From positions 62,001 through 126,000 of the forward strand of contig NZ_JADMNM010000002.1 in the NCBI RefSeq assembly GCF_016461955.1: a stretch of 64,000 nucleotides of DNA, in the 5' to 3' direction. Below are positions 1-64,000 of this stretch, piece after piece. Numbering within the stretch: the stretch's first letter is position 1; every line of letters starts with the position of its first letter. The position numbers and the translations under genes were made by a program. The DNA is from Qipengyuania sp. YIM B01966 (GTDB lineage: Bacteria > Pseudomonadota > Alphaproteobacteria > Sphingomonadales > Sphingomonadaceae). The notes beneath the pieces were generated by a model, which was not told the DNA's origin, made no database searches, and was given only the letters and a program-made list of their open reading frames with translations.

Positions 1-1
1 G

Positions 2-1471
2 GCAACCAAGGACGCCGGGCAGATCGCCGGGCTCGAAGTGCTGCGAATCATCAACGAGCCGACCGCGGCCGCGCTCGCCTATGGCCTCGAAAAGAACGAC
101 GGCAAGACGATCGCGGTCTATGACCTTGGCGGCGGCACGTTCGACGTCTCGATTCTCGAAATTGGCGACGGCGTGTTCGAGGTCAAATCGACCAACGGCG
201 ATACCTTCCTTGGCGGCGAGGATTTCGATGCGGCGATCGTCGAATATCTGGCCGACAAGTTCAAGACGAAGGAAAACATGGACCTTCGTACCGACAAGCT
301 CGCGCTGCAGCGATTGAAGGAAGCTGCCGAGAAGGCGAAGATCGAACTTTCGAGCGCGCAGACCACCGAAATCAACCTGCCCTTCATCACTGCGCGCATG
401 GAAGGCGGCAGCACGACCCCGCTGCACCTGGTTGAAACGCTGACCCGGTCGGACCTCGAAAAGCTGGTCGCGCCGCTGATCGAGCGCACCAAGGAGCCGA
501 TGAAGAAGGCGCTGGCCGACGCCGGCATCAAGGCTTCGGACATCGACGAAGTCGTGCTGGTCGGCGGGCAGACGCGGATGCCGCGTGTGCGCGAGGTGGT
601 GAAGGACTTCTTCGGTAAGGAACCGCACACGGGCGTCAACCCCGATGAAGTCGTGGCGATGGGCGCTGCAATTCAGGGCGGCGTGCTGCAGGGCGACGTC
701 AAGGATGTGCTGCTGCTCGACGTCACCCCGCTGTCTCTGGGGATCGAGACGCTGGGCGGTGTGTTCACCCGCATGATCGATCGCAACACCACGATCCCGA
801 CGAAGAAAACGCAGACCTACTCCACCGCTGACGATAATCAGCAGGCGGTGACCATCCGCGTGTTTCAGGGCGAACGCGAAATGGCGGCGGACAACAAGCT
901 GCTGGGCCAGTTCGACCTGGTCGGCATTCCGCCGGCGCCGCGCGGGGTGCCGCAGATCGAGGTCACTTTCGACATCGACGCGAACGGCATCGTCAATGTC
1001 AGTGCCAAGGACAAGGGCACGGGCAAGGAGCAGCAGATCCGCATCCAGGCCTCGGGCGGGCTGTCGGACGCCGATATCGAGCAGATGGTCCAGGATGCGG
1101 AGAAATTCGCGGAAGAGGACAAGAAGCGCCGTGAAAGCGCCGAAGCGCGCAACCAGGCCGACAGCCTTGTCCACGCGACCGAGAAGCAGCTTGAAGAGCA
1201 TGGAGACAAGATCGACGCCTCGCTCAAGACCGAGGTCGAGCAGGCGATTGCCGGCGTCAAGACCGCGCTCGAAGGCGACGATGCGGCCGCGATCAACAGC
1301 AACGCGCAGGAATTGTCGCAGGTGGCCATGAAGATGGGCACGCAGATCTACGAGAAGGAACAGGCCAGTGCGGCCGGTGCGGATGCCGCGGCCGCGGGTG
1401 ATAGCCCGGCGGCGGATGATGGCGTGGTCGATGCCGAGTTCTCGGAAGTCGACGACGAAAACAAGGCCTGA
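2..1471 (+). CDS. dnaK: Chaperone DnaK (Hsp70), 5' truncated by window edge
   Basis: ATP-dependent Hsp70 chaperone of the cytoplasm that works with DnaJ and GrpE. The reading frame is already open at base 2 ([13 protein letters not shown]), so about 150 N-terminal residues lie outside the window and 489 remain. Visible hallmarks are [12 protein letters not shown], the phosphate-2 motif [10 protein letters not shown], the [10 protein letters not shown] motif, the linker [16 protein letters not shown], the substrate-binding beta sandwich and helical lid, and the typical tail [13 protein letters not shown]. dnaJ follows 76 bases downstream after a strong hairpin, the usual dnaK-dnaJ order. Identity is certain; only the start is missing. 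Confidence 0.98.
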
Positions 1472-1490
1472 TCACCACTGAACGTGTCAG

Positions 1491-1524
1491 CCGCCACCGA
1501 CGCCCGGCGTGTCGGTGGCGGTTT
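1491..1524 (+). terminator. Hairpin between dnaK and dnaJ, attenuator-like
   Basis: A perfect 11-base-pair inverted repeat (CCGCCACCGAC at 1491-1501 and its complement at 1511-1521) with a 9-base loop is followed by only three T residues. The stem is strong but the U-tract is weak, so it may act as a partial terminator or 3'-end stabiliser that makes dnaJ message less abundant than dnaK message. The structure is seen directly; the role is inferred. Confidence 0.6.
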
Positions 1525-1547
1525 GATATTCAGTCTGGAACTGCTCC

Positions 1548-2660
1548 ATGCCCGCCACGGAAATCGACTATTACGAGTTGCTCGGCGTCGCGCGCGATGC
1601 TGACGGCGATACGATCAAATCTGCCTATCGCCGCATCGCGATGGAATGTCACCCTGACCGCAACCCCGGCTGCGCCGACAGCGAAGCGCGGTTCAAGGCC
1701 GTCAGCGCGGCGTACGATTGCCTGAAAGATCCACAGAAGCGCGCAGCCTACGACCGGTTTGGCCACGCCGCTTTCAATGGCATGGGCGGTGCCGGGCCGC
1801 AGGATTTCGGCGATATCGGCGATATTTTCGAGACCATCTTCGGCAGCGCCTTTGGCGGCGGCGGCGGGCGGCAGCAGGTCCGCCGGGGCGCCGATTTGCG
1901 CTACGACATGGAAATCACCCTCGACGAGGCGTTTCACGGCGTAAAGCGCGAGATCGAGATCGAGGTCAGCCAGAACTGCACAACCTGCGACGGCAGCGGC
2001 ACCAAGCCGGGTACCGGAACGCGGACCTGCAATCTGTGCGGCGGCCATGGCAAGGTGCGCGCCAAGCAGGGCTTCTTCGTGGTCGAACGCGCGTGCCCCT
2101 CGTGCAACGGACGCGGCGAGGTGATCGAGAGCCCGTGCGGCGAATGCCGGGGCGAGGGGCGGGTGGATCGTCCCCGCCGGCTGGAGGTCGATATTCCGCC
2201 CGGCGTAGATACCGGCACCCGCATCCGCCTCGCTGACAAGGGCGAAGCCGGGCTCTACGGCGCTCCGCCCGGAGATCTTTACATCTTCCTGCATGTCAGC
2301 CGCCACAAGCTGTTCGAGCGCGAGGGCACGACGCTGATTGCGCATCTGCCGATCAGCTTCACCACCGCTGCCCTGGGCGGCACGGTCGATATTCCGGATC
2401 TCGGCGGGACGGCGCACGCGCTGACTATTTCTCCCGGCATTCAGTCGGGCAAGCAATTGCGTATTCGCGGCGCCGGGATGCCGGTGCTCCAGGGGCGTGG
2501 TCGCGGCGACATGGTGGTCGAGGTGGCGGTCGAAACGCCAACCAGACTCACGGCCCGCCAGAAGGAACTGCTGCGCGAATTTCAGGAGACCGAAACAGGC
2601 GAGGAATGCCCGGAGAGCCGCGGCTTCTTCGACCGGCTTAAGGACGCGCTGGGCGGCTAG
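1548..2660 (+). CDS. dnaJ: Chaperone DnaJ (Hsp40, type I)
   Basis: Co-chaperone that delivers unfolded clients to DnaK and stimulates its ATPase. The 370-residue protein has the full type I layout: an N-terminal J domain with the HPD motif (CHPDRN, about residue 36), a Gly/Phe-rich linker, four zinc-binding CxxCxGxG repeats (CTTCDGSG, CNLCGGHG, CPSCNGRG, CGECRGEG) at roughly residues 143-212, and the C-terminal substrate-binding domains. Start is the ATG at 1548. Its stop codon overlaps the stop of the convergent patatin-like gene: the four bases CTAG at 2657-2660 serve both strands. Confidence 0.98.
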   Translation: MPATEIDYYELLGVARDADGDTIKSAYRRIAMECHPDRNPGCADSEARFKAVSAAYDCLKDPQKRAAYDRFGHAAFNGMGGAGPQDFGDIGDIFETIFGSAFGGGGGRQQVRRGADLRYDMEITLDEAFHGVKREIEIEVSQNCTTCDGSGTKPGTGTRTCNLCGGHGKVRAKQGFFVVERACPSCNGRGEVIESPCGECRGEGRVDRPRRLEVDIPPGVDTGTRIRLADKGEAGLYGAPPGDLYIFLHVSRHKLFEREGTTLIAHLPISFTTAALGGTVDIPDLGGTAHALTISPGIQSGKQLRIRGAGMPVLQGRGRGDMVVEVAVETPTRLTARQKELLREFQETETGEECPESRGFFDRLKDALGG

Positions 2661-4963
2661 GCGAGCTTGGCCGCGATTTCCGCCCGCAGGCCAGGGACAA
2701 GACGCGGGTCAGCGGTCAGGCGCTGCTCCTCCTCGTCGAGAATTGCGAGAAACAGCGCCTTTTTCGCGGCACGGATTTCGGCTTCGGGCGCGGGTTGATC
2801 GAGCGTCGAATAGACCAGATCGACCACCCGCTCGGCGCCGTGGAGCCGGCCCCACAGATAGTCGTTCTCGCGGTAAGACCGGCTGAAAAACGCGCCGAAA
2901 TTATAGAATTCGATGCCGCGCAGCGTCTCTTCGGTACCGCCCCGGATCGACAGCGCATCTTCGGGGCTGATCCGGTCCACTTTGATCGGATCGAATTCAT
3001 TATATCCGTCCTCTCGCAGCAGGGGCAGGGTGGCAACGTCGTAGAACGGGAAACCGAGATAGGTCAGCAGCACCCGGCGCCGCAGCGGGCGGGGCATGGC
3101 GGCGAGGGCCGCCTCGAGCATTGCTTCGGCCGCGAGATCGGTTTCCGGCAGCAGCCGGCTGGCCGCCAGTGTATCGATCGCGGTACCCGGCGCTATCAGC
3201 ACGTTACCTGCAGCAGCGGTCACGCCAGGGCCAAGATCGCGGCCCCGTTCGAGCGGAAAATACAGCGCGAGTATTTCGTAAATAGCCTCGCGCGCGCGCT
3301 CGAGGTCGGCGGCCGAAATGCTCTCGTCGAGTTCCCAATCGCGCGACAGCCGCCGGGCGATCAGGCGAAGGCGGCGGATGCGAAAGCCGATATCGTGCGC
3401 GCGAAAGAAGGCGATCGCCCCCGGTGTCGCCCCGCCGGCGGGCGTGGACAGACGCGCGAGCCCACGCTGCGCCAGCTCTTCGCGGAGGCGTAGCGCGATG
3501 GTGGTCAGCGGTGGCGCGTCGGCGGCCGGGGCGTGATCGGCAATGATCCTTGCCAGCCGATCGACTATTCCCGCCATCTTCGCCTGAGCATAAGGGACGA
3601 AGGCATAACCCGCCTGCTCAGCGGCGGCCTGCTGGGCTTTCTCGCGCCACCCGGCGAGGCGGCGAGCGGTCGGCCGGTCGAGAAACAGGGTGCGGCCAAA
3701 CAGCCGTTCCACGCTGGCCTCGACCTCGGGGCGCAGCGCACCGATAACCTGACGCAGTCGATCAGCCTCGCGGGATTGGGCGGCAAGTTGATCGAGATTG
3801 TCGCGGATCGGCTGTTCGCGCGGGATGGTGGACAACGACCCGAAGATCGCACCAAAGAACGAAACCGCACCGTCCCCATTGCGCTGGCGCGCGGCGTGCC
3901 GGTTGGGCCGGGGGTCGATATAGATGAACCGGCGATCAACCTCGCGCTGCGCCGGACGCCCCTCCAATGCGCGCGTCGCTTCGGCAAAGGGGGCGTTCAC
4001 CAGCACCGACCCATCGATCAACGACACCTGCTCGGTGCGCCCCTGACGGACATGGGCCGGCATGACGCGGGCCAGGAACGCTGTGCGGGTGGGCCAGTCG
4101 GTGCCGGTCTCAGCCAGCAGTGCATCGATCTCCGCGAGCTGCAATGGCGGGAAGGCGCCGGGGAAGCTGGCGGTGGAGCGCGCGGCGAAGACCAGCTCGG
4201 CCGGGTCAGCCAGATCCTCTCCGCCTGCCGCGGGCACGGGGGAGCGAAAGCCGACCGGCATCCGATGTTCGCTTTCTTCGGCCAGCGGTGGGCTGTTCAG
4301 GGGGAGCAGCGCCAGATAGCCATGAAAGTCGGTCGCGGTCACAAACAGGTCGAGCGGGTGGCCTGGCGGCAACAAGGGTTGGCCCTGCGGTCCGGCGCGC
4401 ATCGCGCCCAGCGCGTCCCGCAGCAGACGGGCAAAACGCAGGCCGGAGAAGGGCGGTTGGAACCAGCGGCCCCGGATAAGCCGCGAAACCTTGCCACGCA
4501 CTTCGGCACGGGTCTCGGGCGATACGCTTTCACTAACGACATTGCCGGGTCGCCGCAGCAGCCACCAGACCAGTGGCTGCGCCCAACTCTTGGCGAACCG
4601 CCAGGCAGGCACCGCTTCGCGCGCGACGAGGCTGTCAGTGTCGGCATGGGAAAGCCACAGATCGGTTAACGGGTCGAGCGACTGCCCCGAATGAATGGCC
4701 TGCGCCAAGAACACCGCATTGATCCCGCCTGCGCTTGCTCCAGTGAGAATGTCGGGCAGTATGCGCAGCCGCAGCCGATGCCGCTGCTCCAGATCGCGCA
4801 GCAGCCTTACGTAGCCGACGGCATGGGGCGCGCCCTCACCGGAGTGGTACGCGCGGCTAGCCTGCGCGAGATGCCAGATCTCCTTAGTGACCCCGTGCAT
4901 ATAGACAGCGAGGCTGACGCCGCCGTAGCATACCAGGGCAAGGCGCAATTCCTTCTGCCGCAT
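2657..4963 (-). CDS. Patatin-like phospholipase with DUF3376-type extension
   Basis: Predicted lipid acyl hydrolase of 768 residues. The N-terminal patatin domain shows an oxyanion-loop-like LVCYGGVSLAVYMHG stretch, the nucleophile elbow GASAG (Ser77) and a later DGS (in SLIDGSVLVNAPF), which fits the catalytic Asp of the Ser-Asp dyad; most patatins have DGG or DGA there. The long C-terminal half, rich in Arg and Leu, matches what I know of patatin-related proteins carrying DUF3376. No signal peptide is evident, so the protein is probably cytoplasmic or membrane-associated. It is divergent from radA and convergent with dnaJ. The substrate cannot be told from sequence. Confidence 0.85.
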   Translation of the reverse strand: MRQKELRLALVCYGGVSLAVYMHGVTKEIWHLAQASRAYHSGEGAPHAVGYVRLLRDLEQRHRLRLRILPDILTGASAGGINAVFLAQAIHSGQSLDPLTDLWLSHADTDSLVAREAVPAWRFAKSWAQPLVWWLLRRPGNVVSESVSPETRAEVRGKVSRLIRGRWFQPPFSGLRFARLLRDALGAMRAGPQGQPLLPPGHPLDLFVTATDFHGYLALLPLNSPPLAEESEHRMPVGFRSPVPAAGGEDLADPAELVFAARSTASFPGAFPPLQLAEIDALLAETGTDWPTRTAFLARVMPAHVRQGRTEQVSLIDGSVLVNAPFAEATRALEGRPAQREVDRRFIYIDPRPNRHAARQRNGDGAVSFFGAIFGSLSTIPREQPIRDNLDQLAAQSREADRLRQVIGALRPEVEASVERLFGRTLFLDRPTARRLAGWREKAQQAAAEQAGYAFVPYAQAKMAGIVDRLARIIADHAPAADAPPLTTIALRLREELAQRGLARLSTPAGGATPGAIAFFRAHDIGFRIRRLRLIARRLSRDWELDESISAADLERAREAIYEILALYFPLERGRDLGPGVTAAAGNVLIAPGTAIDTLAASRLLPETDLAAEAMLEAALAAMPRPLRRRVLLTYLGFPFYDVATLPLLREDGYNEFDPIKVDRISPEDALSIRGGTEETLRGIEFYNFGAFFSRSYRENDYLWGRLHGAERVVDLVYSTLDQPAPEAEIRAAKKALFLAILDEEEQRLTADPRLVPGLRAEIAAKLA

Positions 4964-5035
4964 CGCTGTTTATAGAGCAGCTTTGCCCCACGCTTGGCAA
5001 TTGCGTTCGTTAAATGTTCCCGCTACCCGCCGGAT

Positions 5036-6403
5036 ATGGCCAAGCCGAAGCGACGTTTTATCTGTCAGGAATGCGGCGGCGTAGCCTCGCGGTGGCAGGG
5101 GCAATGTCCCGAATGTGGCGAGTGGAACACGCTGGTCGAAGACGCGCCGGCCACCGTTTTTTCGCTGAAACACGATCTTTCTACCGGCGGCCGCGCGGTC
5201 GAATTCGTCGCGCTCGACGCGCCGGCGGAGGAGCTTGCCCGGCGCAGCACCGGTCTTGCCGAGTTTGACCGCGCATTAGGCGGCGGACTGGTGCCGGGTT
5301 CGGCGGTGCTGATGGGCGGCGAGCCGGGGATTGGAAAATCCACGCTGCTGCTCCAGGCCGCGGCGGTGATCGCGCGAAGGGGCGAAGGCACGGTCTATGT
5401 CAGCGGCGAAGAGGCAACCGCGCAGGTGCGGATGCGCGCGCGCCGGTTGGGCCTGGCCGATGCCCCGATCAAGCTGGCAGCCGCAACCTCGGTTCGCGAC
5501 ATTCTGACCACGCTCGCGGCGATGCCGCCTCCCGCGCTGCTGGTGATCGATTCGATCCAGACGATGCATTCCGACACCATCGAAGGTGCGCCGGGCACGG
5601 TCAGCCAGGTGCGCGGCTGTGCGTTCGAACTGATCCGCTACGCCAAGCAGCAGCATGGCACAGCGCTGGTGCTGGTAGGCCACGTTACTAAAGACGGCAG
5701 CATCGCCGGCCCGCGCGTACTGGAACACATGGTCGATGTGGTAATGAGCTTCGAGGGGGAGCGCAGCCACCAATACCGCATCCTGCGCGCGCTCAAGAAC
5801 CGGTTCGGCGCGGTGGACGAGATCGGCGTGTTCGCGATGGCTACCGGCGGGCTGGAAGAGGTCGCCAATCCGTCGCTGCTGTTTCTGTCTGGTCGTGACG
5901 AGCCACTTGCGGGGAGCGCCGTCTTCCCGGCGCTGGAGGGCACAAGGCCGGTGCTGGTCGAAATTCAGGCACTGATCGTGCGCCTGCAATCGGGGGCCAC
6001 GCCGCGGCGCGCGGTGGTGGGCTGGGATTCGGGCCGGCTGGCGATGCTGCTGGCGGTGCTGGAATCGCGCTGCGGGCTGAACTTCTCGGCCGCGGAGGTT
6101 TATCTCAACGTGTCGGGCGGTTACCGGCTGGTGGATCCCGCGGCCGATCTGGCGGTGGCTGCGGCACTGGTTTCGGCGATGGCCGACCGCCCGTTGCCTG
6201 ACCGTTCCGTGTGGCTGGGCGAGGTGTCGCTGGCAGGTGAAATTCGCCCGGTGGCCCATGCCGGTTTGCGCCTGCGCGAGGCCGCAAAGCTCGGCTTTGC
6301 CACCGGATATGGCCCGGCCGGTAGTGTCAACGACACTGCGCTGGCGTTCACCGGCTTGCGGCAACTGGCCAATCTCGTTGACCGGGTGATGGTCCGCGCA
6401 TAG
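5036..6403 (+). CDS. radA: DNA repair protein RadA
   Basis: RecA-like ATPase and branch-migration helicase acting in homologous recombination. The N-terminus has a C4 zinc finger (Cys10, Cys13, Cys24, Cys27), then Walker A GGEPGIGKST at about residues 94-103, the RadA-specific KNRFG motif (LKNRFGAVDEIG) and a C-terminal Lon-protease-like domain. An upstream in-frame ATG/GTG region begins at 4994, but MAKPKRRFICQECG at 5036 matches the family start and gives the usual length of 455 residues. cvpA follows 12 bases downstream. Confidence 0.97.
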   Translation: MAKPKRRFICQECGGVASRWQGQCPECGEWNTLVEDAPATVFSLKHDLSTGGRAVEFVALDAPAEELARRSTGLAEFDRALGGGLVPGSAVLMGGEPGIGKSTLLLQAAAVIARRGEGTVYVSGEEATAQVRMRARRLGLADAPIKLAAATSVRDILTTLAAMPPPALLVIDSIQTMHSDTIEGAPGTVSQVRGCAFELIRYAKQQHGTALVLVGHVTKDGSIAGPRVLEHMVDVVMSFEGERSHQYRILRALKNRFGAVDEIGVFAMATGGLEEVANPSLLFLSGRDEPLAGSAVFPALEGTRPVLVEIQALIVRLQSGATPRRAVVGWDSGRLAMLLAVLESRCGLNFSAAEVYLNVSGGYRLVDPAADLAVAAALVSAMADRPLPDRSVWLGEVSLAGEIRPVAHAGLRLREAAKLGFATGYGPAGSVNDTALAFTGLRQLANLVDRVMVRA

Positions 6404-6415
6404 ACCCTGCGGCCC

Positions 6416-6943
6416 ATGACGGCCTTCGATCTGATCGTATTGTTGATAGTCGGCGTGGCCGCGATTGGCGGCTTCAGCCGGGGCTTCGTGCAGGAGGTGC
6501 TGTCGCTGGCGTCCTGGATCCTGGCGCTGATGGCAATCAGTACGCTGCATACGCCGCTGTACAATTTCATCCTGCAATATGTCGGCAACGGGACGACGTC
6601 CGCTGTGCTCGCCTTCTCGCTGCTGTTGCTGGTGCCTTACGCGGCGATGAAGCTCATTGCCGGGTGGGCCGGCAATACGACCCGGAAATCGATTCTTGGC
6701 CCGGTCGACCGCGTGCTCGGTTTCGGCTTCGGAGCGGTCAAAGGGGCGATCGTGTGCGTTGCGGCCTTTTCCCTGCTGGTGCTTGGCTACGATACGGTTT
6801 GGGGCATTGCGGGCCGCCCGGCTTGGATGACAACGGCCCGCACCTATCCGGCGATCAATGCCGGGGCAACCGAACTGGTTGACCTGATCGCTGATCGGCG
6901 CGCGGAAGTCTCCGCGGCGCAGGAGCGCCTCGGCGCCGAATAG
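6416..6943 (+). CDS. cvpA: CvpA family membrane protein
   Basis: Inner-membrane protein of 175 residues with about four hydrophobic segments, first LIVLLIVGVAAIGGF. It has the family signature GFSRGFVQEVLSLASWILAL near the N-terminus and a conserved second half, GPVDRVLGFGFGAVKGAIV. CvpA was named for colicin V production and is linked in other bacteria to envelope integrity and to purF regulation; its biochemical role is not settled. The gene lies 12 bases after radA and 13 before the IscU-like gene, so the three are probably co-transcribed. Confidence 0.93.
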   Translation: MTAFDLIVLLIVGVAAIGGFSRGFVQEVLSLASWILALMAISTLHTPLYNFILQYVGNGTTSAVLAFSLLLLVPYAAMKLIAGWAGNTTRKSILGPVDRVLGFGFGAVKGAIVCVAAFSLLVLGYDTVWGIAGRPAWMTTARTYPAINAGATELVDLIADRRAEVSAAQERLGAE

Positions 6944-6956
6944 GCCATCCGACGCG

Positions 6957-7391
6957 ATGATAGCGACAACCAAGCTCTACACTCCGGCCCTGTTGGGCCT
7001 CGCGGTCGAACTCGCCAATTATCCGTTGACTGATGATTTTCCTTTGCGTGCAGAAGTGCGCTCTCCCGTTTGCGGGTCGGTCATGGCCATCGGCCTCGAC
7101 ACCGGTGCCGGGGGCCAAATTATTGCGGCAGGTGCGCGGGTAACCGCCTGCGCGGTCGGGCAGGCTGCCGCCGCGATCTGCCTTGCCGGGCTTTCCGGAT
7201 GCAATGCGGCAGCAGTGGAGGCTGCGCTTGGCGACATTACCGCATGGCTGAACGGGAGCGATCAGCAGCCCGCCTGGCCTGGCATCGGCGCGTTGGCAGA
7301 AACGCGGTCATACTCGGCGCGGCATGGAGCGATCCTCTTGCCGTGGAGAGCGGTCCAGGCCGCGCTTTCCAACCCTGAACCACGCGGCTAG
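6957..7391 (+). CDS. IscU/NifU-N-like iron-sulfur scaffold protein, degenerate
   Basis: A 144-residue protein resembling the IscU/SufU scaffold fold. The first ligand region reads SPVCGSV, where scaffolds usually have CGD, and the second reads VTACAVGQAAAA. At the place of the third cysteine (usually R-x-x-C-A-x-L-P-W) the sequence is RHGAILLPW, so the Cys is replaced by Gly. It may therefore bind clusters differently or serve as a non-assembling paralogue. It sits directly after cvpA. The family call rests on motif resemblance, and I would not assign a reaction. Confidence 0.7.
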   Translation: MIATTKLYTPALLGLAVELANYPLTDDFPLRAEVRSPVCGSVMAIGLDTGAGGQIIAAGARVTACAVGQAAAAICLAGLSGCNAAAVEAALGDITAWLNGSDQQPAWPGIGALAETRSYSARHGAILLPWRAVQAALSNPEPRG

Positions 7392-7421
7392 AGCCGCTGC
7401 CTGCCATTGGGGAGGTCAGGG

Positions 7422-9074
7422 ATGGCGCACGACCCGGCGCTCGGCCTAGGCGAGCCGAGCGACAAGGAAATCAGGTTGGTCATTGCCGCGAGCAGCGCCG
7501 GCACGGTGTTCGAGTGGTACGATTTCTTCATCTACGGCACGCTCGCCGCGCTGATCGGCAAGGCGTTCTTCCCCGCAGATAACGAAACCCTGCAATTGCT
7601 GCTGGTGTGGGCCGGTTTCGCCGTCGGGTTCGGGTTCCGGCCGCTTGGCGCCATCCTGTTCGGCTTTCTGGGCGACCGGTTGGGGCGCAAATATACCTTT
7701 CTGGTGACTGTAACGCTGATGGGCATCGCCACCGCGGGGGTGGGGCTTATCCCGTCGGCAGCGACAATCGGGCTGGCGGCGCCGGCGATCGTGATTGTCC
7801 TGCGGATCCTGCAGGGGCTGGCGCTGGGCGGCGAATATGGCGGCGCGGCGGTCTATGTCGCCGAACACGCCCCACCGGAAAAGCGCGGCTTTTATACCGG
7901 TTTCATTCAGGCCAGCGTGGTCGGCGGTTTCGTGCTGTCGATCCTGGTGGTGATCCTGTGCCGCGCGCTGATCCCCGAGGACGCCTTTGCCGCCTGGGGC
8001 TGGCGGGTGCCGTTTCTGCTCAGCCTGATCCTTCTCGGGATCAGCCTGTGGATGCGCCTCAAACTGAGCGAAAGCCCGGTGTTCAAGGCGATGAAGGACG
8101 CCGGCGAAATGGCGAAGAACCCGTTCGTCGAAAGCTTCACCTATCCCGGCAACAAGAAGCGGATTTTCGTGGCGCTGTTCGGCATCACCGGTGTGCTGAC
8201 GACGATCTGGTATACCGCGTTCTTTTCCGGAATGAGTTTCCTGCGCGGGCCGATGCGGATGGACGAAACGCTGGTCGAAATCGTGATGCTGGTCGCCGCG
8301 ACGCTGTCGATGGGGTTCTATGTGCTGGTGGGCAAGTGGTCGGACCGGGTGGGGCGCAAGCTGCCGATCATACTGGGCGCGCTGGCCACGCTGGTGCTGC
8401 TGTTTCCGTTATTCTGGGGCATTGGCGCCCTGGCCAATCCGGCTCTGGCCGCCAGCGCGCGCGCGGCCCCGGTGGTCGTGGCAGGCGCGGGGTGCACCTA
8501 CGATCCCTTCGCCAGCAAACAGTCCACGCCGTGCGGCAAGCTGCTCGCTGACCTGACGGCGCTGGGCGTCAGTTACGATATTGCCGACCACTCCGGCGTT
8601 GCCCGTCTCTCGGTGGGCGGCCTGCTCGCGCCGGTCGACGCAGCGGACGATGCAGCCCGCAAGCCGGCGCTCCAGGCCGCGCTCGAAGCGAGGGGCTATG
8701 ATTTTTCCATGCAACGGCCGTCTGCCTCCCGTCTGGCAGGGATCGTCGCGCTGCTGGTGGCGCTCGGCATCCTTTCCGCACTTACCTACGGTCCGGTGGC
8801 GGCGCTGCTGGCAGAGATGTTTCCGCCGCAAATCCGCTATTCCTCGATGTCGATCCCTTATCATATCGGCGCCGGCTATCTCGGGGGGTTCCTGCCGCTG
8901 ATCGCCGGCTACATCGTGGCGATTACCGGCAATGCCTATGCCGGGTTGTGGTACACTTGGGCGATTGTAGCATTCGGGCTGCTCGTGGCCTGGTGGGGTC
9001 TGCCCGGCGGTCCGCCGCGCGATTTCACCGCGGTGGACCGCGAGGCGCCGCCGGTTTCGCCCGCCATGCCCTGA
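7422..9074 (+). CDS. MHS-family MFS transporter with large soluble insertion
   Basis: Major facilitator superfamily symporter of the metabolite:H+ type. The N-terminus SSAGTVFEWYDFFIYGTLAA and the loop GFLGDRLGRKYTFL are hallmarks of the MHS family (ShiA/ProP/KgtP relatives). The protein is 550 residues, about 120 longer than classic members. The extra length lies around residues 345-425 between late transmembrane helices and holds a soluble segment with two cysteines (GAGCTYDPF and TPCGKLL). The start chosen is ATG at 7422, just after GGGGAGG at 7409-7415; the upstream TTG at 7407 lies before that site. The substrate is unknown. alr follows after 3 bases, suggesting co-transcription. Confidence 0.88.
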   Translation: MAHDPALGLGEPSDKEIRLVIAASSAGTVFEWYDFFIYGTLAALIGKAFFPADNETLQLLLVWAGFAVGFGFRPLGAILFGFLGDRLGRKYTFLVTVTLMGIATAGVGLIPSAATIGLAAPAIVIVLRILQGLALGGEYGGAAVYVAEHAPPEKRGFYTGFIQASVVGGFVLSILVVILCRALIPEDAFAAWGWRVPFLLSLILLGISLWMRLKLSESPVFKAMKDAGEMAKNPFVESFTYPGNKKRIFVALFGITGVLTTIWYTAFFSGMSFLRGPMRMDETLVEIVMLVAATLSMGFYVLVGKWSDRVGRKLPIILGALATLVLLFPLFWGIGALANPALAASARAAPVVVAGAGCTYDPFASKQSTPCGKLLADLTALGVSYDIADHSGVARLSVGGLLAPVDAADDAARKPALQAALEARGYDFSMQRPSASRLAGIVALLVALGILSALTYGPVAALLAEMFPPQIRYSSMSIPYHIGAGYLGGFLPLIAGYIVAITGNAYAGLWYTWAIVAFGLLVAWWGLPGGPPRDFTAVDREAPPVSPAMP

Positions 9075-9077
9075 GCC

Positions 9078-10166
9078 ATGCTGCCCGCCCCGCCACCAGC
9101 CACCCTGCGCCTGAATATCGACCGTGACGCACTCGCGGCCAACTGGCGCGCGCTCGATACACTGTCTCGCCCTGGCCGGGCCGGGGCAGCGGTCAAGGCC
9201 AACTGCTATGGCCTTGGTGTCGATGCCTGCGTGCCGGCGCTGCGCGATGCGGGCGCGGCGGATTTCTTCGTCGCGCATTGGAGCGAGGTCGCCGCGGTCG
9301 CCGCCCATGTCCCGGCGGCCAGCATCGCGGTGTTGCACGGCCCGATCAACCGGGCGGAAGCCGAATATGCCCGCGCTGTTGGCGCAAGGCCGGTCATCAA
9401 CTCGCTGACCGAGGCAGCGCGCTGGCTGGAAGCCGGAGGCGGACCATGCGATGTGATGGTCGATACCGGGATCAACCGGCTCGGCCTCGCCGCAGCGGAA
9501 CTCGCCGACCCGCTGATTGCCCGGCTCGAGGTCGATACGCTGCTGTCCCACCTCGCCTGCGCGGACGAGGATAGGGCGATGAACGAGGCGCAGTTGCGCG
9601 ACTTTGCCGCCCTCCGGCAACAGCTTGCGGCGCGCCGCGCCAGCCTCGCCAATAGCGCCGGGATTGCCCTCGGGCCGCGCTATGCTGCCGACCTCACCCG
9701 ACCGGGGCTCGCGCTCTATGGCGGCGTGCCGCGCCATGAACTGGCGGGAGCGATCCGGCAGGTCGCCTTCCCGCAGGCGGCCGTGATCCTGACCCGGCAG
9801 CTCAAAGCCGGGCAAAGCGTGGGCTATAACGCCACCTTTCGGGCGACGCAGGACACGCCGACGGCCATTGTCTCGCTCGGTTATGCCGATGGCTTCCTGC
9901 GCTGCTGGGCCGGTGCCTCGCTGGCCTATCACGGCAGCGCCCTGCCGATCCTCGGGCGCGTGTCGATGGACATGGTCGTGCTCGACGCCAGCGCCGCGCC
10001 CGACTTGCGCGAGGGTGACTGGATCGACGTGCCCTACACCTTGCCCGAAGCCAGCGCCGCGACCGGGCTGTCACAATACGAATTGCTGACAATTCTCGGC
10101 CGGCGGTTTCACGCCGAGCAGTCAGGTTGCGCGCGCGATGCTGCAAGTGCTAAGGCGAGCGCCTGA
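9078..10166 (+). CDS. alr: Alanine racemase
   Basis: PLP enzyme that interconverts L- and D-alanine and so feeds peptidoglycan synthesis. The PLP-lysine motif AAVKANCYGLG is near residue 38, the barrel shows MVDTGINRLG, and the C-terminal beta domain carries the catalytic tyrosine region SVGYNATF followed by IVSLGYADG. It has 362 residues, normal for the family. It sits 3 bases after the MHS transporter and 24 before phaR. dacA and the MltB-type enzyme in the same window belong to the same cell-wall process. Confidence 0.95.
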   Translation: MLPAPPPATLRLNIDRDALAANWRALDTLSRPGRAGAAVKANCYGLGVDACVPALRDAGAADFFVAHWSEVAAVAAHVPAASIAVLHGPINRAEAEYARAVGARPVINSLTEAARWLEAGGGPCDVMVDTGINRLGLAAAELADPLIARLEVDTLLSHLACADEDRAMNEAQLRDFAALRQQLAARRASLANSAGIALGPRYAADLTRPGLALYGGVPRHELAGAIRQVAFPQAAVILTRQLKAGQSVGYNATFRATQDTPTAIVSLGYADGFLRCWAGASLAYHGSALPILGRVSMDMVVLDASAAPDLREGDWIDVPYTLPEASAATGLSQYELLTILGRRFHAEQSGCARDAASAKASA

Positions 10167-10190
10167 CCTTCGCCTCACGGGACCGACATC

Positions 10191-10730
10191 TTGGCCAGAA
10201 GCAAATCCGGCGACGGCCCGGTAATCATCAAGAAATATGCCAACCGCCGGCTCTACAACACCGCCTCGTCGAGCTACATCACGCTCGACGACCTCGCCCG
10301 GATGACGCGCGATGGGATGGAGTTTCAGGTTGTCGATGCCAAGACGGGCGACGACATCACCCATTCCATCCTCACGCAAATCATCATGGAAGAAGAGGCA
10401 AGCGGCGGCGAGCAGATGCTGCCAGTCAGCTTCCTGCGCCAGCTCATCGCGATGTACGGCAATTCGATGCAGGCGATGATGCCGCATTACCTGGAAGCCA
10501 GTATGGCGCATTTCCGCGACAATCAGGCCAAGCTGCACGAGGCGTTCCTCGCCGGCAACCCGCTCGCCAAGCTGGCCCAAAACAACATGGCGATGATGCG
10601 CGCCGCGACCGAGGCCTTCATGCCCAAGCCCGCGCGCCCGGCGGATAAGGGCGACGGGCAGAGCGAGCTTGCCGCTTTGCGCGAGCAGATGGCGGCGATG
10701 CAGAAGAAGCTCGACGAACTCGGCGAATAG
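10191..10730 (+). CDS. phaR: Polyhydroxyalkanoate synthesis regulator PhaR
   Basis: DNA- and PHA-granule-binding repressor of phasin and PHA genes. The N-terminal PHB/PHA accumulation regulator domain is unmistakable (IIKKYANRRLYNT, then SYITLDDLARMTRDG). The middle is rich in Met, Asn and Gln, and the C-terminus looks like a short coiled coil (LAALREQMAAMQKKLDEL). 179 residues. The start is a TTG at 10191; no ATG lies upstream in frame near the conserved start. Presence of phaR implies the cell makes polyhydroxyalkanoate, but no synthase gene is in this window. Confidence 0.95.
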   Translation: MARSKSGDGPVIIKKYANRRLYNTASSSYITLDDLARMTRDGMEFQVVDAKTGDDITHSILTQIIMEEEASGGEQMLPVSFLRQLIAMYGNSMQAMMPHYLEASMAHFRDNQAKLHEAFLAGNPLAKLAQNNMAMMRAATEAFMPKPARPADKGDGQSELAALREQMAAMQKKLDELGE

Positions 10731-10778
10731 CCATCCCGCTTCGCGTACCAGCAATTTTCAGAACGTAAGGCTCTTCCA

Positions 10779-12320
10779 GTGTCCCAGATCCGCCATGCGC
10801 TGACCGTCAAGCGCGCCGACGACTTTGCGCAATGGTATCAGGAGGTCATCTCCGCCGCCGATCTGGCCGAGGAATCGGGCGTGCGCGGCTGTATGGTGAT
10901 CAAGCCGTGGGGCTTCGGCATCTGGGAACGCATCCAGCATCTGATGGACCGCCGGATCAAGGCGGCGGGGGTCGAAAACTGCTATTTCCCGCTGTTCATC
11001 CCGCTGGCCAATTTCGCCCGCGAGGCAGAGCACGTGGACGGCTTTGCCAAGGAAATGGCGGTGGTTACGCATCACCGGCTGATTACCGACGGCAAGGGTG
11101 GGCTGGTGCCCGATCCAGAGGCGAAGCTGGAAGAACCGCTGGTGGTGCGACCGACATCGGAAACCATCATCGGCGATGCGATGGCCCGCTGGGTGCAGAG
11201 CTGGCGCGACCTGCCGCTGCTGACCAATCAATGGGCCAATGTCGTGCGCTGGGAAATGCGGACGCGGATGTTCCTCAGGACCAGCGAATTCCTCTGGCAG
11301 GAAGGGCACACCGCGCACGAGACGCGCGAGGACGCGCTGGCCGAAACCCACCGCGCGCTCGAAATGTATCGCGCCTGCGCCGAAGACGATCTGGCGATGC
11401 CTGTGATCGCCGGGGAAAAGCCCGAGAACGAACGGTTCCCGGGCGCGGTGGAAACCTGGTCGATCGAAGCGATGATGCAGGATGGGAAGGCACTGCAGGC
11501 CGGCACCAGCCACTATCTCGGCACCAATTTCGCACAGGCCTCGGGCATCCGTTATCAGGATCGCGAGGGCGGCCAGCAATATTGCCACACGACCAGCTGG
11601 GGCACCTCGACGCGGCTGATCGGAGGGGTCATCATGACGCATGGCGACGATGACGGGCTGCGCGTCCCACCGGCGATCGCACCGTGGCAGGTGGTGATCT
11701 TGCCGATGCTGCGCGATCAGCCAGAAGACGCCGCACTGATCGACTATTGCCGGGATTTGAAAGACCAGCTCGCCGCACAGATGGCGCTGGGTGAACCGGT
11801 CCGCGCGCTGCTCGACACCAAGCCCGGCAAGGTGGCCGCCAAGCGCTGGGACTGGGTCCGCAAGGGTGCGCCGGTGGTTATCGAGGTTGGCGGGCGCGAC
11901 ATGGACAACGGCGTCGTCAGCCTGCTGCGCCGCGACCGGCTGTGGAACGCGGCCGCAAAGCCCGACTTCTCGGCACCGCCGGTGGCCGACGCGGCGGGCA
12001 GTATCGGCACGCTGCTCGCCGATATTCAGCGCAGCCTGTATGACGAGGCGCGCGCGCGGCGCGATGGCAACATCAAGCGAGGGTTGACCACGCTCGATGC
12101 GCTCGAAACGCATTTTGCCGACGGCGGCCCATTTCCCGGCTGGGTCGAGGTGCAATGGGCACGCCCCACGGGTGCCGCGCTCGACAGGGTAGTCGAACAG
12201 CTCAAGGCACTGAAGCTGACCATTCGCAACGTCCCTCGTGATGGGCCGGCGGCCGATGGCAGCTGCCTGTTCACCGGCGCACCGGCGGTGGAGCGGATTT
12301 ACATCGCTCGCGCCTATTGA
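10779..12320 (+). CDS. proS: Prolyl-tRNA synthetase, short (type 3) form
   Basis: Class II aminoacyl-tRNA synthetase charging tRNA-Pro. The 513-residue length and the absence of the editing insertion between motifs 2 and 3 place it in the short form common in alphaproteobacteria. Motif 1 lies around GFGIWERIQHLMDRRIKAAG, the motif 2 region reads NVVRWEMRTRMFLRTSEFLW, and the C-terminal anticodon-binding domain ends in a Tyr. The start is GTG at 10779, placing MSQIRHALTVKRADDFAQWY at the N-terminus as expected. It stands alone, with about 50 bases upstream and 57 before the peptidase. Confidence 0.95.
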   Translation: MSQIRHALTVKRADDFAQWYQEVISAADLAEESGVRGCMVIKPWGFGIWERIQHLMDRRIKAAGVENCYFPLFIPLANFAREAEHVDGFAKEMAVVTHHRLITDGKGGLVPDPEAKLEEPLVVRPTSETIIGDAMARWVQSWRDLPLLTNQWANVVRWEMRTRMFLRTSEFLWQEGHTAHETREDALAETHRALEMYRACAEDDLAMPVIAGEKPENERFPGAVETWSIEAMMQDGKALQAGTSHYLGTNFAQASGIRYQDREGGQQYCHTTSWGTSTRLIGGVIMTHGDDDGLRVPPAIAPWQVVILPMLRDQPEDAALIDYCRDLKDQLAAQMALGEPVRALLDTKPGKVAAKRWDWVRKGAPVVIEVGGRDMDNGVVSLLRRDRLWNAAAKPDFSAPPVADAAGSIGTLLADIQRSLYDEARARRDGNIKRGLTTLDALETHFADGGPFPGWVEVQWARPTGAALDRVVEQLKALKLTIRNVPRDGPAADGSCLFTGAPAVERIYIARAY

Positions 12321-12377
12321 GCGAGTATCGGTAGCATTTGTTTGCCTTGGCCGGCTAGTCGCGCGACACCTGCGTCG

Positions 12378-13764
12378 ATGAAGCGCCTCATTCCTCTTTC
12401 GTTGGCACTGCTGGCCGCTCCGCTGCCCGCACTGGCACAGAATAACACCTCGGTATCGACTGAGCGCCTGCGTGCCGATGTCGAACGGATGGTGGCATTC
12501 GGCACCCGGCATACCTTGTCTTCGCAGACCGACCCGGCACGCGGGATCGGCGCGGCGGTCGATTGGGGCGCAGCGCAATTTACCGCCATCAGCCAGCAAT
12601 GCGGCGGCTGCCTGACGGTAGTGCTGCCTGAACAGATGGTTTCGGGCCCGCGCATCCTGACGCCCACCCGGCTCCGCAATGTCGTCGCCATTCAGCGCGG
12701 GACAGAGCGGCCGGACGAGGTGGTGATCGTCCAGGCGCATATCGACAGCCGGGCGAGCGACGTGATGGACGCGGTCAGCGACGCGCCCGGCGCTAATGAC
12801 GATGCGTCGGGCAGCGCTCTGGTGCTCGAAGCAGCACGCGTGCTGTCGGGGCAGCGATATCCCATCACCATCATCTATGCGCTGCTCTCGGGCGAGGAAC
12901 AGGGGCTGCATGGCGGCGCGCTGCTGGCAGATTACGCGGCGCAGCAGGGCTGGCAGGTCAAGGCGGTGCTGAAGAACGATATTGTCGGCGGATCGTGCGG
13001 TTCGGATGGCGTGTGCGATGCCGACCATGTCCGCGTTTTTTCCGAAGGTCCGCGGGCCGACCTTAGCCCGTCGATTCGCGCCGATCAGCGCCGCAAAGGG
13101 GGGTGAGAATGACAGTCCAGGCCGCAACCTCTCGCGCTGGATCGCCGGGCTGGCAGGGAATGACGCAGGCGCTATCTCGGTACGGCAGATATGGCGGGCT
13201 GACCGGATGGGGCGGGGCGGGGATCAGATCCCGTTCCTCGATCGCGGCTATCCGGCGATCCGCTTTTCGGTCGCGGTCGAGGATTATGAGCACCAGCATC
13301 AGGACGTCCGCACCGACAATGGCGTGCGGTTTGGCGATACGGTGGAGGAGATGGATTTCGCCTATCCCGCGCGGGTGACGCAGCTCAACATCGCCGCATT
13401 GGCCGCGCTTGCCCGTGCGCCGATGCCGCCCGCACCCGTGGCCGAGGCTGCCGTGCGGACCGATACGTTGATCCGCTGGCCGGCCGTACCCGGTGCTGCG
13501 CTCTACCAGGTGTATGCTCGCCGGACCGATGCGCCGGACTGGGGCGACCCGATCGCATTGCTTGCAACCGAAACCCCCTCTGGCGCGCTGCCCCGCACGC
13601 CTGATGCTGATCGGACCTTTACGCATACCGCCAACCTGCGCGGGGATGACTGGTTTTTCGGTGTGAGCGCCTGCGCAGCCGATGGCGCCTGCAGCCCTGT
13701 CGCCAGCGCGGTGCCGGGCGGCGCTTTCGTCCCGCTCACGCCAGCGCAGGGTGACAATCGCTGA
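12378..13764 (+). pseudogene. M28 family zinc aminopeptidase, split by a frameshift
   Basis: Secreted metallopeptidase whose reading frame is broken once. The first part (12378-13106) starts with a signal peptide (MKRLIPLSLALLAAPLPALA) and has most M28 zinc ligands: HIDSRASD, GANDDASGSA, SGEEQGLHGG and KNDIVGG. It ends at a TGA directly after six G residues at 13098-13103. The second part continues in the next frame with GENDSPGRNLSRWIAGLAG, the last ligand region YEHQHQD, and a C-terminal fibronectin-like portion. Removing one G would join the parts as KGGENDSP, the sequence expected for the family. This could be a sequencing error, a real mutation or a phase-variable tract. Confidence 0.85.
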
Positions 13765-13785
13765 GCGAGGCCCATATGAGGGGCC

Positions 13786-16104
13786 ATGAAAAACAAGAAC
13801 AAGCAAGATGAGGGGTTGCCGTCGAAAGAGCAGGTCCTCGAATTTATCCAGACCGCCAACGGCCCCGCTGGCAAGCGCGAGCTCGCTAAGGCGTTCGGCA
13901 TCAAGGGCAATGATAAGATCGCGCTAAAGAAGCTGCTGCGCGACATGGCCGAAGAAGGCCTGATCGACGGCAAGAAGACCGCCTATCACCGGATGGGCGG
14001 CGTGCCGAAGGTGACGGTGCTGCGGGTGGTCGAAATCGAAGATGGCGAGCCGGTTGCCGTACCTGACAACTGGATCCCCGAGGAAGCCGGCGCGCCGCCG
14101 CGCATCCGGCTGTTCGAGAAGCGCAAGGGCCCGCGCGCGATGCCGGCGCTGCGCCGCGGCGACCGCGTGCTCGCCCGCACCGAAGAGAGTGCCGACGGAA
14201 CCTGGGCCGGCCACCCGATGAAAAAGCTGCCGCCGCGCACCGACGGGCTATTGGGCGTGGTCGAGATCGACCGTGCGGGCAAAGCCTGGCTCGCGCCGAC
14301 CGATAAAAGGGTGCGCTCGTCTGCGCCGATCCGCGATCTTGGCGGGGCCGAGGCGGGTCAGCTGGTGCTGGCCGAACAGGCGGGGCGCAGCGCCAATTCG
14401 GGCGTCAATGTCGTCGAGGTGATCGGCGACCCGCTGGCGCCCAAGAGCTTCAGCCTGATCGCCATCGCCAAACACGGGATCCCGCACGTCTTCCCGCCCG
14501 AGGCATTGGCCGAGGCTGCGCGCGCGGTCGATCTGCCGCTCGACGCCGAGGCGCGCGAGGATCTGCGCGCCGTTCCCATCGTGGCCATCGATCCCGCCGA
14601 TGCGCGCGATCATGACGATGCGATCTGGGCCGAACCCGACGGTGCCGGCGGCTATCGGGCGATCGTCGCGATTGCCGATGTTTCCTATTACGTCCGCCCC
14701 GGCGGCGCGCTCGATCGCGAGGCGCGCAAGCGCGGCAATTCGGTCTATTTCCCCGATCGCGTCGTGCCGATGCTGCCCGAGGTGCTGAGCGCCGATGTGT
14801 GCTCGCTACGCGAGGGCGAGGACCGGGCGGCGATGGTCTGCCATCTGACGATTGCGGCGGACGGCAAGGTGACCGGCTGGCGCTTCACCCGCGCGCTGGT
14901 GCGCATCGCCGAGGTCATCGCCTATGAGGATGCGCAGGCACGGATCGAAGCCGGCCATGCGCCTCAGCATCTCCTGGACTTGTGGGGCGCATGGAAGCTG
15001 CTGGCGGCCGCGCGGGCGGCGCGCGATCCCTTGGAGCTCGAGCTGCCCGAACGGCGCGTCCAGCTCGACGACGAGGGCAGGATCACCGAAATCGCCGTGC
15101 GCGAGCGGCTCGACGCGCACCGGGTGGTGGAGGATTTCATGATCGCTGCCAATGTCGCAGCGGCGAGGGCGCTGGAAAGCAAGACCGCGCCGGTCGTCTA
15201 TCGCGTGCATGAACCACCGAGCCGCGAGAAGCTCGTCTCGCTGCGCGAATATCTCGAGACCTTCGGCCGCAAGCTGGCGTTGGGACAGGTCGTCACGCCC
15301 GGGCTGTTCAACCGGATGCTGAAGGACGTCACTGACGAAACCGAAAAGGCGCAAGTGATGGAGGCGGTGCTCCGCAGCCAGACGCAGGCCTATTATGGCC
15401 CGGCCAATGCCGGCCATTTCGGGCTGGCGCTGGGCAGCTACGCGCATTTCACCTCCCCGATCCGCCGCTATGCCGACCTCTTGGTCCACCGCGCGCTGGT
15501 CGATGCCTTCAAGCTGGAGCAACCGGGCGGCAAGACCGGCCTGTCCGACCGGGACCGGCAGGATCTCTCCGCGATCAGCGATGCCATCAGCCAGACGGAG
15601 CGCCGCGCGATGGAGGCAGAGCGCGACACAATCGACCGCTATGTTGCGGCGTGGCTGGCCGAGCGCGTTGGCGAGACGTTTCCGGCGCGGATTACCGGCG
15701 TGCAGGGTTTCGGCTTCTTCGCCACCATCGTCGGGCTGGGCGGGGACGGGCTGGTGCCGGTATCGACGCTGGGTGACGAGTATTTCCGTCATGACGAAGC
15801 GGCCCGCGCGCTGGTGGGGGAGGATAGCGGGACGCGCTATGCCATTGGCGACACGCTCGACCTCCGGCTGGGCGAGGCCAATCCGCTCACCGGGGCGCTC
15901 AAGTTCGAGCTACCCGGCGCACCGGCCGGCCGGATCGAGCCGCGCGGCACGCGCGCCGCGCCGGGGCGCAGGCCCGGCGGGCAGGGCAAGCGCGACGCCG
16001 GGCACGGGCCGGGCGAGGTGCGCCGGCAGGGTCGTCGCGGTCGCCCCGCCAATATCCGCCACCAGGGCAAGCCCAAGGGCGGGAAGGGGCCCCGCAAGGG
16101 CTAG
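13786..16104 (+). CDS. rnr: Ribonuclease R
   Basis: Processive 3'-to-5' exoribonuclease that degrades structured RNA. The 772-residue protein has an N-terminal winged-helix region (KRELAKAFGIKGNDKIALKK), cold-shock domains, the RNB catalytic domain with the metal-binding signature IDPADARDHDDAIW, a C-terminal S1 domain (ARITGVQGFGFFATI) and a basic Gly/Arg/Lys tail (RRQGRRGRPANIRHQGKPK), all typical of RNase R rather than RNase II. Start is ATG at 13786. Its stop overlaps that of the convergent universal stress gene within CTAG at 16101-16104. Confidence 0.97.
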   Translation: MKNKNKQDEGLPSKEQVLEFIQTANGPAGKRELAKAFGIKGNDKIALKKLLRDMAEEGLIDGKKTAYHRMGGVPKVTVLRVVEIEDGEPVAVPDNWIPEEAGAPPRIRLFEKRKGPRAMPALRRGDRVLARTEESADGTWAGHPMKKLPPRTDGLLGVVEIDRAGKAWLAPTDKRVRSSAPIRDLGGAEAGQLVLAEQAGRSANSGVNVVEVIGDPLAPKSFSLIAIAKHGIPHVFPPEALAEAARAVDLPLDAEAREDLRAVPIVAIDPADARDHDDAIWAEPDGAGGYRAIVAIADVSYYVRPGGALDREARKRGNSVYFPDRVVPMLPEVLSADVCSLREGEDRAAMVCHLTIAADGKVTGWRFTRALVRIAEVIAYEDAQARIEAGHAPQHLLDLWGAWKLLAAARAARDPLELELPERRVQLDDEGRITEIAVRERLDAHRVVEDFMIAANVAAARALESKTAPVVYRVHEPPSREKLVSLREYLETFGRKLALGQVVTPGLFNRMLKDVTDETEKAQVMEAVLRSQTQAYYGPANAGHFGLALGSYAHFTSPIRRYADLLVHRALVDAFKLEQPGGKTGLSDRDRQDLSAISDAISQTERRAMEAERDTIDRYVAAWLAERVGETFPARITGVQGFGFFATIVGLGGDGLVPVSTLGDEYFRHDEAARALVGEDSGTRYAIGDTLDLRLGEANPLTGALKFELPGAPAGRIEPRGTRAAPGRRPGGQGKRDAGHGPGEVRRQGRRGRPANIRHQGKPKGGKGPRKG

Positions 16105-16553
16105 TCGGTCGCGGTGATTGTCGCCGGCTGCCATGCCCCCGGGACGATATAGATCGGGCACGGCATTGCGCCGGCATAATTGGAGAAGTGGCTGACCAGT
16201 GGCCCCGGCGGTCCTTCTTTCGCCGCACCCAGCACCAGCGCAGCGATTTCAGGGTGCGCCTCGAGATATTCGCGTACCACCACGTGCCCTTCGCCGGCGC
16301 ACACCGTGATCGACGGCGCCCGCCCGCCTGCCGCGATCAGCGCACCGGCTGCGCTGGTGGCGACTGCTTCGGCCCGGTCGCGCGCTTCCTGCTCGATGGT
16401 CGCCTGCACCGCGCCGAAGGCGGAAAAGCTCTGCGGTTCGACCAGCGCGATGATGTGGACGGCCCCGCCGGTGATCGCCGCCCGGTCGGCAGCAAAGCGC
16501 AATGCCGTGCGCGCCTCGTCGGTTTCGTCCATGATCACCAGATAGGCCCGCAT
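16101..16553 (-). CDS. Universal stress protein (UspA family)
   Basis: A single-domain Usp fold protein of 150 residues. It begins with a beta strand and [20 protein letters not shown] and has the Usp C-terminal strand ending in [10 protein letters not shown]. The ATP-binding signature G-x2-G-x9-G-S/T is only partly present ([18 protein letters not shown]), so nucleotide binding is uncertain. I chose ATG at 16553; a GTG 12 bases upstream (16565) is also open. It is divergent from pdhC with a 145-base shared promoter region and convergent with rnr. Confidence 0.85.
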
Positions 16554-16698
16554 TCCCGCCCCCACATTGCCGTGTCGCGAATATCATGCCTTTCGTGCCG
16601 GCGCGCAAGCGCCGCGCGGGCAAACGGGTTGCGAGGCACGGTCAAACGCGCCACAGACGCTAGGGAATCTCCCTTTCGCCAAGGATGCGCGCGCCCTC

Positions 16699-18015
16699 AT
16701 GCCGATCACCATCAAGATGCCCGCACTCTCGCCCACGATGGAGGAAGGGACGCTCGCGCGCTGGCTGGTCAAGGTGGGCGACGAGGTGCGTGCGGGCGAC
16801 GTGATGGCCGAGATCGAGACCGACAAGGCGACGATGGAGTTCGAAGCGGTCGACGAAGGCGTGATCGCGGAAATCGCGGTGCCGGAAGGGACCGAGGGCG
16901 TGAAGGTTGGCACGGTGATCGCCACGCTTGCAGGCGAGGGGGAGGGGGCGAGCGAGGTGGAACCATCCGCTGCCGCCCACCCCCTGCCCCTCCCGCCTGC
17001 GGGAGGGGAGCAAAAGGCGACGACACCAGCCCCTCGTAATAATAGCACCGAACGTCCCTCTCCCCTCCCGCTAGCGGGAGGGGGCGGGGGTGGGCAGTCC
17101 CGACCAACAGAACAGGGAGACCGCATCATCGCCTCGCCGCTGGCAAAGCGGATCGCGGCTGAGGCCGGGATCGACCTTGCGACGGTGATGGGCAGCGGTC
17201 CGAATGGCCGTATCGTCAAGGCCGACGTGGAAGGTGCGTCGAAGACCAGCGCACCGAGCCCCACAACCGCTGAACCTGAGCCTGTCGAAGCATCCGCAGC
17301 CAAGGCGCCCGCAAGCGATCTCGACGCCCACTACGAGGCGCAGAAGCTCAACAATGTCCGCAAAGTCATCGCCCGCCGCCTGACCGAAGCGAAGCAGACC
17401 ATTCCGCACATTTACCTCACCGTCGATGTCCGGCTTGATGCGCTGCTCAAGCTGCGCGGCGAGCTCAATGCCAGCCTCGAGCCCGATGGCGTCAAGCTGT
17501 CGGTCAACGACCTGCTTATCAAGGCGCTGGCGCGCGCGCTGCAACGCGTGCCGCAATGCAATGTCAGCTTCCAGGGCGAAGAACTGTTCCGCTATTCGCG
17601 GCAGGATATTTCGGTCGCCGTGGCCGCGCCTTCGGGCCTTATCACCCCGATCATTCGCGATGCGGGGCGCAAGGGGCTCGCCGAAATCAGCACCGAGATG
17701 AAGGCGCTCGCCGCCAAGGCCAAGGACGGCAAGCTGCAACCGCAGGACTATCAGGGCGGCACCGCCAGCCTGTCGAATTTGGGAATGTTCGGCACAAAGC
17801 AGTTCGACGCCGTGATCAACCCGCCGCAGGGCATGATCCTAGCCGTCGGCGCGGGCGAGCAGCGGCCGTGGGTGATCGACGGCGCTCTCGGCATCGCCAC
17901 CGTAATGAGCGCCACCGGCAGCTTCGACCACCGCGCCATCGACGGGGTGGACGGCGCCCAATTGATGGACGCCTTCCGCCAGCTGGTGGAGAACCCGATG
18001 GGGCTGGTGGTTTGA
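16699..18015 (+). CDS. pdhC: Pyruvate dehydrogenase E2, dihydrolipoamide acetyltransferase
   Basis: Core subunit of the pyruvate dehydrogenase complex, moving the acetyl group from E1 to CoA. Domains in order: one lipoyl domain (lipoylated Lys43 in ETDKATMEF), a long linker, the peripheral-subunit-binding domain ([18 protein letters not shown]) and the catalytic domain ending in the active-site motif FDHRAIDG. The open frame reaches back to 16567, but [17 protein letters not shown] at 16699 is the family start, giving 438 residues. The linker holds a pair of palindromic DNA repeats translated in frame (16976-17094). E1 genes lie 40 kb away; lpdA (E3) is three genes downstream. Confidence 0.97.
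16976..17094. repeat. Inverted pair of GC-rich palindromes inside pdhC (REPIN-like)
   Basis: Two near-identical palindromes, CCCCTCCCGC-CT-GCGGGAGGGG (10+2+10) at 16987-17008 and the same with TA at its centre at 17062-17083, lie 53 bases apart. The outer flanks also match in inverted orientation (CCCACCCCCTGCC at 16976-16988 against GGGCGGGGGTGGG ending at 17094), so the whole unit is a head-to-head doublet like a REP doublet. It is read in frame as part of the E2 linker, giving Pro/Leu/Gly-rich LPLPPAGG and [13 protein letters not shown]. Confidence 0.8.
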
Positions 18016-18059
18016 CCTCTCCAACTTCGACTAGCGGGCACGCCCGCAAGTCTTCGTAT

Positions 18060-18080
18060 CCTCTCCGACAAGCGGAGAGG
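18060..18080. repeat. Palindrome upstream of the DUF559 gene
   Basis: A perfect 8-base-pair inverted repeat, CCTCTCCG and CGGAGAGG, with a 5-base loop (ACAAG) lies in the 71-base gap between pdhC and the DUF559 gene. The right arm also provides the likely Shine-Dalgarno sequence (GAGAGG) for a GTG start at 18087. There is no U-tract, so it does not look like a standard terminator. It resembles in composition the repeats inside pdhC and at the end of the DUF559 gene. Confidence 0.65.
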
Positions 18081-18086
18081 AACCAA

Positions 18087-18482
18087 GTGGCCAGCGCTCG
18101 CAGGCACATTTTGTTGCCGCTTGCCATGAAGATGCGCCGTACGCCTACCGAGGCGGAAGCGCGGCTGTGGTCGGTCCTGCGCGCAGGACGGATGGGCGGC
18201 GTAAAATTCAAGCGCCAGCAGCCGATTGGCGATGATATCGTGGATTTCGTTTGTTTCGCCGAGAAGCTGATTATCGAAGCTGACGGTTCGCAGCACGTTG
18301 ATAATCCGGTTGATGAACGGAGGACCGCTTGGCTTGAGGCGCAAGGCTTCCGCGTTGCGCGTTTCTGGAATAACGACATTCTTGCAGATACCAATGTCGT
18401 GGCCCTAGCGATCCACGCGTTGCTTGACGGCTCAAGCCCTTCTCCCCTCGTGGGAGAGGGGTTGGGGAGAGGGGAAATATGA
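18087..18482 (+). CDS. DUF559 endonuclease-like protein
   Basis: A 131-residue protein of the DUF559 family, related in fold to very-short-patch-repair and other PD-(D/E)XK endonucleases. Family features visible are LLPLAMKMRRTPTEAEARLW, GGVKFKRQQPIGDDIVDFVC, LIIEADGSQH (putative catalytic acid/His) and RRTAWLEAQGFRVARFWNNDI. GTG at 18087 is preferred because homologues include the LLPLA segment and GAGAGG sits 6 bases upstream; ATG at 18126 is the alternative. The last 15 codons (SPSPLVGEGLGRGEI) are encoded by a palindromic repeat. It interrupts the otherwise functional pdhC-thioesterase-lpdA run, which suggests acquisition. The cellular role is unknown. Confidence 0.85.
   Translation: MASARRHILLPLAMKMRRTPTEAEARLWSVLRAGRMGGVKFKRQQPIGDDIVDFVCFAEKLIIEADGSQHVDNPVDERRTAWLEAQGFRVARFWNNDILADTNVVALAIHALLDGSSPSPLVGEGLGRGEI
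18441..18474. repeat. Palindrome with G-rich tail at the 3' end of the DUF559 gene
   Basis: TCTCCC at 18441-18446 and GGGAGA at 18452-18457 form a small hairpin followed by a G-rich tail (GGGGTTGGGGAGAGGGG, 18458-18474). The same plan, palindrome then G-rich tail, is seen in the right arm of the repeat in pdhC. It encodes the C-terminus of the DUF559 protein, and its tail supplies the Shine-Dalgarno sequence for the thioesterase start at 18479. Confidence 0.65.
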
Positions 18483-18844
18483 CCCGCTCCCCCCAAATCC
18501 GCGTCACCGCGATGCCGACCGACCTCAACCCCTATGGCGGGGTGTTCGGCGGGTGGCTGATGAGCCAGATGGCGCTGGGCGCAGGTTCGCTGGCCAGTCG
18601 GGTCGGGCGGGGCAAGGCGGTGGTGGTGGCTGCGAGCGACTTTGCATTTCCCGGCGCGATGGCGGTGGGGGATGAACTGAGCGTCTATTGCGAAGTGCAA
18701 ACGACCGGCACCACCTCGCTGACCATCGCCACCGAAGCCATCGCGCGCGAGCGTAGTGGCGAGGCTGAAGCCACGGTCGCGCGCGGGACGTTCAAATTCG
18801 TCCTCCTCGATGAAATGGATCGACCCCGCGCGGTGGGCGCATGA
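18479..18844 (+). CDS. Acyl-CoA thioesterase, YciA/BFIT hotdog family
   Basis: A single hotdog-fold thioesterase of 121 residues, predicted to hydrolyse acyl-CoA esters in the cytoplasm. The hotdog helix and catalytic region read NPYGGVFGGWLMSQMALGAG (Asn and Gly-Gly at the positions typical for YciA), followed by the beta sheet VVVAASDFAFPGAMAVGDEL and TSLTIATEAIAR. The ATG overlaps the DUF559 stop as ATGA (18479-18482), so translation is probably coupled. Its place between pdhC and lpdA suggests a link to acetyl- or acyl-CoA balance, which is inference. Confidence 0.88.
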   Translation: MTRSPQIRVTAMPTDLNPYGGVFGGWLMSQMALGAGSLASRVGRGKAVVVAASDFAFPGAMAVGDELSVYCEVQTTGTTSLTIATEAIARERSGEAEATVARGTFKFVLLDEMDRPRAVGA

Positions 18845-19032
18845 AGGCTGTCCTACATCAGCCCTGCACGCGCATAATGCGCGCCATGGTCTCGATGGCT
18901 CGCTATCCCACCCCGCTCGGCACGTTGACAGCCGACGCGGCCGAAGGTGACACATTGAGGCGACGAAACACGCCAGCGACCGAGGGTGGAGGGCGCGCGG
19001 CAAAGTTTCGCAAATCCCCCCGGTCAGTGTAA
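18841..19032 (+). CDS. Short ORF after the thioesterase, doubtful
   Basis: A 63-codon frame whose ATG overlaps the thioesterase stop as ATGA. The product (starting [20 protein letters not shown]) has no recognisable domain, is rich in Arg, and covers a 15-base palindrome and the probable promoter region of lpdA. The overlap favours translation, but the composition looks like non-coding sequence read by chance. I list it only because it fills most of the 227-base gap before lpdA. Confidence 0.2.
18869..18883. promoter_or_regulatory. 15-base palindrome upstream of lpdA
   Basis: CGCGCAT-A-ATGCGCG is a perfect 7+1+7 inverted repeat 188 bases before the lpdA start. A TTGACA hexamer lies at 18925-18930, without a convincing -10 partner. 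The palindrome has the size of a dimeric repressor operator. Which regulator binds, if any, is unknown. Confidence 0.35.
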
Positions 19033-19071
19033 CCCGCACACCTTCTCGTTCCACTCACGCACAGGCAGATC

Positions 19072-20487
19072 ATGGCTGAAACCTCTTACGATGTGATCGT
19101 GCTGGGCTCCGGGCCCGGCGGCTATGTCGCGGCGATCCGCTGCGCGCAGCTTGGCCTCAAGACCGCGATTGTCGAACGCGAGCTACTCGGCGGCATCTGC
19201 CTCAACTGGGGCTGCATCCCGACCAAGGCGCTGCTGCGTTCGGCCGAAGTGCTGCTTCTGGCGCGCCATGCGAAGGATTATGGGCTGACCCTGGCGGGCG
19301 AGATCGAGGCGGACCTCGCCGCCGTGGTCAAGCGCAGCCGCGGCGTCGCCAAGCAGCTCAATCAGGGCGTCACGCATCTGATGAAGAAGAACAAGATCGC
19401 CGTGCATCTGGGCGATGGCGTGCTGACCAGCCCGACCAGCCTGACGGTGACGGGCGAGAAAGGCGCGGAGAAGCTATCCGCCAGTCACGTCATCGTCGCC
19501 ACCGGCGCGCGCGCGCGCGACCTGCCGTTTGCTCCCGCCGATGGCAAGCGCATCTGGACCTATCGGCACGCGATGACTCCATCGGAAATGCCGGGCAAAC
19601 TGCTGGTCGTCGGCAGCGGCGCGATCGGGATCGAATTCGCCAGTTTCTACAATGATCTGGGCGCCGAGGTTACGGTCGTCGAGATGCTCGACCGGATCGT
19701 TCCGGCCGAGGATGCCGAAATCTCCGCCTTCCTCGAAAAGAGCCTCACCAAGCAGGGCATGACATTCCGCACCAGCACTGGGGTCGAGGCATTGGTGGCT
19801 GACGACAGCGGGGTCACGGCGACGATCAAGGGGCCAGACGGCAAGGCGAGCGAGGAGCGGTTCAGCCATTGCATCGTCGCCATCGGCATCGTGCCGAACA
19901 CCGAAGAAATCGGCATCGAGAAGCTCGTCGATCTCGAGCGCGGGTTCATCCAGATCGACTCTTACGGGCGCACAAAGTCGAAGGGGCTGTGGGCGATCGG
20001 CGATTGCACGCCCGGCCCGTGGCTGGCGCACAAGGCGAGCCATGAAGGCGTCACCGCCGCAGAAGCGATCGCGCAGGAACTAGGCACGACAGAGGTGCAG
20101 CCGCACCCGCTTGACCGCAGCGCGATCCCCGGCTGCACTTATTGCCACCCGCAGATCGCCAGTGTCGGGCTGACCGAGGCCAAGGCCAGGGAAGCGGGCA
20201 GGGAGGTGCGGGTCGGCACATTCCCGTTCATCGGCAATGGCAAGGCCATCGCGCTGGGTGAGGCCGAGGGGTTCGTCAAAACCGTGTTCGACGCGGGCAC
20301 GGGCGAGCTACTCGGCGCGCATATGATCGGGGCCGAGGTGACCGAAATGATCCAGGGCTTCACCATCGGCAAGGTGCTCGAAACCACCGAAGCCGAACTG
20401 ATGGGAACGGTGTTCCCGCATCCGACCATAAGCGAAAGCATGCACGAAAGCGTGCTGGCCGCTTACGGCAGGGCGCTGCATATATAG
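19072..20487 (+). CDS. lpdA: Dihydrolipoyl dehydrogenase (E3)
   Basis: FAD-dependent enzyme that reoxidises dihydrolipoamide in pyruvate (and other 2-oxoacid) dehydrogenase complexes. It has the FAD Rossmann motif [19 protein letters not shown], the redox-active disulfide [18 protein letters not shown], the NAD-binding motif [15 protein letters not shown], and the C-terminal interface with the active-site pair HPTISE. 471 residues, normal length. It is downstream of pdhC and the thioesterase but has its own 227-base leader, so an internal promoter is plausible. Confidence 0.98.
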
Positions 20488-20644
20488 CGCTTGAAAATAG
20501 TGCCGGATTGCAACCTGTTAAGGTTTGATTGGCGGATTTCCGCGCCTTCGCATACTTGCCTCAAGCATATCTTTACCATCTCCGCCTAGTGCCCATCCTG
20601 AGCGCTGCGAGAGATGCAGTGGCAGATGGGAAGAACCGCCCGGC

Positions 20645-22957
20645 ATGAGCCGTGTTTTTGCACCGCTGAAACATCTGGACGAACGCCTCCGCCACGCGCT
20701 TTGGGCGATCGGTCTGGCGGCGTTGGGCCTCCTGATGTCGCTGTTCGACCCGATAGACCAGCAAAGCTGGATGGCGCAGACCAGGCTGGTTTCTGAAGAT
20801 GCCTCGGGGCAGATCGTCCTTGCCGCTTCGGACGTGGATTTCACTGATCCGAACCGGCCGGAGCTTCGGACGCAGCTCGCCCGCGAGCTCGAACGTCTGG
20901 ATGCAGCCGGGGCAAGGCGCATTTTCATCGATGCCATATTCCAGCCTTCGGCCGACCCCGCAGCAGACCGTCATTTGAATGCAACGCTGCACAAGCTGGG
21001 CGAGCGCGTGTTTCTCGCCAAACGCAGCTACATGAATTACGATCGGCAGCGCACCTTCAGGCAATCCGCGGCTGTGGTAGCCCAAGGCGTGCCGCAAGTC
21101 GCCACCGAATACGAAGCCCGGTATCTCGGAATAGATTGGGACATGCCGTTTGCCCTGCGCGATGGCGAAAAGATGCTGCCGTCCTTGCCTGCCGCGCTGG
21201 CTGAGAGATCGGCCATCGAGGATTCGGCGTTCATCGTCGACTACAGTTTCAGGATTTCTTCAATTCCTGTTATTTCAATACTGAAGATCGACAACGCTAC
21301 GGTTAATCGCAGTGACGTTGCGGGTAGAGATGTAGTTATTGCATTGCAACCGATGGCAGGAGTTTTGCTTACCTCAACTCCGCGCACAGCGGACGTGCCG
21401 CATTCGATTATTCAGATTGTTGCAGCCGAAACTCTCCTCGCAGGCTATGAGGATGAATTCCCAGCTTTAGGTGGATTTGTCATCTGTTGCGTACTCCTGG
21501 TCGCGTCGATTCTGATTGGAAAGAAATTCGGTAATTCAGCACGTCGAACAGCCTACGCTACCGTCGTAACGATCATGGTGGCTTCGATCGTTGCAACCTA
21601 CTTCATTCATGTACGAACCTACCCGTCTCCAATTCTTGCGACTTTGACGCTTTATGCTGCAGCCAGATTACGAATACATTGGCAGCGCCGCTACGCTTTG
21701 GTAGATCAGGCAACCGGCCTGCCCACGTTCCGCGCATTCGAGCGCACTCTCCAGGAAGCCGGTGCCGCCAATCCTCTGGTGGCGGCAAGGGTTCATGGTG
21801 CTTCGCATTTGATGAAGGCGCTGAGCGCCGAGGATTTCGCCGAGTTCACAAACCGGCTCGTAGATCGCCTACGAGTGTCCGATACCGGTCCCACCATTTA
21901 TTCGAGCGACGGGCGCTACCTTGCGTGGGAGGCGCAGGAATCGGAGATCGAACAGATAAGTGCGCATCTCGAAGGCCTGCGGGCGGTGTGCGCAAGCCCG
22001 ATCATTGTGGGCCAAACCGAACTGGATGTCGCGATAACATTCGGGGTCAGCCATGCACCCGATCGGTCTGCTTCCGCGCGCATCGCCGCCGCTGTTGCAA
22101 CGGTCGAGCGCACCTCCACTTCGTCCGCTCCTATCGAGTTTGACCAGGACGGCGCAGATCGAGATGATCTGTGGGATCTTTCGTTGCAGTCGCGGATCGA
22201 CGCAGCTCTCGCGAATGACGAGATTAACCTCGTCTATCAGCCGAAGATGACTATCGATCGGACTGCGATTGTCGGCATCGAAGGTCTCGTCCGCTGGTAT
22301 GATCCGGAACGCGGTGAAATTCCACCATCGCATTTTATCGAACAATGCGAAGTTGCCGGGCGCATCACGCATCTCACCAGGTTCACGCTCGACAGGGCCA
22401 TGCGCGATGCAACATTGCTGGCAGCCCGCGGATTGATGATCCCCGTATCGGTGAACATCTCAGCGACCCTCCTGCGCGACGAGCGGGTCGTGATAATGGT
22501 AGCGGACGCTATTCAACGGATGCGCTTTCCGCCCGAACTGCTTTGTCTGGAAGTGACAGAGACGGCCCGGATTGCCGACCTTGACCGCGCGCATGGTGTA
22601 CTCGTCTCGCTAAAGGGACTGGGTGTTAAACTCTCGCTTGATGATTTCGGGGTGGGCGCAGCGAACATCGAAGTTCTCGCCAGCCTGCCATTTGACGAGA
22701 TCAAAATCGACCGCAGCTTCGTCGCTCAAATGCACACGTTGAAGGGGCGAGCGATCGTCGACAGCATGATCAGGCTTGGCGCGCTAGCGGGCATCGTGGT
22801 CGTCGCTGAAGGCGTGGAGAGCGACGAGACGCTGGCGCAATTGGCATTAATGTCGTGTCCGGTCGTGCAGGGTTATGGCGTATATCTGCCAAGCAAGATC
22901 GAACGTCTGATGGTCGAGCATGGATTTGCCATGAAATCAGTGTCTAACATGGTTTAA
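20645..22957 (+). CDS. CHASE2 sensor with degenerate GGDEF and EAL phosphodiesterase domain
   Basis: Membrane-bound c-di-GMP phosphodiesterase of 770 residues. After an N-terminal transmembrane helix (ALWAIGLAALGLLMSLF) comes an extracytoplasmic CHASE2 domain (about 40-255), further membrane helices (about 275-350), a GGDEF-like domain without the GGDEF signature (the region reads SSDGRYLAWEA), and a C-terminal EAL domain. The EAL residues look intact: EGLVRW, SVNIS, EVTETA, LDDFGVG, KIDRSF and AEGVES, so it should degrade c-di-GMP. Start is ATG at 20645; the frame is open further upstream but without family sequence. It stands alone after lpdA. Confidence 0.92.
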   Translation: MSRVFAPLKHLDERLRHALWAIGLAALGLLMSLFDPIDQQSWMAQTRLVSEDASGQIVLAASDVDFTDPNRPELRTQLARELERLDAAGARRIFIDAIFQPSADPAADRHLNATLHKLGERVFLAKRSYMNYDRQRTFRQSAAVVAQGVPQVATEYEARYLGIDWDMPFALRDGEKMLPSLPAALAERSAIEDSAFIVDYSFRISSIPVISILKIDNATVNRSDVAGRDVVIALQPMAGVLLTSTPRTADVPHSIIQIVAAETLLAGYEDEFPALGGFVICCVLLVASILIGKKFGNSARRTAYATVVTIMVASIVATYFIHVRTYPSPILATLTLYAAARLRIHWQRRYALVDQATGLPTFRAFERTLQEAGAANPLVAARVHGASHLMKALSAEDFAEFTNRLVDRLRVSDTGPTIYSSDGRYLAWEAQESEIEQISAHLEGLRAVCASPIIVGQTELDVAITFGVSHAPDRSASARIAAAVATVERTSTSSAPIEFDQDGADRDDLWDLSLQSRIDAALANDEINLVYQPKMTIDRTAIVGIEGLVRWYDPERGEIPPSHFIEQCEVAGRITHLTRFTLDRAMRDATLLAARGLMIPVSVNISATLLRDERVVIMVADAIQRMRFPPELLCLEVTETARIADLDRAHGVLVSLKGLGVKLSLDDFGVGAANIEVLASLPFDEIKIDRSFVAQMHTLKGRAIVDSMIRLGALAGIVVVAEGVESDETLAQLALMSCPVVQGYGVYLPSKIERLMVEHGFAMKSVSNMV

Positions 22958-22959
22958 GC

Positions 22960-22988
22960 TTTACAAACTTTTATGGTTAACGCATGGT
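22960..22988 (+). promoter_or_regulatory. Candidate promoter of the 17-codon gene
   Basis: TTTACA (22960-22965) and CATGGT (22983-22988) are separated by 17 bases, directly after the stop of the EAL gene and in a locally AT-rich stretch. The -35 matches consensus at five of six positions; the -10 is poor. This is suggestive only; transcript-end mapping would decide. Confidence 0.3.
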
Positions 22989-22989
22989 A

Positions 22990-23007
22990 CTCCTGCACCA
23001 ACAGGAG
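22990..23007 (+). promoter_or_regulatory. Hairpin that hides the Shine-Dalgarno sequence of the micro-gene
   Basis: CTCCTG (22990-22995) is complementary to CAGGAG (23002-23007) with a 6-base loop CACCAA. The right arm is most of the ribosome-binding site AGGAGG (23003-23008), so the folded RNA would block initiation at the ATG at 23015. Such a short 6-pair stem could respond to temperature, a protein or an sRNA, or be opened by ribosomes at no cost. The pairing is seen; the regulation is inference. Confidence 0.5.
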
Positions 23008-23014
23008 GCTTATC

Positions 23015-23068
23015 ATGTTCAACATCTGGGATTGGTGGTTCGGCCGTGGCGGCCGTGACTCCAAGTGA
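23015..23068 (+). CDS. Trp-rich 17-residue micro-protein
   Basis: The reading frame encodes MFNIWDWWFGRGGRDSK. Evidence that it is real: a perfect AGGAGG ribosome-binding site 6 bases before the ATG, an independent Rho-independent terminator 8 bases after the stop, and its own AT-rich leader. The peptide has an aromatic N-terminal half with three Trp and a charged Gly/Arg tail, which would suit membrane-surface binding. I do not recognise a family. It lies between the EAL phosphodiesterase gene and a convergent tRNA-Ser. It could also be the coding part of a dual-function small RNA. Confidence 0.6.
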   Translation: MFNIWDWWFGRGGRDSK

Positions 23069-23076
23069 TTGAAAAA

Positions 23077-23100
23077 GGGCTCCTTTTGGAGCCCTTTTTT
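23077..23100 (+). terminator. Rho-independent terminator of the micro-gene
   Basis: GGGCTCC (23077-23083), loop TTTT, GGAGCCC (23088-23094), then six T residues; five A residues precede the stem, so it could also work for the convergent tRNA-Ser transcript. This is the most canonical intrinsic terminator in the window. Confidence 0.92.
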
Positions 23101-23112
23101 AGCGCAACGCGA

Positions 23113-23202
23113 TGGCGGACAGGGTGGGATTCGAACCCACGGTAAGCTTGCGCCCACGGCGGTTTTCAAGACCGCTGCCTTAAACCACTCGGCCACCTGT
23201 CC
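23113..23202 (-). tRNA. tRNA-Ser (anticodon UGA)
   Basis: A 90-base serine tRNA with its CCA end encoded. The acceptor stem GGACAGG pairs with CCTGTCC, followed by discriminator G and CCA. The D arm begins TGGCCGAGTGG, the anticodon stem-loop GCGGT-CTTGAAA-ACCGC exposes TGA, a long variable arm typical of class II tRNAs follows, and the T loop reads GTTCGAATC. It reads UCN codons, mainly UCA and UCG. It converges on the micro-gene terminator. Confidence 0.97.
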
Positions 23203-23306
23203 TCAAGCGAGCGGGTAGCGCCAGCGATCAGCGTTGTCACGCTTGCAGAGAACGCGCCAGCGCATAAAGGGTGGCTCTTTGTGCTCGCTTTGCTAGCAAG
23301 AACCGC

Positions 23307-24323
23307 ATGACAATGGTTGTACGCGCGCTGGTCACCTTCGCGTCTGCTAGTTTTCTGGCAGCGACTCCCGCTACGGCGCAGGACTTTCAAAGCTACCTCC
23401 GCTCGCTTGCCGAACAGGCGCGCGCTGAAGGTGTCAGCGACGCGACCATCCGTCGGATGACAACTGGCCTTACCCCAAACCAGCGGGTAATCGAACTTGA
23501 TCAAACCCAGCCTGGGTCGGGCGGCGCGCCGGGCACCTTTCCCCGGCTGGCACCTTATCTGGCGACTCATGTGGATGCTGCGCGCATCGCTGGCGGCAAG
23601 CGAATGATGTCATCGCTCGCGGGCGCGGCTGCGCAGATCGAGCGTCAATACGGGGTTCCGCGCCAGATCTTGTTCGCTATCTGGGGACATGAGACCAATT
23701 ACGGCGCGTACAGGGGCAATTTCGACCTTGCCCGTTCCCTGGCTACTCTCGCTTGGGAAGGCCGACGGCGGGAATTGTTCGCGCGCGAATTCGTCGATTT
23801 GCTGAAAGTTGCGGACCGAGGATATGCGCGGGAACAGTTGGTGGGCAGCTGGGCCGGCGCGTTTGGCAACCCGCAATTTTTGCCCAGCGTTTATCTTCGT
23901 CTGGCCACAGACGGTGATGGCGATGGTCGGGCCAACATTTTCACCAACGGCCCGGATACTTTAGCCTCGATTGCCAATTATTTTCGCGATGCCGGCTGGC
24001 GCGCCGGCCAGCCCTGGGGGGTCCGCGTCAGCCTGTCGGCCGGCGCTGTGCCGCCGGGTCTGAGCCACCGCATGATCTCGCCCGCATGCCCGCGTGTGCA
24101 TGTCCGCCACAGCCAGTGGCGGACTGTGCGCGAATGGCGTGATCTGGGCGTGCAACCACAGCGAAGCATTGGCGACGATGTCATGGCATCGCTGTTCCAA
24201 CCCGATGGCCCCGGCACGCCGGCGTGGCTGCTCACAGCGAATTACCGAGCAATTCTCGAATACAACTGTTCCAACTATTACGCGATGAGCGTGGGCTTGC
24301 TTGCGGACGAGATCGCGGGTTGA
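23307..24323 (+). CDS. Lytic murein transglycosylase, MltB family (GH103)
   Basis: Periplasmic enzyme that cleaves peptidoglycan between MurNAc and GlcNAc with anhydro-sugar formation. It starts with a signal peptide (MVVRALVTFASASFLAATPATA). The catalytic glutamate lies in FAIWGHETNYGAY, and the family motif GSWAGAFGNPQFLPS, the Asp-rich loop DGDGDGRANIF and IANYFRDAGWRAGQPWG follow. No lipobox is seen, so it is soluble rather than a lipoprotein. The start at 23307 gives 338 residues with a clean signal peptide. It is followed 91 bases later by dacA, another peptidoglycan enzyme. Confidence 0.93.
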   Translation: MTMVVRALVTFASASFLAATPATAQDFQSYLRSLAEQARAEGVSDATIRRMTTGLTPNQRVIELDQTQPGSGGAPGTFPRLAPYLATHVDAARIAGGKRMMSSLAGAAAQIERQYGVPRQILFAIWGHETNYGAYRGNFDLARSLATLAWEGRRRELFAREFVDLLKVADRGYAREQLVGSWAGAFGNPQFLPSVYLRLATDGDGDGRANIFTNGPDTLASIANYFRDAGWRAGQPWGVRVSLSAGAVPPGLSHRMISPACPRVHVRHSQWRTVREWRDLGVQPQRSIGDDVMASLFQPDGPGTPAWLLTANYRAILEYNCSNYYAMSVGLLADEIAG

Positions 24324-24414
24324 CCTCAACGCACATGCATCTCGTGTACACGGCGGCATCCGCACGCCTCCGAGCAATTGCTGAGCCCCCGGCTATTCCG
24401 CGTCAGGAGACCGC

Positions 24415-25587
24415 GTGAAACGGCAGATGATCACCGTAATGGTGGGCTTGTTGTTCGCGGTCACCCCGGCGCAATCGCCGCGCGCCCTCGAGCAGGACCG
24501 GTCAGTGCCGCAGCCGCCGCAAGCTCAAGCGGTACCAATCGCGTTGCTAGTCGACATAGGCTCGGGGCAAGTCCTGTTCCAGCGTGAGGCGGACCGGCGG
24601 TTCATGCCCGCCTCGATTACCAAGGTCATGACGACATTTGTCGCCTTCGAGCTCATCGAGCAAGAGCGTCTTCACCCCGAAACCGTATTACAAGTTAGCG
24701 AGCGAACCGCGCAGGACTGGCGAAGGATCGGCTCGACCATGTTCCTCGACACCGGAGACAGGGTGACCGTTGACGATTTGCTGCACGGCATCACGACGGT
24801 ATCCGCCAATGACGGCTCCGCTGCATTGGCCGAAGGGGCCGGGCGCTCAGTCGCAAGCTGGGTTGCGCTGATGAATGGTGCAGCGGTCAAGCTCGGCATG
24901 CACGATTCGCATTTCGGAACGCCGAATGGTTGGACCGATGGCGGGCAAACCTACGTCACGGCGCGCGATCTGGCGACGCTCGGCACCGCGATGATCACTC
25001 GCCACCCGTCAAAATTCCGGCATTTCTATGGGAAACGAGAGTTCACTTATAACGGCATTACCCAATCCAATCACGATCCAATAACCGGCCGCGTGGCAGG
25101 AGCCGACGGCATAAAAACAGGTTTCACCAATGATGCGGGCTATGGCTTTCTGGGAACCGCGCAGCGAGGCGGCCGCCGGCTGATGATGGTCGTTGCCGGA
25201 GTTGATTCGGCACGGGCGCGCGACCAGGCGGCGGTCTCATTCATGGAATGGGGATTTGCCTCCTTCGGCGGACGACGGATATTCCCGACCGGGCATATCG
25301 TGGGGTCCGCACGCGTACAGGACGGCAATGCGGCCGATGTGGGGCTGCGGCTGGGTGGTCCGCTCAACCTGTCGGTGCCGCAGTCCTCCCAAGCGAACGT
25401 CAGATTGCGGGTCGTTTACGATGGCCCGATCCAGGCACCTTTCACGACTCGCGATGAGGTGGCCGATCTCGAAGTGTCGATTGACGGAATGCCGCCTTAT
25501 TTGCTGCCGCTTTACCCTGACCGCGCTGTAGCGAGGGCCAATCCGGCCTGGCGGGTGCTTAACGGGCTTGCCGGGATGTTTCGCTGA
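24415..25587 (+). CDS. dacA: D-alanyl-D-alanine carboxypeptidase (PBP5/6 class, S11)
   Basis: Low-molecular-weight penicillin-binding protein trimming the terminal D-Ala of peptidoglycan stem peptides. It has a signal peptide (starting MKRQMITVMVGLLFAVTPAQ) and the three active-site motifs: SxxK in ASITKVMT, SxN in SANDGS and KTG in DGIKTGFTND. A C-terminal PBP5-like beta domain ends in a likely membrane-anchoring helix (ANPAWRVLNGLAGMF). The start is GTG at 24415 with AGGAGA 5 bases upstream. Its stop overlaps the tmk start (TGATG). Confidence 0.95.
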   Translation: MKRQMITVMVGLLFAVTPAQSPRALEQDRSVPQPPQAQAVPIALLVDIGSGQVLFQREADRRFMPASITKVMTTFVAFELIEQERLHPETVLQVSERTAQDWRRIGSTMFLDTGDRVTVDDLLHGITTVSANDGSAALAEGAGRSVASWVALMNGAAVKLGMHDSHFGTPNGWTDGGQTYVTARDLATLGTAMITRHPSKFRHFYGKREFTYNGITQSNHDPITGRVAGADGIKTGFTNDAGYGFLGTAQRGGRRLMMVVAGVDSARARDQAAVSFMEWGFASFGGRRIFPTGHIVGSARVQDGNAADVGLRLGGPLNLSVPQSSQANVRLRVVYDGPIQAPFTTRDEVADLEVSIDGMPPYLLPLYPDRAVARANPAWRVLNGLAGMFR

Positions 25588-26231
25588 TGCGCGGGAAATT
25601 CATCGCTTTCGAAGGCGGCGAGGGGTGCGGCAAATCGACCCAGGCTCGGATGCTGGCTGATTGGCTCACCGCGCAGGGACGCGATGCTGTGCTCACGCGC
25701 GAACCGGGCGGTACGCCGGGCGCGGAGGCCATCCGTGCTTTGCTGCTCGAGCCGCCCGGCACAGGATGGGCCGCGCGCGCGGAAGCTCTACTGTTCGCTG
25801 CCGCACGATCCGATCATGTCGAAAGGTTGATCGCGCCTGCGCTGGCATCGGGCCGATGGGTAATTAGCGACCGCTATCTGGATTCGAGCCGCGCCTACCA
25901 GGGCGTTGCAGGAGGGCTCGACGACCACAGCATCATGGCGCTGCACGAATTTGGCAGCGGCAGCCTCCGACCTGATCTGGTGTTCGTTCTACAAGCACCC
26001 GAGGAGACGCTATCGGCTCGGCTTGCTGCACGCGACGGCGATGTAAGCGATGCGATCGGAGGTCGCGGCGCCGAGTTCCACCGTGCGGTGGCCGAGGCAT
26101 TTGTCGCGATCGCCGCCAGCGATCCGCAAAAGTATCAACGCATCGATGGTGTCGGTTCAGCCGAAGACGTGCACAAGACTGTCTTGAGGCATCTCGCGCC
26201 CCTGTTGAGCGAGTGCGATGGCGCAGCCTGA
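25587..26231 (+). CDS. tmk: Thymidylate kinase
   Basis: Phosphorylates dTMP to dTDP with ATP. The 214-residue protein starts with the P loop FIAFEGGEGCGKSTQARML, has the DR[Y/H] motif (SDRYLDSSRAYQG) and a LID region with Arg residues (SARLAARDGDVSD). It sits in the widespread bacterial order dacA-tmk-holB-metG-tatD. ATG at 25587 overlaps the dacA stop by one base, and its 3' end overlaps holB by 14 bases, so the genes are one transcript with coupled translation. Confidence 0.97.
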   Translation: MRGKFIAFEGGEGCGKSTQARMLADWLTAQGRDAVLTREPGGTPGAEAIRALLLEPPGTGWAARAEALLFAAARSDHVERLIAPALASGRWVISDRYLDSSRAYQGVAGGLDDHSIMALHEFGSGSLRPDLVFVLQAPEETLSARLAARDGDVSDAIGGRGAEFHRAVAEAFVAIAASDPQKYQRIDGVGSAEDVHKTVLRHLAPLLSECDGAA

Positions 26232-27192
26232 CCTCTATGACGGCCATCAGGAGGCGCACGCGACCTGGCGCGAGGCGCTGGCCGGGCCGCGCATGCACCA
26301 CGCGTGGCTGCTGGCGGGGAAGCGCGGGCTGGGCAAGGCCGCGTTCGCAATGGCTGTCGCACGCGAGCTTGTCGCCATTGACGGGGTCCGGCAACCCGAC
26401 GGACAACATCCCGACATTGTGCTGCTCACACACCTGCCAAAAGATGACAAGGAGCAGGCCAAGCGCGACGAGGGCAAGGCGTTCGAGAGCAAGCGCAACA
26501 TCACGATCGATCAGGTCCGCGCAATGCAGCATCGGCTGACGACCCGGCCGACACTGGGCCCTAAGCGCGCCGTCGTGATCGACCCGGCTGACGATCTCGA
26601 GCGCGGCGCCGCCAACGCCTTGCTCAAGAGCCTCGAGGAGCCACCCGAGGGGACGCATTTCCTGCTCGTCGCGCACCGACCAGCGCGCTTGCTGCCCACG
26701 ATCCGCTCGCGCTGCCGCCTACTGCGCTTTCCAGCGTTGGAAGATGAGCAGGTTGCGGCAATCCTCCAACGCGATGCGGGCGGGGTGGATGCGGCGGCCA
26801 GGGCGGCGGCGGTCTCGGCGGCTCGCGGGTCACCGGGTATGGCGCTCGATTTCGTGCACCGGAAGCTGGGGCCGGCAGCGCTGCTGCTGCGCCGGATCGC
26901 GAAAGAGGGGGACGCAGAACTCGCATTACGCGGCGAACTGCTCGCGGCGATCGGCGCGCGTCCCGATCGCGAAACCTTGCCGGCTCTGCTCGACCTTGCT
27001 CGGTCGATCCTGGCGGACGACATCCGCGCCGCGGACAAGCCGCGGCAGAGCGCGATCATCGAGGCGCATACCGCGCTGGTGCGCCTTAGCGGACAGGTTG
27101 CTGGGTACAATTTCGATCCCACTGTGCTGACGATGGAGATCGGCGGCTTGCTCGCCAAGGCGGCGGCTCTTAGGGACCCTGCCGATGGCTGA
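26218..27192 (+). CDS. holB: DNA polymerase III, delta' subunit
   Basis: Clamp-loader subunit related to DnaX. The N-terminal AAA+ domain reads HHAWLLAGKRGLGKAAFAMA, a Walker A-like motif, and later KSLEEPPEGTHFLLVAHRPARLLPTIRSRC, which includes the sensor-1/SRC motif of clamp loaders. The zinc-binding cysteines of classic delta' are missing, as in several alphaproteobacteria. 324 residues. It overlaps both tmk (14 bases) and metG (8 bases). Confidence 0.93.
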   Translation: MAQPDLYDGHQEAHATWREALAGPRMHHAWLLAGKRGLGKAAFAMAVARELVAIDGVRQPDGQHPDIVLLTHLPKDDKEQAKRDEGKAFESKRNITIDQVRAMQHRLTTRPTLGPKRAVVIDPADDLERGAANALLKSLEEPPEGTHFLLVAHRPARLLPTIRSRCRLLRFPALEDEQVAAILQRDAGGVDAAARAAAVSAARGSPGMALDFVHRKLGPAALLLRRIAKEGDAELALRGELLAAIGARPDRETLPALLDLARSILADDIRAADKPRQSAIIEAHTALVRLSGQVAGYNFDPTVLTMEIGGLLAKAAALRDPADG

Positions 27193-28747
27193 TCCCTTCT
27201 ATCTCACCACCGCGATTTCGTATCCAAATGGGCGCCCGCACATCGGCCATGCCTACGAGGCCATCGCCGCGGATGTGATCGCGCGGTTTCAGCGCGCCAT
27301 GGGGCGCGAGGTCCGGTTTCAGACCGGAACCGACGAGCACGGGCTCAAGATGGCCCGCAAGGCGGCAGAAATGGGCGTCACCACTCGCGCGCTTGCCGAT
27401 GAAATGTCATCCCATTTCAAGGCCATGTGCGACGGATTGAATGTCAGTTACGATCGGTTTATCCGCACGGTCGACGAAGATCATCACGCCGCGAGCCAGG
27501 CCCTCTGGCAGGCGATGGAGGCCAATGGCGACCTCTATCTCGATCGCTATGAAGGCTGGTACTCGGTCCGCGACGAGGCGTTCTACGACGAAAGCGAACT
27601 GACAATGGGCGAGGGCGGGGAGCGCGTCTCGCCGCAGGGCACGCCGGTTGAATGGACGGTCGAAGAAAGCTGGTTTTTCCGCCTGTCAAAGTACCAGGAA
27701 CCGCTGCTCGCGCTGTTCCGCGATAATCCCGGCTTCCTCGAGCCCGACAGCCGCCGAAACGAGATGATTGCCTTCGTCTCGGGCGGATTGCGCGATCTGT
27801 CGGTCAGCCGCACCAGTTTCGACTGGGGGGTCAAAGTGCCCGGGAGTGAAGGGCACGTGATGTATGTCTGGGTCGATGCCCTGACCAATTACCTCACCGG
27901 GCTCGGCTATCCCGACGATGGTGCGCTCTGGCAAACCTTCTGGCCAGCGAACCTGCACCTGATCGGCAAGGATATCGTCCGCTTCCACGCTGTGTATTGG
28001 CCAGCCTTCCTGATGAGCGCCGGTATCGCGCTACCGAAAAAGATTTTCGGCCACGGCTTCCTGCTCAATCGCGGTCAGAAGGAATCGAAGTCGCTCGGCA
28101 ATGTGACCGATCCGATGCTGCTGGCCGAGCAATATGGCGTGGACGCGCTGCGATATTTCCTGATGCGCGAGGTGATCTTCGGACAGGATGGCAGTTATTC
28201 GCCCGAAGCAATCGTGACCCGCGTGAATGCCGAACTGGCCAACGCCTTTGGCAATCTGGCGCAGCGGACATTATCCATGATCGTCAGGAACATGGACGGC
28301 AAATTGGTCGCGCCGTCGCAAATAGATGCGGATCACGATCTGCTCAACGCTGTGCGCGCCGCCTGCCGCGACACGCTGCCGTCCGCATTCGAGCAACTGG
28401 CCTTTTCGACGGGTATCGAGGCGTGGCTCAGCGCGGTCCATGCCTGCAATCAGTATATCGACGAACAGGCGCCCTGGACCTTGCGCAAAACCGATCCTGC
28501 GCGGATGGAAACGGTGTTGGTGACGCTGTATCAGGCGCTGCGCGACCTCGCCGTGGCGATCGCGCCGGTCATCCCCGAAAAGGCGGCCGCGCTGCTCGAC
28601 CTGCTGGCCATCGGCCCGGAACACCGCGACTATGCTGCGCTCGGCGATCATCGCTGGTATGACGAACTGGTCGCGGCCAATCACATCGTTCCTGCGCCCG
28701 TGCCGTTGTTCCCGCGCCTTGAAGTGGTGGCAGATCAGGATGTGTGA
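27185..28747 (+). CDS. metG: Methionyl-tRNA synthetase
   Basis: Class I synthetase charging tRNA-Met. The HIGH signature appears in YPNGRPHIGHAYEAIAADV. The KMSKS motif is replaced by KESKS (GQKESKSLGNVTDP), with both lysines and the serines kept. At 520 residues it is the short form without the C-terminal tRNA-binding EMAP domain. The zinc-knuckle cysteines of the E. coli type are not seen. It overlaps holB by 8 bases and tatD by one. Confidence 0.96.
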   Translation: MADPFYLTTAISYPNGRPHIGHAYEAIAADVIARFQRAMGREVRFQTGTDEHGLKMARKAAEMGVTTRALADEMSSHFKAMCDGLNVSYDRFIRTVDEDHHAASQALWQAMEANGDLYLDRYEGWYSVRDEAFYDESELTMGEGGERVSPQGTPVEWTVEESWFFRLSKYQEPLLALFRDNPGFLEPDSRRNEMIAFVSGGLRDLSVSRTSFDWGVKVPGSEGHVMYVWVDALTNYLTGLGYPDDGALWQTFWPANLHLIGKDIVRFHAVYWPAFLMSAGIALPKKIFGHGFLLNRGQKESKSLGNVTDPMLLAEQYGVDALRYFLMREVIFGQDGSYSPEAIVTRVNAELANAFGNLAQRTLSMIVRNMDGKLVAPSQIDADHDLLNAVRAACRDTLPSAFEQLAFSTGIEAWLSAVHACNQYIDEQAPWTLRKTDPARMETVLVTLYQALRDLAVAIAPVIPEKAAALLDLLAIGPEHRDYAALGDHRWYDELVAANHIVPAPVPLFPRLEVVADQDV

Positions 28748-29523
28748 TGCTGATCGATAGCCACTGTCACCTGCAATATGCGGGACTTGTGGAACAGCAG
28801 GCAGGCGTGCTCGACCGCGCACGGGGACGGGGGGTAGGGGGCTTCCTCAACATCTCCACCCGCCGCAGCGAATGGAACGCGGTGATTGCCGCGGCCGAAC
28901 GCGAGCCGGACGTCTGGGCCAGCGTCGGCATTCACCCGCACGAGGCCGACGAGCACGAGGCGCTTGGCATGGCCGAGCTGCTTACAGCGGCAGGGCACCC
29001 TCGCGTGATCGGCATCGGCGAAACCGGGCTCGACTATTATTACGACCGGTCGGACCGCGCGGTGCAGCGGGATCTGTTTCGGACGCATATCGCCGTGGCC
29101 CGGGAGACGGGGCTGCCGCTGATCGTCCACACGCGTGACGCGGAGAGTGATACGCTGGAAATATTGGCGGACGAAATCGCGCGCGGTTCGTTTCCCGCGT
29201 TGATCCATTGCTTCACCGCTTCGGCCGGATTTGCGGCGCGGGTGCTGGAACTGGGCCTGACGATCTCGCTATCCGGTATCGTCACGTTCAAAAACGCGCG
29301 CGATCTCCAGGATATCGCTCGAGAAATTCCGGCCGGCCGCCTGCTGGTCGAAACCGATGCGCCATTTCTGGCGCCCGTGCCACATCGCGGCCAAACCTGC
29401 GAGCCAGCTTTTGTGGCGGACACTGCCAGCTACATCGCGGCCTTGCGCGATGTTCCGGTTGCGACCCTGGCCGAGCAGACGACCGCCAATTTCTTTGCGC
29501 TGTTCGCCCGGGCATCAGCATGA
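28747..29523 (+). CDS. tatD: TatD family metal-dependent hydrolase / DNase
   Basis: TIM-barrel hydrolase; TatD of E. coli is a 3'-5' exonuclease. Metal ligands and motifs visible are DSHCHL at the N-terminus, ASVGIHPHEA, GIGETGLDYYY, LIVHTRDAES, LIHCFTAS and LLVETDAPFLAP. 258 residues. I chose ATG at 28747 (TGATG overlap with metG) over GTG at 28744. Its stop overlaps the next start as ATGA. Confidence 0.95.
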   Translation: MLIDSHCHLQYAGLVEQQAGVLDRARGRGVGGFLNISTRRSEWNAVIAAAEREPDVWASVGIHPHEADEHEALGMAELLTAAGHPRVIGIGETGLDYYYDRSDRAVQRDLFRTHIAVARETGLPLIVHTRDAESDTLEILADEIARGSFPALIHCFTASAGFAARVLELGLTISLSGIVTFKNARDLQDIAREIPAGRLLVETDAPFLAPVPHRGQTCEPAFVADTASYIAALRDVPVATLAEQTTANFFALFARASA

Positions 29524-30287
29524 AACTGATCATGCTCGGCGCCGGCACCTCCACCGGCGTTCCCCGAATCGGCAATGACTGGGGCGCGTGCGACCCGGCC
29601 GAGCCACGCAACCGGCGCACGCGCGTCTCGATCGTGGTCGAAAGCGCTGATGGCGCACGCTTGCTGGTCGATACATCAACCGATCTACGGCACCAATTGC
29701 TCGACAATAACATCGACCGGCTTGATGCGGTCTTCTGGACGCACGACCACGCCGATCATTGTCACGGCATCGATGATCTGCGCCCGCTGCGCTATGGCCG
29801 CGCGGGGCCGATCCCCGCATTCGCCGCCGATGAAACAGTGCGCCGTCTGCGCCAGCGGTTCGGCTACGTGTTTGCCGGTCAGCATGGTTACCCGACAATT
29901 GCGGCGCTTGAAACGCTCGACCGGCTCCGCATGTTTGCCGGATTCGGTATCAGCCACTGTCAAATGCCGCACGGACCAGCGCAAAGTACCGCCTACAGGT
30001 TTGATGCTGATGGTAAATCCCTGGCCTATGCCACGGATTTCAGTGCGATAACTGACGGGATGGTTGCGCTGGCAGAGGATGTCGACCTTTTGGTCTGCGA
30101 CTGCCTGCGCCGCGAACCGCATCCGACTCACGCCCATCTGGCAATGGCCCTGGAATTCGCCGAACGCAGCGGCGCGCGGCAGACTGTCTTGACCCATCTC
30201 GACAAGAGTATGGATTACGCCACATTGCAGGCCGAGGTCCCGCACAATGTGATCGTTGGTTATGACGGGTTGGAGGTCGCGCTGTGA
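29520..30287 (+). CDS. MBL-fold metallohydrolase, PhnP-like
   Basis: Metallo-beta-lactamase-fold phosphodiesterase of 255 residues. It shows the metal-binding motif THDHADH, an upstream GAGTSTGVPRIG, the ligand-bearing LAYATDFSAI, and later VLTHLDKSMDY. The pattern is closest to PhnP-type cyclic phosphodiesterases, but no phn genes are nearby, so the substrate is unknown. It begins in the ATGA overlap with tatD, and its stop overlaps a GTG start of a small membrane protein. Confidence 0.9.
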   Translation: MKLIMLGAGTSTGVPRIGNDWGACDPAEPRNRRTRVSIVVESADGARLLVDTSTDLRHQLLDNNIDRLDAVFWTHDHADHCHGIDDLRPLRYGRAGPIPAFAADETVRRLRQRFGYVFAGQHGYPTIAALETLDRLRMFAGFGISHCQMPHGPAQSTAYRFDADGKSLAYATDFSAITDGMVALAEDVDLLVCDCLRREPHPTHAHLAMALEFAERSGARQTVLTHLDKSMDYATLQAEVPHNVIVGYDGLEVAL

Positions 30288-30457
30288 ACGAATATCAAAT
30301 CGTGGCGCTGGTTTCGGTCGTTGGGTGGCTCATCTTGGTCGGCAGTTCGCTAAGCATACGGCAGGTCTCGCGTGGTCAAGCACTGCGGTATGCGCTGATC
30401 TGGGGGGCGATCATCCTGGGTCTGTTCATGCTATTCGGATGGCTGCAGCCCTCATGA
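30284..30457 (+). CDS. Small two-helix membrane protein
   Basis: A 57-residue protein starting at a GTG that overlaps the stop of the MBL gene as GTGA (30284-30287). Two hydrophobic segments, YQIVALVSVVGWLILVGSSL and YALIWGAIILGLFMLFGWL, are joined by a short basic loop (SIRQVSRGQALR), so it is probably a small inner-membrane protein with both ends on the same side. It is shorter than a usual 60-codon ORF cut-off, but the coupling and clear helix pattern support it. I know no function. Confidence 0.75.
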   Translation: MNEYQIVALVSVVGWLILVGSSLSIRQVSRGQALRYALIWGAIILGLFMLFGWLQPS

Positions 30458-30465
30458 CACCCGCG

Positions 30466-30501
30466 TATATTTTACATAATATATATTATCGTATTTATAA
30501 G
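30466..30501 (+). promoter_or_regulatory. AT-rich stretch with 14-base palindrome before mazG
   Basis: In a GC-rich genome this stretch is nearly all A and T. It contains the perfect palindrome ATAATATATATTAT at 30476-30489 and sequences usable as a promoter: TTTACA at 30471-30476 and TATAAG at 30496-30501, a long spacing of 19. It most likely drives mazG apart from the upstream operon, with the palindrome as a possible operator. Both roles are inferred. Confidence 0.5.
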
Positions 30502-30504
30502 ATC

Positions 30505-30528
30505 GGCTTTGGCTGGTCGCGCAAAGCC
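30505..30528 (+). promoter_or_regulatory. Leader hairpin before mazG
   Basis: GGCTTTG (30505-30511) pairs with CAAAGCC (30522-30528) across a 10-base loop, 23 bases before the mazG start and directly after the AT-rich promoter-like stretch. No U-tract follows, so it is more likely a 5'-leader structure than a terminator. Confidence 0.4.
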
Positions 30529-30551
30529 CCCCGCTCGGACTGCTCTCGCTG

Positions 30552-31364
30552 ATGACGCAGCCTATCGATCGACTGCTGGCAATCATGGCGCGCCTACGGG
30601 ATCCGGTTAACGGCTGCGCGTGGGACCTGGCGCAGAACTTCGCGACAATCGCGCCATACACGATCGAGGAAGCTTACGAGGTCGCTGATGCGATCGACCG
30701 CGCGGACTTTGCCGACCTCCGCGGTGAGCTAGGCGATTTGTTGCTACAGGTCGTTTTCCACGCGCGCATGGCCCAGGAAGCCGGACATTTCGATTTCAAC
30801 GATGTCGCCGCAGCCATCGCCGATAAAATGGAAGCCCGCCATCCGCACATTTTCGGCGACGTGGATGGTTTAATGGACGAGCATCGCTGGGAAACGCTCA
30901 AGGCGGCCGAGCGTGCGCGATCCGGCCAGAGAGGCGCGCTCGACGGCGTCGCCCGCAGCCTGCCGGCATTGATGCGCGCCGAAAAACTCCAAAAGCGTGC
31001 TGCGCGCACCGGGTTTGACTGGCCCGACGTTGATGGGCCGGCGGCGAAACTTGCCGAAGAAATGGACGAACTGCGCGCCGCACCGCCGAAGGACCGCGAG
31101 GAGGAGGCAGGCGATCTGCTATTCGCGGCGGTCAATGTGGTGCGCGCCTACGGGATTGCCCCCGAAACCGCCTTGCGACGCGCCAACGACAAGTTCGAAC
31201 GCCGGTTTCGCGCGATGGAGCAACTGGCGGGCGGCTCACTCGACGGATTGTCGGCTGCCGAGCAGGATCGGCTGTGGAATGCTGTCAAGCAGTCCGACCG
31301 GGCTTCAAAGCCGTCTGAAGCGGGAGAGATCGGCCGGGGAAATGCGGGCGACGATACGGCGTAA
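30552..31364 (+). CDS. mazG: Nucleoside triphosphate pyrophosphohydrolase MazG
   Basis: All-alpha NTP pyrophosphatase that cleans the nucleotide pool and, in E. coli, affects ppGpp levels. Two tandem MazG domains are present: the first with PYTIEEAYEVADAI and LRGELGDLLLQVVFHARMA (EExxE...ExxD metal motif), the second with KLAEEMDELRAA and REEEAGDLLFAAVNVVRAYG. 270 residues. It follows the AT-rich stretch, so it probably has its own promoter. The last 60 bases overlap the 3' end of hflX on the other strand. Confidence 0.95.
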   Translation: MTQPIDRLLAIMARLRDPVNGCAWDLAQNFATIAPYTIEEAYEVADAIDRADFADLRGELGDLLLQVVFHARMAQEAGHFDFNDVAAAIADKMEARHPHIFGDVDGLMDEHRWETLKAAERARSGQRGALDGVARSLPALMRAEKLQKRAARTGFDWPDVDGPAAKLAEEMDELRAAPPKDREEEAGDLLFAAVNVVRAYGIAPETALRRANDKFERRFRAMEQLAGGSLDGLSAAEQDRLWNAVKQSDRASKPSEAGEIGRGNAGDDTA

Positions 31365-32627
31365 CGGCTCCCCGTCGTCGCTCGGCATATCGTCTTCGGC
31401 GATGATCTCCGCGTGGGCATGCAGCCAGGCAATCCTCCGCCCATCGGCCGGCGACAGGTCGAACGGAACGGTCTGCGCGCCTTCCGTGAGCAAGGCGCCA
31501 AGGCGCTCCGTCAGGACATCGCACCCTTCCCCGCTCAATGCTGATAGGGCGACGACGTTCGGATCGTTATCTGCCACCTCCAGCAACTCCTCGCGCGGCA
31601 TACTCTCGAGCAGGTCAAGCTTGTTCCACGCCTCGACGACGGGAATGCGGCTTTCGCCCCCCTCCCCCTCGAACACGCCGAGATCGGTCAGGATGGCCAG
31701 CACCTCGGCCTTCTGCGCGGCGGAGGCAGGATTCGCGATGTCGCGGACATGGACGATAATGTCGGCCGCCGTCACCTCTTCCAGCGTCGCTCTGAAAGCG
31801 GCGACCAACTGGGTCGGCAGGTCGGAAATGAAACCAACCGTGTCAGACAGGATCGCCTTGTCCACCCCGGGCAGGCGAATGGCCCGCATGGTCGGGTCGA
31901 GCGTGGCGAACAGCAGGTCTTCCGCCAAGACGTCAGCCCCGGTCAGGCGGTTGAACAGCGTCGATTTGCCGGCGTTGGTGTAACCGACCAGAGCGATAAC
32001 GGGCCATGGTGCGCGGGTCCGCCGGTCGCGATGAAGGCCGCGGGTCTTGCGGACCTGCTCGATATCTCGGCGCAGGCGCCCCATCCGGCCCCGGATCATC
32101 CGGCGGTCCGCCTCAATCTGGGTCTCCCCCGGCCCGCCCAGAAAGCCGAAGCCGCCCCGCTGCCGTTCGAGGTGGGTCCAGCTGCGTACCAGTCGGCTCT
32201 GCTGGTAGTCGAGATGCGCCAGTTCGACCTGCAAGCGGCCCTCGGCCGTGGCTGCGCGCTCGCCGAAAATCTCGAGGATCAGCCCGGTCCGGTCGATCAC
32301 CTTGCGCTTCCACGCAGTTTCCAGATTACGCTGCTGGATTGGCGTCAGTGCCCCATCAACGATGACTAGCTCTGCGCCCGCTAGCTCGCAGGCGGTCGCG
32401 ATATTCTCCACCTGCCCCGCCCCGAACAAGGTGCCCGCGCGCACCTGCCTGACCGGGATCACCATCGCATCGGCTAGCTCGATGCCGATAGCGAGCGCCA
32501 GACCTTTGATTTCCTCGAGCCGCTCAGCAGGCGGAAGTTGGTGTCGGTAACCCCTGATGTCAGGGCACAGGACGACCGCCCGTGCACCACGCGCGACTTC
32601 TCCCAGCAGGTTGTCGTCGAAGCTCAG
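31305..32627 (-). CDS. hflX: GTPase HflX, probably starting at CTG
   Basis: Ribosome-associated GTPase that splits stalled or heat-damaged ribosomes. It has the HflX N-terminal domain, the glycine-rich [18 protein letters not shown] linker, and a GTPase domain with G1 [10 protein letters not shown]3 DTVGFI and G4 NKLD. The first ATG/GTG/TTG in frame (32465) would cut off about 54 conserved residues, including [13 protein letters not shown] and [20 protein letters not shown]. The frame is open into hfq, and a CTG at 32625-32627 overlaps the hfq stop as CTGA, exactly where an ATGA junction is expected; this gives 440 residues, normal for the family. Convergent with mazG. Confidence 0.9.
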
Positions 32628-33178
32628 GCTCCGTCGCCTTCGATATCGTCGCTGAGGTCGATCGGTTCGATCGGCTGGATCGTAGATACGGCGTGCTTGT
32701 AAGCCAGCTGCACATATCCCTCACGCTCGAGCAGCATGCAAAACAGATCGTAAGCAGCGATCCGACCCTGCAGCATGACACCGTTGACGAGAAACATGGT
32801 GACCTGCGCGTGCGCGTTTCGCACACGCGACAAGAAAACGTCCTGTAACAACCTTTGCCGGCTGCCGCTGTCCTGGCTGGTGAACTGCTCTACATCAACG
32901 GGCTGCCCGGGCATGATTGTCGAAATGGCGTGCTTGTATACGAGCTGGGATTGCCCGTCTCGGCGCAGAAGAATCGAGAAATTATCGAACCACGTGACGA
33001 TTCCCTGCAGTTTGACGCCCTTGACCAGAAACATCGTTACCGGCGTTTTGTGCCTGCGTAGCAGGTTGAGAAACATATCCTGCAGATTGTTGCCGCCGGC
33101 CTTGCCGCCACCCGGGGCCACCTGCGATGCCACCTTGGTTTGTCGCGGCCGCGCAGAGAGCGTCTTTCCAGTCGTCAT
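32624..33178 (-). CDS. hfq: RNA chaperone Hfq, tandem double-Sm form
   Basis: RNA chaperone pairing small RNAs with mRNAs. The 184-residue protein contains two complete Hfq domains in tandem: residues 32-90 ([11 protein letters not shown] ... [13 protein letters not shown] ... [12 protein letters not shown]) and 111-170 ([11 protein letters not shown] ... [13 protein letters not shown] ... [12 protein letters not shown]). Both keep the Gln of LQD and the YKH motif of the proximal RNA site. The first is closer to canonical Hfq (FDNFSILL); the second is more diverged (YDLFCMLL). A 31-residue basic N-terminal extension precedes them. A functional ring would then be a trimer of doubles. Start chosen is ATG at 33178. 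Between ntrX and hflX, the usual place. Confidence 0.96.
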
Positions 33179-33276
33179 GAGAATTCGTCTTCCCTGTTCA
33201 TTGGCGGCGACCGGAACAACCTCCGACCGAAAGCCTCGCGCATAGTCCAAATGCGCCGCAAGCCGAGCCGTTCCGT

Positions 33277-34659
33277 TTACTCGTCGTCGGTCTTACGATC
33301 GCCCATGCCAAGCAGCTTGAGCTTGCGATGGAGTGCGGAGCGCTCCATCCCGATAAAGCTCGCCGTTTTTGAAATATTGCCCGAGAACCGTCTGATCTGG
33401 ATCGACAAATATTCCCGCTCGAAGCTTTCGCGCGCTTCGCGCAGCGGCACCCCCATCATCGTGGTCATGGTCTGTCCGCTGTCCGCCCGAACGCCGCCCC
33501 CGACCTCGGGCGGCAGCATATCCGCCTCGATCACGGCTAATTGTTCGCGGGGCGTCAGGATGATCGTGCGTTCGACGACGTTCCGCAGCTGCCGGACATT
33601 CCCGGGCCAATCATACGCCTGCAAGGCACCCATCGCTTCGGGGCTGATGGCGGGCGCCGGCAGCCCCTGGTCAGCCGCATAGCGCGTGAAGAACAGTTGG
33701 GCCAAAGCCGGTATGTCTTCGCGCCGTTCGGCGAGCGATGGAACCATGACCGGCACGACATTCAGCCTGTAAAACAGATCCTCCCGAAATCGCTTGTCTT
33801 CCATTTCGCGTTGCAGGTCCCGCGAGGTGGACGAGACAACCCTGACATCCACGCCAATCTGCCGGTTGCCGCCTGCCCGCACGAAGCTCTGTTCGGTGAG
33901 CACGCGCAGGATCCGCGCCTGCGTGGAGAGCGGCATATCCGCGACCTCATCGAGGTAAAGCGTGCCTCCATCGGCCATTTCGAGCAGGCCGGGCCGCACA
34001 AGCTGGCCATCGGCCTCCTCGCCGAACAGTTCCTGTTCGAACCGTTCCGGCGTAATCCTTGCCGAATTGACGATTACAAAAGCGTGGTTCGCCCGCGGGC
34101 TCCAGCTGTGTAGCAGTCGCGCAGCGACTTCCTTTCCCGCCCCGGCTGGTCCAGTGATCAGTACCCGGCTGCCGGTATTGGCCACCCGCTTCAGCGTTGC
34201 GCGCACCTGATTGATGATTGGCGAGTTGCCGGTAAATTCCTCCGTATCGCTGGCGCGTTGGCGCAGTTGGACATTCTCCCGTCGCAGCCGTTCGGTCTCG
34301 GTCGCGCGCCCGACCAGCAGCAGCAGGCGTTCGGCCTCGAATGGCTTCTCGATGAAGTCCATTGCCCCGCGGCTGACGGCCGATACCGCCGTATCGATGT
34401 TGCCGTGGCCGGAAAAGATGATCACCGGCAAATCGGGCTCGCGCTTCTTGATCTCGTCGAGCACCTCGAGCCCGTCCATAGGGCTGCCGTGCAGCCAAAC
34501 GTCGAGCAGCACGAGGCTGGGCCGGCGTTCGTCCACCGCAGCCAGCGCGCTGGTGCTGTCGCCAGCGGTGCGGCAGGCGTAGCCCTCGTCGCTGAGCACG
34601 CCTGACACGAGTTCGCGAATATCGCGTTCATCGTCGACGATGAGAATTTCGAGCGCCAT
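33277..34659 (-). CDS. ntrX: Response regulator NtrX
   Basis: Partner of NtrY, controlling nitrogen and respiratory or envelope responses in alphaproteobacteria. The 460-residue protein has a receiver domain (phospho-acceptor Asp53 in LVLLDVW), an AAA+ domain with Walker [10 protein letters not shown] and [10 protein letters not shown], and a Fis-type helix-turn-helix ([20 protein letters not shown]). The sigma-54 contact loop GAFTGA is absent ([15 protein letters not shown] in its place), so it is not expected to activate sigma-54 promoters directly. ATG at 34659 matches the family start; the frame is open upstream into ntrY. It follows ntrY by 19 bases. Confidence 0.95.
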
Positions 34660-34678
34660 CAGACTATCCTGTCCTGCA

Positions 34679-36892
34679 TCATGCTGCCACCTCGTCGCCC
34701 GCTTCGACCGGCTGTGTGGCGATGCGGAGCGTGACGACCGCGCCGCCTGTATCCGCATTGCCGAACAGCATTTCACCGCCGTGTTCCTCAACAATCTTGT
34801 TGACGATGGCTAGGCCGAGACCTGTCCCCTTCTCACGCGTCGTGACATATGGTTCGACGATACGTTCGGCGTCATGTGGCAGGCCGATGCCATTATCTGT
34901 GATCGTAACGCGGTAATAATCAGCGGATTCGCCCACCAGATCGACGCTAATTTGCCCGCGATATTCGGGCCCTGCCGTGCGCAGCCGAGCATCGACCGCC
35001 TCGGCTGCATTCTTGAGCAGATTGGTCATTGCCTGTCCTATCTGGTGGCGATCACAGGCAACCAGTTCGGGCGCGTTCTGCGCAGAAAATGCGTAGCGGA
35101 TTTCCGGGTGCGCAACCTCTTGCAGGAAGAGCGCCTGACGGACGAGGTCGACCACGTCTTCTTGCCGGAACACCGGCTTGGGCAGGCGGGCGAAGGACGA
35201 AAATTCATCGACCATCGTCCGCAACGCACCCACCTGCCGGACAATGGTGTCCGTCAGCTCGTCGAACAGATCGCCATCGGTTTCGATCTGCCGCCGATAA
35301 CGCCGCTTCAGCCGCTCGGTCGCGAGCTGGATCGGAGTGAGCGGATTCTTGATTTCGTGAGCGATTCGCCGCGCGACGTCGGACCACGCGGCCTGTCGCT
35401 GGTCGAGCAACTGGCGCGTTATATCCTCGAACGTGATCACCTGCCCTTCGGCGGCGTGCGCGATCCGCACCGCTAGCGTCAGCAATTCCCCCCCGCGATT
35501 GTAGCTGACAATGCCACCGTCCAGCCCGGCCTGGACTATCGCCTCCATTTGCGGGGCCAGTTCGGCGAGCGTCAGGTCGCCCGGTTCGACGTCTTCCCGG
35601 TCAAGCAGCAGCGCCTGTGCGGACGCGTTCATCAGTACAATCCGACCAGCGCTGTCGACCGACAATATGCCAGCGGTAATCGATTGCAGCACAGCTTCGA
35701 TGAAGGCCCGACGCTCTCCCAGCAGGTGATTGGCGCCAACCAGCGCATCGGTCTGTTTCTCAAGCTGTGCGGTCATGCGGTTGAACGCGCGGTTCAGCAT
35801 GCCGATCTCGTCCGAGCCTGTTCGCCCTTCGACACGGAGCGCGAAATTGCCTGCACCCACTTTTCGCGCGGCAACCACGAGATCGGTTAGCGGCTGCACC
35901 TGCATGTCGGCAAAACGCAAGGCGAACCATACTGCCAGGCCCACCAGCGCAAGGCTCACCACGAACAGCGCAAGGTTGAAGCGCAACTGAAGAGCGCGTG
36001 CGCGGCTGGTCAGCACCTCATACGCTCGAGTGATCGACTTCGCGCTTTCCCACTGGCTGAAAGACAGGCTTTCGGAATTGCGCGCATTGTAGAGATAGAT
36101 CCCGGCCTCGCGATCGATCGGGGCCAAGGCCTCGATCCGCGCATTGTCGGCCAGAACGACCACTGGTTCGCCTTGCTGAAGCTTGCCGAACGTCGCCGGC
36201 AGCAGCTGGATAGGGCGATCACCCGATGATAGGTTCAGGATCGCGGCCGTGCGGTAGGTACCATCCGGCTGAGCCTGGAGGATGGCGGATTCGTTCATTT
36301 CCCGCCCTTGCGCCTGGTACCGGTAGAAATCGGCAAAACCGCTGTCAGTGAGACTCCCGCGCTCGAAATAATAACGCAGGTCACCGGCCATAATGACCGT
36401 CTCGTTACCCACCTCGAGCTGGTTCTGGTTGTAATACCCCTGCGCAAGCTGGTTGGCATTGGCCATCAAACCGCGCGAATTGTCAGAGAACCAGAAATCC
36501 ACCCCGGATTGGAACAGCAGCGCTGCAAACGCCGCCACGAGCAGGGTCGGAACCGCTGCGACCAGGGAGAAGAAAAACACCAGCCTGACGTGGAGGCGCG
36601 CGGTGCTGCCCCCTGCCCTGCGCATCGCCAGACGCCGACCGATAAGCACAATCAGCGCCATCGCGGGGATCAAGGTCCCGATAAGCAGGCCTGCAACCTG
36701 CATCGACGGTAGCAATTGGCCATTCGGCGGCGCGCTCGTGAATGCCAGATAGGTGGTGACCACCATCCCCACCGTCGCCACGACGGCAACACCTTCCAGC
36801 CATGCGAACAGGTTCGCCCGGCGAGACATCACGGCAAATCTGCGCCGCCAATATGGCGCACGAACCGAGGGCTGGAGTGTGCCGGCGTTCAT
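34679..36892 (-). CDS. ntrY: Sensor histidine kinase NtrY
   Basis: Membrane sensor kinase of 737 residues. About four transmembrane helices in the first third (LEGVAVVATVGMVVTTYLAF, VAGLLIGTLIPAMALIVLIG, VFFFSLVAAVPTLLVAAFAA and a later LALFVVSLALVGLAVWFAL) frame a periplasmic region. HAMP, PAS (AGILSVDSAGRIVLMNASAQ), HisKA with the phospho-His in ARRIAHEIKNPLTPIQ and HATPase motifs (NLLKNAAEA, DNGIGLP, GTGLGLAIV) follow. It is 71 bases downstream of ntrC and next to ntrX. Confidence 0.95.
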   Translation of the reverse strand: MNAGTLQPSVRAPYWRRRFAVMSRRANLFAWLEGVAVVATVGMVVTTYLAFTSAPPNGQLLPSMQVAGLLIGTLIPAMALIVLIGRRLAMRRAGGSTARLHVRLVFFFSLVAAVPTLLVAAFAALLFQSGVDFWFSDNSRGLMANANQLAQGYYNQNQLEVGNETVIMAGDLRYYFERGSLTDSGFADFYRYQAQGREMNESAILQAQPDGTYRTAAILNLSSGDRPIQLLPATFGKLQQGEPVVVLADNARIEALAPIDREAGIYLYNARNSESLSFSQWESAKSITRAYEVLTSRARALQLRFNLALFVVSLALVGLAVWFALRFADMQVQPLTDLVVAARKVGAGNFALRVEGRTGSDEIGMLNRAFNRMTAQLEKQTDALVGANHLLGERRAFIEAVLQSITAGILSVDSAGRIVLMNASAQALLLDREDVEPGDLTLAELAPQMEAIVQAGLDGGIVSYNRGGELLTLAVRIAHAAEGQVITFEDITRQLLDQRQAAWSDVARRIAHEIKNPLTPIQLATERLKRRYRRQIETDGDLFDELTDTIVRQVGALRTMVDEFSSFARLPKPVFRQEDVVDLVRQALFLQEVAHPEIRYAFSAQNAPELVACDRHQIGQAMTNLLKNAAEAVDARLRTAGPEYRGQISVDLVGESADYYRVTITDNGIGLPHDAERIVEPYVTTREKGTGLGLAIVNKIVEEHGGEMLFGNADTGGAVVTLRIATQPVEAGDEVAA

Positions 36893-36963
36893 CGTTGCTC
36901 ATCCACAACGCTAGTGTTGCAGAAATGCAAGTGAATTACATCGTCAGAAACGTTTCCGTTCGA

Positions 36964-38355
36964 TCATCCACCATGCACTTCAATGGCCAGGTCGGCGATC
37001 CGTTTGCGCAAGGTGTTGCGGTTGATGCCGAGCAAAGCGGCAGCGCGCAGTTGATTACCGTTACATTGTTGCAGGGCAATCGCGATCAATGGGCGTTCCC
37101 ACGCGGCGCTCGCCCGCTGATACCAGCGGCCCGGCGTCGGCTTTTCAATCGCCAACCACTGCTCCACCCAAGCCATCAGATCGGCTGCGGGGGGCGTCTG
37201 CGGACGTGTGGCGCCCAAGGCAGAACGAACCTCGGCGGCATCGATCAGCGCGTCGCGCGACAGCGCTGCGAGACGGAAGATCACGTTACGCAATTCGCGG
37301 ACATTCCCGGGCCACTGATGTACGACCAGTGCCTCGAGCGCTTCGGCGGTGAGTTCGCATGACGGCAGTCCTTCCGCCGCTGCCTGCGCCAGAAAGTGCC
37401 CTGCCAGTTCGGGAATGTCGTCCAGCCTTTCGCGCAGCGGCGGCAGGGCGATGGGCAGCACGTTGAGGCGGTAATAGAGGTCTTCGCGAAAGGCGCCATT
37501 GGCCAGCAAGGGCGCAAGGTCGCGATTGGTCGCCGCGATGATCCGCGTATCGACGCGGATTTCCTCGCGCCCGCCAATCCGCCGAATCCGTCCCGATTGC
37601 AGCGCGCGCAATAGCCGCGTCTGCGCCTCGGCGGGCATATCGCCGATCTCGTCAAGGAAGAAGGTGCCGCCATCTGCCTGTTCGAACTTGCCCGCCAGCT
37701 GCGCCACGGCGCCGGTGAAGGCGCCTTTTTCGTGACCGAACAATTCGCTTTCGATGAGGTCGCGCGGGATCGCCGCGGCATTGACCGCAACGAATGGGCC
37801 GGCCCGCCGCGTGCCGAGTTGGTGGATTGCTTCGGCGACCAGTTCCTTGCCGGTGCCGGATTCGCCCAGAACCAGCACGCTCAAATCATTCTGCACCGCG
37901 CGGGCGATCAGGCGGTAGACGTCCTGCATCGGAGCACTGCGCCCAACCAGTGGCAATGCGGGTGCGGGTGCCGGGCCGAGGCCCGCCCCTTCTGCCCGGC
38001 GGGCCGCAGCCTCGCGTACCGCGCTCACCAGCGCATCGAGGTCGAACGGCTTGGGGAAATACTCGAACGCTTCGGCCCCCGCCGCGCGAACCGCGGTATC
38101 GAGAGTATTTTCGGCCGACAGGATGATGATCGGCAGGCGCGGATGCGCGGCGGCGACCGGGCCAAGGCTGGCGATGCCGTCGCCATCGGCCAGCTTCACA
38201 TCGGTCAGCATTACCACGAAGATGCCCTCGTTCAGCGCCGCGTCGCGCTGCGCGATTCCCGGCACGGCAGTCACGGAGAAGCCTTCCTGAGCCAGCGCAG
38301 CGGTAATCACCGTCGCCAGCGACACATCGTCTTCGACCAGCAAAACGGCGCTCAT
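36964..38355 (-). CDS. ntrC: Nitrogen regulator NtrC (NRI)
   Basis: Sigma-54-dependent activator of nitrogen assimilation genes. It has an N-terminal receiver domain (Asp52 in LTDVKLADGDG), a AAA+ domain with Walker A VLGESGTGKELVAEAIH, the intact sigma-54 loop GAFTGA (HEKGAFTGAVAQ) and Walker B FFLDEIGDMP, and a C-terminal Fis helix-turn-helix (NQLRAAALLGINRNTLRKRI). 463 residues. ATG overlaps the ntrB stop by one base. The contrast with NtrX, which lacks GAFTGA, marks which of the pair is the sigma-54 activator. Confidence 0.97.
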   Translation of the reverse strand: MSAVLLVEDDVSLATVITAALAQEGFSVTAVPGIAQRDAALNEGIFVVMLTDVKLADGDGIASLGPVAAAHPRLPIIILSAENTLDTAVRAAGAEAFEYFPKPFDLDALVSAVREAAARRAEGAGLGPAPAPALPLVGRSAPMQDVYRLIARAVQNDLSVLVLGESGTGKELVAEAIHQLGTRRAGPFVAVNAAAIPRDLIESELFGHEKGAFTGAVAQLAGKFEQADGGTFFLDEIGDMPAEAQTRLLRALQSGRIRRIGGREEIRVDTRIIAATNRDLAPLLANGAFREDLYYRLNVLPIALPPLRERLDDIPELAGHFLAQAAAEGLPSCELTAEALEALVVHQWPGNVRELRNVIFRLAALSRDALIDAAEVRSALGATRPQTPPAADLMAWVEQWLAIEKPTPGRWYQRASAAWERPLIAIALQQCNGNQLRAAALLGINRNTLRKRIADLAIEVHGG

Positions 38356-39395
38356 CAGGTCTCCATCGGCAAAAGAATGCGGAACAGGGTAAGACCGCGG
38401 GCGGTATCGCGCTGGCAGGTGAGATGCCCGCCCATATCTTGCACCAGCTTGCGCGCGAGCGGCAGGCCGAGACCCTGCCCTTGTGGTTTGCCGGTGACGA
38501 ACGGCTCAAAAATCCGCTCGGCCAGATCATCGGGAAAGCCGGGCCCGTTATCGGCAATCGTCACCTCGACGGGCAGGCGGCGCATCCCGTCGGGCAGCGA
38601 ATGGCTGAATGCCGCGCCGGCGCTGATTCCGGTGCGTATCACGACCTCCGGTGCCGGCTCGTGCGCGGCCGCCTCGCAGGCATTGGCGATGAGGTTGATC
38701 AGCACCTGCTCCAGCGCGGCGCGATTGCCCGCCACATCGGGCAGTGAGGGATCGAACCGCTCGCGAAACTGCACCCCCTGCGCCACATCCCCAACCCGGA
38801 TGGCAGCCAGCGCATTGCGGATCGCGGCATGGAGGTTGAACGGCGCGATGTCGGCCCGTTGCCGCGTGCCGAGCCGCTGCATCCGGTCGAGGAGTTCGGC
38901 AATCCGGTCGACTTCGCGGGTGATCAGGCTGGTGAGTTCCGACTGTTCGCCGGGCACCGCCCGCGCCAACAACTGCGCCGCGCCCCGGATGGCGGCGAGC
39001 GGGTTCTTGACCTCATGTGCAAGGATCGACGGCATGGTGGAAGGCGTGTCCGAGACCGGCGGCGCCATGTCGGAGACCGGCATCAGCGTCAGCACGCGCC
39101 ACCCGTCGTCAAGATCCGCCACGGTGACGTCGCACAGCCGCGTCACTCCGGCGACGATCACGCCCACGCCTCGGGCGCTCAGCGGCCCGTTTGCGCGCCT
39201 CAGGTGCTCGATCAGTGTGTCGTCGGAAATCACCGCGTGAGCGGCCAGCGGCGTTCCGAGCAAGCGCGCCTCCGAGCGACCGAGCAACTCCTCGGCCGCC
39301 GGGTTCAGCCCGGCAATCGTCCCTTGATGATCGAGCAGCACCACCGCAATCCCGAGGCCGGCCAGCCGTGCTTTGGCGTCGGGCGCAGAGGTCAT
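38355..39395 (-). CDS. ntrB: Nitrogen sensor kinase NtrB (NRII)
   Basis: Soluble histidine kinase/phosphatase controlling NtrC. No membrane segment is present. The 346-residue protein has a PAS domain ([20 protein letters not shown]), HisKA with the phospho-His in [20 protein letters not shown], and the HATPase motifs [16 protein letters not shown] and [13 protein letters not shown]. The frame is open upstream, but ATG at 39395 overlaps the dusB stop as ATGA and fits the family start. Linked to dusB and ntrC by overlaps. Confidence 0.95.
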
Positions 39396-40402
39396 GCGGC
39401 GCGGCGTTGCAGGAACGGTGCGTAAAAGCGTTCGACCTCGCCCAGCACCTGCGCCGGATCGTCGATGAAATTGACGTGGTTGCGGAACTCGGCCGAGCCG
39501 GGCAGCCCCTTGGTGTACCACCCCAGATGCTTGCGCGCGAGCTTGACGCCAGTGACCGCGCCATAATGGTCAAGCATCGCGCGGTAATGTTCACCGATCA
39601 GTGCATATTGCTCATCGACCGAAGGCGCAGGGCGCTCTTCCCCGGTGCGCCACCAGTGCATCACCTGGCCCAGCAGCCAGGGCTTGCCATAGGCGCCCCG
39701 CCCGATCATCACCCCGTCCGCGCCCGACTGCTCGAGCGCGGCAGCGGCATCGGCGATCCCGCAAATGTCGCCATTGGCAATGACCGGGATATTCACCCTG
39801 TCCTTGACCGCGCGGATGAACCGCCAGTCGGCCGAACCCTTGTACATCTGGCAGCGGGTGCGGCCGTGGACGGTGATGAGCTGCGCGCCGAGATCTTCGG
39901 CAATATGCGCCAGTTCGGGCGCGTTGAGCGAATGGTGGTCCCAGCCCATCCGCATCTTCACCGTGACCGGAACTGAGACTGCCTTAACCGTCGCGTCGAT
40001 CAGCCGCGCGGCCAGCGGCAGATCGCGCATAAGGGCGCTGCCGGCATCGCCATTGACCACTTTCTTGACCGGGCAGCCCATATTGATGTCGATGATCGCT
40101 GCCCCGCGATCTTCGTTGAGCTTGGCCGCCTCGGCCATTTCGTCGGGCGAGCAACCGGCCAATTGCAGCGAGACCGGTTCCTCGACCGGGTCCCACGCCG
40201 CCTTCTGCAGGCTCTGCCGGGTTTCCCGGATCATCGCCGGGCTGGCGATCATCTCGGTCACGTTGAGCCCCGAGCCGTAGCGCCGCACCAGCGTGCGGAA
40301 CGGCATATCGGTGACGCCAGTCATCGGCGCCAAAATCACCGGACAGGCGATGGCGACTGGGCCGATACGGATCGGCATGAGAGGGGGCGGCGTCGGGGTC
40401 AC
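39392..40402 (-). CDS. dusB: tRNA-dihydrouridine synthase B
   Basis: FMN enzyme that reduces uridine to dihydrouridine in the tRNA D loop. Family features are [29 protein letters not shown] with the catalytic cysteine, [21 protein letters not shown] and VIANGDI. GTG at 40402 gives 336 residues; ATG at 40378 ([14 protein letters not shown]) is the alternative, and the conserved part begins there. dusB-ntrB is the classic arrangement in alphaproteobacteria. It is first in a minus-strand operon reaching to hflX and is divergent from ispDF. Confidence 0.95.
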
Positions 40403-40474
40403 AATGAATGCCTAATATTTGGGCAGCCGCATAGTGCATTGCAGCATGAGCAGCAAGCGGTTAGCGGGCGAGGC

Positions 40475-41629
40475 ATGGCCACGTCGCCCTTTCCTCCCCC
40501 CTTCGCGGCGATCGTGGTAGCGGCAGGGCGCGGGCTGCGCGCGGGCCAGCCGATCCCCAAGCAATTCGCGTTATGGCGCCGGAAGCCTGTTCTGCGCCAC
40601 TCGGTCGAGGCGCTGCGGACGGCCGGCGCCATGCCGCTGGTAGTTATCATCCCTGCGGGCGGCGACACACTTGCTGCCGCCGCTCTAGAAGGCGTGGCCG
40701 ATGTCACGCTTGTGACCGGCGGGGACACGCGGCAGCTATCGGTCCGCGCCGGGCTCGAGGCGCTGGCAGCTGATCCGCCGGAGCGGGTGCTTATCCACGA
40801 TGCTGCCCGGCCGCTGATCCCGCACGAAATCATCACCCGCCTGCTGGAGGCTCTGGAGGGGTCTTGTGGGGCAATTCCTACTTTGCCGGTGGTCGACAGC
40901 CTGGTGGTGGCCCAAGGCGCTGTACGGGCCGGAAAAGCCGATCGGGAGGCATTGCGCCGGGTGCAGACCCCGCAGGCGTTCCGTTACACTGAAATCCTCG
41001 CGGCGCACCGCGCATGGACAGGGCCCCCCGACGCGGGTGACGATGCCGAAGTGCTGGGCGCGTGGGGCGGCGAAGTCGTTTTGATCGAAGGAAGCGAAAC
41101 CTTGAAGAAGCTGACGCTGCCCGAGGACTTTACCTCCCCGCCCCTGCCGGTGCGCTGCGGCACCGGCTATGACGTCCACCGTCTGGTCGAGGGTGAGGAA
41201 TTGTGGCTGGGCGGCATCCGTATCGCGCATGACAAGGGCTTGTCCGGCCATAGCGACGCCGATGTGGCGCTGCACGCGGTGGTCGACGCACTGCTGGGTG
41301 CCATCGGCGACGGCGATATCGGCAGCCATTTCCCGCCATCCGATCCGCAATGGAAAGGCGCGCCGAGCAGCGCGTTTGTGCGCCACGCGGCCGAACGCAT
41401 CGCGGCAGCCGGTTACCGGCTCGGCAATCTCGATCTGACGATCATCTGCGAAGCCCCCAGGATCGGCCCCCACCGCGATGCCATGCGCGCGGCAATCGCC
41501 GGTCTGCTCGGCGTTGACATCGCACAGATCTCGGTCAAGGCCACGACAACCGAGCAGCTCGGATTTACCGGCCGCGGCGAAGGCATTGCTGCGCAGGCCA
41601 TCGTCACCTTAATGGCGAACGAATCATGA
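40475..41629 (+). CDS. ispDF: Bifunctional IspD/IspF (MEP pathway)
   Basis: Fusion of 2-C-methyl-D-erythritol 4-phosphate cytidylyltransferase and 2,4-cyclodiphosphate synthase, both in isoprenoid synthesis. Residues 1-220 are IspD (AAIVVAAGRGLRAGQPIPKQF, LIHDAARPLIP, VQTPQAFRY); residues from about 225 are IspF (GTGYDVHRL, LSGHSDADVALHAVVDALLGAIGDGDIG, KATTTEQLGFTGRGEGIAAQA). The fused form is common in alphaproteobacteria. Start is ATG at 40475, giving 384 residues. Only 72 bases separate it from divergent dusB. Its stop overlaps the cinA start as ATGA. Confidence 0.96.
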   Translation: MATSPFPPPFAAIVVAAGRGLRAGQPIPKQFALWRRKPVLRHSVEALRTAGAMPLVVIIPAGGDTLAAAALEGVADVTLVTGGDTRQLSVRAGLEALAADPPERVLIHDAARPLIPHEIITRLLEALEGSCGAIPTLPVVDSLVVAQGAVRAGKADREALRRVQTPQAFRYTEILAAHRAWTGPPDAGDDAEVLGAWGGEVVLIEGSETLKKLTLPEDFTSPPLPVRCGTGYDVHRLVEGEELWLGGIRIAHDKGLSGHSDADVALHAVVDALLGAIGDGDIGSHFPPSDPQWKGAPSSAFVRHAAERIAAAGYRLGNLDLTIICEAPRIGPHRDAMRAAIAGLLGVDIAQISVKATTTEQLGFTGRGEGIAAQAIVTLMANES

Positions 41630-42135
41630 GCTCAGACACCCTCTTGTCCGACGATGTGGTGGCCCTCGCCCGCCGGGTCATCGAAGAAAATCAGGCGTCA
41701 GGGCGCCGCATTGCGCTCGCCGAAAGCTGCACCGGCGGGCTGGTTGCCGCTGCGCTAACCGAAGTGGCGGGCTCGTCGGCGGTATTCGACCGCGGCTATG
41801 TCACGTACAGCAACGCGGCCAAGATGCGCGATTTGGCAGTATCGAGCGAGATCATCGAGACCTTCGGCGCTGTATCGATCGCGTGCGCCTGGGCGATGGC
41901 ACAGGGTGCGCTGGTCAATAGCGGCGCCGATGTCGCCGTCGCAATCAGCGGGGTGGCCGGCCCTGACGGCGGGACCGATCTCAAGCCGGTGGGGACGGTT
42001 GTCTGCGCCCGCGCGATCCGCGGGGGCGACGAAGCGCATGACCGTTACGGCGAACTGCGTAATTTCGTCCCCGCAGGGCGCAGCGAAATCCGCCATCAGG
42101 CCGCGCTTTGGGCGCTCGAACTGCTGCTGCCGTAA
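41626..42135 (+). CDS. CinA C-terminal domain protein, NMN amidohydrolase
   Basis: Stand-alone CinA C-terminal domain (PncC-like) of 169 residues, predicted to deamidate nicotinamide mononucleotide in the pyridine nucleotide salvage cycle. Motifs: IALAESCTGGLVAAALTEV with the catalytic Ser, GYVTYSNAAKMRDLAV and AVAISGVAGPDGGTDLKPVG. It is coupled to ispDF by an ATGA overlap, and its last 40 bases overlap the 3' end of the RatA-like gene on the other strand. Confidence 0.92.
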   Translation: MSSDTLLSDDVVALARRVIEENQASGRRIALAESCTGGLVAAALTEVAGSSAVFDRGYVTYSNAAKMRDLAVSSEIIETFGAVSIACAWAMAQGALVNSGADVAVAISGVAGPDGGTDLKPVGTVVCARAIRGGDEAHDRYGELRNFVPAGRSEIRHQAALWALELLLP

Positions 42136-42554
42136 AGCGCGTCGGCACGTTCCTCGAACGCCGCCATCATCCGCCGGAACGCGCGGTCGAAGTACTGGCC
42201 GGCCAATGCTTCGAAAACGCGGCTCTTGAACGTAAATTCGACGCAGAAATCGATCCGGCACCCCTCCCCTTCAGGGTGGAATACCCAACTATTGTCGAGA
42301 TCGCGCAGCGGCCCGTCGACATAATGCACGTCGATCCGCCGGGGCCGTTCCTTGGTCACGCGCGAGGTGAACTTCTCGCGGATCGCCTTGAAGCCGACGA
42401 GCATGTCGGCCATCATTTCCGTATCGCTGTCCGCGCGTACGCGCGTGGCGACCACCCACGGCAGGAATTCGGGATAGCGCGCCACATCGGCGACCAGATC
42501 GAACATCTGCTCGCACGAATATGGCAGGGTGCGCGTCTCTCTGATGCCCGGCAT
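42096..42554 (-). CDS. RatA / COQ10-like SRPBCC family protein
   Basis: START-like (polyketide cyclase) fold of 152 residues. Homologues are annotated as ubiquinone-binding COQ10 or as the ribosome-association toxin RatA; the coenzyme Q-binding role is the better supported one in alphaproteobacteria. Features: RTLPYSCEQMFDLVADVARY and YPEFLPWVVATRV near the N-terminus, then WVFHPEGEGCRIDFCVEFTF and the C-terminal amphipathic helix. No RatB partner is adjacent. Its ATG overlaps the lipA stop by one base, so it is co-translated with lipA. Confidence 0.88.
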   Translation of the reverse strand: MPGIRETRTLPYSCEQMFDLVADVARYPEFLPWVVATRVRADSDTEMMADMLVGFKAIREKFTSRVTKERPRRIDVHYVDGPLRDLDNSWVFHPEGEGCRIDFCVEFTFKSRVFEALAGQYFDRAFRRMMAAFEERADALYGSSSSSAQSAA

Positions 42555-43483
42555 CAGGCGGTTTTCGCCAGCTTGGCCGCCCGCGCCGCCCTCATCTCGG
42601 CAAAATCCTCGCCAGCGTGATAGCTTGAGCGGGTCAGCGGGCTGGCCGCCACCTGCAGGAACCCCTTCGCACGGGCGATCGCGCCATATGCGTCGAAGGC
42701 TGCGGGCGTGACGAAATCTTCAACCTTCGCATGGCGCGGGGTCGGCTGGAGATATTGCCCCATAGTGATGAAATCGACGCCAGCGCAGCGCATATCGTCC
42801 ATCACCTGATGCACCTCAAGCCGCTGCTCGCCAAGGCCGAGCATGATGCCCGACTTGGTGAAGATCAGCGGATTGTGCGCCTTGACCTCCTCCAGCAGCC
42901 GCAGCGAGGCATAATAGCGCGCGCCCGGCCGGATGGTCGGGTAGAGGCGGGGCACGGTTTCCAGATTGTGATTGTACACGTCCGGCCCGGCGGCGCAGAT
43001 CGCCTCGACCGCGGCACGCATCTTTCCGCGAAAGTCAGGGGTCAGAATTTCGATCGTGGTGTTCGGCGTTTCGCGGCGGAGCGCCTCGATCACCTTGACG
43101 AACTGTCCCGCCCCGCCATCGGGCAGATCGTCGCGATCTACACTGGTGATGACGATATGTTCCAGCCCCATCCGCGCCGCAGCCAGGGCGGTGTGTTCAG
43201 GCTCGAGCGGATCGACCGCGCGCGGCATCCCGGTCTTGACGTTGCAGAAGGCGCAAGCCCGCGTACAGACATCGCCCAGAATCATCACGGTGGCGTGTTT
43301 CCTGGTCCAGCACTCGCCGATATTGGGGCACGCGGCTTCCTCGCATACCGTATTGAGCGACAATTCGCGCATCATCTGGCGCGTTTCGTGGTAACCCTTG
43401 CTGACCGGAGCCTTGACCCTGATCCAGTCGGGCTTGCGTTGGCGCTGTTCGCGCGGTTGCGGGAGACGGGAAAGGTCGTTCAT
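42554..43483 (-). CDS. lipA: Lipoyl synthase
   Basis: Radical SAM enzyme inserting two sulfurs into protein-bound octanoyl groups to make lipoate. Both clusters are visible: the auxiliary cluster motif [12 protein letters not shown] (Cx4Cx5C) and the radical SAM motif CTRACAFC (Cx3Cx2C). The C-terminal RSSYHAG holds the conserved serine that ligates the auxiliary cluster. 309 residues. Its products are needed by the E2 and E1-beta lipoyl domains encoded elsewhere in this window. It is first of the lipA-ratA pair and divergent from carbonic anhydrase. Confidence 0.97.
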
Positions 43484-43541
43484 GCGCGCTCATCTAGGCG
43501 CGGGTCTTGTCAGTGGCAATGCCGCAGGGCAAGAGCCTGCC

Positions 43542-44189
43542 ATGCCCAGCGAACCGACCGATCTCGCCAGCCTGATAGAAGGCTATCGCCGCTTTCGGGA
43601 TACCGGATGGAGCCAGCGCCTCGAGCGCTGGGCCCAGCTACGCGATGGCCAGACCCCCCAAACCATGATCATCGGCTGCTCCGACAGCCGGGTGGATCCT
43701 TCGCAGATTTTCGATGTCGATCCGGGCGAGATTTTCGTGGTGCGCAATGTTGCGGCGATGGTGCCGCCCTTTGAGACGACTCCGGGACATCACGGCGTGT
43801 CGGCTGCGCTCGAATTCGCAGTTGAATTCCTGCTGGTCAGGCAGATCGTAGTGCTCGGACACGGCATGTGCGGCGGCTGCCAGGCCGCGCTTACGCAGTC
43901 GATGCGCGGGACCGATCCTGGCAAAGGCGGTTTTATAGCCGACTGGATCGACCTGCTCGACGACGCGCGCGACGCGGTCGTTGCACGGTATGGGACTGAT
44001 GGCCCCGACGCGCAACGAGCGATGGAACTTGCCGGGGTGCGAGTAAGCCTCAACAATCTCAGAACCTTCCCGAACATTGCCGCGCGTGAGCAGGCGGGCA
44101 CATTGCGGCTCTACGGCGCATTTTTTGCCATTTCGGACGGTATCCTTCATCTGCTGGACGAGCAGGCGGGCGAATTTCTTCCGGCCTGA
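43542..44189 (+). CDS. Beta-class carbonic anhydrase
   Basis: Zinc enzyme interconverting CO2 and bicarbonate. The zinc ligands and the Asp-Arg dyad appear in IIGCSDSRVDP (Cys, Asp, Arg) and VLGHGMCGGCQA (His, Cys). The start chosen, ATG at 43542 (MPSEPTDLASLIEGYRRFR), fits the family; an ATG at 43482 is also in frame. 215 residues. No sulfate-transporter or other partner is adjacent. The NYN gene follows after 23 bases. Confidence 0.93.
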   Translation: MPSEPTDLASLIEGYRRFRDTGWSQRLERWAQLRDGQTPQTMIIGCSDSRVDPSQIFDVDPGEIFVVRNVAAMVPPFETTPGHHGVSAALEFAVEFLLVRQIVVLGHGMCGGCQAALTQSMRGTDPGKGGFIADWIDLLDDARDAVVARYGTDGPDAQRAMELAGVRVSLNNLRTFPNIAAREQAGTLRLYGAFFAISDGILHLLDEQAGEFLPA

Positions 44190-44212
44190 CGAAAGCGCCA
44201 TCAGGGAATGCC

Positions 44213-44950
44213 ATGACCGATACCGAGCTTGCCAACATCGCGCTGTTGATTGACGCCGACAACGTGAACCCGGACCACATCGACCCGGTGCTGACCGTGA
44301 TGGCCGAACTGGGGCAGGTGAACATCCGCCGCGCCTACGGCAACTTCGCCAAGACTGCGCTCAGCCGCTGGGCGTCGATCACCAACCGGCTCGGCATCCG
44401 GCCGCATCAGCAATTCGACGTAACGAAGGGCAAGAACGCCACCGACATGGCAATGACCATCGACGCGATCGATCTGCTCTATCAGGGCAAGGTCGATGGC
44501 TTCGGAATTATGTCGTCGGACAGCGATTTCACGCCGCTGGCGACCCGCCTGCGGCAGGATGGGCTGCTGGTCTATGGCTTCGGCAAGGCGACGACTCCGC
44601 CCAGCTTCCGCAATGCCTGCACCCGGTTCATCGATGTCGATGCGCTGGCCGCGGCCGAAACCGATACCCCCGCTGCACCCGACAAGCCCGATCCGCATCC
44701 CGCCGCCGCCGTCGCACAGATCGACGAGGAATTGATCGACCTGCTCGGACAGGCGTGGAAGGCGGCGCGGCGCGACGATAACGGCTTCGCGCTGATGAGC
44801 GAGGTCGGCAATATTGCCGGCAACCGGTCAAGCTTCGATGTGCGCAATTACGGATTCAAGCGCCTGTCGGACCTGTTCGCCGCGCTCGACCAGTTCAAGG
44901 TCGAGCGGCGGGGCGACAACCGGCAGCCTTTCGTCAAGCGCGTACGATAA
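44213..44950 (+). CDS. NYN-domain nuclease with OST-HTH/LOTUS domain
   Basis: A 245-residue protein with an N-terminal NYN (PIN-like) nuclease domain: LLIDADNVNPDH, KNATDMAMTIDAIDL and SSDSDFTPLATRLR give the conserved acidic residues of the active site. The C-terminal 75 residues (LMSEVGNIAGN, NYGFKRLSDLFAALDQFKVE) match an OST-HTH/LOTUS domain, which binds RNA. It is therefore probably an RNA-processing or decay enzyme; its target is unknown. ATG at 44213 has AGGGAA just upstream. A hairpin terminator follows. Confidence 0.88.
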   Translation: MTDTELANIALLIDADNVNPDHIDPVLTVMAELGQVNIRRAYGNFAKTALSRWASITNRLGIRPHQQFDVTKGKNATDMAMTIDAIDLLYQGKVDGFGIMSSDSDFTPLATRLRQDGLLVYGFGKATTPPSFRNACTRFIDVDALAAAETDTPAAPDKPDPHPAAAVAQIDEELIDLLGQAWKAARRDDNGFALMSEVGNIAGNRSSFDVRNYGFKRLSDLFAALDQFKVERRGDNRQPFVKRVR

Positions 44951-44954
44951 CAGA

Positions 44955-44984
44955 AAGGGCGCGACCCGCACAGGCCGCGCCCTT
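44955..44984. terminator. Terminator hairpin between convergent genes
   Basis: AAGGGCGCG (44955-44963) pairs with CGCGCCCTT (44976-44984) across a 12-base loop, 5 bases after the NYN stop and 21 bases before the end of the convergent repeat-protein gene. There is no long T-run on either side, but the A/T ends of the stem give a short one in both directions. Likely a shared bidirectional terminator. Confidence 0.65.
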
Positions 44985-45004
44985 CCAAGTTCCCGTCCGG
45001 GGTC

Positions 45005-46303
45005 TTATTGCGCGGCCGGCGTGGCCGGCGCCGCGGCCTTCTCCGCATAGAGGCTCCACAGGCGGGCAATCGCCTGTCGCGCGCCTTCAACGCGGGCAAA
45101 AGTCGCCTGCGCCTCGGCGTGCTTGCCCTGATATTCCTGCGCAATGCCCAGCCGCGTGAGCACACGGGCAGTATCGGCACCAGGCTTGGTCAAGGCTATG
45201 CGGTAGAGTTCCTCTGCCTTTGCGGGCTGCTCGTTGGCGAGAAAGCTGTCGGCCGCACCAGTCACTTCGGCGGCGGTGGCATTGGCGCCGCGTGCGATGC
45301 GTTCTGACCCCGCGAGATCGCTGCGGTCAGCAGCGAGCCGGCCATTCGCGATCGTTCGCGCTTCGTTGAAGAAGGTCGAATTCGCGTGGATCTTGCCGGC
45401 CGACACGCCCGCAGCAAGCACACGCGCGACTTCGGCCGGAAGCCGCCGGGCATCGGCCGCTTCGATGTAGTCGACGTAATCGCGCTCGTTGCGCATCGCA
45501 TTTGCGCGCGCCGCCAGCCGCATCAGGTCGAGCGTCGCGTGATCGTCAAGCTGGGCGGTGTTGCGCAGGATTGCGATGGCATCGCCCCAGCTGTCGGTCG
45601 ACGGGTAATACCGCACGAGGAGCAGGCTGTAATCCGCCGCTTCGTTGGTAAGGTTAGCGTTGTAGCTCTGCGCCAGGCCGCGCTTGATCCAGCTTTCATC
45701 GACGGTCTGCCCGGCATCGATCCGCGCCTGAATCGCCTGGCGCAGATAACGCGCGCCTTCCGTCGGGTTGTTCTGCGCGAAATAGCTTTCCGCAATCAGC
45801 GGCTGTGCCTCGATGCGGCCATTGGCATGGGCCGCCTCAAGATAGGTGCGCGCGGCCGCCCAATCCTGCGCCTGATAGGCAAGTTGCCCGGCAGCAAGAT
45901 TGTACCGGCCGAGGTTTTCAGAGGCGACCTTGCCGCTGCGCAGCATCATGTCGAGACCCTGGCGCTGAAGACCGGTATCGTTGGCGCGCGTGCCGATATT
46001 GTAGGCCAACCCGCCCAGCGTGTTCAATTCATCCGCGCTCTTGGCGACGGCAAGCACACCCTTGACCTGCGTGGCCAAGGCCGCGGCATCGGCGCCTTCC
46101 TGGCGTGAGGCCTGATCGATCGGCTGCACTGCGGCAAGAAATTCGCGCGACAATTCGCCTGCGGCGCGGTTCTGGCGCTGTTCGCGGGGCTGACGTTGCG
46201 CGTGCGCTGCCGGAGCAAGCGCGGTAACACCGATGGCGGTGCCGGCCGCGAGCGCGATTGCCGCAGCCTTGCGGCCTCGGCCAAGAATCAACAGGGACTT
46301 CAT
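45005..46303 (-). CDS. Secreted tetratricopeptide-like repeat protein
   Basis: A 432-residue exported protein. The signal peptide runs KAAAIALAAGTAIGVTALAP with a cleavage site near AHAQ. The mature part is alpha-helical with TPR/Sel1-like repeats (LAYQAQDWAAARTYLEAAHA, YFAQNNPTEGARYLRQAIQA, LANEQPAKAEELYRIALTKP, GIAQEYQGKHAEAQATFARV). It probably acts as a periplasmic scaffold; no partner is adjacent. ATG at 46303 has GGGAGA upstream; the frame is open further upstream but not conserved in style. Divergent from gyrA. Confidence 0.82.
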   Translation of the reverse strand: MKSLLILGRGRKAAAIALAAGTAIGVTALAPAAHAQRQPREQRQNRAAGELSREFLAAVQPIDQASRQEGADAAALATQVKGVLAVAKSADELNTLGGLAYNIGTRANDTGLQRQGLDMMLRSGKVASENLGRYNLAAGQLAYQAQDWAAARTYLEAAHANGRIEAQPLIAESYFAQNNPTEGARYLRQAIQARIDAGQTVDESWIKRGLAQSYNANLTNEAADYSLLLVRYYPSTDSWGDAIAILRNTAQLDDHATLDLMRLAARANAMRNERDYVDYIEAADARRLPAEVARVLAAGVSAGKIHANSTFFNEARTIANGRLAADRSDLAGSERIARGANATAAEVTGAADSFLANEQPAKAEELYRIALTKPGADTARVLTRLGIAQEYQGKHAEAQATFARVEGARQAIARLWSLYAEKAAAPATPAAQ

Positions 46304-46603
46304 CGATATTCTCCCGAGAGTGGTTCGGAAACCTTGCGAATAGTTGCTGCCACCGGTTCTGTGCGTCGGCGCTGGCGACATTGCAATCGCTTTGCGAATT
46401 GGCGGCTGAACGCCTTTTGAATGGCGCTCCCAGCCACGCTTAACCCTCGGAAAAGCGCCTGGCAGCCAATACACCTACCGAGATGTGGAAAAGGCCGGTT
46501 GGCGGCCGCTTGCCGGGGCGGTTTCTATAGCGGCTGCGGTGCGAATGGCCTAGGCCGATGTGGTGCCCGCACTTCTGCGGCGATCCATGCGAATAGACCT
46601 GAC
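46304..46603. other. 300-base divergent intergenic region before gyrA
   Basis: This gap separates the repeat-protein gene (minus strand) from gyrA (plus strand) and must hold both promoters. I find no clear sigma-70 hexamer pair, no strong hairpin and no credible ORF in it. Frames that cross it are extensions of the two flanking genes without family sequence. Confidence 0.5.
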
Positions 46604-49387
46604 TTGACCGACGCGACCGATACCCTTCCCCCGCCCAACCCGCTGGGCCAGTTCACCCGCATCGACATCGTCGATGAGATGAAGTCGAGCTATCTCGATT
46701 ACGCGATGAGCGTGATCGTCGCCCGCGCGCTGCCCGATGTGCGCGACGGGCTGAAGCCGGTCCATCGCCGCATTCTCTTCGCCAGCCAGGAAGGCGGCTT
46801 TGTCGCCGGGCGCCCTTATCGCAAGAGCGCCAAGATCGTCGGCGACGTGATGGGCAATTATCACCCGCACGGCGACAGTGCGATTTATGACGCGCTGGCG
46901 CGGATGACGCAGGACTGGTCGCTGCGGGTGCCGCTGGTCGATGGTCAGGGCAATTTCGGCAGCATGGACCCCGATCCGCCGGCGTCGATGCGTTATACCG
47001 AGGCGCGGCTGGCGCGGGTGGCCAATACCCTGCTCGACGATCTCGACAAGGATACGGTCGATTTCGTCGACAATTATGACGGCAGCCGGCAGGAACCCAC
47101 CGTGCTGCCGGCACGGTTTCCCAACCTGCTGGTAAATGGCGCGGGCGGGATCGCGGTCGGCATGGCGACCAATGTGCCGCCGCATAATCTGGGCGAGGTC
47201 ATCGATGGCTGCCTCGCCTTTATCGACAATCCGGCAATTACCAGCGAGGAACTTTTTGCGATCATTCCCGGGCCGGATTTCCCCACCGCGCCGCTGATTC
47301 TCGGCAGCGCGGGGGCCAAGGCGGCCTATCTGTCGGGGCGCGGTTCGATCCTCATGCGGGCGCGCCACCAGATCGAGGAAGGCCGCGGCGACCGCCGATC
47401 GATCGTGTTCACCTCGATCCCCTATCAGGTCGGCAAGTCGGGCCTGGTCGAAAAAATGGCCGAAGCCGCCAAGGACAAGCGGATCGAGGGCGTCGCGGAT
47501 ATTCGCGACGAGTCGAACCGCGAAGGCGTGCGCGTGGTCGTCGATCTCAAGCGCGATGCCACGCCTGAGGTGGTATTGAACCAGATCTGGCGGCACACGC
47601 CCGCGCAGGCGAGTTTCTCCGCCAACATGCTCGCGATTCGCGGCGGGCGGCCTGAAGTGTTCAGCCTGCGCGATATCATACAGGCGTTCATCACTTTCCG
47701 CGAGGAGGTGATCACCCGGCGCACCAAGTTCGAACTGAACAAAGCCCGCGACCGCGCGCATATCTTGCTTGGCCTGGTGGTCGCCGTCTCCAACCTCGAC
47801 GAGGTGGTGGCGCTGATCCGCGGCGCCTCGAATCCGGCCGACGCGCGCGCCAAGCTGCTTGCGCGCGAATGGGCGATCGGCGACATCGCGCCCTATATCC
47901 GGCTGGTCGAGGCGATCGAGCCGGATGCCGAGCAGGAGGGCGGCACCTATCGTCTGTCGGAACGGCAGGTGAAGGCCATTCTCGATCTGCGCCTCCACCG
48001 GCTGACTGCGCTCGGCCGCGACGAGATCGGCGACGAGCTCAACACGCTTGCCGCCGCGATCGAGGGCTATCTCGCGATCCTGGCCGACCGGGTGCGCCTC
48101 TATGGCGTGATGCGCGACGAGCTGGTCGAAATCCGCGACACCTACGCCACCCCGCGCGTCAGCGAAATCGCGCCGGCGTGGGATGGGCTGGATGACGAAG
48201 ACCTGATCGAACGCGACGAGATGGTCGTCACCGTCACTCTCGACGGGTATATCAAGCGGACCCCGCTCTCCACCTTCCGCGCGCAGAACCGCGGCGGCAA
48301 GGGCCGCGCCGGCATGGCGACCAAGGAAGAAGACGCGGTGATGGAGATGTTCGTCACCAGCACGCACAACCCGGTGCTGTTCTTCTCCACTGCCGGCAAG
48401 GTCTATCGGCTCAAGGTGTGGAAGCTGCCCGAAGGCGGGCCGGCCACGCGCGGACGCCCGATCGTCAACCTGCTGCCCGCGCTCGATGATGGCGAAACCA
48501 TCGCCACCGTCCTCCCGCTGCCGGAGGACGAGGCAAGCTGGGGCGCGCTCAATGTCGTGTTCGCCACCGCGCGGGGCAATGTTCGCCGCAACAGCATGGA
48601 TGCCTTTGCGAACATTCCTAGCAACGGCAAATTCGCTATGCGGTTTGACGACGATAGCGCCGACCGGCTGATTGGCGTTGCGCTGACGCAGCCGGGTGAC
48701 GACATCCTGCTCGCCTCCAAATGCGGCAAGGCGATCCGCTTCCCGGCCGACGATGTGCGCGAATTCCAGAGCCGCACCTCCACAGGCGTGCGCGGAATGC
48801 TGCTCAAGGGTGATGACGAGGTGATCTCGCTCTCGATCCTGCAACGCGGCGGGATGCGCGATCAGGAAGAGCGCGAGGAGTATCTGCGCTTTGCCCCATG
48901 GAAGCCGGAGAAGGATGGCGAAATGCGCGACCAGGCGCGCTTTGCCGAATTGCGCGAGCGCGAGCAGTTCATCCTCACCGTCTGCGCCAATGGCTTCGGC
49001 AAGCTGTCCTCGGCCTATGGATATCGGCGCACGAGCCGTGGCGGTCAGGGCATCACCAATATCGACAATATCGAACGCAACGGGCCAGTCGTGGCCAGCT
49101 TCCCGGCGACGCAGGCCGACCAGCTGATGCTGGTGACCGATCAGGCCAAGCTGATCCGTCTGCCCCTCGCGAGCCTGCGGGTCATCGGGCGCGGCTCAGC
49201 GGGCGTGCGGCTGTTCAAGGTGGCCGACGGCGAACAGGTTGTCAGCGCGGTCCGGCTCGACGAAGAAGAAGCGCCCGAGAACGCTGCGGAAGAGGCGATC
49301 GCGGAGGAGATGGTCGGCCGCACCGCGACCGAGGTGGCGGTCGACGATCAGCCCGACCGCGACGATCCGCCGCCCGCCGACGCCTGA
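46604..49387 (+). CDS. gyrA: DNA gyrase subunit A
   Basis: Type II topoisomerase subunit that introduces negative supercoils. It has the breakage-reunion domain (SSYLDYAMSVIVARALPDVR, the quinolone-resistance region HPHGDSAIYDALARM with the susceptible-type Ser and Asp, active Tyr in RYTEARL), a coiled coil, and a C-terminal wrapping domain whose GyrA box reads QNRGGKG. The C-terminal box and six-blade length identify GyrA rather than ParC. The chosen start is TTG at 46604, giving MTDATDTLPPPNPLGQF and 927 residues; no ATG lies near. The last 40 bases overlap the YhhN-family gene on the other strand. Confidence 0.93.
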   Translation: MTDATDTLPPPNPLGQFTRIDIVDEMKSSYLDYAMSVIVARALPDVRDGLKPVHRRILFASQEGGFVAGRPYRKSAKIVGDVMGNYHPHGDSAIYDALARMTQDWSLRVPLVDGQGNFGSMDPDPPASMRYTEARLARVANTLLDDLDKDTVDFVDNYDGSRQEPTVLPARFPNLLVNGAGGIAVGMATNVPPHNLGEVIDGCLAFIDNPAITSEELFAIIPGPDFPTAPLILGSAGAKAAYLSGRGSILMRARHQIEEGRGDRRSIVFTSIPYQVGKSGLVEKMAEAAKDKRIEGVADIRDESNREGVRVVVDLKRDATPEVVLNQIWRHTPAQASFSANMLAIRGGRPEVFSLRDIIQAFITFREEVITRRTKFELNKARDRAHILLGLVVAVSNLDEVVALIRGASNPADARAKLLAREWAIGDIAPYIRLVEAIEPDAEQEGGTYRLSERQVKAILDLRLHRLTALGRDEIGDELNTLAAAIEGYLAILADRVRLYGVMRDELVEIRDTYATPRVSEIAPAWDGLDDEDLIERDEMVVTVTLDGYIKRTPLSTFRAQNRGGKGRAGMATKEEDAVMEMFVTSTHNPVLFFSTAGKVYRLKVWKLPEGGPATRGRPIVNLLPALDDGETIATVLPLPEDEASWGALNVVFATARGNVRRNSMDAFANIPSNGKFAMRFDDDSADRLIGVALTQPGDDILLASKCGKAIRFPADDVREFQSRTSTGVRGMLLKGDDEVISLSILQRGGMRDQEEREEYLRFAPWKPEKDGEMRDQARFAELREREQFILTVCANGFGKLSSAYGYRRTSRGGQGITNIDNIERNGPVVASFPATQADQLMLVTDQAKLIRLPLASLRVIGRGSAGVRLFKVADGEQVVSAVRLDEEEAPENAAEEAIAEEMVGRTATEVAVDDQPDRDDPPPADA

Positions 49388-50028
49388 CGGGCGGCGGCGA
49401 TCACGCCCGTCGCGATAAGAAATTGCCCGCCATAATAAAGCGGCCAGACCAGCCAGTCGGCCAGCGCCGTGGCCTGCCCGGCTGCGCGCGCGAAGATCAA
49501 CAGGTCTGACACGACGAACAGGACGGCGCCGATGCCGACCCGGTAACGGCTGTAGCGGCTGAGCCACGCCGCCCCCGCCATCGCGCCAAGGCCGGTGGCA
49601 TAGAGCGCCACCAGCGGATCGCGCGTCAGCCACCAGCCCAATAGCGGCGGGATCAGCAGCAGCGCGGTGGCGGCGGCTTTCTGGCTAGCGGCAGGGTCGG
49701 GCCGGCGCTGGGATCGATAGAGCCAGATCGCGACGAGGTGCCCTGCCAGAAAAATCGCCGCGCCTGCTTCCAGCGACAGTTCCAGCACCATGTCGGCCAC
49801 GGCCCCAAGCACGAGGATGGCGGCGAGCATCTTGCGCTCGCGCCCAGCGGGCCCCGCCTGCCAGGCCCATAGTGCGAGCAGGGCAACGCCGCTGCCCTTG
49901 AGCGCGATCAATACCCCATCGGGCCACGGTTGGCGGGCGACGACGTAATAAAGCGCGGCGCCAAGCACGCTCGCAAACAGCCAGCTACCGTGCCTGTCGA
50001 ACGTGTGCACTGCCCTTACCCCCGCCAT
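49348..50028 (-). CDS. YhhN/TMEM86 family membrane protein (lysoplasmalogenase-like)
   Basis: Integral membrane protein of about 226 residues with some eight hydrophobic helices (ALKGSGVALLALWAWQAG, KMLAAILVLGAVADMVLEL, AGAAIFLAGHLVAIWLY, AVLFVVSDLLIFARA). The conserved acidic positions of the family are visible in GAVADMVLEL and VVSDLLIF. Animal TMEM86B hydrolyses lysoplasmalogens; the bacterial role is unproven. ATG at 50028 is preferred; GTG at 50040 is also open. It overlaps the gyrA 3' end by 40 bases and is divergent from trmFO. Confidence 0.85.
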   Translation of the reverse strand: MAGVRAVHTFDRHGSWLFASVLGAALYYVVARQPWPDGVLIALKGSGVALLALWAWQAGPAGRERKMLAAILVLGAVADMVLELSLEAGAAIFLAGHLVAIWLYRSQRRPDPAASQKAAATALLLIPPLLGWWLTRDPLVALYATGLGAMAGAAWLSRYSRYRVGIGAVLFVVSDLLIFARAAGQATALADWLVWPLYYGGQFLIATGVIAAARQASAGGGSSRSG

Positions 50029-50084
50029 TCCCTCGCCCACGCTTGGCCTTGAACAGCCCGGCTCGCAAGCGCTAGGCGCGGGCT

Positions 50085-51428
50085 ATGACGCATGATGTGC
50101 ATATTATCGGCGGCGGGCTCGCCGGCAGTGAAGCGGCCTGGCAGCTTGGCCGGCGCGGTGTCCGCGTGCGCCTCTCCGAAATGCGCGGCAGCGGGACCAC
50201 CACGCCTGCCCATCAGGGCGATGGTCTGGCCGAACTGGTCTGCTCCAACAGCTTCCGCTCGGACGATGACGAGCGCAACGCGGTCGGCCTGCTGCACCAT
50301 GAAATGCGCCAACTCGATTCGCTGATCATGCGCGCGGGCGAAGTGGCGCGTGTGGCGGCGGGCTCCGCCATGGCGGTCGATCGCGACGTATTCTCGGCCG
50401 AAGTCGCCCGTGAACTGAACGCGTTGCCCACGGTTTCGGTCGTGCGCGAGCGGGTGGATCGCCTGCCCCATGCCGGGCTCACCATCGTTGCGACCGGGCC
50501 GCTCACCGCCGAGGAGCTGGCGCAAAGCATTGTCGCCGCAACCGGCGAGGATCGGCTCGCCTTCTTCGACGCCATCGCCCCGATCGTGCACCGCGACAGC
50601 ATCGACATGGATGTGTGCTGGTTCCAGAGCCGCTGGAACAAGGGCGACGGCAAGGATTACATCAACTGCCCGATGACCCGCGAACAATACGCGGCCTTCC
50701 ATCAGGGTCTGCTCGACGGCGAAAAAACCGAATTCCGCGAATGGGAAGCTAGCACTCCCTACTTCGAAGGGTGTATGCCGATCGAGGTGATGGCCGCGCG
50801 CGGGTTCGACACCCTGCGGTTCGGCCCGATGAAGCCGGTCGGACTGGACGACCCGCGGACCGCGACACCCGAATTTCCCCAAGGCCGCTGGCCCCACGCG
50901 GTGGTGCAATTGCGGCAGGACAACAAGCTCGGCACGCTGTGGAACATGGTCGGGTTCCAGACCAAGCTCAAATATTCAGCGCAGGTCGAACTGTTTCGGA
51001 CGATCCCGGGGCTGGAAAAGGCCGAATTCGCACGGCTGGGCGGCTTGCATCGCAACACCTTTCTCAATTCGCCGACGCTGCTTGACCGGCAGTTACGGCT
51101 GCGGGCGGCGCCGCATATCCGCTTTGCCGGCCAGATCACGGGGTGCGAAGGGTACGTCGAAAGCGGCGCGGTGGGGTTGCTGGCAGGAATAATGACCGCG
51201 TGCGAACTGACGGGGCGATCATGGCAGGCACCCCCGCGGACGACGGCGCTCGGTGCCTTGCTGGCGCATATCACCGGCGACGCCGAGGCGGACAGCTACC
51301 AGCCGATGAACATCAATTTCGGGCTGTTCCCGCCCCTGCCGGACATACGCAAGAAGGCGCGCAAGGAAGCGTACACTGCACGCGCGAAAGCTGATCTCGG
51401 CGCCTGGCAGGCCGCGATCGCCGCTTAA
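50085..51428 (+). CDS. trmFO: TrmFO, folate/FAD-dependent tRNA (uracil-54-C5) methyltransferase
   Basis: Makes ribothymidine at position 54 of tRNA using methylene-tetrahydrofolate and FADH2. It has the N-terminal FAD motif [20 protein letters not shown], the TrmFO signature [17 protein letters not shown] with the catalytic-region Cys, [13 protein letters not shown], and the C-terminal FAD loop [20 protein letters not shown]. 447 residues. Start ATG at 50085. Its stop region overlaps the EF-hand gene by 4 bases on the other strand. Confidence 0.96.
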
Positions 51429-51892
51429 CAGCGGCAGGCCGGACGCGCGGCCGGCTTGGGCGCGGTGGAGGCAAATTCGGCCTGGCTCAGTTCGCGATCG
51501 CGGTTCCGGTCGGCCTTGTCGAACTTGTCGACCGTAGCCACCGCCCACTCCTCGAATGTCAGCAGGTTATTCCCGTCCTTGTCGAGCTTGCGGAAGGCTG
51601 CGCTCCGCGTCGAGAGCATCTCGCTGCGCGTGACCCTGAGGTCGCGATTGCGATCATAGCGAAAGAATCGGCGCTGCTCACGGGTCAGTTCGGTCGCCTC
51701 GGGCGGCGACGGGCCGCGTAATGTGCCGGGATCGGCAATCGGCAGCTCCTCGGGTCCCGGCGTAGGGAGCGCTGCGGCGGGCGGGGGTGCCGCCTCCTCG
51801 ACCTGCGCCCTTCCCTGCCACCAGAACAGCCCGACGCTGAGGAGGAGCAGCGAGAGAAAACCGCCGAGTATGAAATTGCGCGTACCCGTCAC
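51425..51892 (-). CDS. EF-hand calcium-binding protein with N-terminal anchor
   Basis: A 155-residue envelope protein. It begins with an uncleaved or signal helix ([19 protein letters not shown]), a Pro/Ala-rich spacer, then three EF-hand loops: [24 protein letters not shown] and [12 protein letters not shown], each with the Asp/Asn spacing for calcium. The start is GTG at 51892, overlapping the end of the upstream phytoene-synthase-like gene without gap, so the two are co-transcribed. The role of the calcium binding is unknown. Confidence 0.85.
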
Positions 51893-52540
51893 CTAATTCT
51901 CCTGCCAGCGATAGGGTTGGCCCAGTATCGTCAGCCGTAATGCTTCACCCAAACGTGGCGCCTTGCCCTGTATCGCTGACAGCCGCCGCAATGTCAGTCC
52001 TTCGAGAATGGACATCCACCGTAAGGCGCGCGGAAGCTTGCTGCCGGCCTGCTGAACCAAAAGGTCAATCGCCGCCTGGCTTTCGCGCGGGTCAGAAACG
52101 TGAATAGCGAAATCGGCCAGCGCCCACCGCGTACCGGCAGCCGCCGCCGCCAAAGGTTCGCCCGTACCGCTGAGCCCGGCGGCCCACGTCCAGCCCTTTG
52201 CGCGGTGCTGCGCAAACAGCCTTATATCCGCCGCCGTCAGTTGCTCCTGAAGAAGCAATTCCCATCCCTCGGCAAGATCCCGTAATGTGGCGGTAGGATA
52301 CCCTGCCTCTGCCAGCCTGCGGAGCACTGGTGGCGCCTCCGGGGGTACCGAACCTGCGCCCAACACCTCGCGCCACCAGGCAAGCTTCAATTGCTTCAAA
52401 CCCGTTTCGGCCTCGCGGCGAACGATCTCGCCCAGCGTGCGATCAAGCTCGAACAGGCTGGCGATTGCCCCACGCTGGTGCGCCGGGGCAAAGGCCAAGG
52501 CGAGCTGTTGCTCAGGCGTGAGAGGCGGCGCAACCGACAC
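51893..52540 (-). CDS. Squalene/phytoene-synthase-like protein, likely non-catalytic
   Basis: A 215-residue member of the trans-isoprenyl synthase superfamily, recognised by QLKLAWWREVL and the helical pattern LFELDRTLGEIVRREAETGL. It is shorter than true synthases (about 280-350) and I cannot find the two Asp-rich DxxxD motifs needed for prenyl diphosphate binding. It is closer to the NDUFAF6-like branch, which in eukaryotes assists complex I assembly. The start is GTG at 52540. Upstream of the EF-hand gene. Confidence 0.7.
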   Translation of the reverse strand: MSVAPPLTPEQQLALAFAPAHQRGAIASLFELDRTLGEIVRREAETGLKQLKLAWWREVLGAGSVPPEAPPVLRRLAEAGYPTATLRDLAEGWELLLQEQLTAADIRLFAQHRAKGWTWAAGLSGTGEPLAAAAAGTRWALADFAIHVSDPRESQAAIDLLVQQAGSKLPRALRWMSILEGLTLRRLSAIQGKAPRLGEALRLTILGQPYRWQEN

Positions 52541-52673
52541 ATCGGCGCCCTGTTACGACCCATGTAAGCTGTCAAGGCAAACGGCCGGCTTGCAGAATGT
52601 TAACCTTTTGCTTTCGTTTTCCGGATACTTGCACGGTGTAGGGCGCGCAGGTTGCAGAAGGAACGTGACGAGC

Positions 52674-53984
52674 ATGATGTCCGCGATCAGCACCCGCTTT
52701 CTGCGCAAATTTCGCCGAAACGTCAGTGGCAACACAACGATGCTAGTCGCGTTCGGCATGCCTGCCCTGATCGGCGGGGCCGGGCTGGCCACGGATTTTT
52801 CGCAATACTACATGTGGAAGCGCGAAATGCAGCATGCGGCCGACCAGGCGGCGATAGCCGGCGCATTTGCTCTCGCCGGCGAGAAGGACGAGCTCTATGC
52901 TGACCGCGCGGCGCAGGAATTCGCGCATAATCTCGACAACACGACCGAGTTCGTCTCTGACCCGACAATCAATCTCGTCGATTATGCCGGGGGCGAGAAC
53001 AATGCCGTTGCGGTGACCGCCACGGCGTCGCGCTCACTGCCATTCAGCTCGTTCCTGACCCGTTCGCCTCTCGTTGTCTCGGTATCGGCCCAGGCCACAT
53101 GGCGGCGCGGCGATTCGTTTGCGGCGTGCGTCAAAGCGCTCGCCACCGATGGCGTCGGGGTCGACATTCACAACGGCGCAACCGTTAACGCGCGTTGCGG
53201 GATTGCCGCTTTGTCGTGCGACAATTCTGACGCCGACGGCGATAACGGCCATGCGATCATCATTGGTGACAATGCCACCATCGAGGCAGACTCGATCGCC
53301 GCATGCGGATCGATCCAGGCGCCCGACGGACTCGCCGTGCATGAAGGCGTACGCGGTCTGGAAGACGAGTTCGCCGATCTGCCCACCCCACAGCCGCAGG
53401 ATCCGCGCCGCAAGTCGCTCGATTGCAGCAAGGGCAAGGTGAAGGTCGCGGCACCGGCCCCCGGCGTTTATTCAAGCTTCGTAGCGCAGTGCAACGTCAC
53501 CATGGCGCCCGGTATTTACGTCATCGATGGCGGCGTGCTCGACCTCAGCACGAATTATAGCGTGACCGGAACGGGCATCATGTTCGTCCTGAAGAATGGT
53601 GCGCAGATGAAGCTGGGCGGAACGGGCAATGCTGGCCCGATATCGCTCACCCCGATTACCGCGTCGCAAATGGTCGGCACGGTCAACGCGCCATATGCGG
53701 AACGGTATCAGGGTATCCTGGTGTTCGAGGACAAGAGCAATACGCTGAGCGGCGGGCACAAGCATATCATCAACGGCAATACGCAGGGCACGATCGAAGG
53801 GCTGATCTACACGCCCAGGAACACCATGCGCATCAACGGCGGAGCGCGCGTGTCCGGCTCCTGTCTGCTCTTGTCGGCAAACCGGGTGGAGATCGGCGGT
53901 AATGCCCACCTCAGCACATTTTGCCCGACGGACGATTCGCTGAGCGGCGGCTACGTCCGCGGCGGAGTACGGTTGGTCGCCTGA
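52674..53984 (+). CDS. TadG-type protein with beta-helix-like C-terminal domain
   Basis: Envelope protein of 436 residues. It opens with the TadE/TadG N-terminal region: RFLRKFRRNVSGNTTMLVAF, then a hydrophobic prepilin-like helix GMPALIGGAGLATDFSQYYM and an amphipathic helix AADQAAIAGAFALAGEKD. The C-terminal half is a repetitive beta-rich domain with Cys pairs (PGIYVIDGGVLDLSTNYSV, GTIEGLIYTPRNTMRINGGA, CLLLSANRVEIGGNA) resembling DUF7305-type domains of exported proteins. ATG at 52674 is preferred over GTG at 52665, based on AAGGA spacing. First of six linked Tad-type genes; its stop overlaps the next ATG. Confidence 0.8.
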   Translation: MMSAISTRFLRKFRRNVSGNTTMLVAFGMPALIGGAGLATDFSQYYMWKREMQHAADQAAIAGAFALAGEKDELYADRAAQEFAHNLDNTTEFVSDPTINLVDYAGGENNAVAVTATASRSLPFSSFLTRSPLVVSVSAQATWRRGDSFAACVKALATDGVGVDIHNGATVNARCGIAALSCDNSDADGDNGHAIIIGDNATIEADSIAACGSIQAPDGLAVHEGVRGLEDEFADLPTPQPQDPRRKSLDCSKGKVKVAAPAPGVYSSFVAQCNVTMAPGIYVIDGGVLDLSTNYSVTGTGIMFVLKNGAQMKLGGTGNAGPISLTPITASQMVGTVNAPYAERYQGILVFEDKSNTLSGGHKHIINGNTQGTIEGLIYTPRNTMRINGGARVSGSCLLLSANRVEIGGNAHLSTFCPTDDSLSGGYVRGGVRLVA

Positions 53985-54457
53985 TGCGCGCGCTGGTTCA
54001 CCTTGGCGCCCGCTTGATGTGCAACTGTCGCGGTACAGCGATGATCGAAACGGCATTGGTTGCGCCGCTCCTGCTCACGCTGGGTCTAGGTGCTTTCGAG
54101 GTCGGCACGATGTTGACGCGCTATCAGGAACTCGAGAGCGCTGCGGCCGAAAGCGAGTTGATCGCGCTGACCTTCGCCGATGGTGGCGAGGAAAGCCTGC
54201 CAAAGATGAAGGCAATCATCGGCGCCTCGCTCGGCATCCCGGCCGCAACCCTCGACCATAAAGTGAGGCTCAGCAAAAGCTACCGCTGCGGGGTCTCGGA
54301 AACACTGGTTGCTGCCGCCACCGCCTGTCCCGAGGATGTACTGGTGTCAGAACTGGTCAAGATCGAGTTGCGCGATACTTACACTCCGACCTGGACGCAT
54401 TTCGGTGTCGGCGGCCCGGTGAATTTCGCGATCGACCGCTCGGTGCAGGTGAACTGA
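53984..54457 (+). CDS. TadE-like pseudopilin 1
   Basis: A 157-residue TadE family protein. The short basic leader is followed by CRGTAMIETALVAPLLLTLG, the hallmark prepilin-like segment with Glu at position +5 (MIE), then GAFEVGTMLTRYQELESAAA. Such proteins are cleaved by a prepilin peptidase (TadV type) and join the Tad/Flp pilus or a related exporter. The mature domain has two cysteines (YRCGVS, ATACPED). Its start overlaps the previous stop by one base, and its stop overlaps the next start. Confidence 0.85.
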   Translation: MRALVHLGARLMCNCRGTAMIETALVAPLLLTLGLGAFEVGTMLTRYQELESAAAESELIALTFADGGEESLPKMKAIIGASLGIPAATLDHKVRLSKSYRCGVSETLVAAATACPEDVLVSELVKIELRDTYTPTWTHFGVGGPVNFAIDRSVQVN

Positions 54458-54903
54458 TGGCGCGCAATCTATCTTGTCGGGTCCGCGATGACCGCCAGGG
54501 CGGAGCATTGATTGAATTCGCGCTGGCTGCGCCGCTGGTGCTGGCCATGCTGATCGGTATTCTGCAGGTCGGCGTGCATGTCCAGAACAGCAGTGCGCTC
54601 AAATCGGTCGCATCCGACGCTGCGCGAAGCATCGCGATCGATTACCAGAAGTCGTTGACCCTGACGAATCTCCAGATGGAAGAGCGCGCTTTTGCTATTG
54701 CCGTTTCGTCACCATACATGCTGCTTGACGAGCGTCTGGACGTCACGATCACGGATCAGCCCACACGGATCACCGGCGCGATCGAAAAGAAGCTGACGAT
54801 GACCTACGTCCGGCCCAGCTTCTTGGGTTTCATTGGCATCGACGACAGCATATCGACCTACTCCCGGCCGATCTTTCTTACAGCGACGCCGACCGGCGCG
54901 TGA
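54457..54903 (+). CDS. TadE-like pseudopilin 2
   Basis: A 148-residue TadE family protein with the segment RQGGALIEFALAAPLVLAML followed by IGILQVGVHVQNSSALKSVA. It matches the prepilin-like TadE N-terminus (Glu in LIEFALAAP). Downstream of it is a 73-base gap before the vWA gene, locally AT-rich, which may contain a second promoter. Function is inferred only from the family. Confidence 0.85.
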   Translation: MARNLSCRVRDDRQGGALIEFALAAPLVLAMLIGILQVGVHVQNSSALKSVASDAARSIAIDYQKSLTLTNLQMEERAFAIAVSSPYMLLDERLDVTITDQPTRITGAIEKKLTMTYVRPSFLGFIGIDDSISTYSRPIFLTATPTGA

Positions 54904-54976
54904 TTTGGTCCCTAGCTGAACAAATTAACCATTATCGTTGAGCATCGAATTACGCGGGTTTGCTAGGCCAACTGCC

Positions 54977-56902
54977 ATGCGGCGGGGCAAATCAAGCATA
55001 GTCGTGACCGTGAGAAGGTGCCTCGAGCGGCTCCTGCGCGAAAGCGCGGCCAACACGATGATGATCGTGGCCGGTGGCTTGCTGCCCCTGCTTGCGCTCA
55101 TCGGCGGCAGCATCGATGTAGGCCGCGCCTATCTTGCCGAAACCCGGCTGCAGCAGGCTTGCGACGCCGGGGTTCTGGCAGCGCGTAAGCGCTTGGGGTC
55201 CCAAGCCGTGCTGGATGGTGGGATTCCTGCCGAGGTCGAACGCGCGGCCCAGCGATTTTTCGGCGTCAACTATCAGGACGGAGCATTCGGCAGCGAGAAC
55301 CGCGCCTTTCGGATTGCGCTGGACGACCAGTTCTCGGTCAACGGCAGCGCTCAGGTCGATGTGCCGACAACAATCATGTCGATTTTCGGTCAAGATAGCG
55401 TCGATCTGTCGGTCGCGTGCACAGCCAGGCTCAACTTCAGCAATCTCGACATCATGATGGTGCTCGATGTCACTGGGTCGATGCGGCACACCAATGCGGG
55501 GGACAGCGCACCGCGGATCGACGTGATGAAGGCAGTGATCCGGGATTTCCATCGGCAGCTCGAAAGCTCCAAATCGCCCACATCGCGCGTTCGCTACGGC
55601 TTCGTCCCCTATGCCAGCAATGTCAGCGTCGCCCATTTATTGAAAGATGAATGGGTGACGACGCGCTGGACGTATCAGTCGCGTGAGCAGATGCCCAGTA
55701 CACGCACGTACGAGAGAAACTGGCGCTATGTATCAGGCACCCGTTCGAGCTGGACGCCGCAGTCGAGTTATGCAGCAACCTATTACCCGCCCGGAACGTC
55801 CCCGGAGGAATCGCTCGATAGCGCGAGCGCAACATCTTCTGGCACCTATCGCTGCGAACAGCCCCTTCCCCGCAATACGGTAAACTCACGCGACCGTTTG
55901 CTGGGCACCGCTCAGTATCCGTTTGCCGGTCCAACATCCGGCACACAGATCGTGCAGACATACCGGCGAACCCGGACGGGCGACAGTTTTCGGCACAGCC
56001 TCAACAATGGTGTGTGTACTGTTGAGAAACAGATAGAAACCGACTTCGTCGAGGATTTCGACCGGGTGGCCGAGCCACATTTCGCATGGCGGTATGCCCC
56101 GATCGAATATGATGTGGCGAATTGGCGGACCGAGGGCACGAACTGCATAGAAGAACGCAAGACTACGCGGATTACCGATTATTCGTCAGTCGATCTTGCC
56201 GCCAATCTCGATCTCGACATTCACACTGTCCCCACTGCAGATAACCCCAATACGCAGTGGCGACCGATGTATCCGCGACACGTCTATGCACGGGCGTTCG
56301 ATCAGTGGGGCTATGGCAGCTGGAAAGTCGCCCCTACCGTATCGAGCAGCACATATGCCCAAGTGGGTTATTGGTGGATGTCAGGATGCCCTGCCCCTGC
56401 CCGCAAGCTTGCACAAATGGACCAGGGCGCTCTCGACAGCTACCTGGCGACTCTCAGTCCGGCCGGTGCGACCTATCATGACATCGGCATGATCTGGGGT
56501 GGACGGCTGCTGTCGCCCAGAGGACTGTTCGCGGCCGAGAACGCAGACCTCGCCGGCAACCCGACGTCGCGCCATCTGATCTTCCTGACAGATGGGCAGA
56601 CCGAACCCTATGACATGGCCTATGGCAGCTACGGCCTCGAACCGCTCGACCGGCGTCGCTGGCAACCGGGAGGCCCGATGACGTTGGCCCAGACGGTAGA
56701 AGCGCGCTTCGGCGTTGCCTGCAACGAAGTGAAGAAGATGAATACGACCGTCTGGGTGATCGCCTTCGGGACCGAACTCAACGCCGCCATGACCCAATGC
56801 GCCGGGGCCGGCCATTATTTCGAAGCGGACAGCGCTGAATCCCTCAACCAGGCCTTCTCCACCATCGCGCAATCGATGGGCGAATTGAGGTTATCGCGGT
56901 GA
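54977..56902 (+). CDS. TadG-type protein with von Willebrand factor A domain
   Basis: A 641-residue surface or pilus-associated protein. It starts with the TadG segment AANTMMIVAGGLLPLLALIG and GSIDVGRAYLAETRLQQACD. A vWA domain follows from about residue 160: the MIDAS motif DVTGSMRHT, a long Tyr/Thr-rich insertion, and the C-terminal HLIFLTDGQTEPYDMAYGSY. vWA domains bind metal and mediate protein contact or adhesion. ATG at 54977 is chosen; an upstream TTG at 54938 is also in frame. Its end overlaps the next GTG start as GTGA. Confidence 0.87.
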   Translation: MRRGKSSIVVTVRRCLERLLRESAANTMMIVAGGLLPLLALIGGSIDVGRAYLAETRLQQACDAGVLAARKRLGSQAVLDGGIPAEVERAAQRFFGVNYQDGAFGSENRAFRIALDDQFSVNGSAQVDVPTTIMSIFGQDSVDLSVACTARLNFSNLDIMMVLDVTGSMRHTNAGDSAPRIDVMKAVIRDFHRQLESSKSPTSRVRYGFVPYASNVSVAHLLKDEWVTTRWTYQSREQMPSTRTYERNWRYVSGTRSSWTPQSSYAATYYPPGTSPEESLDSASATSSGTYRCEQPLPRNTVNSRDRLLGTAQYPFAGPTSGTQIVQTYRRTRTGDSFRHSLNNGVCTVEKQIETDFVEDFDRVAEPHFAWRYAPIEYDVANWRTEGTNCIEERKTTRITDYSSVDLAANLDLDIHTVPTADNPNTQWRPMYPRHVYARAFDQWGYGSWKVAPTVSSSTYAQVGYWWMSGCPAPARKLAQMDQGALDSYLATLSPAGATYHDIGMIWGGRLLSPRGLFAAENADLAGNPTSRHLIFLTDGQTEPYDMAYGSYGLEPLDRRRWQPGGPMTLAQTVEARFGVACNEVKKMNTTVWVIAFGTELNAAMTQCAGAGHYFEADSAESLNQAFSTIAQSMGELRLSR

Positions 56903-57489
56903 ACACGCTGCGCAGCCTCCTTAACCTGCGTCGCGAGCATAGCGGTGTGACTGCGATCGAGTTCGCCCTGATCGCGCCGGTCTTCCTGCTGACGCTGATG
57001 GGCATCTGGGATATCGGGTTCAACATGTATGCGAACACCCTGCTCCAGGGTTCGCTCCAGAAAGCCGCGCGGGATTCGACCATCGAAGGCGCCTCGACGG
57101 CTGTGCTGGATGCGCGAGTGACCGATATGGTCCACCACATCGTACCTAACGCCGCGCTCACCTTCAGCCGCCGCGCCTATGCTGATTATTCCTCCGTCGG
57201 GCAGTCCGAGGATTTCACCGATCTCAACGAGGATGGCGCCTGCAATGACGGCGAGCCGTATGAAGATGCTAACGGCAATGGAGCCTACGACACCGACCGC
57301 GGCGCGGCGGGCATCGGCGGCGCTCGGCTGGCCGTGCTATACGAGGTCAGCATGAGCTACCCGCGGATATTCCCGATGGCGCAGCTCGCCGGGCAATCCG
57401 GCACGGTCACGATCAACGCGGCGACGGTCCTGCGCAATCAACCCTACTCTTCGATAGAGCGGACGCTGGAGACGCGGTCATGCGGTTGA
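56899..57489 (+). CDS. TadE-like pseudopilin 3 with calcium-loop insert
   Basis: A 196-residue TadE family protein: SGVTAIEFALIAPVFLLTLM then GIWDIGFNMYANTLLQGSLQ. Its mature domain carries an acidic repeat, DLNEDGACNDGEPYEDANGN followed by GAYDTDRG, which resembles dockerin/EF-hand-like calcium loops (DxNxDG and DxNGNGxYD). This suggests calcium-stabilised or calcium-dependent assembly; that is inference. GTG at 56899 overlaps the previous stop; the 3' end overlaps the next gene by 10 bases. Confidence 0.85.
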   Translation: MNTLRSLLNLRREHSGVTAIEFALIAPVFLLTLMGIWDIGFNMYANTLLQGSLQKAARDSTIEGASTAVLDARVTDMVHHIVPNAALTFSRRAYADYSSVGQSEDFTDLNEDGACNDGEPYEDANGNGAYDTDRGAAGIGGARLAVLYEVSMSYPRIFPMAQLAGQSGTVTINAATVLRNQPYSSIERTLETRSCG

Positions 57490-58163
57490 TCCGTCTGGGG
57501 GCCGCCACTGCCGGCGTGGCGATGGTCGAGTTCGCCCTGACCCTGCCGTTCCTCCTGGCGGTCAGCCTGTATGGAATCGAGACGATCAATCTCGTCGTCA
57601 CCACCATGCGCATCAACCAGGCAGCCACGCACATCGCCGACAATGCATCGAGGATCGGAGACATCTCCCGGCTTGAGAACCAGCAGATTTACGAAAGTGA
57701 CATCAGCGATCTGCTGCTTGGCGCGGCGCATCAGACGGGTGCTGGGCTCGACCTGTTCGGCCGGGGGCGGGTAATCATCTCCAGCCTCGAGACAGTCCCG
57801 GGCACCGAGGACGGCCGCAATTATATTCACTGGCAGCGGTGCAAGGGGCGCAAGGTCCACGCCTCGACCTACGGCAACGAAGGTGACGGTCTTGGCAGCC
57901 CGGCGATCTACAGCATGGGCCCGGCGGACGCGCCGGTGTCGGCTTTCGACCATCGTGATGCGGTGATGTTCGTCGAGATTGCCTATGACTACCGACCGCT
58001 ATTTTCCGATATGTTCGTCAGCGACCGGACGATTCGCGCGCACGCTGCTTTCAACGTGCGCGCCGACCGCGATCTAACCCAAATCTATCAGCGCGACGAA
58101 AATCAGCCCGATACGCCCGAGACCTGCGACAAGCATGACAGCTTCGACATCGTGGTTGCCTAA
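57480..58163 (+). CDS. TadE-like pseudopilin 4
   Basis: A 227-residue protein with the segment [20 protein letters not shown] and [20 protein letters not shown], the last of the TadE/TadG-type run. Two cysteines (WQRCKGRK and PETCDKHD) could form a disulfide in the exported domain. It overlaps the preceding gene by 10 bases; the stop TAA overlaps the stop of convergent pdhB (58160-58163). Confidence 0.82.
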
Positions 58164-59563
58164 CGGTAGCACACTTTCCGCGCGGCGGCCGCAATCTGCT
58201 CCGCATTGATCAGCGCCAGCTTCTCAAGATTGGCGGCGTAGGGCAGCGGTACGTCCGCATCAGTCACGCGCATTACCGGCGCGTCGAGGTGGTCGAAGCC
58301 CTCTTCCATACAGATGGCCATAATCTCCGACGCGATCGAGCAGGTCGGCCAGCCTTCTTCTGCCACCACCAGCCGGTTGGTCTTGGCAAGGCTGGCGAGC
58401 ACGGCTTCGCGGTCGAGCGGGCGCAAGGTTCGCAGATCCAGCACCTCGGCCTCGATCCCCTCGCCCGCCAGAGTTTCGGCTGCCTCAAGAGCAAAGCCGA
58501 CCCCGATCGAGTAGCTGACGATGGTTACATCCCGGCCCTCGCGCACGATCCGTGCCTTGCCGATCGGCAGGACGTGATCGTCCAGTTCGGGCAGTTCGAA
58601 AGTGCGGCCATAAACCAGCTCGTTCTCCAGGAACACAACCGGGTCTTCGCTGCGGATCGCGGCCTTCAGCAGCCCCTTGGCGTCCGACGCGTCATAGGGG
58701 GCGATAACGACCAGTCCCGGCACGCTGGCATACCACGGTCCGAAATTCTGGCTGTGCTGCGCTCCGACCCGGCTCGCTGCGCCATTGGGGCCGCGGAACA
58801 CGATCGGGCACCGCATCTGGCCGCCCGACATATAATTGGTCTTGGCAGCCGAATTCACGATGTGGTCGATCGCCTGCATCGCGAAGTTGAAGGTCATGAA
58901 TTCGACAATCGGGCGCAGGCCGCCCATGGCGGCGCCCGCGCCGATGCCGGCAAATCCATATTCGGTGATCGGCGTGTCGATGACGCGCTTGGGCCCGAAT
59001 TCGTCGAGCAAGCCCTGCGTCACCTTGTAGGCGCCCTGATATTGCGCGACCTCTTCGCCCATCACGAACACGCGTTCGTCGCGGCGCATTTCCTCGGCCA
59101 TCGCGTCGCGCAATGCCTCCCGGACCGAGATTGTCAGCATGTTGGTCCCGGCGGGCACCTGGGGATCGGCTTGTGCCACCGGCGCGCGCTTCTCCGCACC
59201 CTCCTCGGCAATTTCAGCGGGCGCTTCGGCAGCCGCTTTGGGTGCAGCTGGGAGGTCCGCCGCCGGGTTGCCAGGCGCCTCTTCCACCTTGGCAGCGGCC
59301 GGTGCCTGTCCCGCCCCTTCTCCGTCTGTGTCGAGCGTCGCGATGACGGTGCCGACCTTCACGTTTTCGGTGCCTTCAGCGACAAGCAGCTTACCCACCA
59401 CGCCTTCATCGACCGCTTCGAATTCCATGGTCGCCTTGTCGGTTTCGATCTCGGCAATGACATCGCCTGACGAAACACTGTCGCCTTCCTTCACCAGCCA
59501 GCGAGCCAGCGTACCCTCTTCCATCGTGGGGGAGAGTGCGGGCATCTTCAGTTCGATCGCCAT
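58160..59563 (-). CDS. pdhB: Pyruvate dehydrogenase E1 beta subunit with lipoyl domain
   Basis: Beta subunit of the E1 component. Unusually compared with most bacteria, but as known for sphingomonads and rhizobia, an N-terminal lipoyl domain (lipoylated Lys43 in ETDKATMEF) and an Ala/Pro/Glu linker precede the transketolase-like domain: [48 protein letters not shown] and [13 protein letters not shown] at 59563 ([17 protein letters not shown]) gives 467 residues. One base separates it from pdhA. Confidence 0.97.
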
Positions 59564-59564
59564 C

Positions 59565-60659
59565 TCAATACTCCTCCACCAGCACGTCGCTATGGAGTTC
59601 GGATGGCTCCGGCTCGGGCGAGGTTTCGGCAAAATCCGCCGCTTGCGCGACGCGGGATCGGATATCCTTGTCGATGGCCTTCAACGCATCTTCGTTCTGT
59701 CCGCGCTCGATCAGTTGGGCGCGCGCGCGTTCGATCGGATCGTTATGCTCGCGCTGCTCCTGTACCTCTTCGCGGGTACGGTATTTAGCCGGGTCCGACA
59801 TCGAATGCCCGCGATAGCGATAGGTCTGGCATTCCATCAGCACCGGGCCGTTGCCGGCGCGAACATAGTCGAAGGCGATCTCGGCCGCCTGCCTGACTTC
59901 CAGCACGTCCATTCCGTTCACATCCATGCCGGGTATCCGGAACGCCGTTCCGCGACGATAGAAATCGGTTTCGGCCGAACTGCGGCTGACCGCAGTGCCC
60001 ATCGCATACTGGTTGTTCTCAACCACGAACACGATCGGCAGCTTCCACAGGCTGGCCATGTTGAAGGTTTCGTAGACCTGCCCCTGATTGGCTGCACCAT
60101 CGCCGAAATAAGCCAGGCACAGGCCGCCATCGCCGCGATATTGATGCGCCAGCGCGAGCCCGCCGCCCAGTGCGACCTGCGCGCCGACAATGCCGTGGCC
60201 ACCGTAGAACTTATGCTCTGTGCTGAACATATGCATCGAGCCGCCCTTGCCCCGCGAGATGCCCGCCTCGCGCCCGGTAAGTTCGGCCATGATGATATTG
60301 GGGTCGATCCCGTAAGCGAGCATGTGTCCGTGGTCGCGATAACCGGTGATCACGCTGTCTAGATCGGGATTGAGCGCGCTCTGCAGCCCGATGGCGACTG
60401 CTTCCTGCCCGATATAGAGGTGGCAGAAGCCGCCAATCAGGCCCAGCCCGTAAAGCTGCCCGGCCTTTTCCTCGAAGCGGCGGATGAGCAGCATCTGCTC
60501 GTAAAAATGCATAAGCTCGTCGTCGCTCGCGGCATAGCGCGGATTTGCCACGAGGCGGTCCTGCAACGAGCGCAGGGCAAACGCTTCTGCGTTATCGCCG
60601 GCACCCGGCGTGGGCGGCGTAGTGGTCGCTGTGGCAGATTGGCGGGCTGTCTTGGCCAA
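59565..60659 (-). CDS. pdhA: Pyruvate dehydrogenase E1 alpha subunit
   Basis: Thiamine-diphosphate-binding subunit that decarboxylates pyruvate with PdhB. ThDP-binding motif [20 protein letters not shown] with NNQYAMGT is intact; the phospho-loop-like [11 protein letters not shown] and the alpha-subunit signature [12 protein letters not shown] are visible. The start is TTG at 60659 with AAGGA upstream ([11 protein letters not shown]), giving 364 residues with a disordered N-terminus. It follows ftsB by 109 bases and lies directly upstream of pdhB. Confidence 0.97.
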
Positions 60660-60768
60660 GACCGATATCCTTTGTCAGATCGCGGCCCCACGCCGCTACG
60701 GCATGGCCATGCCTATGCGCAATTGCGCGCCGCCGCGCAATCCGACGCGGGTCGAGGTCGGATAACGG

Positions 60769-61101
60769 TTATTTGCTTTCGAGGGAAATCACGATCTCGT
60801 CAGGGTGGACGACATTGTGATTGGTCCGCAGCAACTCGCCAACCAGATCGGGATCGGCATTGTCGGGGTCGAGCAGTGCGACACGGTTGCGCAGCTTGTC
60901 GCGCTCCTGCTCCAGCTGCACGATCCGCGCCTGGCGTTCATCGCGCAGGCGAAGGTTCTCGCCCCAGGCGAGAAAACCGCTCGGCCCCGCAATCGCCAGA
61001 CCGCCCAGTAGCAGAAGGATCGCCAGCGCGACACCTTGGGTCAGCTTCTCGCGGGGGAGCGCTATGCGATGGCCTTCTTTTGTCACCCGCCCAAGAATCA
61101 C
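60769..61101 (-). CDS. ftsB: Septum formation initiator FtsB/DivIC
   Basis: Small bitopic divisome protein of 110 residues. A short cytoplasmic N-terminus, one transmembrane helix (GVALAILLLLGGLAIAGPSG), and a periplasmic coiled coil (NLRLRDERQARIVQLEQERD, KLRNRVALLDPDNADPDLVG) match the DivIC family. FtsB with FtsL and FtsQ activates septal peptidoglycan synthesis. GTG at 61101 is the annotated start; GTG at 61086 is also possible. Upstream of pdhA and divergent from HPPD, an order common in alphaproteobacteria. Confidence 0.9.
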   Translation of the reverse strand: MILGRVTKEGHRIALPREKLTQGVALAILLLLGGLAIAGPSGFLAWGENLRLRDERQARIVQLEQERDKLRNRVALLDPDNADPDLVGELLRTNHNVVHPDEIVISLESK

Positions 61102-61221
61102 ATAAACCCCGATGGTTCAAGCGTTTTGATGCGCACGGCGAAATCGCCTCAGCGCCGTTCCGGTTGATCGGTGGTAAGAGCTAGGATAGTGGTTGCCGAT
61201 GAAACCGGTTCGGAGCGCGTG

Positions 61222-62337
61222 ATGGCTGATCTGTTTGATAATCCCCTTGGCCTCGACGGGTTTGAGTTCGTCGAGTTTTCGGCGCCCGAAAAAGGCGTGC
61301 TGGAACCCGTGTTCACCCAGATGGGCTTCTCGCTGGTGGCGCGCCACCGGTCAAAAGAGGTGCAATTGTGGCGTCAGGGCGGGATCAACCTGATCGCCAA
61401 TTACGAGCCCAAAAGCCCGGCAGCATTTTTCGCGGCCGAACACGGCCCGTCGGCCTGCGGCATGGGCTTTCGCGTGCGCGATGCCGCCGATGCCTATGCC
61501 AAGGCGCTCGAGCGCGGGGCAGAGCCGGCTGAAAGCCGCACCGGGCCGATGGAACTGCGCATCCCGGCGATCCGCGGGATCGGCCATTCACTGATCTATC
61601 TGATCGACCGCTATGAAGGGTCGGCCAAGGGCGACCTGTCAATCTACGACATCGATTTCGAGTACGAGCCGGGGGTGGATCGGCACCCCGTCGGCGCCGG
61701 AATGAAGGTGATCGATCACCTGACGCACAATGTCTATTGCGGGCGCATGGCCCATTGGGCCGCATTTTACGAGCGCATCTTCAACTTCCGTGAAATCCGC
61801 TATTTCGACATCAAGGGCGAATATACCGGCCTCACCTCCAAGGCGATGACCGCGCCGGACGGCAAGATCCGCATTCCACTGAACGAGGAGGGCGCCAGCG
61901 GCGGCGGGCAGATCGAGGAATATCTGCGCGAATATAACGGCGAAGGCATCCAGCACATCGCACTCGCCAGCGACGATCTCTACACCAGCTGGGATCAGCT
62001 CAAGGCGCTGGGCGTGCCGTTCGCTTCAAGCCCGCCCGACACCTATTACGAGATGATCGATGACCGCCTGCCCGGCCATGGTGAGCCGGTGGCCGAATTG
62101 CAGCAACGCGGTATCCTGCTTGATGGCTCGACCGCTGACGGCGATCCGCGCCTGCTGCTGCAGATTTTCGGCCAGACGGTGATCGGCCCGGTGTTCTTCG
62201 AATTCATCCAGCGCAAGAAGGATGAGGGGTTCGGGGAAGGCAATTTCACCGCCCTGTTCAAGTCCATCGAAGCCGATCAGTTGAAGCGCGGCGCGCTTGC
62301 CGGTGCCGGCGCGAAGGCGACGGAGGACGCCCAATGA
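61222..62337 (+). CDS. hppD: 4-hydroxyphenylpyruvate dioxygenase
   Basis: Non-haem iron(II) dioxygenase converting 4-hydroxyphenylpyruvate to homogentisate in tyrosine breakdown. Two vicinal-oxygen-chelate repeats are present, and the iron ligands appear in [10 protein letters not shown] (His), [11 protein letters not shown] (His) and [11 protein letters not shown] (Glu). [20 protein letters not shown] at 61222 is the family start; the frame is open back to 61171. 371 residues. A VOC protein is coupled by an ATGA overlap. No homogentisate dioxygenase is in the window. Confidence 0.95.
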
Positions 62338-62909
62338 CCGGCCCTGTCTCCCTCTCGGGCATTCACCACGTCGCCTATCGCTGCAAGGACGCAAAGGAGA
62401 CTGTCGAGTGGTACGGCCGCGTGCTCGGGATGGATTACACCACCGCCTTTGCCGAGGATCACGTCCCCTCCACCGGCGCGTATGACCCCTATATGCACGT
62501 CTTCCTCGACGCCGGGAACGGCAACGTGCTGGCCTTTTTCGAACTGCCCAACCAAACCCCCATGGGCCGCGACGAGAACACGCCGGCCTGGGTCCAGCAT
62601 CTGGCATTCAAGGTGCCTGACGAGGCCGCGCTGATGGCTGCCAAGGCGCATGTCGAAAGCTGCGGTATCGACGTGCTGGGTCCGACGCATCACGGCATTT
62701 TCAAGTCGATTTATTTCTTCGATCCTAACGGCCACCGCGTCGAACTGGCGGCCGATATCGGAACTGACGAGCAATATGCCGAGCTGAAGCGCGTCGCGCC
62801 GATGATGCTGGACGAATGGTCTGCCACGAAGAAGGCGCCCCGGCACGCCGATTGGCTCCATGCGATCGCCAGAGCCGAACACGCAGCGGAGACGCCGGAC
62901 GACGCCTGA
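62334..62909 (+). CDS. VOC family dioxygenase/glyoxalase-like protein
   Basis: A 191-residue single-chain vicinal-oxygen-chelate protein. Putative metal ligands: [11 protein letters not shown] (His), [11 protein letters not shown] (His) and [12 protein letters not shown] (Glu), the pattern of type I extradiol dioxygenases and related enzymes. Coupling to HPPD (ATGA, 62334-62337) suggests a role in aromatic or tyrosine metabolism; which step is unknown. Confidence 0.85.
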
Positions 62910-62930
62910 CAGGTACGCCTGCTCCTCCGG

Positions 62931-63551
62931 TCAGCCCTCCAACTCCACGGGCCACGAATCGGCGTCGAGCTTTTGGCAGCGATCGTGCGGGCACAGCATA
63001 ACCGCCTCCTCAGCTTCAAAGCGCAGTTGGTCCGGGGCCAGCCCGACAAACGCGCTTGCTGCCTCGCCAGCGGGGTGAATCACAACATAGCTGACCTTGC
63101 GCCGCTGCGTGCCGAGCATGAGGTCAACGACCTCGCCGTATTTTTCGCCATCGGCGGTTCGCACGGTCCTACCGATCAGCCCACTCACGGGTGCGATGGT
63201 CTCCACGTCGGTGCTTTCGGCGCTGGCCGCATTGGCTTCGGCGGCGGCTTCTTCGGCCACGGCAACCTGCCCCAACCAGCGCCTGATCCCCACTCCGTTC
63301 ACGACCGTCAGCGCGGCATTGACTGAAATGGCGAACCAGTCGCCCTTCGCAATGCCGAGGATCGTAAAGATAGCTGCGCCGATCGTCAGAGCGATAAAGC
63401 CGTAACCGGTAATCCGCGCGCCCTTGTTGGCTGCTGTCAACAGGGCGCCGACGAGAATGGCGAATGGGCCGAAATACGGCGCGACAGTCTCGATAATGGT
63501 GCGCTTCCTCGCTTCGGCCCGCGGATGCCAGTGGTGCGCCCGGCGTGACAA
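62931..63551 (-). CDS. Membrane protein with C-terminal PRC-barrel domain
   Basis: A 206-residue protein with about three hydrophobic helices (YFGPFAILVGALLTAANKGA, GYGFIALTIGAAIFTILGIA, WFAISVNAALTVVNGVGIRR), an Ala/Glu-rich spacer and a PRC-barrel domain (VSGLIGRTVRTADGEKYGEV, VSYVVIHPAGEAASAFVGLA). PRC-barrel domains often mediate RNA or protein contacts. The only usual start codon in the first part of the frame is TTG at 63551, without a good Shine-Dalgarno sequence; an ATT after GAGGAAG about 50 bases downstream is an odd alternative. Convergent with the VOC gene. Confidence 0.78.
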   Translation of the reverse strand: MSRRAHHWHPRAEARKRTIIETVAPYFGPFAILVGALLTAANKGARITGYGFIALTIGAAIFTILGIAKGDWFAISVNAALTVVNGVGIRRWLGQVAVAEEAAAEANAASAESTDVETIAPVSGLIGRTVRTADGEKYGEVVDLMLGTQRRKVSYVVIHPAGEAASAFVGLAPDQLRFEAEEAVMLCPHDRCQKLDADSWPVELEG

Positions 63552-63783
63552 CGATGGGCACTTAGATCAATGGGAAATTTTCGTCGCAGCGTTGGCTTAG
63601 CGTCCGCTTTGCGCCCCAATTCCAGTCTCTTGCCTTATTGGCTTGTTGCCCCAAAAGCTGACACATACGCGTCGCCTGAGTTATTCGAAATGCGGCAAGC
63701 GACCTCACATGATCGGGCCGGGGCTGGGTGATTGGATTTAAACGCGATAGCAATGCCGCTGCGTGAAAAGGGTGATTCCAGCG
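63552..63783. other. Intergenic region before the right-edge gene
   Basis: 232 bases, less GC-rich than the rest, between a minus-strand PRC-barrel gene and a plus-strand partial gene. It should hold the start signals of both. The Leu-rich 86-codon frame on the minus strand (63562-63822) is the complement of Lys codons in the next gene and looks spurious. I see no RNA gene or strong hairpin. Confidence 0.4.
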
Positions 63784-64000
63784 ATGTGGCCATTCCAAAA
63801 GAAGAAGAAGAAGCAAATTCACGGCTTCATCGGTGCGTCGGGCCTAACTGATTGGTGGTTGACCGAATTTGACGATGACGAGCGCGCGCATATCCTAGCG
63901 ACGTTTCAGCCTATGGGCGCGATCGATGGGGAAAGTATGCTGATCGAAGGGTCAAGCAGCGGCGACGTTAGCAACCCCAGTGCCCTACTTTCAACGTTGG
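63784..64000 (+). CDS. Hypothetical protein, 3' end cut off by window edge
   Basis: An open frame runs from ATG at 63784 to the end of the window without a stop (72 full codons). The product starts MWPFQKKKKKQIHGFIGASG and continues with LTDWWLTEFDDDERAHILAT and an acidic, polar stretch. A Lys run follows a short aromatic start. AAGGGTG lies upstream at a slightly long distance. I do not recognise a family. The local GC content is visibly lower than in the neighbouring genes, which may mean a transferred gene or the edge of an accessory region. Confidence 0.65.
   Translation, partial: MWPFQKKKKKQIHGFIGASGLTDWWLTEFDDDERAHILATFQPMGAIDGESMLIEGSSSGDVSNPSALLSTL

Follow-up and report, generated by a model that had tools for sequence, protein, structure and literature searches.

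Directly behind a c-di-GMP phosphodiesterase gene of Qipengyuania sp. YIM B01966 lies an open reading frame of only 17 codons, and the question it raises is whether so short a frame is a gene and, if so, what its product might act on. The frame was noted from the sequence alone in the window, i.e., the whole stretch of 64,000 nucleotides analysed here (contig NZ_JADMNM010000002.1, forward positions 62,001 to 126,000). The features of the locus, in window coordinates, are as follows.

20645-22957, plus strand: gene of a CHASE2 - degenerate GGDEF - EAL c-di-GMP phosphodiesterase (Pfam CHASE2 4.9e-8, EAL 2.5e-53)
22949-22982, plus strand: conserved DNA block ATGGTTTAAGCTTTACAAACTTTTATGGTTAACG, overlapping the enzyme stop codon; probable promoter or regulatory region
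22955-22957, plus strand: stop codon TAA of the enzyme (EAL) gene, read from the sequence; the next base, 22958, is the first of the feature under study
22984-23017, plus strand: 5' leader hairpin (sequence, folding and subgroup statistics)
22990-23007, plus strand: inner stem of this hairpin, CTCCTG (22990-22995), loop CACCAA and CAGGAG (23002-23007), from the sequence
within 22984-23017, plus strand: outer stem CATGGTA / TATCATG, from the minimum-energy fold
23003-23008, plus strand: Shine-Dalgarno (SD) site AGGAGG, six bases before the ATG
23015-23068, plus strand: micro-ORF MFNIWDWWFGRGGRDSK, Trp-rich micropeptide family member (ATG at 23015, 17 codons, TGA at 23066-23068)
23072-23076: A5 tract before the terminator, from the sequence
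23077-23100, plus strand: intrinsic terminator GGGCTCC-TTTT-GGAGCCC (23077-23094) followed by T6, eight bases after the ORF stop, from the sequence
23113-23202, minus strand: convergent tRNA-Ser(TGA), which does not consistently accompany the micropeptide family

The spacing of SD site, 17-codon frame and terminator given in the original prediction was confirmed base by base, and the pairing of AGGAGG with the upstream CTCCTG holds both in the sequence and by folding. The enzyme product comprises 770 amino acids from the start at 20645 (20525 is the beginning of a longer frame); hydrophobic segments follow the CHASE2 domain, and the GGDEF motif is not intact. Preceded by A5 and followed by T6, the terminator is bidirectional and can thus also act on the minus strand for tRNA-Ser. 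This one symmetric hairpin (23072-23100) probably ends the transcripts of both the micro-gene and the convergent tRNA-Ser(TGA). Being symmetric and facing a tRNA gene, the terminator alone would not prove a separate unit. A simple consensus scan of the window reported neither a sigma-70 promoter nor a terminator for the micro-gene, the latter being plain in the sequence, and Rfam matched only the tRNA at this locus. A lytic transglycosylase (SLT_2) gene comes after the tRNA (23271-24323) and is not consistently found beside the micro-gene either.

The micropeptide family and its coding character

Three independent searches, starting from the peptide motif, the upstream DNA block and the neighbouring enzyme, converge on the same locus type, in which a Trp-rich peptide of 11-41 amino acids is encoded immediately 3' of a CHASE2-EAL phosphodiesterase gene. 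A codon search for WDW-x-FG in 397 genomes of the bacterial family yielded tiny ORFs of the same anatomy, such as MGRSIWDWLFGRGGQRG and MRKVNRPARGFWDWLFGDGNAGGRN. When 84,980 species were scanned for [FI]WDW-x-FG, 65 stretches were obtained, among which the tiny-ORF matches with this anatomy all belong to Sphingomonadales (genera include Aurantiacibacter, Altererythrobacter, Sphingobium, Sphingosinicella, Parasphingopyxis and Sphingorhabdus), the remaining stretches being portions of long frames or chance frames. The block-only search (TTTACAAA-N6-TGGTTAAYG, one mismatch permitted) matched 27 of 249 family genomes, compared to five matches of a reversed control pattern, and nearly all block matches are followed next by a Trp-rich micro-ORF. 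Peptides beyond the reach of the peptide search were obtained in this way: MYLSIWDWIFN (11 amino acids), MWDIWEWIFRS, MEWSWFWEWVFN and MFRIWRWFFSDD, as well as MWNFWEWLLGDGHRKR, a further micro-ORF of different sequence. In total, 92 distinct peptides were collected (11-41 amino acids, median 16, with 2.4 Trp each); the usual length is 11-17 amino acids, with a core resembling I/F-W-D-W-L/I-F-G. On the sequence evidence, the frame in the window belongs, as one copy, to a family of tiny real genes of 11-41 codons that had not been listed before.

The substitution pattern within this family points to selection on the peptide. Pairwise counts, which pool related sequences and carry no correction for phylogeny, amount to a pS of 0.765 and a pN of 0.238 over 71 distinct core DNA sequences, and to 0.647 and 0.101, respectively, in 19 close members. 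Amino-acid change is thus strongly suppressed in the true frame (pN/pS 0.16-0.31), which bears out the synonymous substitution bias that had been suggested as a check, whereas reading this DNA in its two other frames yields ~0.94 and ~1.8. As judged from these counts, the micro-ORF is a conserved protein-coding gene under purifying selection, and this selection acts on the peptide and not merely on its Trp codons. The peptide is presumably produced in cells. The original prediction of a micro-protein gene is borne out by peptide conservation, purifying selection and linkage to one enzyme clade; a peptide not conserved in relatives, which it had named as the outcome that would count against it, did not occur. 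It was also right that usual ORF cut-offs miss such a frame, this being a genuine selected gene absent from ordinary annotation.

Other searches returned little. No further copies of the micro-gene were found in the source genome, a plasmid search with a 38-aa relative gave no match, and Pfam and NCBIfam had no match for seven relatives of 24-38 amino acids (the window peptide is shorter than the 20-aa limit). A DNA similarity search of family genomes with the whole leader produced mostly chance matches and one informative locus, L007. In the open-access literature, neither the peptide nor the peptide-enzyme pair was found described, an absence that does not prove novelty. Matches of the FIIWDRMFG type, which flooded a two-mismatch motif search, were discarded as an unrelated motif. 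A Trp-free peptide, VIDLIAIALGSRRGS, with a GTG start occurs at L186/L189, where block and SD hairpin are retained. At L180 and L181, fragments that look like the 3' end of tRNA-Ser (GGCGGACAGGGTG) are found ~100-200 nt past the micro-ORF with no obvious whole tRNA in the stretch, perhaps as a relic of integration at tRNA-Ser. Similar words also occur inside large proteins. A PBP1A-like protein of an alphaproteobacterial MAG (L149, ~669 codons before the motif) carries PRGGFWDWLFGGG in a tail rich in Pro and Gln. This word is similar to the micropeptide core RPVRGFWDWLFGG, which may reflect convergence or a common binding motif. Flavobacterial proteins (L098, L110, L117, L129 and L151) have GFWDWLFGD within longer frames, beside an acidic stretch.

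Linkage to one phosphodiesterase clade

In every locus found through the peptide or the block, the upstream co-directional neighbour is homologous and ~770 amino acids long (53 loci in one cluster); at L134 the enzyme was confirmed by tblastn and at L127 it is cut off by the end of the stretch. The reverse approach gives the same picture. With its first 480 residues as the query, the enzyme was sought in 199 family genomes and 95 downstream regions were retrieved, and a tree of the C-terminal part of the enzyme separates 75 orthologs, the window included, from 21 paralogs with a support of 0.974. A micro-ORF is present behind 73 of the 75 orthologs and behind none of the 21 paralogs, as assessed by an automatic rule plus inspection. 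For 12 of the 73, acceptance depended on inspection, as they have a longer distance, a weaker Trp pattern or, at L189, no Trp at all. One unchanged rule was therefore applied to the two clades alike: Trp-x-Trp within 400 nt occurs behind 63/74 orthologs versus 0/21 paralogs, and an aromatic pair behind 69/74 versus 0/21. An ATG-started Trp-x-Trp micro-ORF with an SD site follows 41 of the 49 best enzyme orthologs, compared to 0.5% of shuffled downstream regions. Orthologs with a micro-ORF cover at least 39 sphingomonad genera, and among 192 genomes sampled from the class, only two weak matches to the enzyme query lay outside the family. Two orthologs, L224 and L232, lack the micro-ORF. A transposase-like frame stands where the micro-gene is expected downstream of the ortholog at L224 (G121).

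The original prediction took the unit to be self-contained. This part does not stand: in no case did the micro-ORF stand alone, its position being invariably 3' of this CHASE2-EAL gene, so that a bicistronic transcript and one of its own are equally possible. The eight EAL catalytic residues are retained in 75/75 orthologs, and the paralogs have the same domains and all catalytic residues, yet no peptide. Since the partner is constant, its catalytic residues are intact in all orthologs and the peptide is absent behind the paralogs, the likeliest role of the peptide, as suggested by this linkage, would be that of a partner or modulator of the adjacent phosphodiesterase.

The downstream side is different: neighbours there fall into many unrelated groups in both orientations. 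This bears on the idea of a trpL-type attenuator leader peptide, in which ribosome stalling at Trp codons would control the downstream gene. A Trp-rich frame of ~14-17 codons closely before a terminator does recall trpL (PMC7298713), but the downstream gene is not conserved and often convergent, the next gene in the window being a minus-strand tRNA and no trp gene. Moreover, the Trp residues are mostly separated by D, E, N, S, R or K instead of lying side by side. F, L and G are conserved in the core as well, whereas synonymous positions change freely. With nothing constant downstream, an attenuator is highly improbable.

A second idea that builds on linkage is that the peptide is an exported signal that the neighbouring enzyme senses through its CHASE2 domain, the two forming a signal-receptor module. 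CHASE2 is a putative extracytoplasmic sensor domain; it is kept beside the peptide, and genes of peptides and their receptors are often adjacent. The peptide, however, has no signal sequence, no exporter gene is in constant linkage, and the shortest members are little more than the core, which makes export as a signal very unlikely.

Transcription signals and the leader hairpin

Several signals surround the micro-ORF. The block ATGGTTTAAGCTTTACAAACTTTTATGGTTAACG contains ATGGTTAA, the reverse complement of the CtrA half-site TTAACCAT (site definition from PMC6180460 and PMC3692519), and Sphingomonadales retain the CckA-ChpT-CtrA relay (PMC2877005). Compared to shuffles that preserved single-base composition only, the half-site occurs on either strand in 27/60 enzyme-to-ORF intervals versus 0.19 in the (mononucleotide) shuffles, GTTAA/TTAAC words number 152 in these intervals versus 15 expected, and a terminator follows the micro-ORF in 76/82 family members versus 6%. 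The full TTAA-N7-TTAAC site is missing in most members. These words suggest CtrA as a regulator of the micro-gene. Readings of the locus as a mere terminator or a mere tRNA end were rejected, as terminators also follow the ORF in relatives without the tRNA.

The position of these signals could also be read as a 3'-UTR device of the phosphodiesterase mRNA, which serves its end, stability or translation coupling and in which the peptide itself is functionless. The micro-ORF is indeed always directly behind the enzyme gene, with a block that overlaps the enzyme stop and a terminator after it. Nonetheless, the amino-acid sequence is under purifying selection, the distance to the enzyme gene ranges from ~50 to more than 350 nt, and the CtrA half-sites suggest a separate promoter. 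A functionless peptide in such a device is accordingly unlikely, although this and an RNA role are the main rivals to a modulator of the enzyme.

The leader itself is strongly structured. The 145-nt stretch folds at -57.4 kcal/mol (z of -5.4 versus dinucleotide shuffles), and in the minimum-energy fold of the window copy CATGGTA pairs with TATCATG, so that the start codon is hidden along with the SD site. Among the members with a short gap (n = 42), the SD pairing probability is 0.88 versus 0.64 in shuffled sequences and the leader fold reaches -11.5 versus -5.1 kcal/mol, while the spacing between SD core and ATG is nearly constant in this subgroup (6-9). When left and right leader halves were swapped between members, 0 of 2000 permutations folded as well as the native set, which means that the arms have co-evolved. 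Covariation is weak in a fixed-register alignment, as the helix slides along the SD site from relative to relative. Both the calculation and the co-evolution of the arms show that the SD site is locked in a hairpin in the short-gap subgroup. The hairpin is not universal, since it is not significant in members with long N-termini. A thermosensor, implied by the earlier proposal to probe the RNA at different temperatures, is unlikely: by nearest-neighbour calculation only, the probability of an open SD site is 0.11-0.16 from 15 to 70 °C, and a stem that stays closed up to 70 °C speaks against an RNA thermometer.

Sequestration of the SD site in front of a small aromatic peptide is typical of type I toxins, and the micro-gene might be the toxin of a type I toxin-antitoxin pair, i.e., a small hydrophobic peptide whose SD site is locked in the mRNA. 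Such sequestration is observed here. Rfam gave no antitoxin at the locus, where the minus-strand gene is the tRNA-Ser that meets the shared terminator. The genome, however, has just one copy of the micro-gene, and an overlapping gene for an antisense RNA is not recognisable. Peptides of 11-17 amino acids with an acidic residue between the Trps are also too short for a membrane span, and the linkage to one enzyme clade is steady; we regard a toxin as very improbable.

The RNA could also be the active species. In a dual-function small RNA, as put forward in the original prediction, the 3'-end transcript would act in trans with the peptide as an accessory, in the manner of rnTrpL/peTrpL. Small RNAs commonly derive from the 3' ends of mRNAs, and the anatomy of a transcription unit of ~110-130 nt with a stable hairpin and a terminator would suit this role. 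No RNA sequence conservation is seen, however, besides hairpin pairing, ORF and terminator, there is no Rfam match, and selection acts on codons. An RNA acting in trans is therefore rather unlikely, if somewhat less so than the other alternatives.

Proposed role and comparison with known systems

The observations are best explained jointly, and in our judgement probably, by a fixed two-gene module of peptide and CHASE2-EAL enzyme with CtrA-type control, an SD lock in a subgroup, and a terminator. In such a module, the Trp-rich peptide gene would be paired with the phosphodiesterase gene just upstream, and the CtrA-type block at the end of the enzyme gene probably drives or co-drives expression of the micro-gene. 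In the Aurantiacibacter/Erythrobacter-like subgroup, the window included, the stem over the SD site would restrain translation, and transcription would end at the terminator just behind the micro-ORF. The phosphodiesterase may be the target or the partner of the peptide, which would most likely be interfacial, at the membrane surface, and tune or place this membrane-anchored enzyme. The most specific version, in which a genetically encoded peptide of as few as 11 residues sets the activity or position of a dedicated sphingomonad phosphodiesterase and is released from a locked mRNA under CtrA cell-cycle control, is possible but still doubtful.

If true, the module would be a peptide-effector pair for second-messenger signalling over at least 39 genera, and its micropeptide genes would be among the shortest conserved bacterial genes. 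To our knowledge, hardly any conserved bacterial proteins of 11-17 residues have been described, since annotation and homology tools discard frames of this size. Should the peptide modulate the enzyme, this would represent a new way of controlling c-di-GMP. The linkage to a single orthologous phosphodiesterase clade, with none behind the paralogs, offers a concrete and testable partner, and the enzyme-anchored search a route to other ultra-short genes via synteny instead of sequence.

MgrB, AcrZ and KdpF are single-span membrane proteins of roughly 29-50 amino acids that modulate a large membrane protein. The micropeptides resemble them as tiny conserved proteins tied to one large membrane protein, here by gene linkage, but many count only 11-17 amino acids, too short for a membrane span. 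As in RNA thermometers and type I toxin mRNAs, the SD site is base-paired in a 5' hairpin; the stem of the micro-gene differs in that it is perfect and closed to 70 °C in calculation, and its register slides between relatives. The leader hairpin corresponds to no known motif and has no Rfam match. With CtrA-regulated genes of Alphaproteobacteria (PMC6180460, PMC3692519), the micro-gene shares TTAACCAT half-sites and repeated TTAA words before the gene. Finally, peTrpL / rnTrpL of Sinorhizobium meliloti comprises a Trp-containing peptide of 14 amino acids and a small terminator-ended RNA that acts in trans (PMC7298713). Both are alphaproteobacterial and encode a short Trp-containing peptide on a small terminator-ended unit. 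Yet, peTrpL is leaderless and stands at the head of the trpE(G) operon, whereas the micro-gene has no downstream operon, a hairpin-locked SD site and, as its constant upstream neighbour, a c-di-GMP phosphodiesterase gene.
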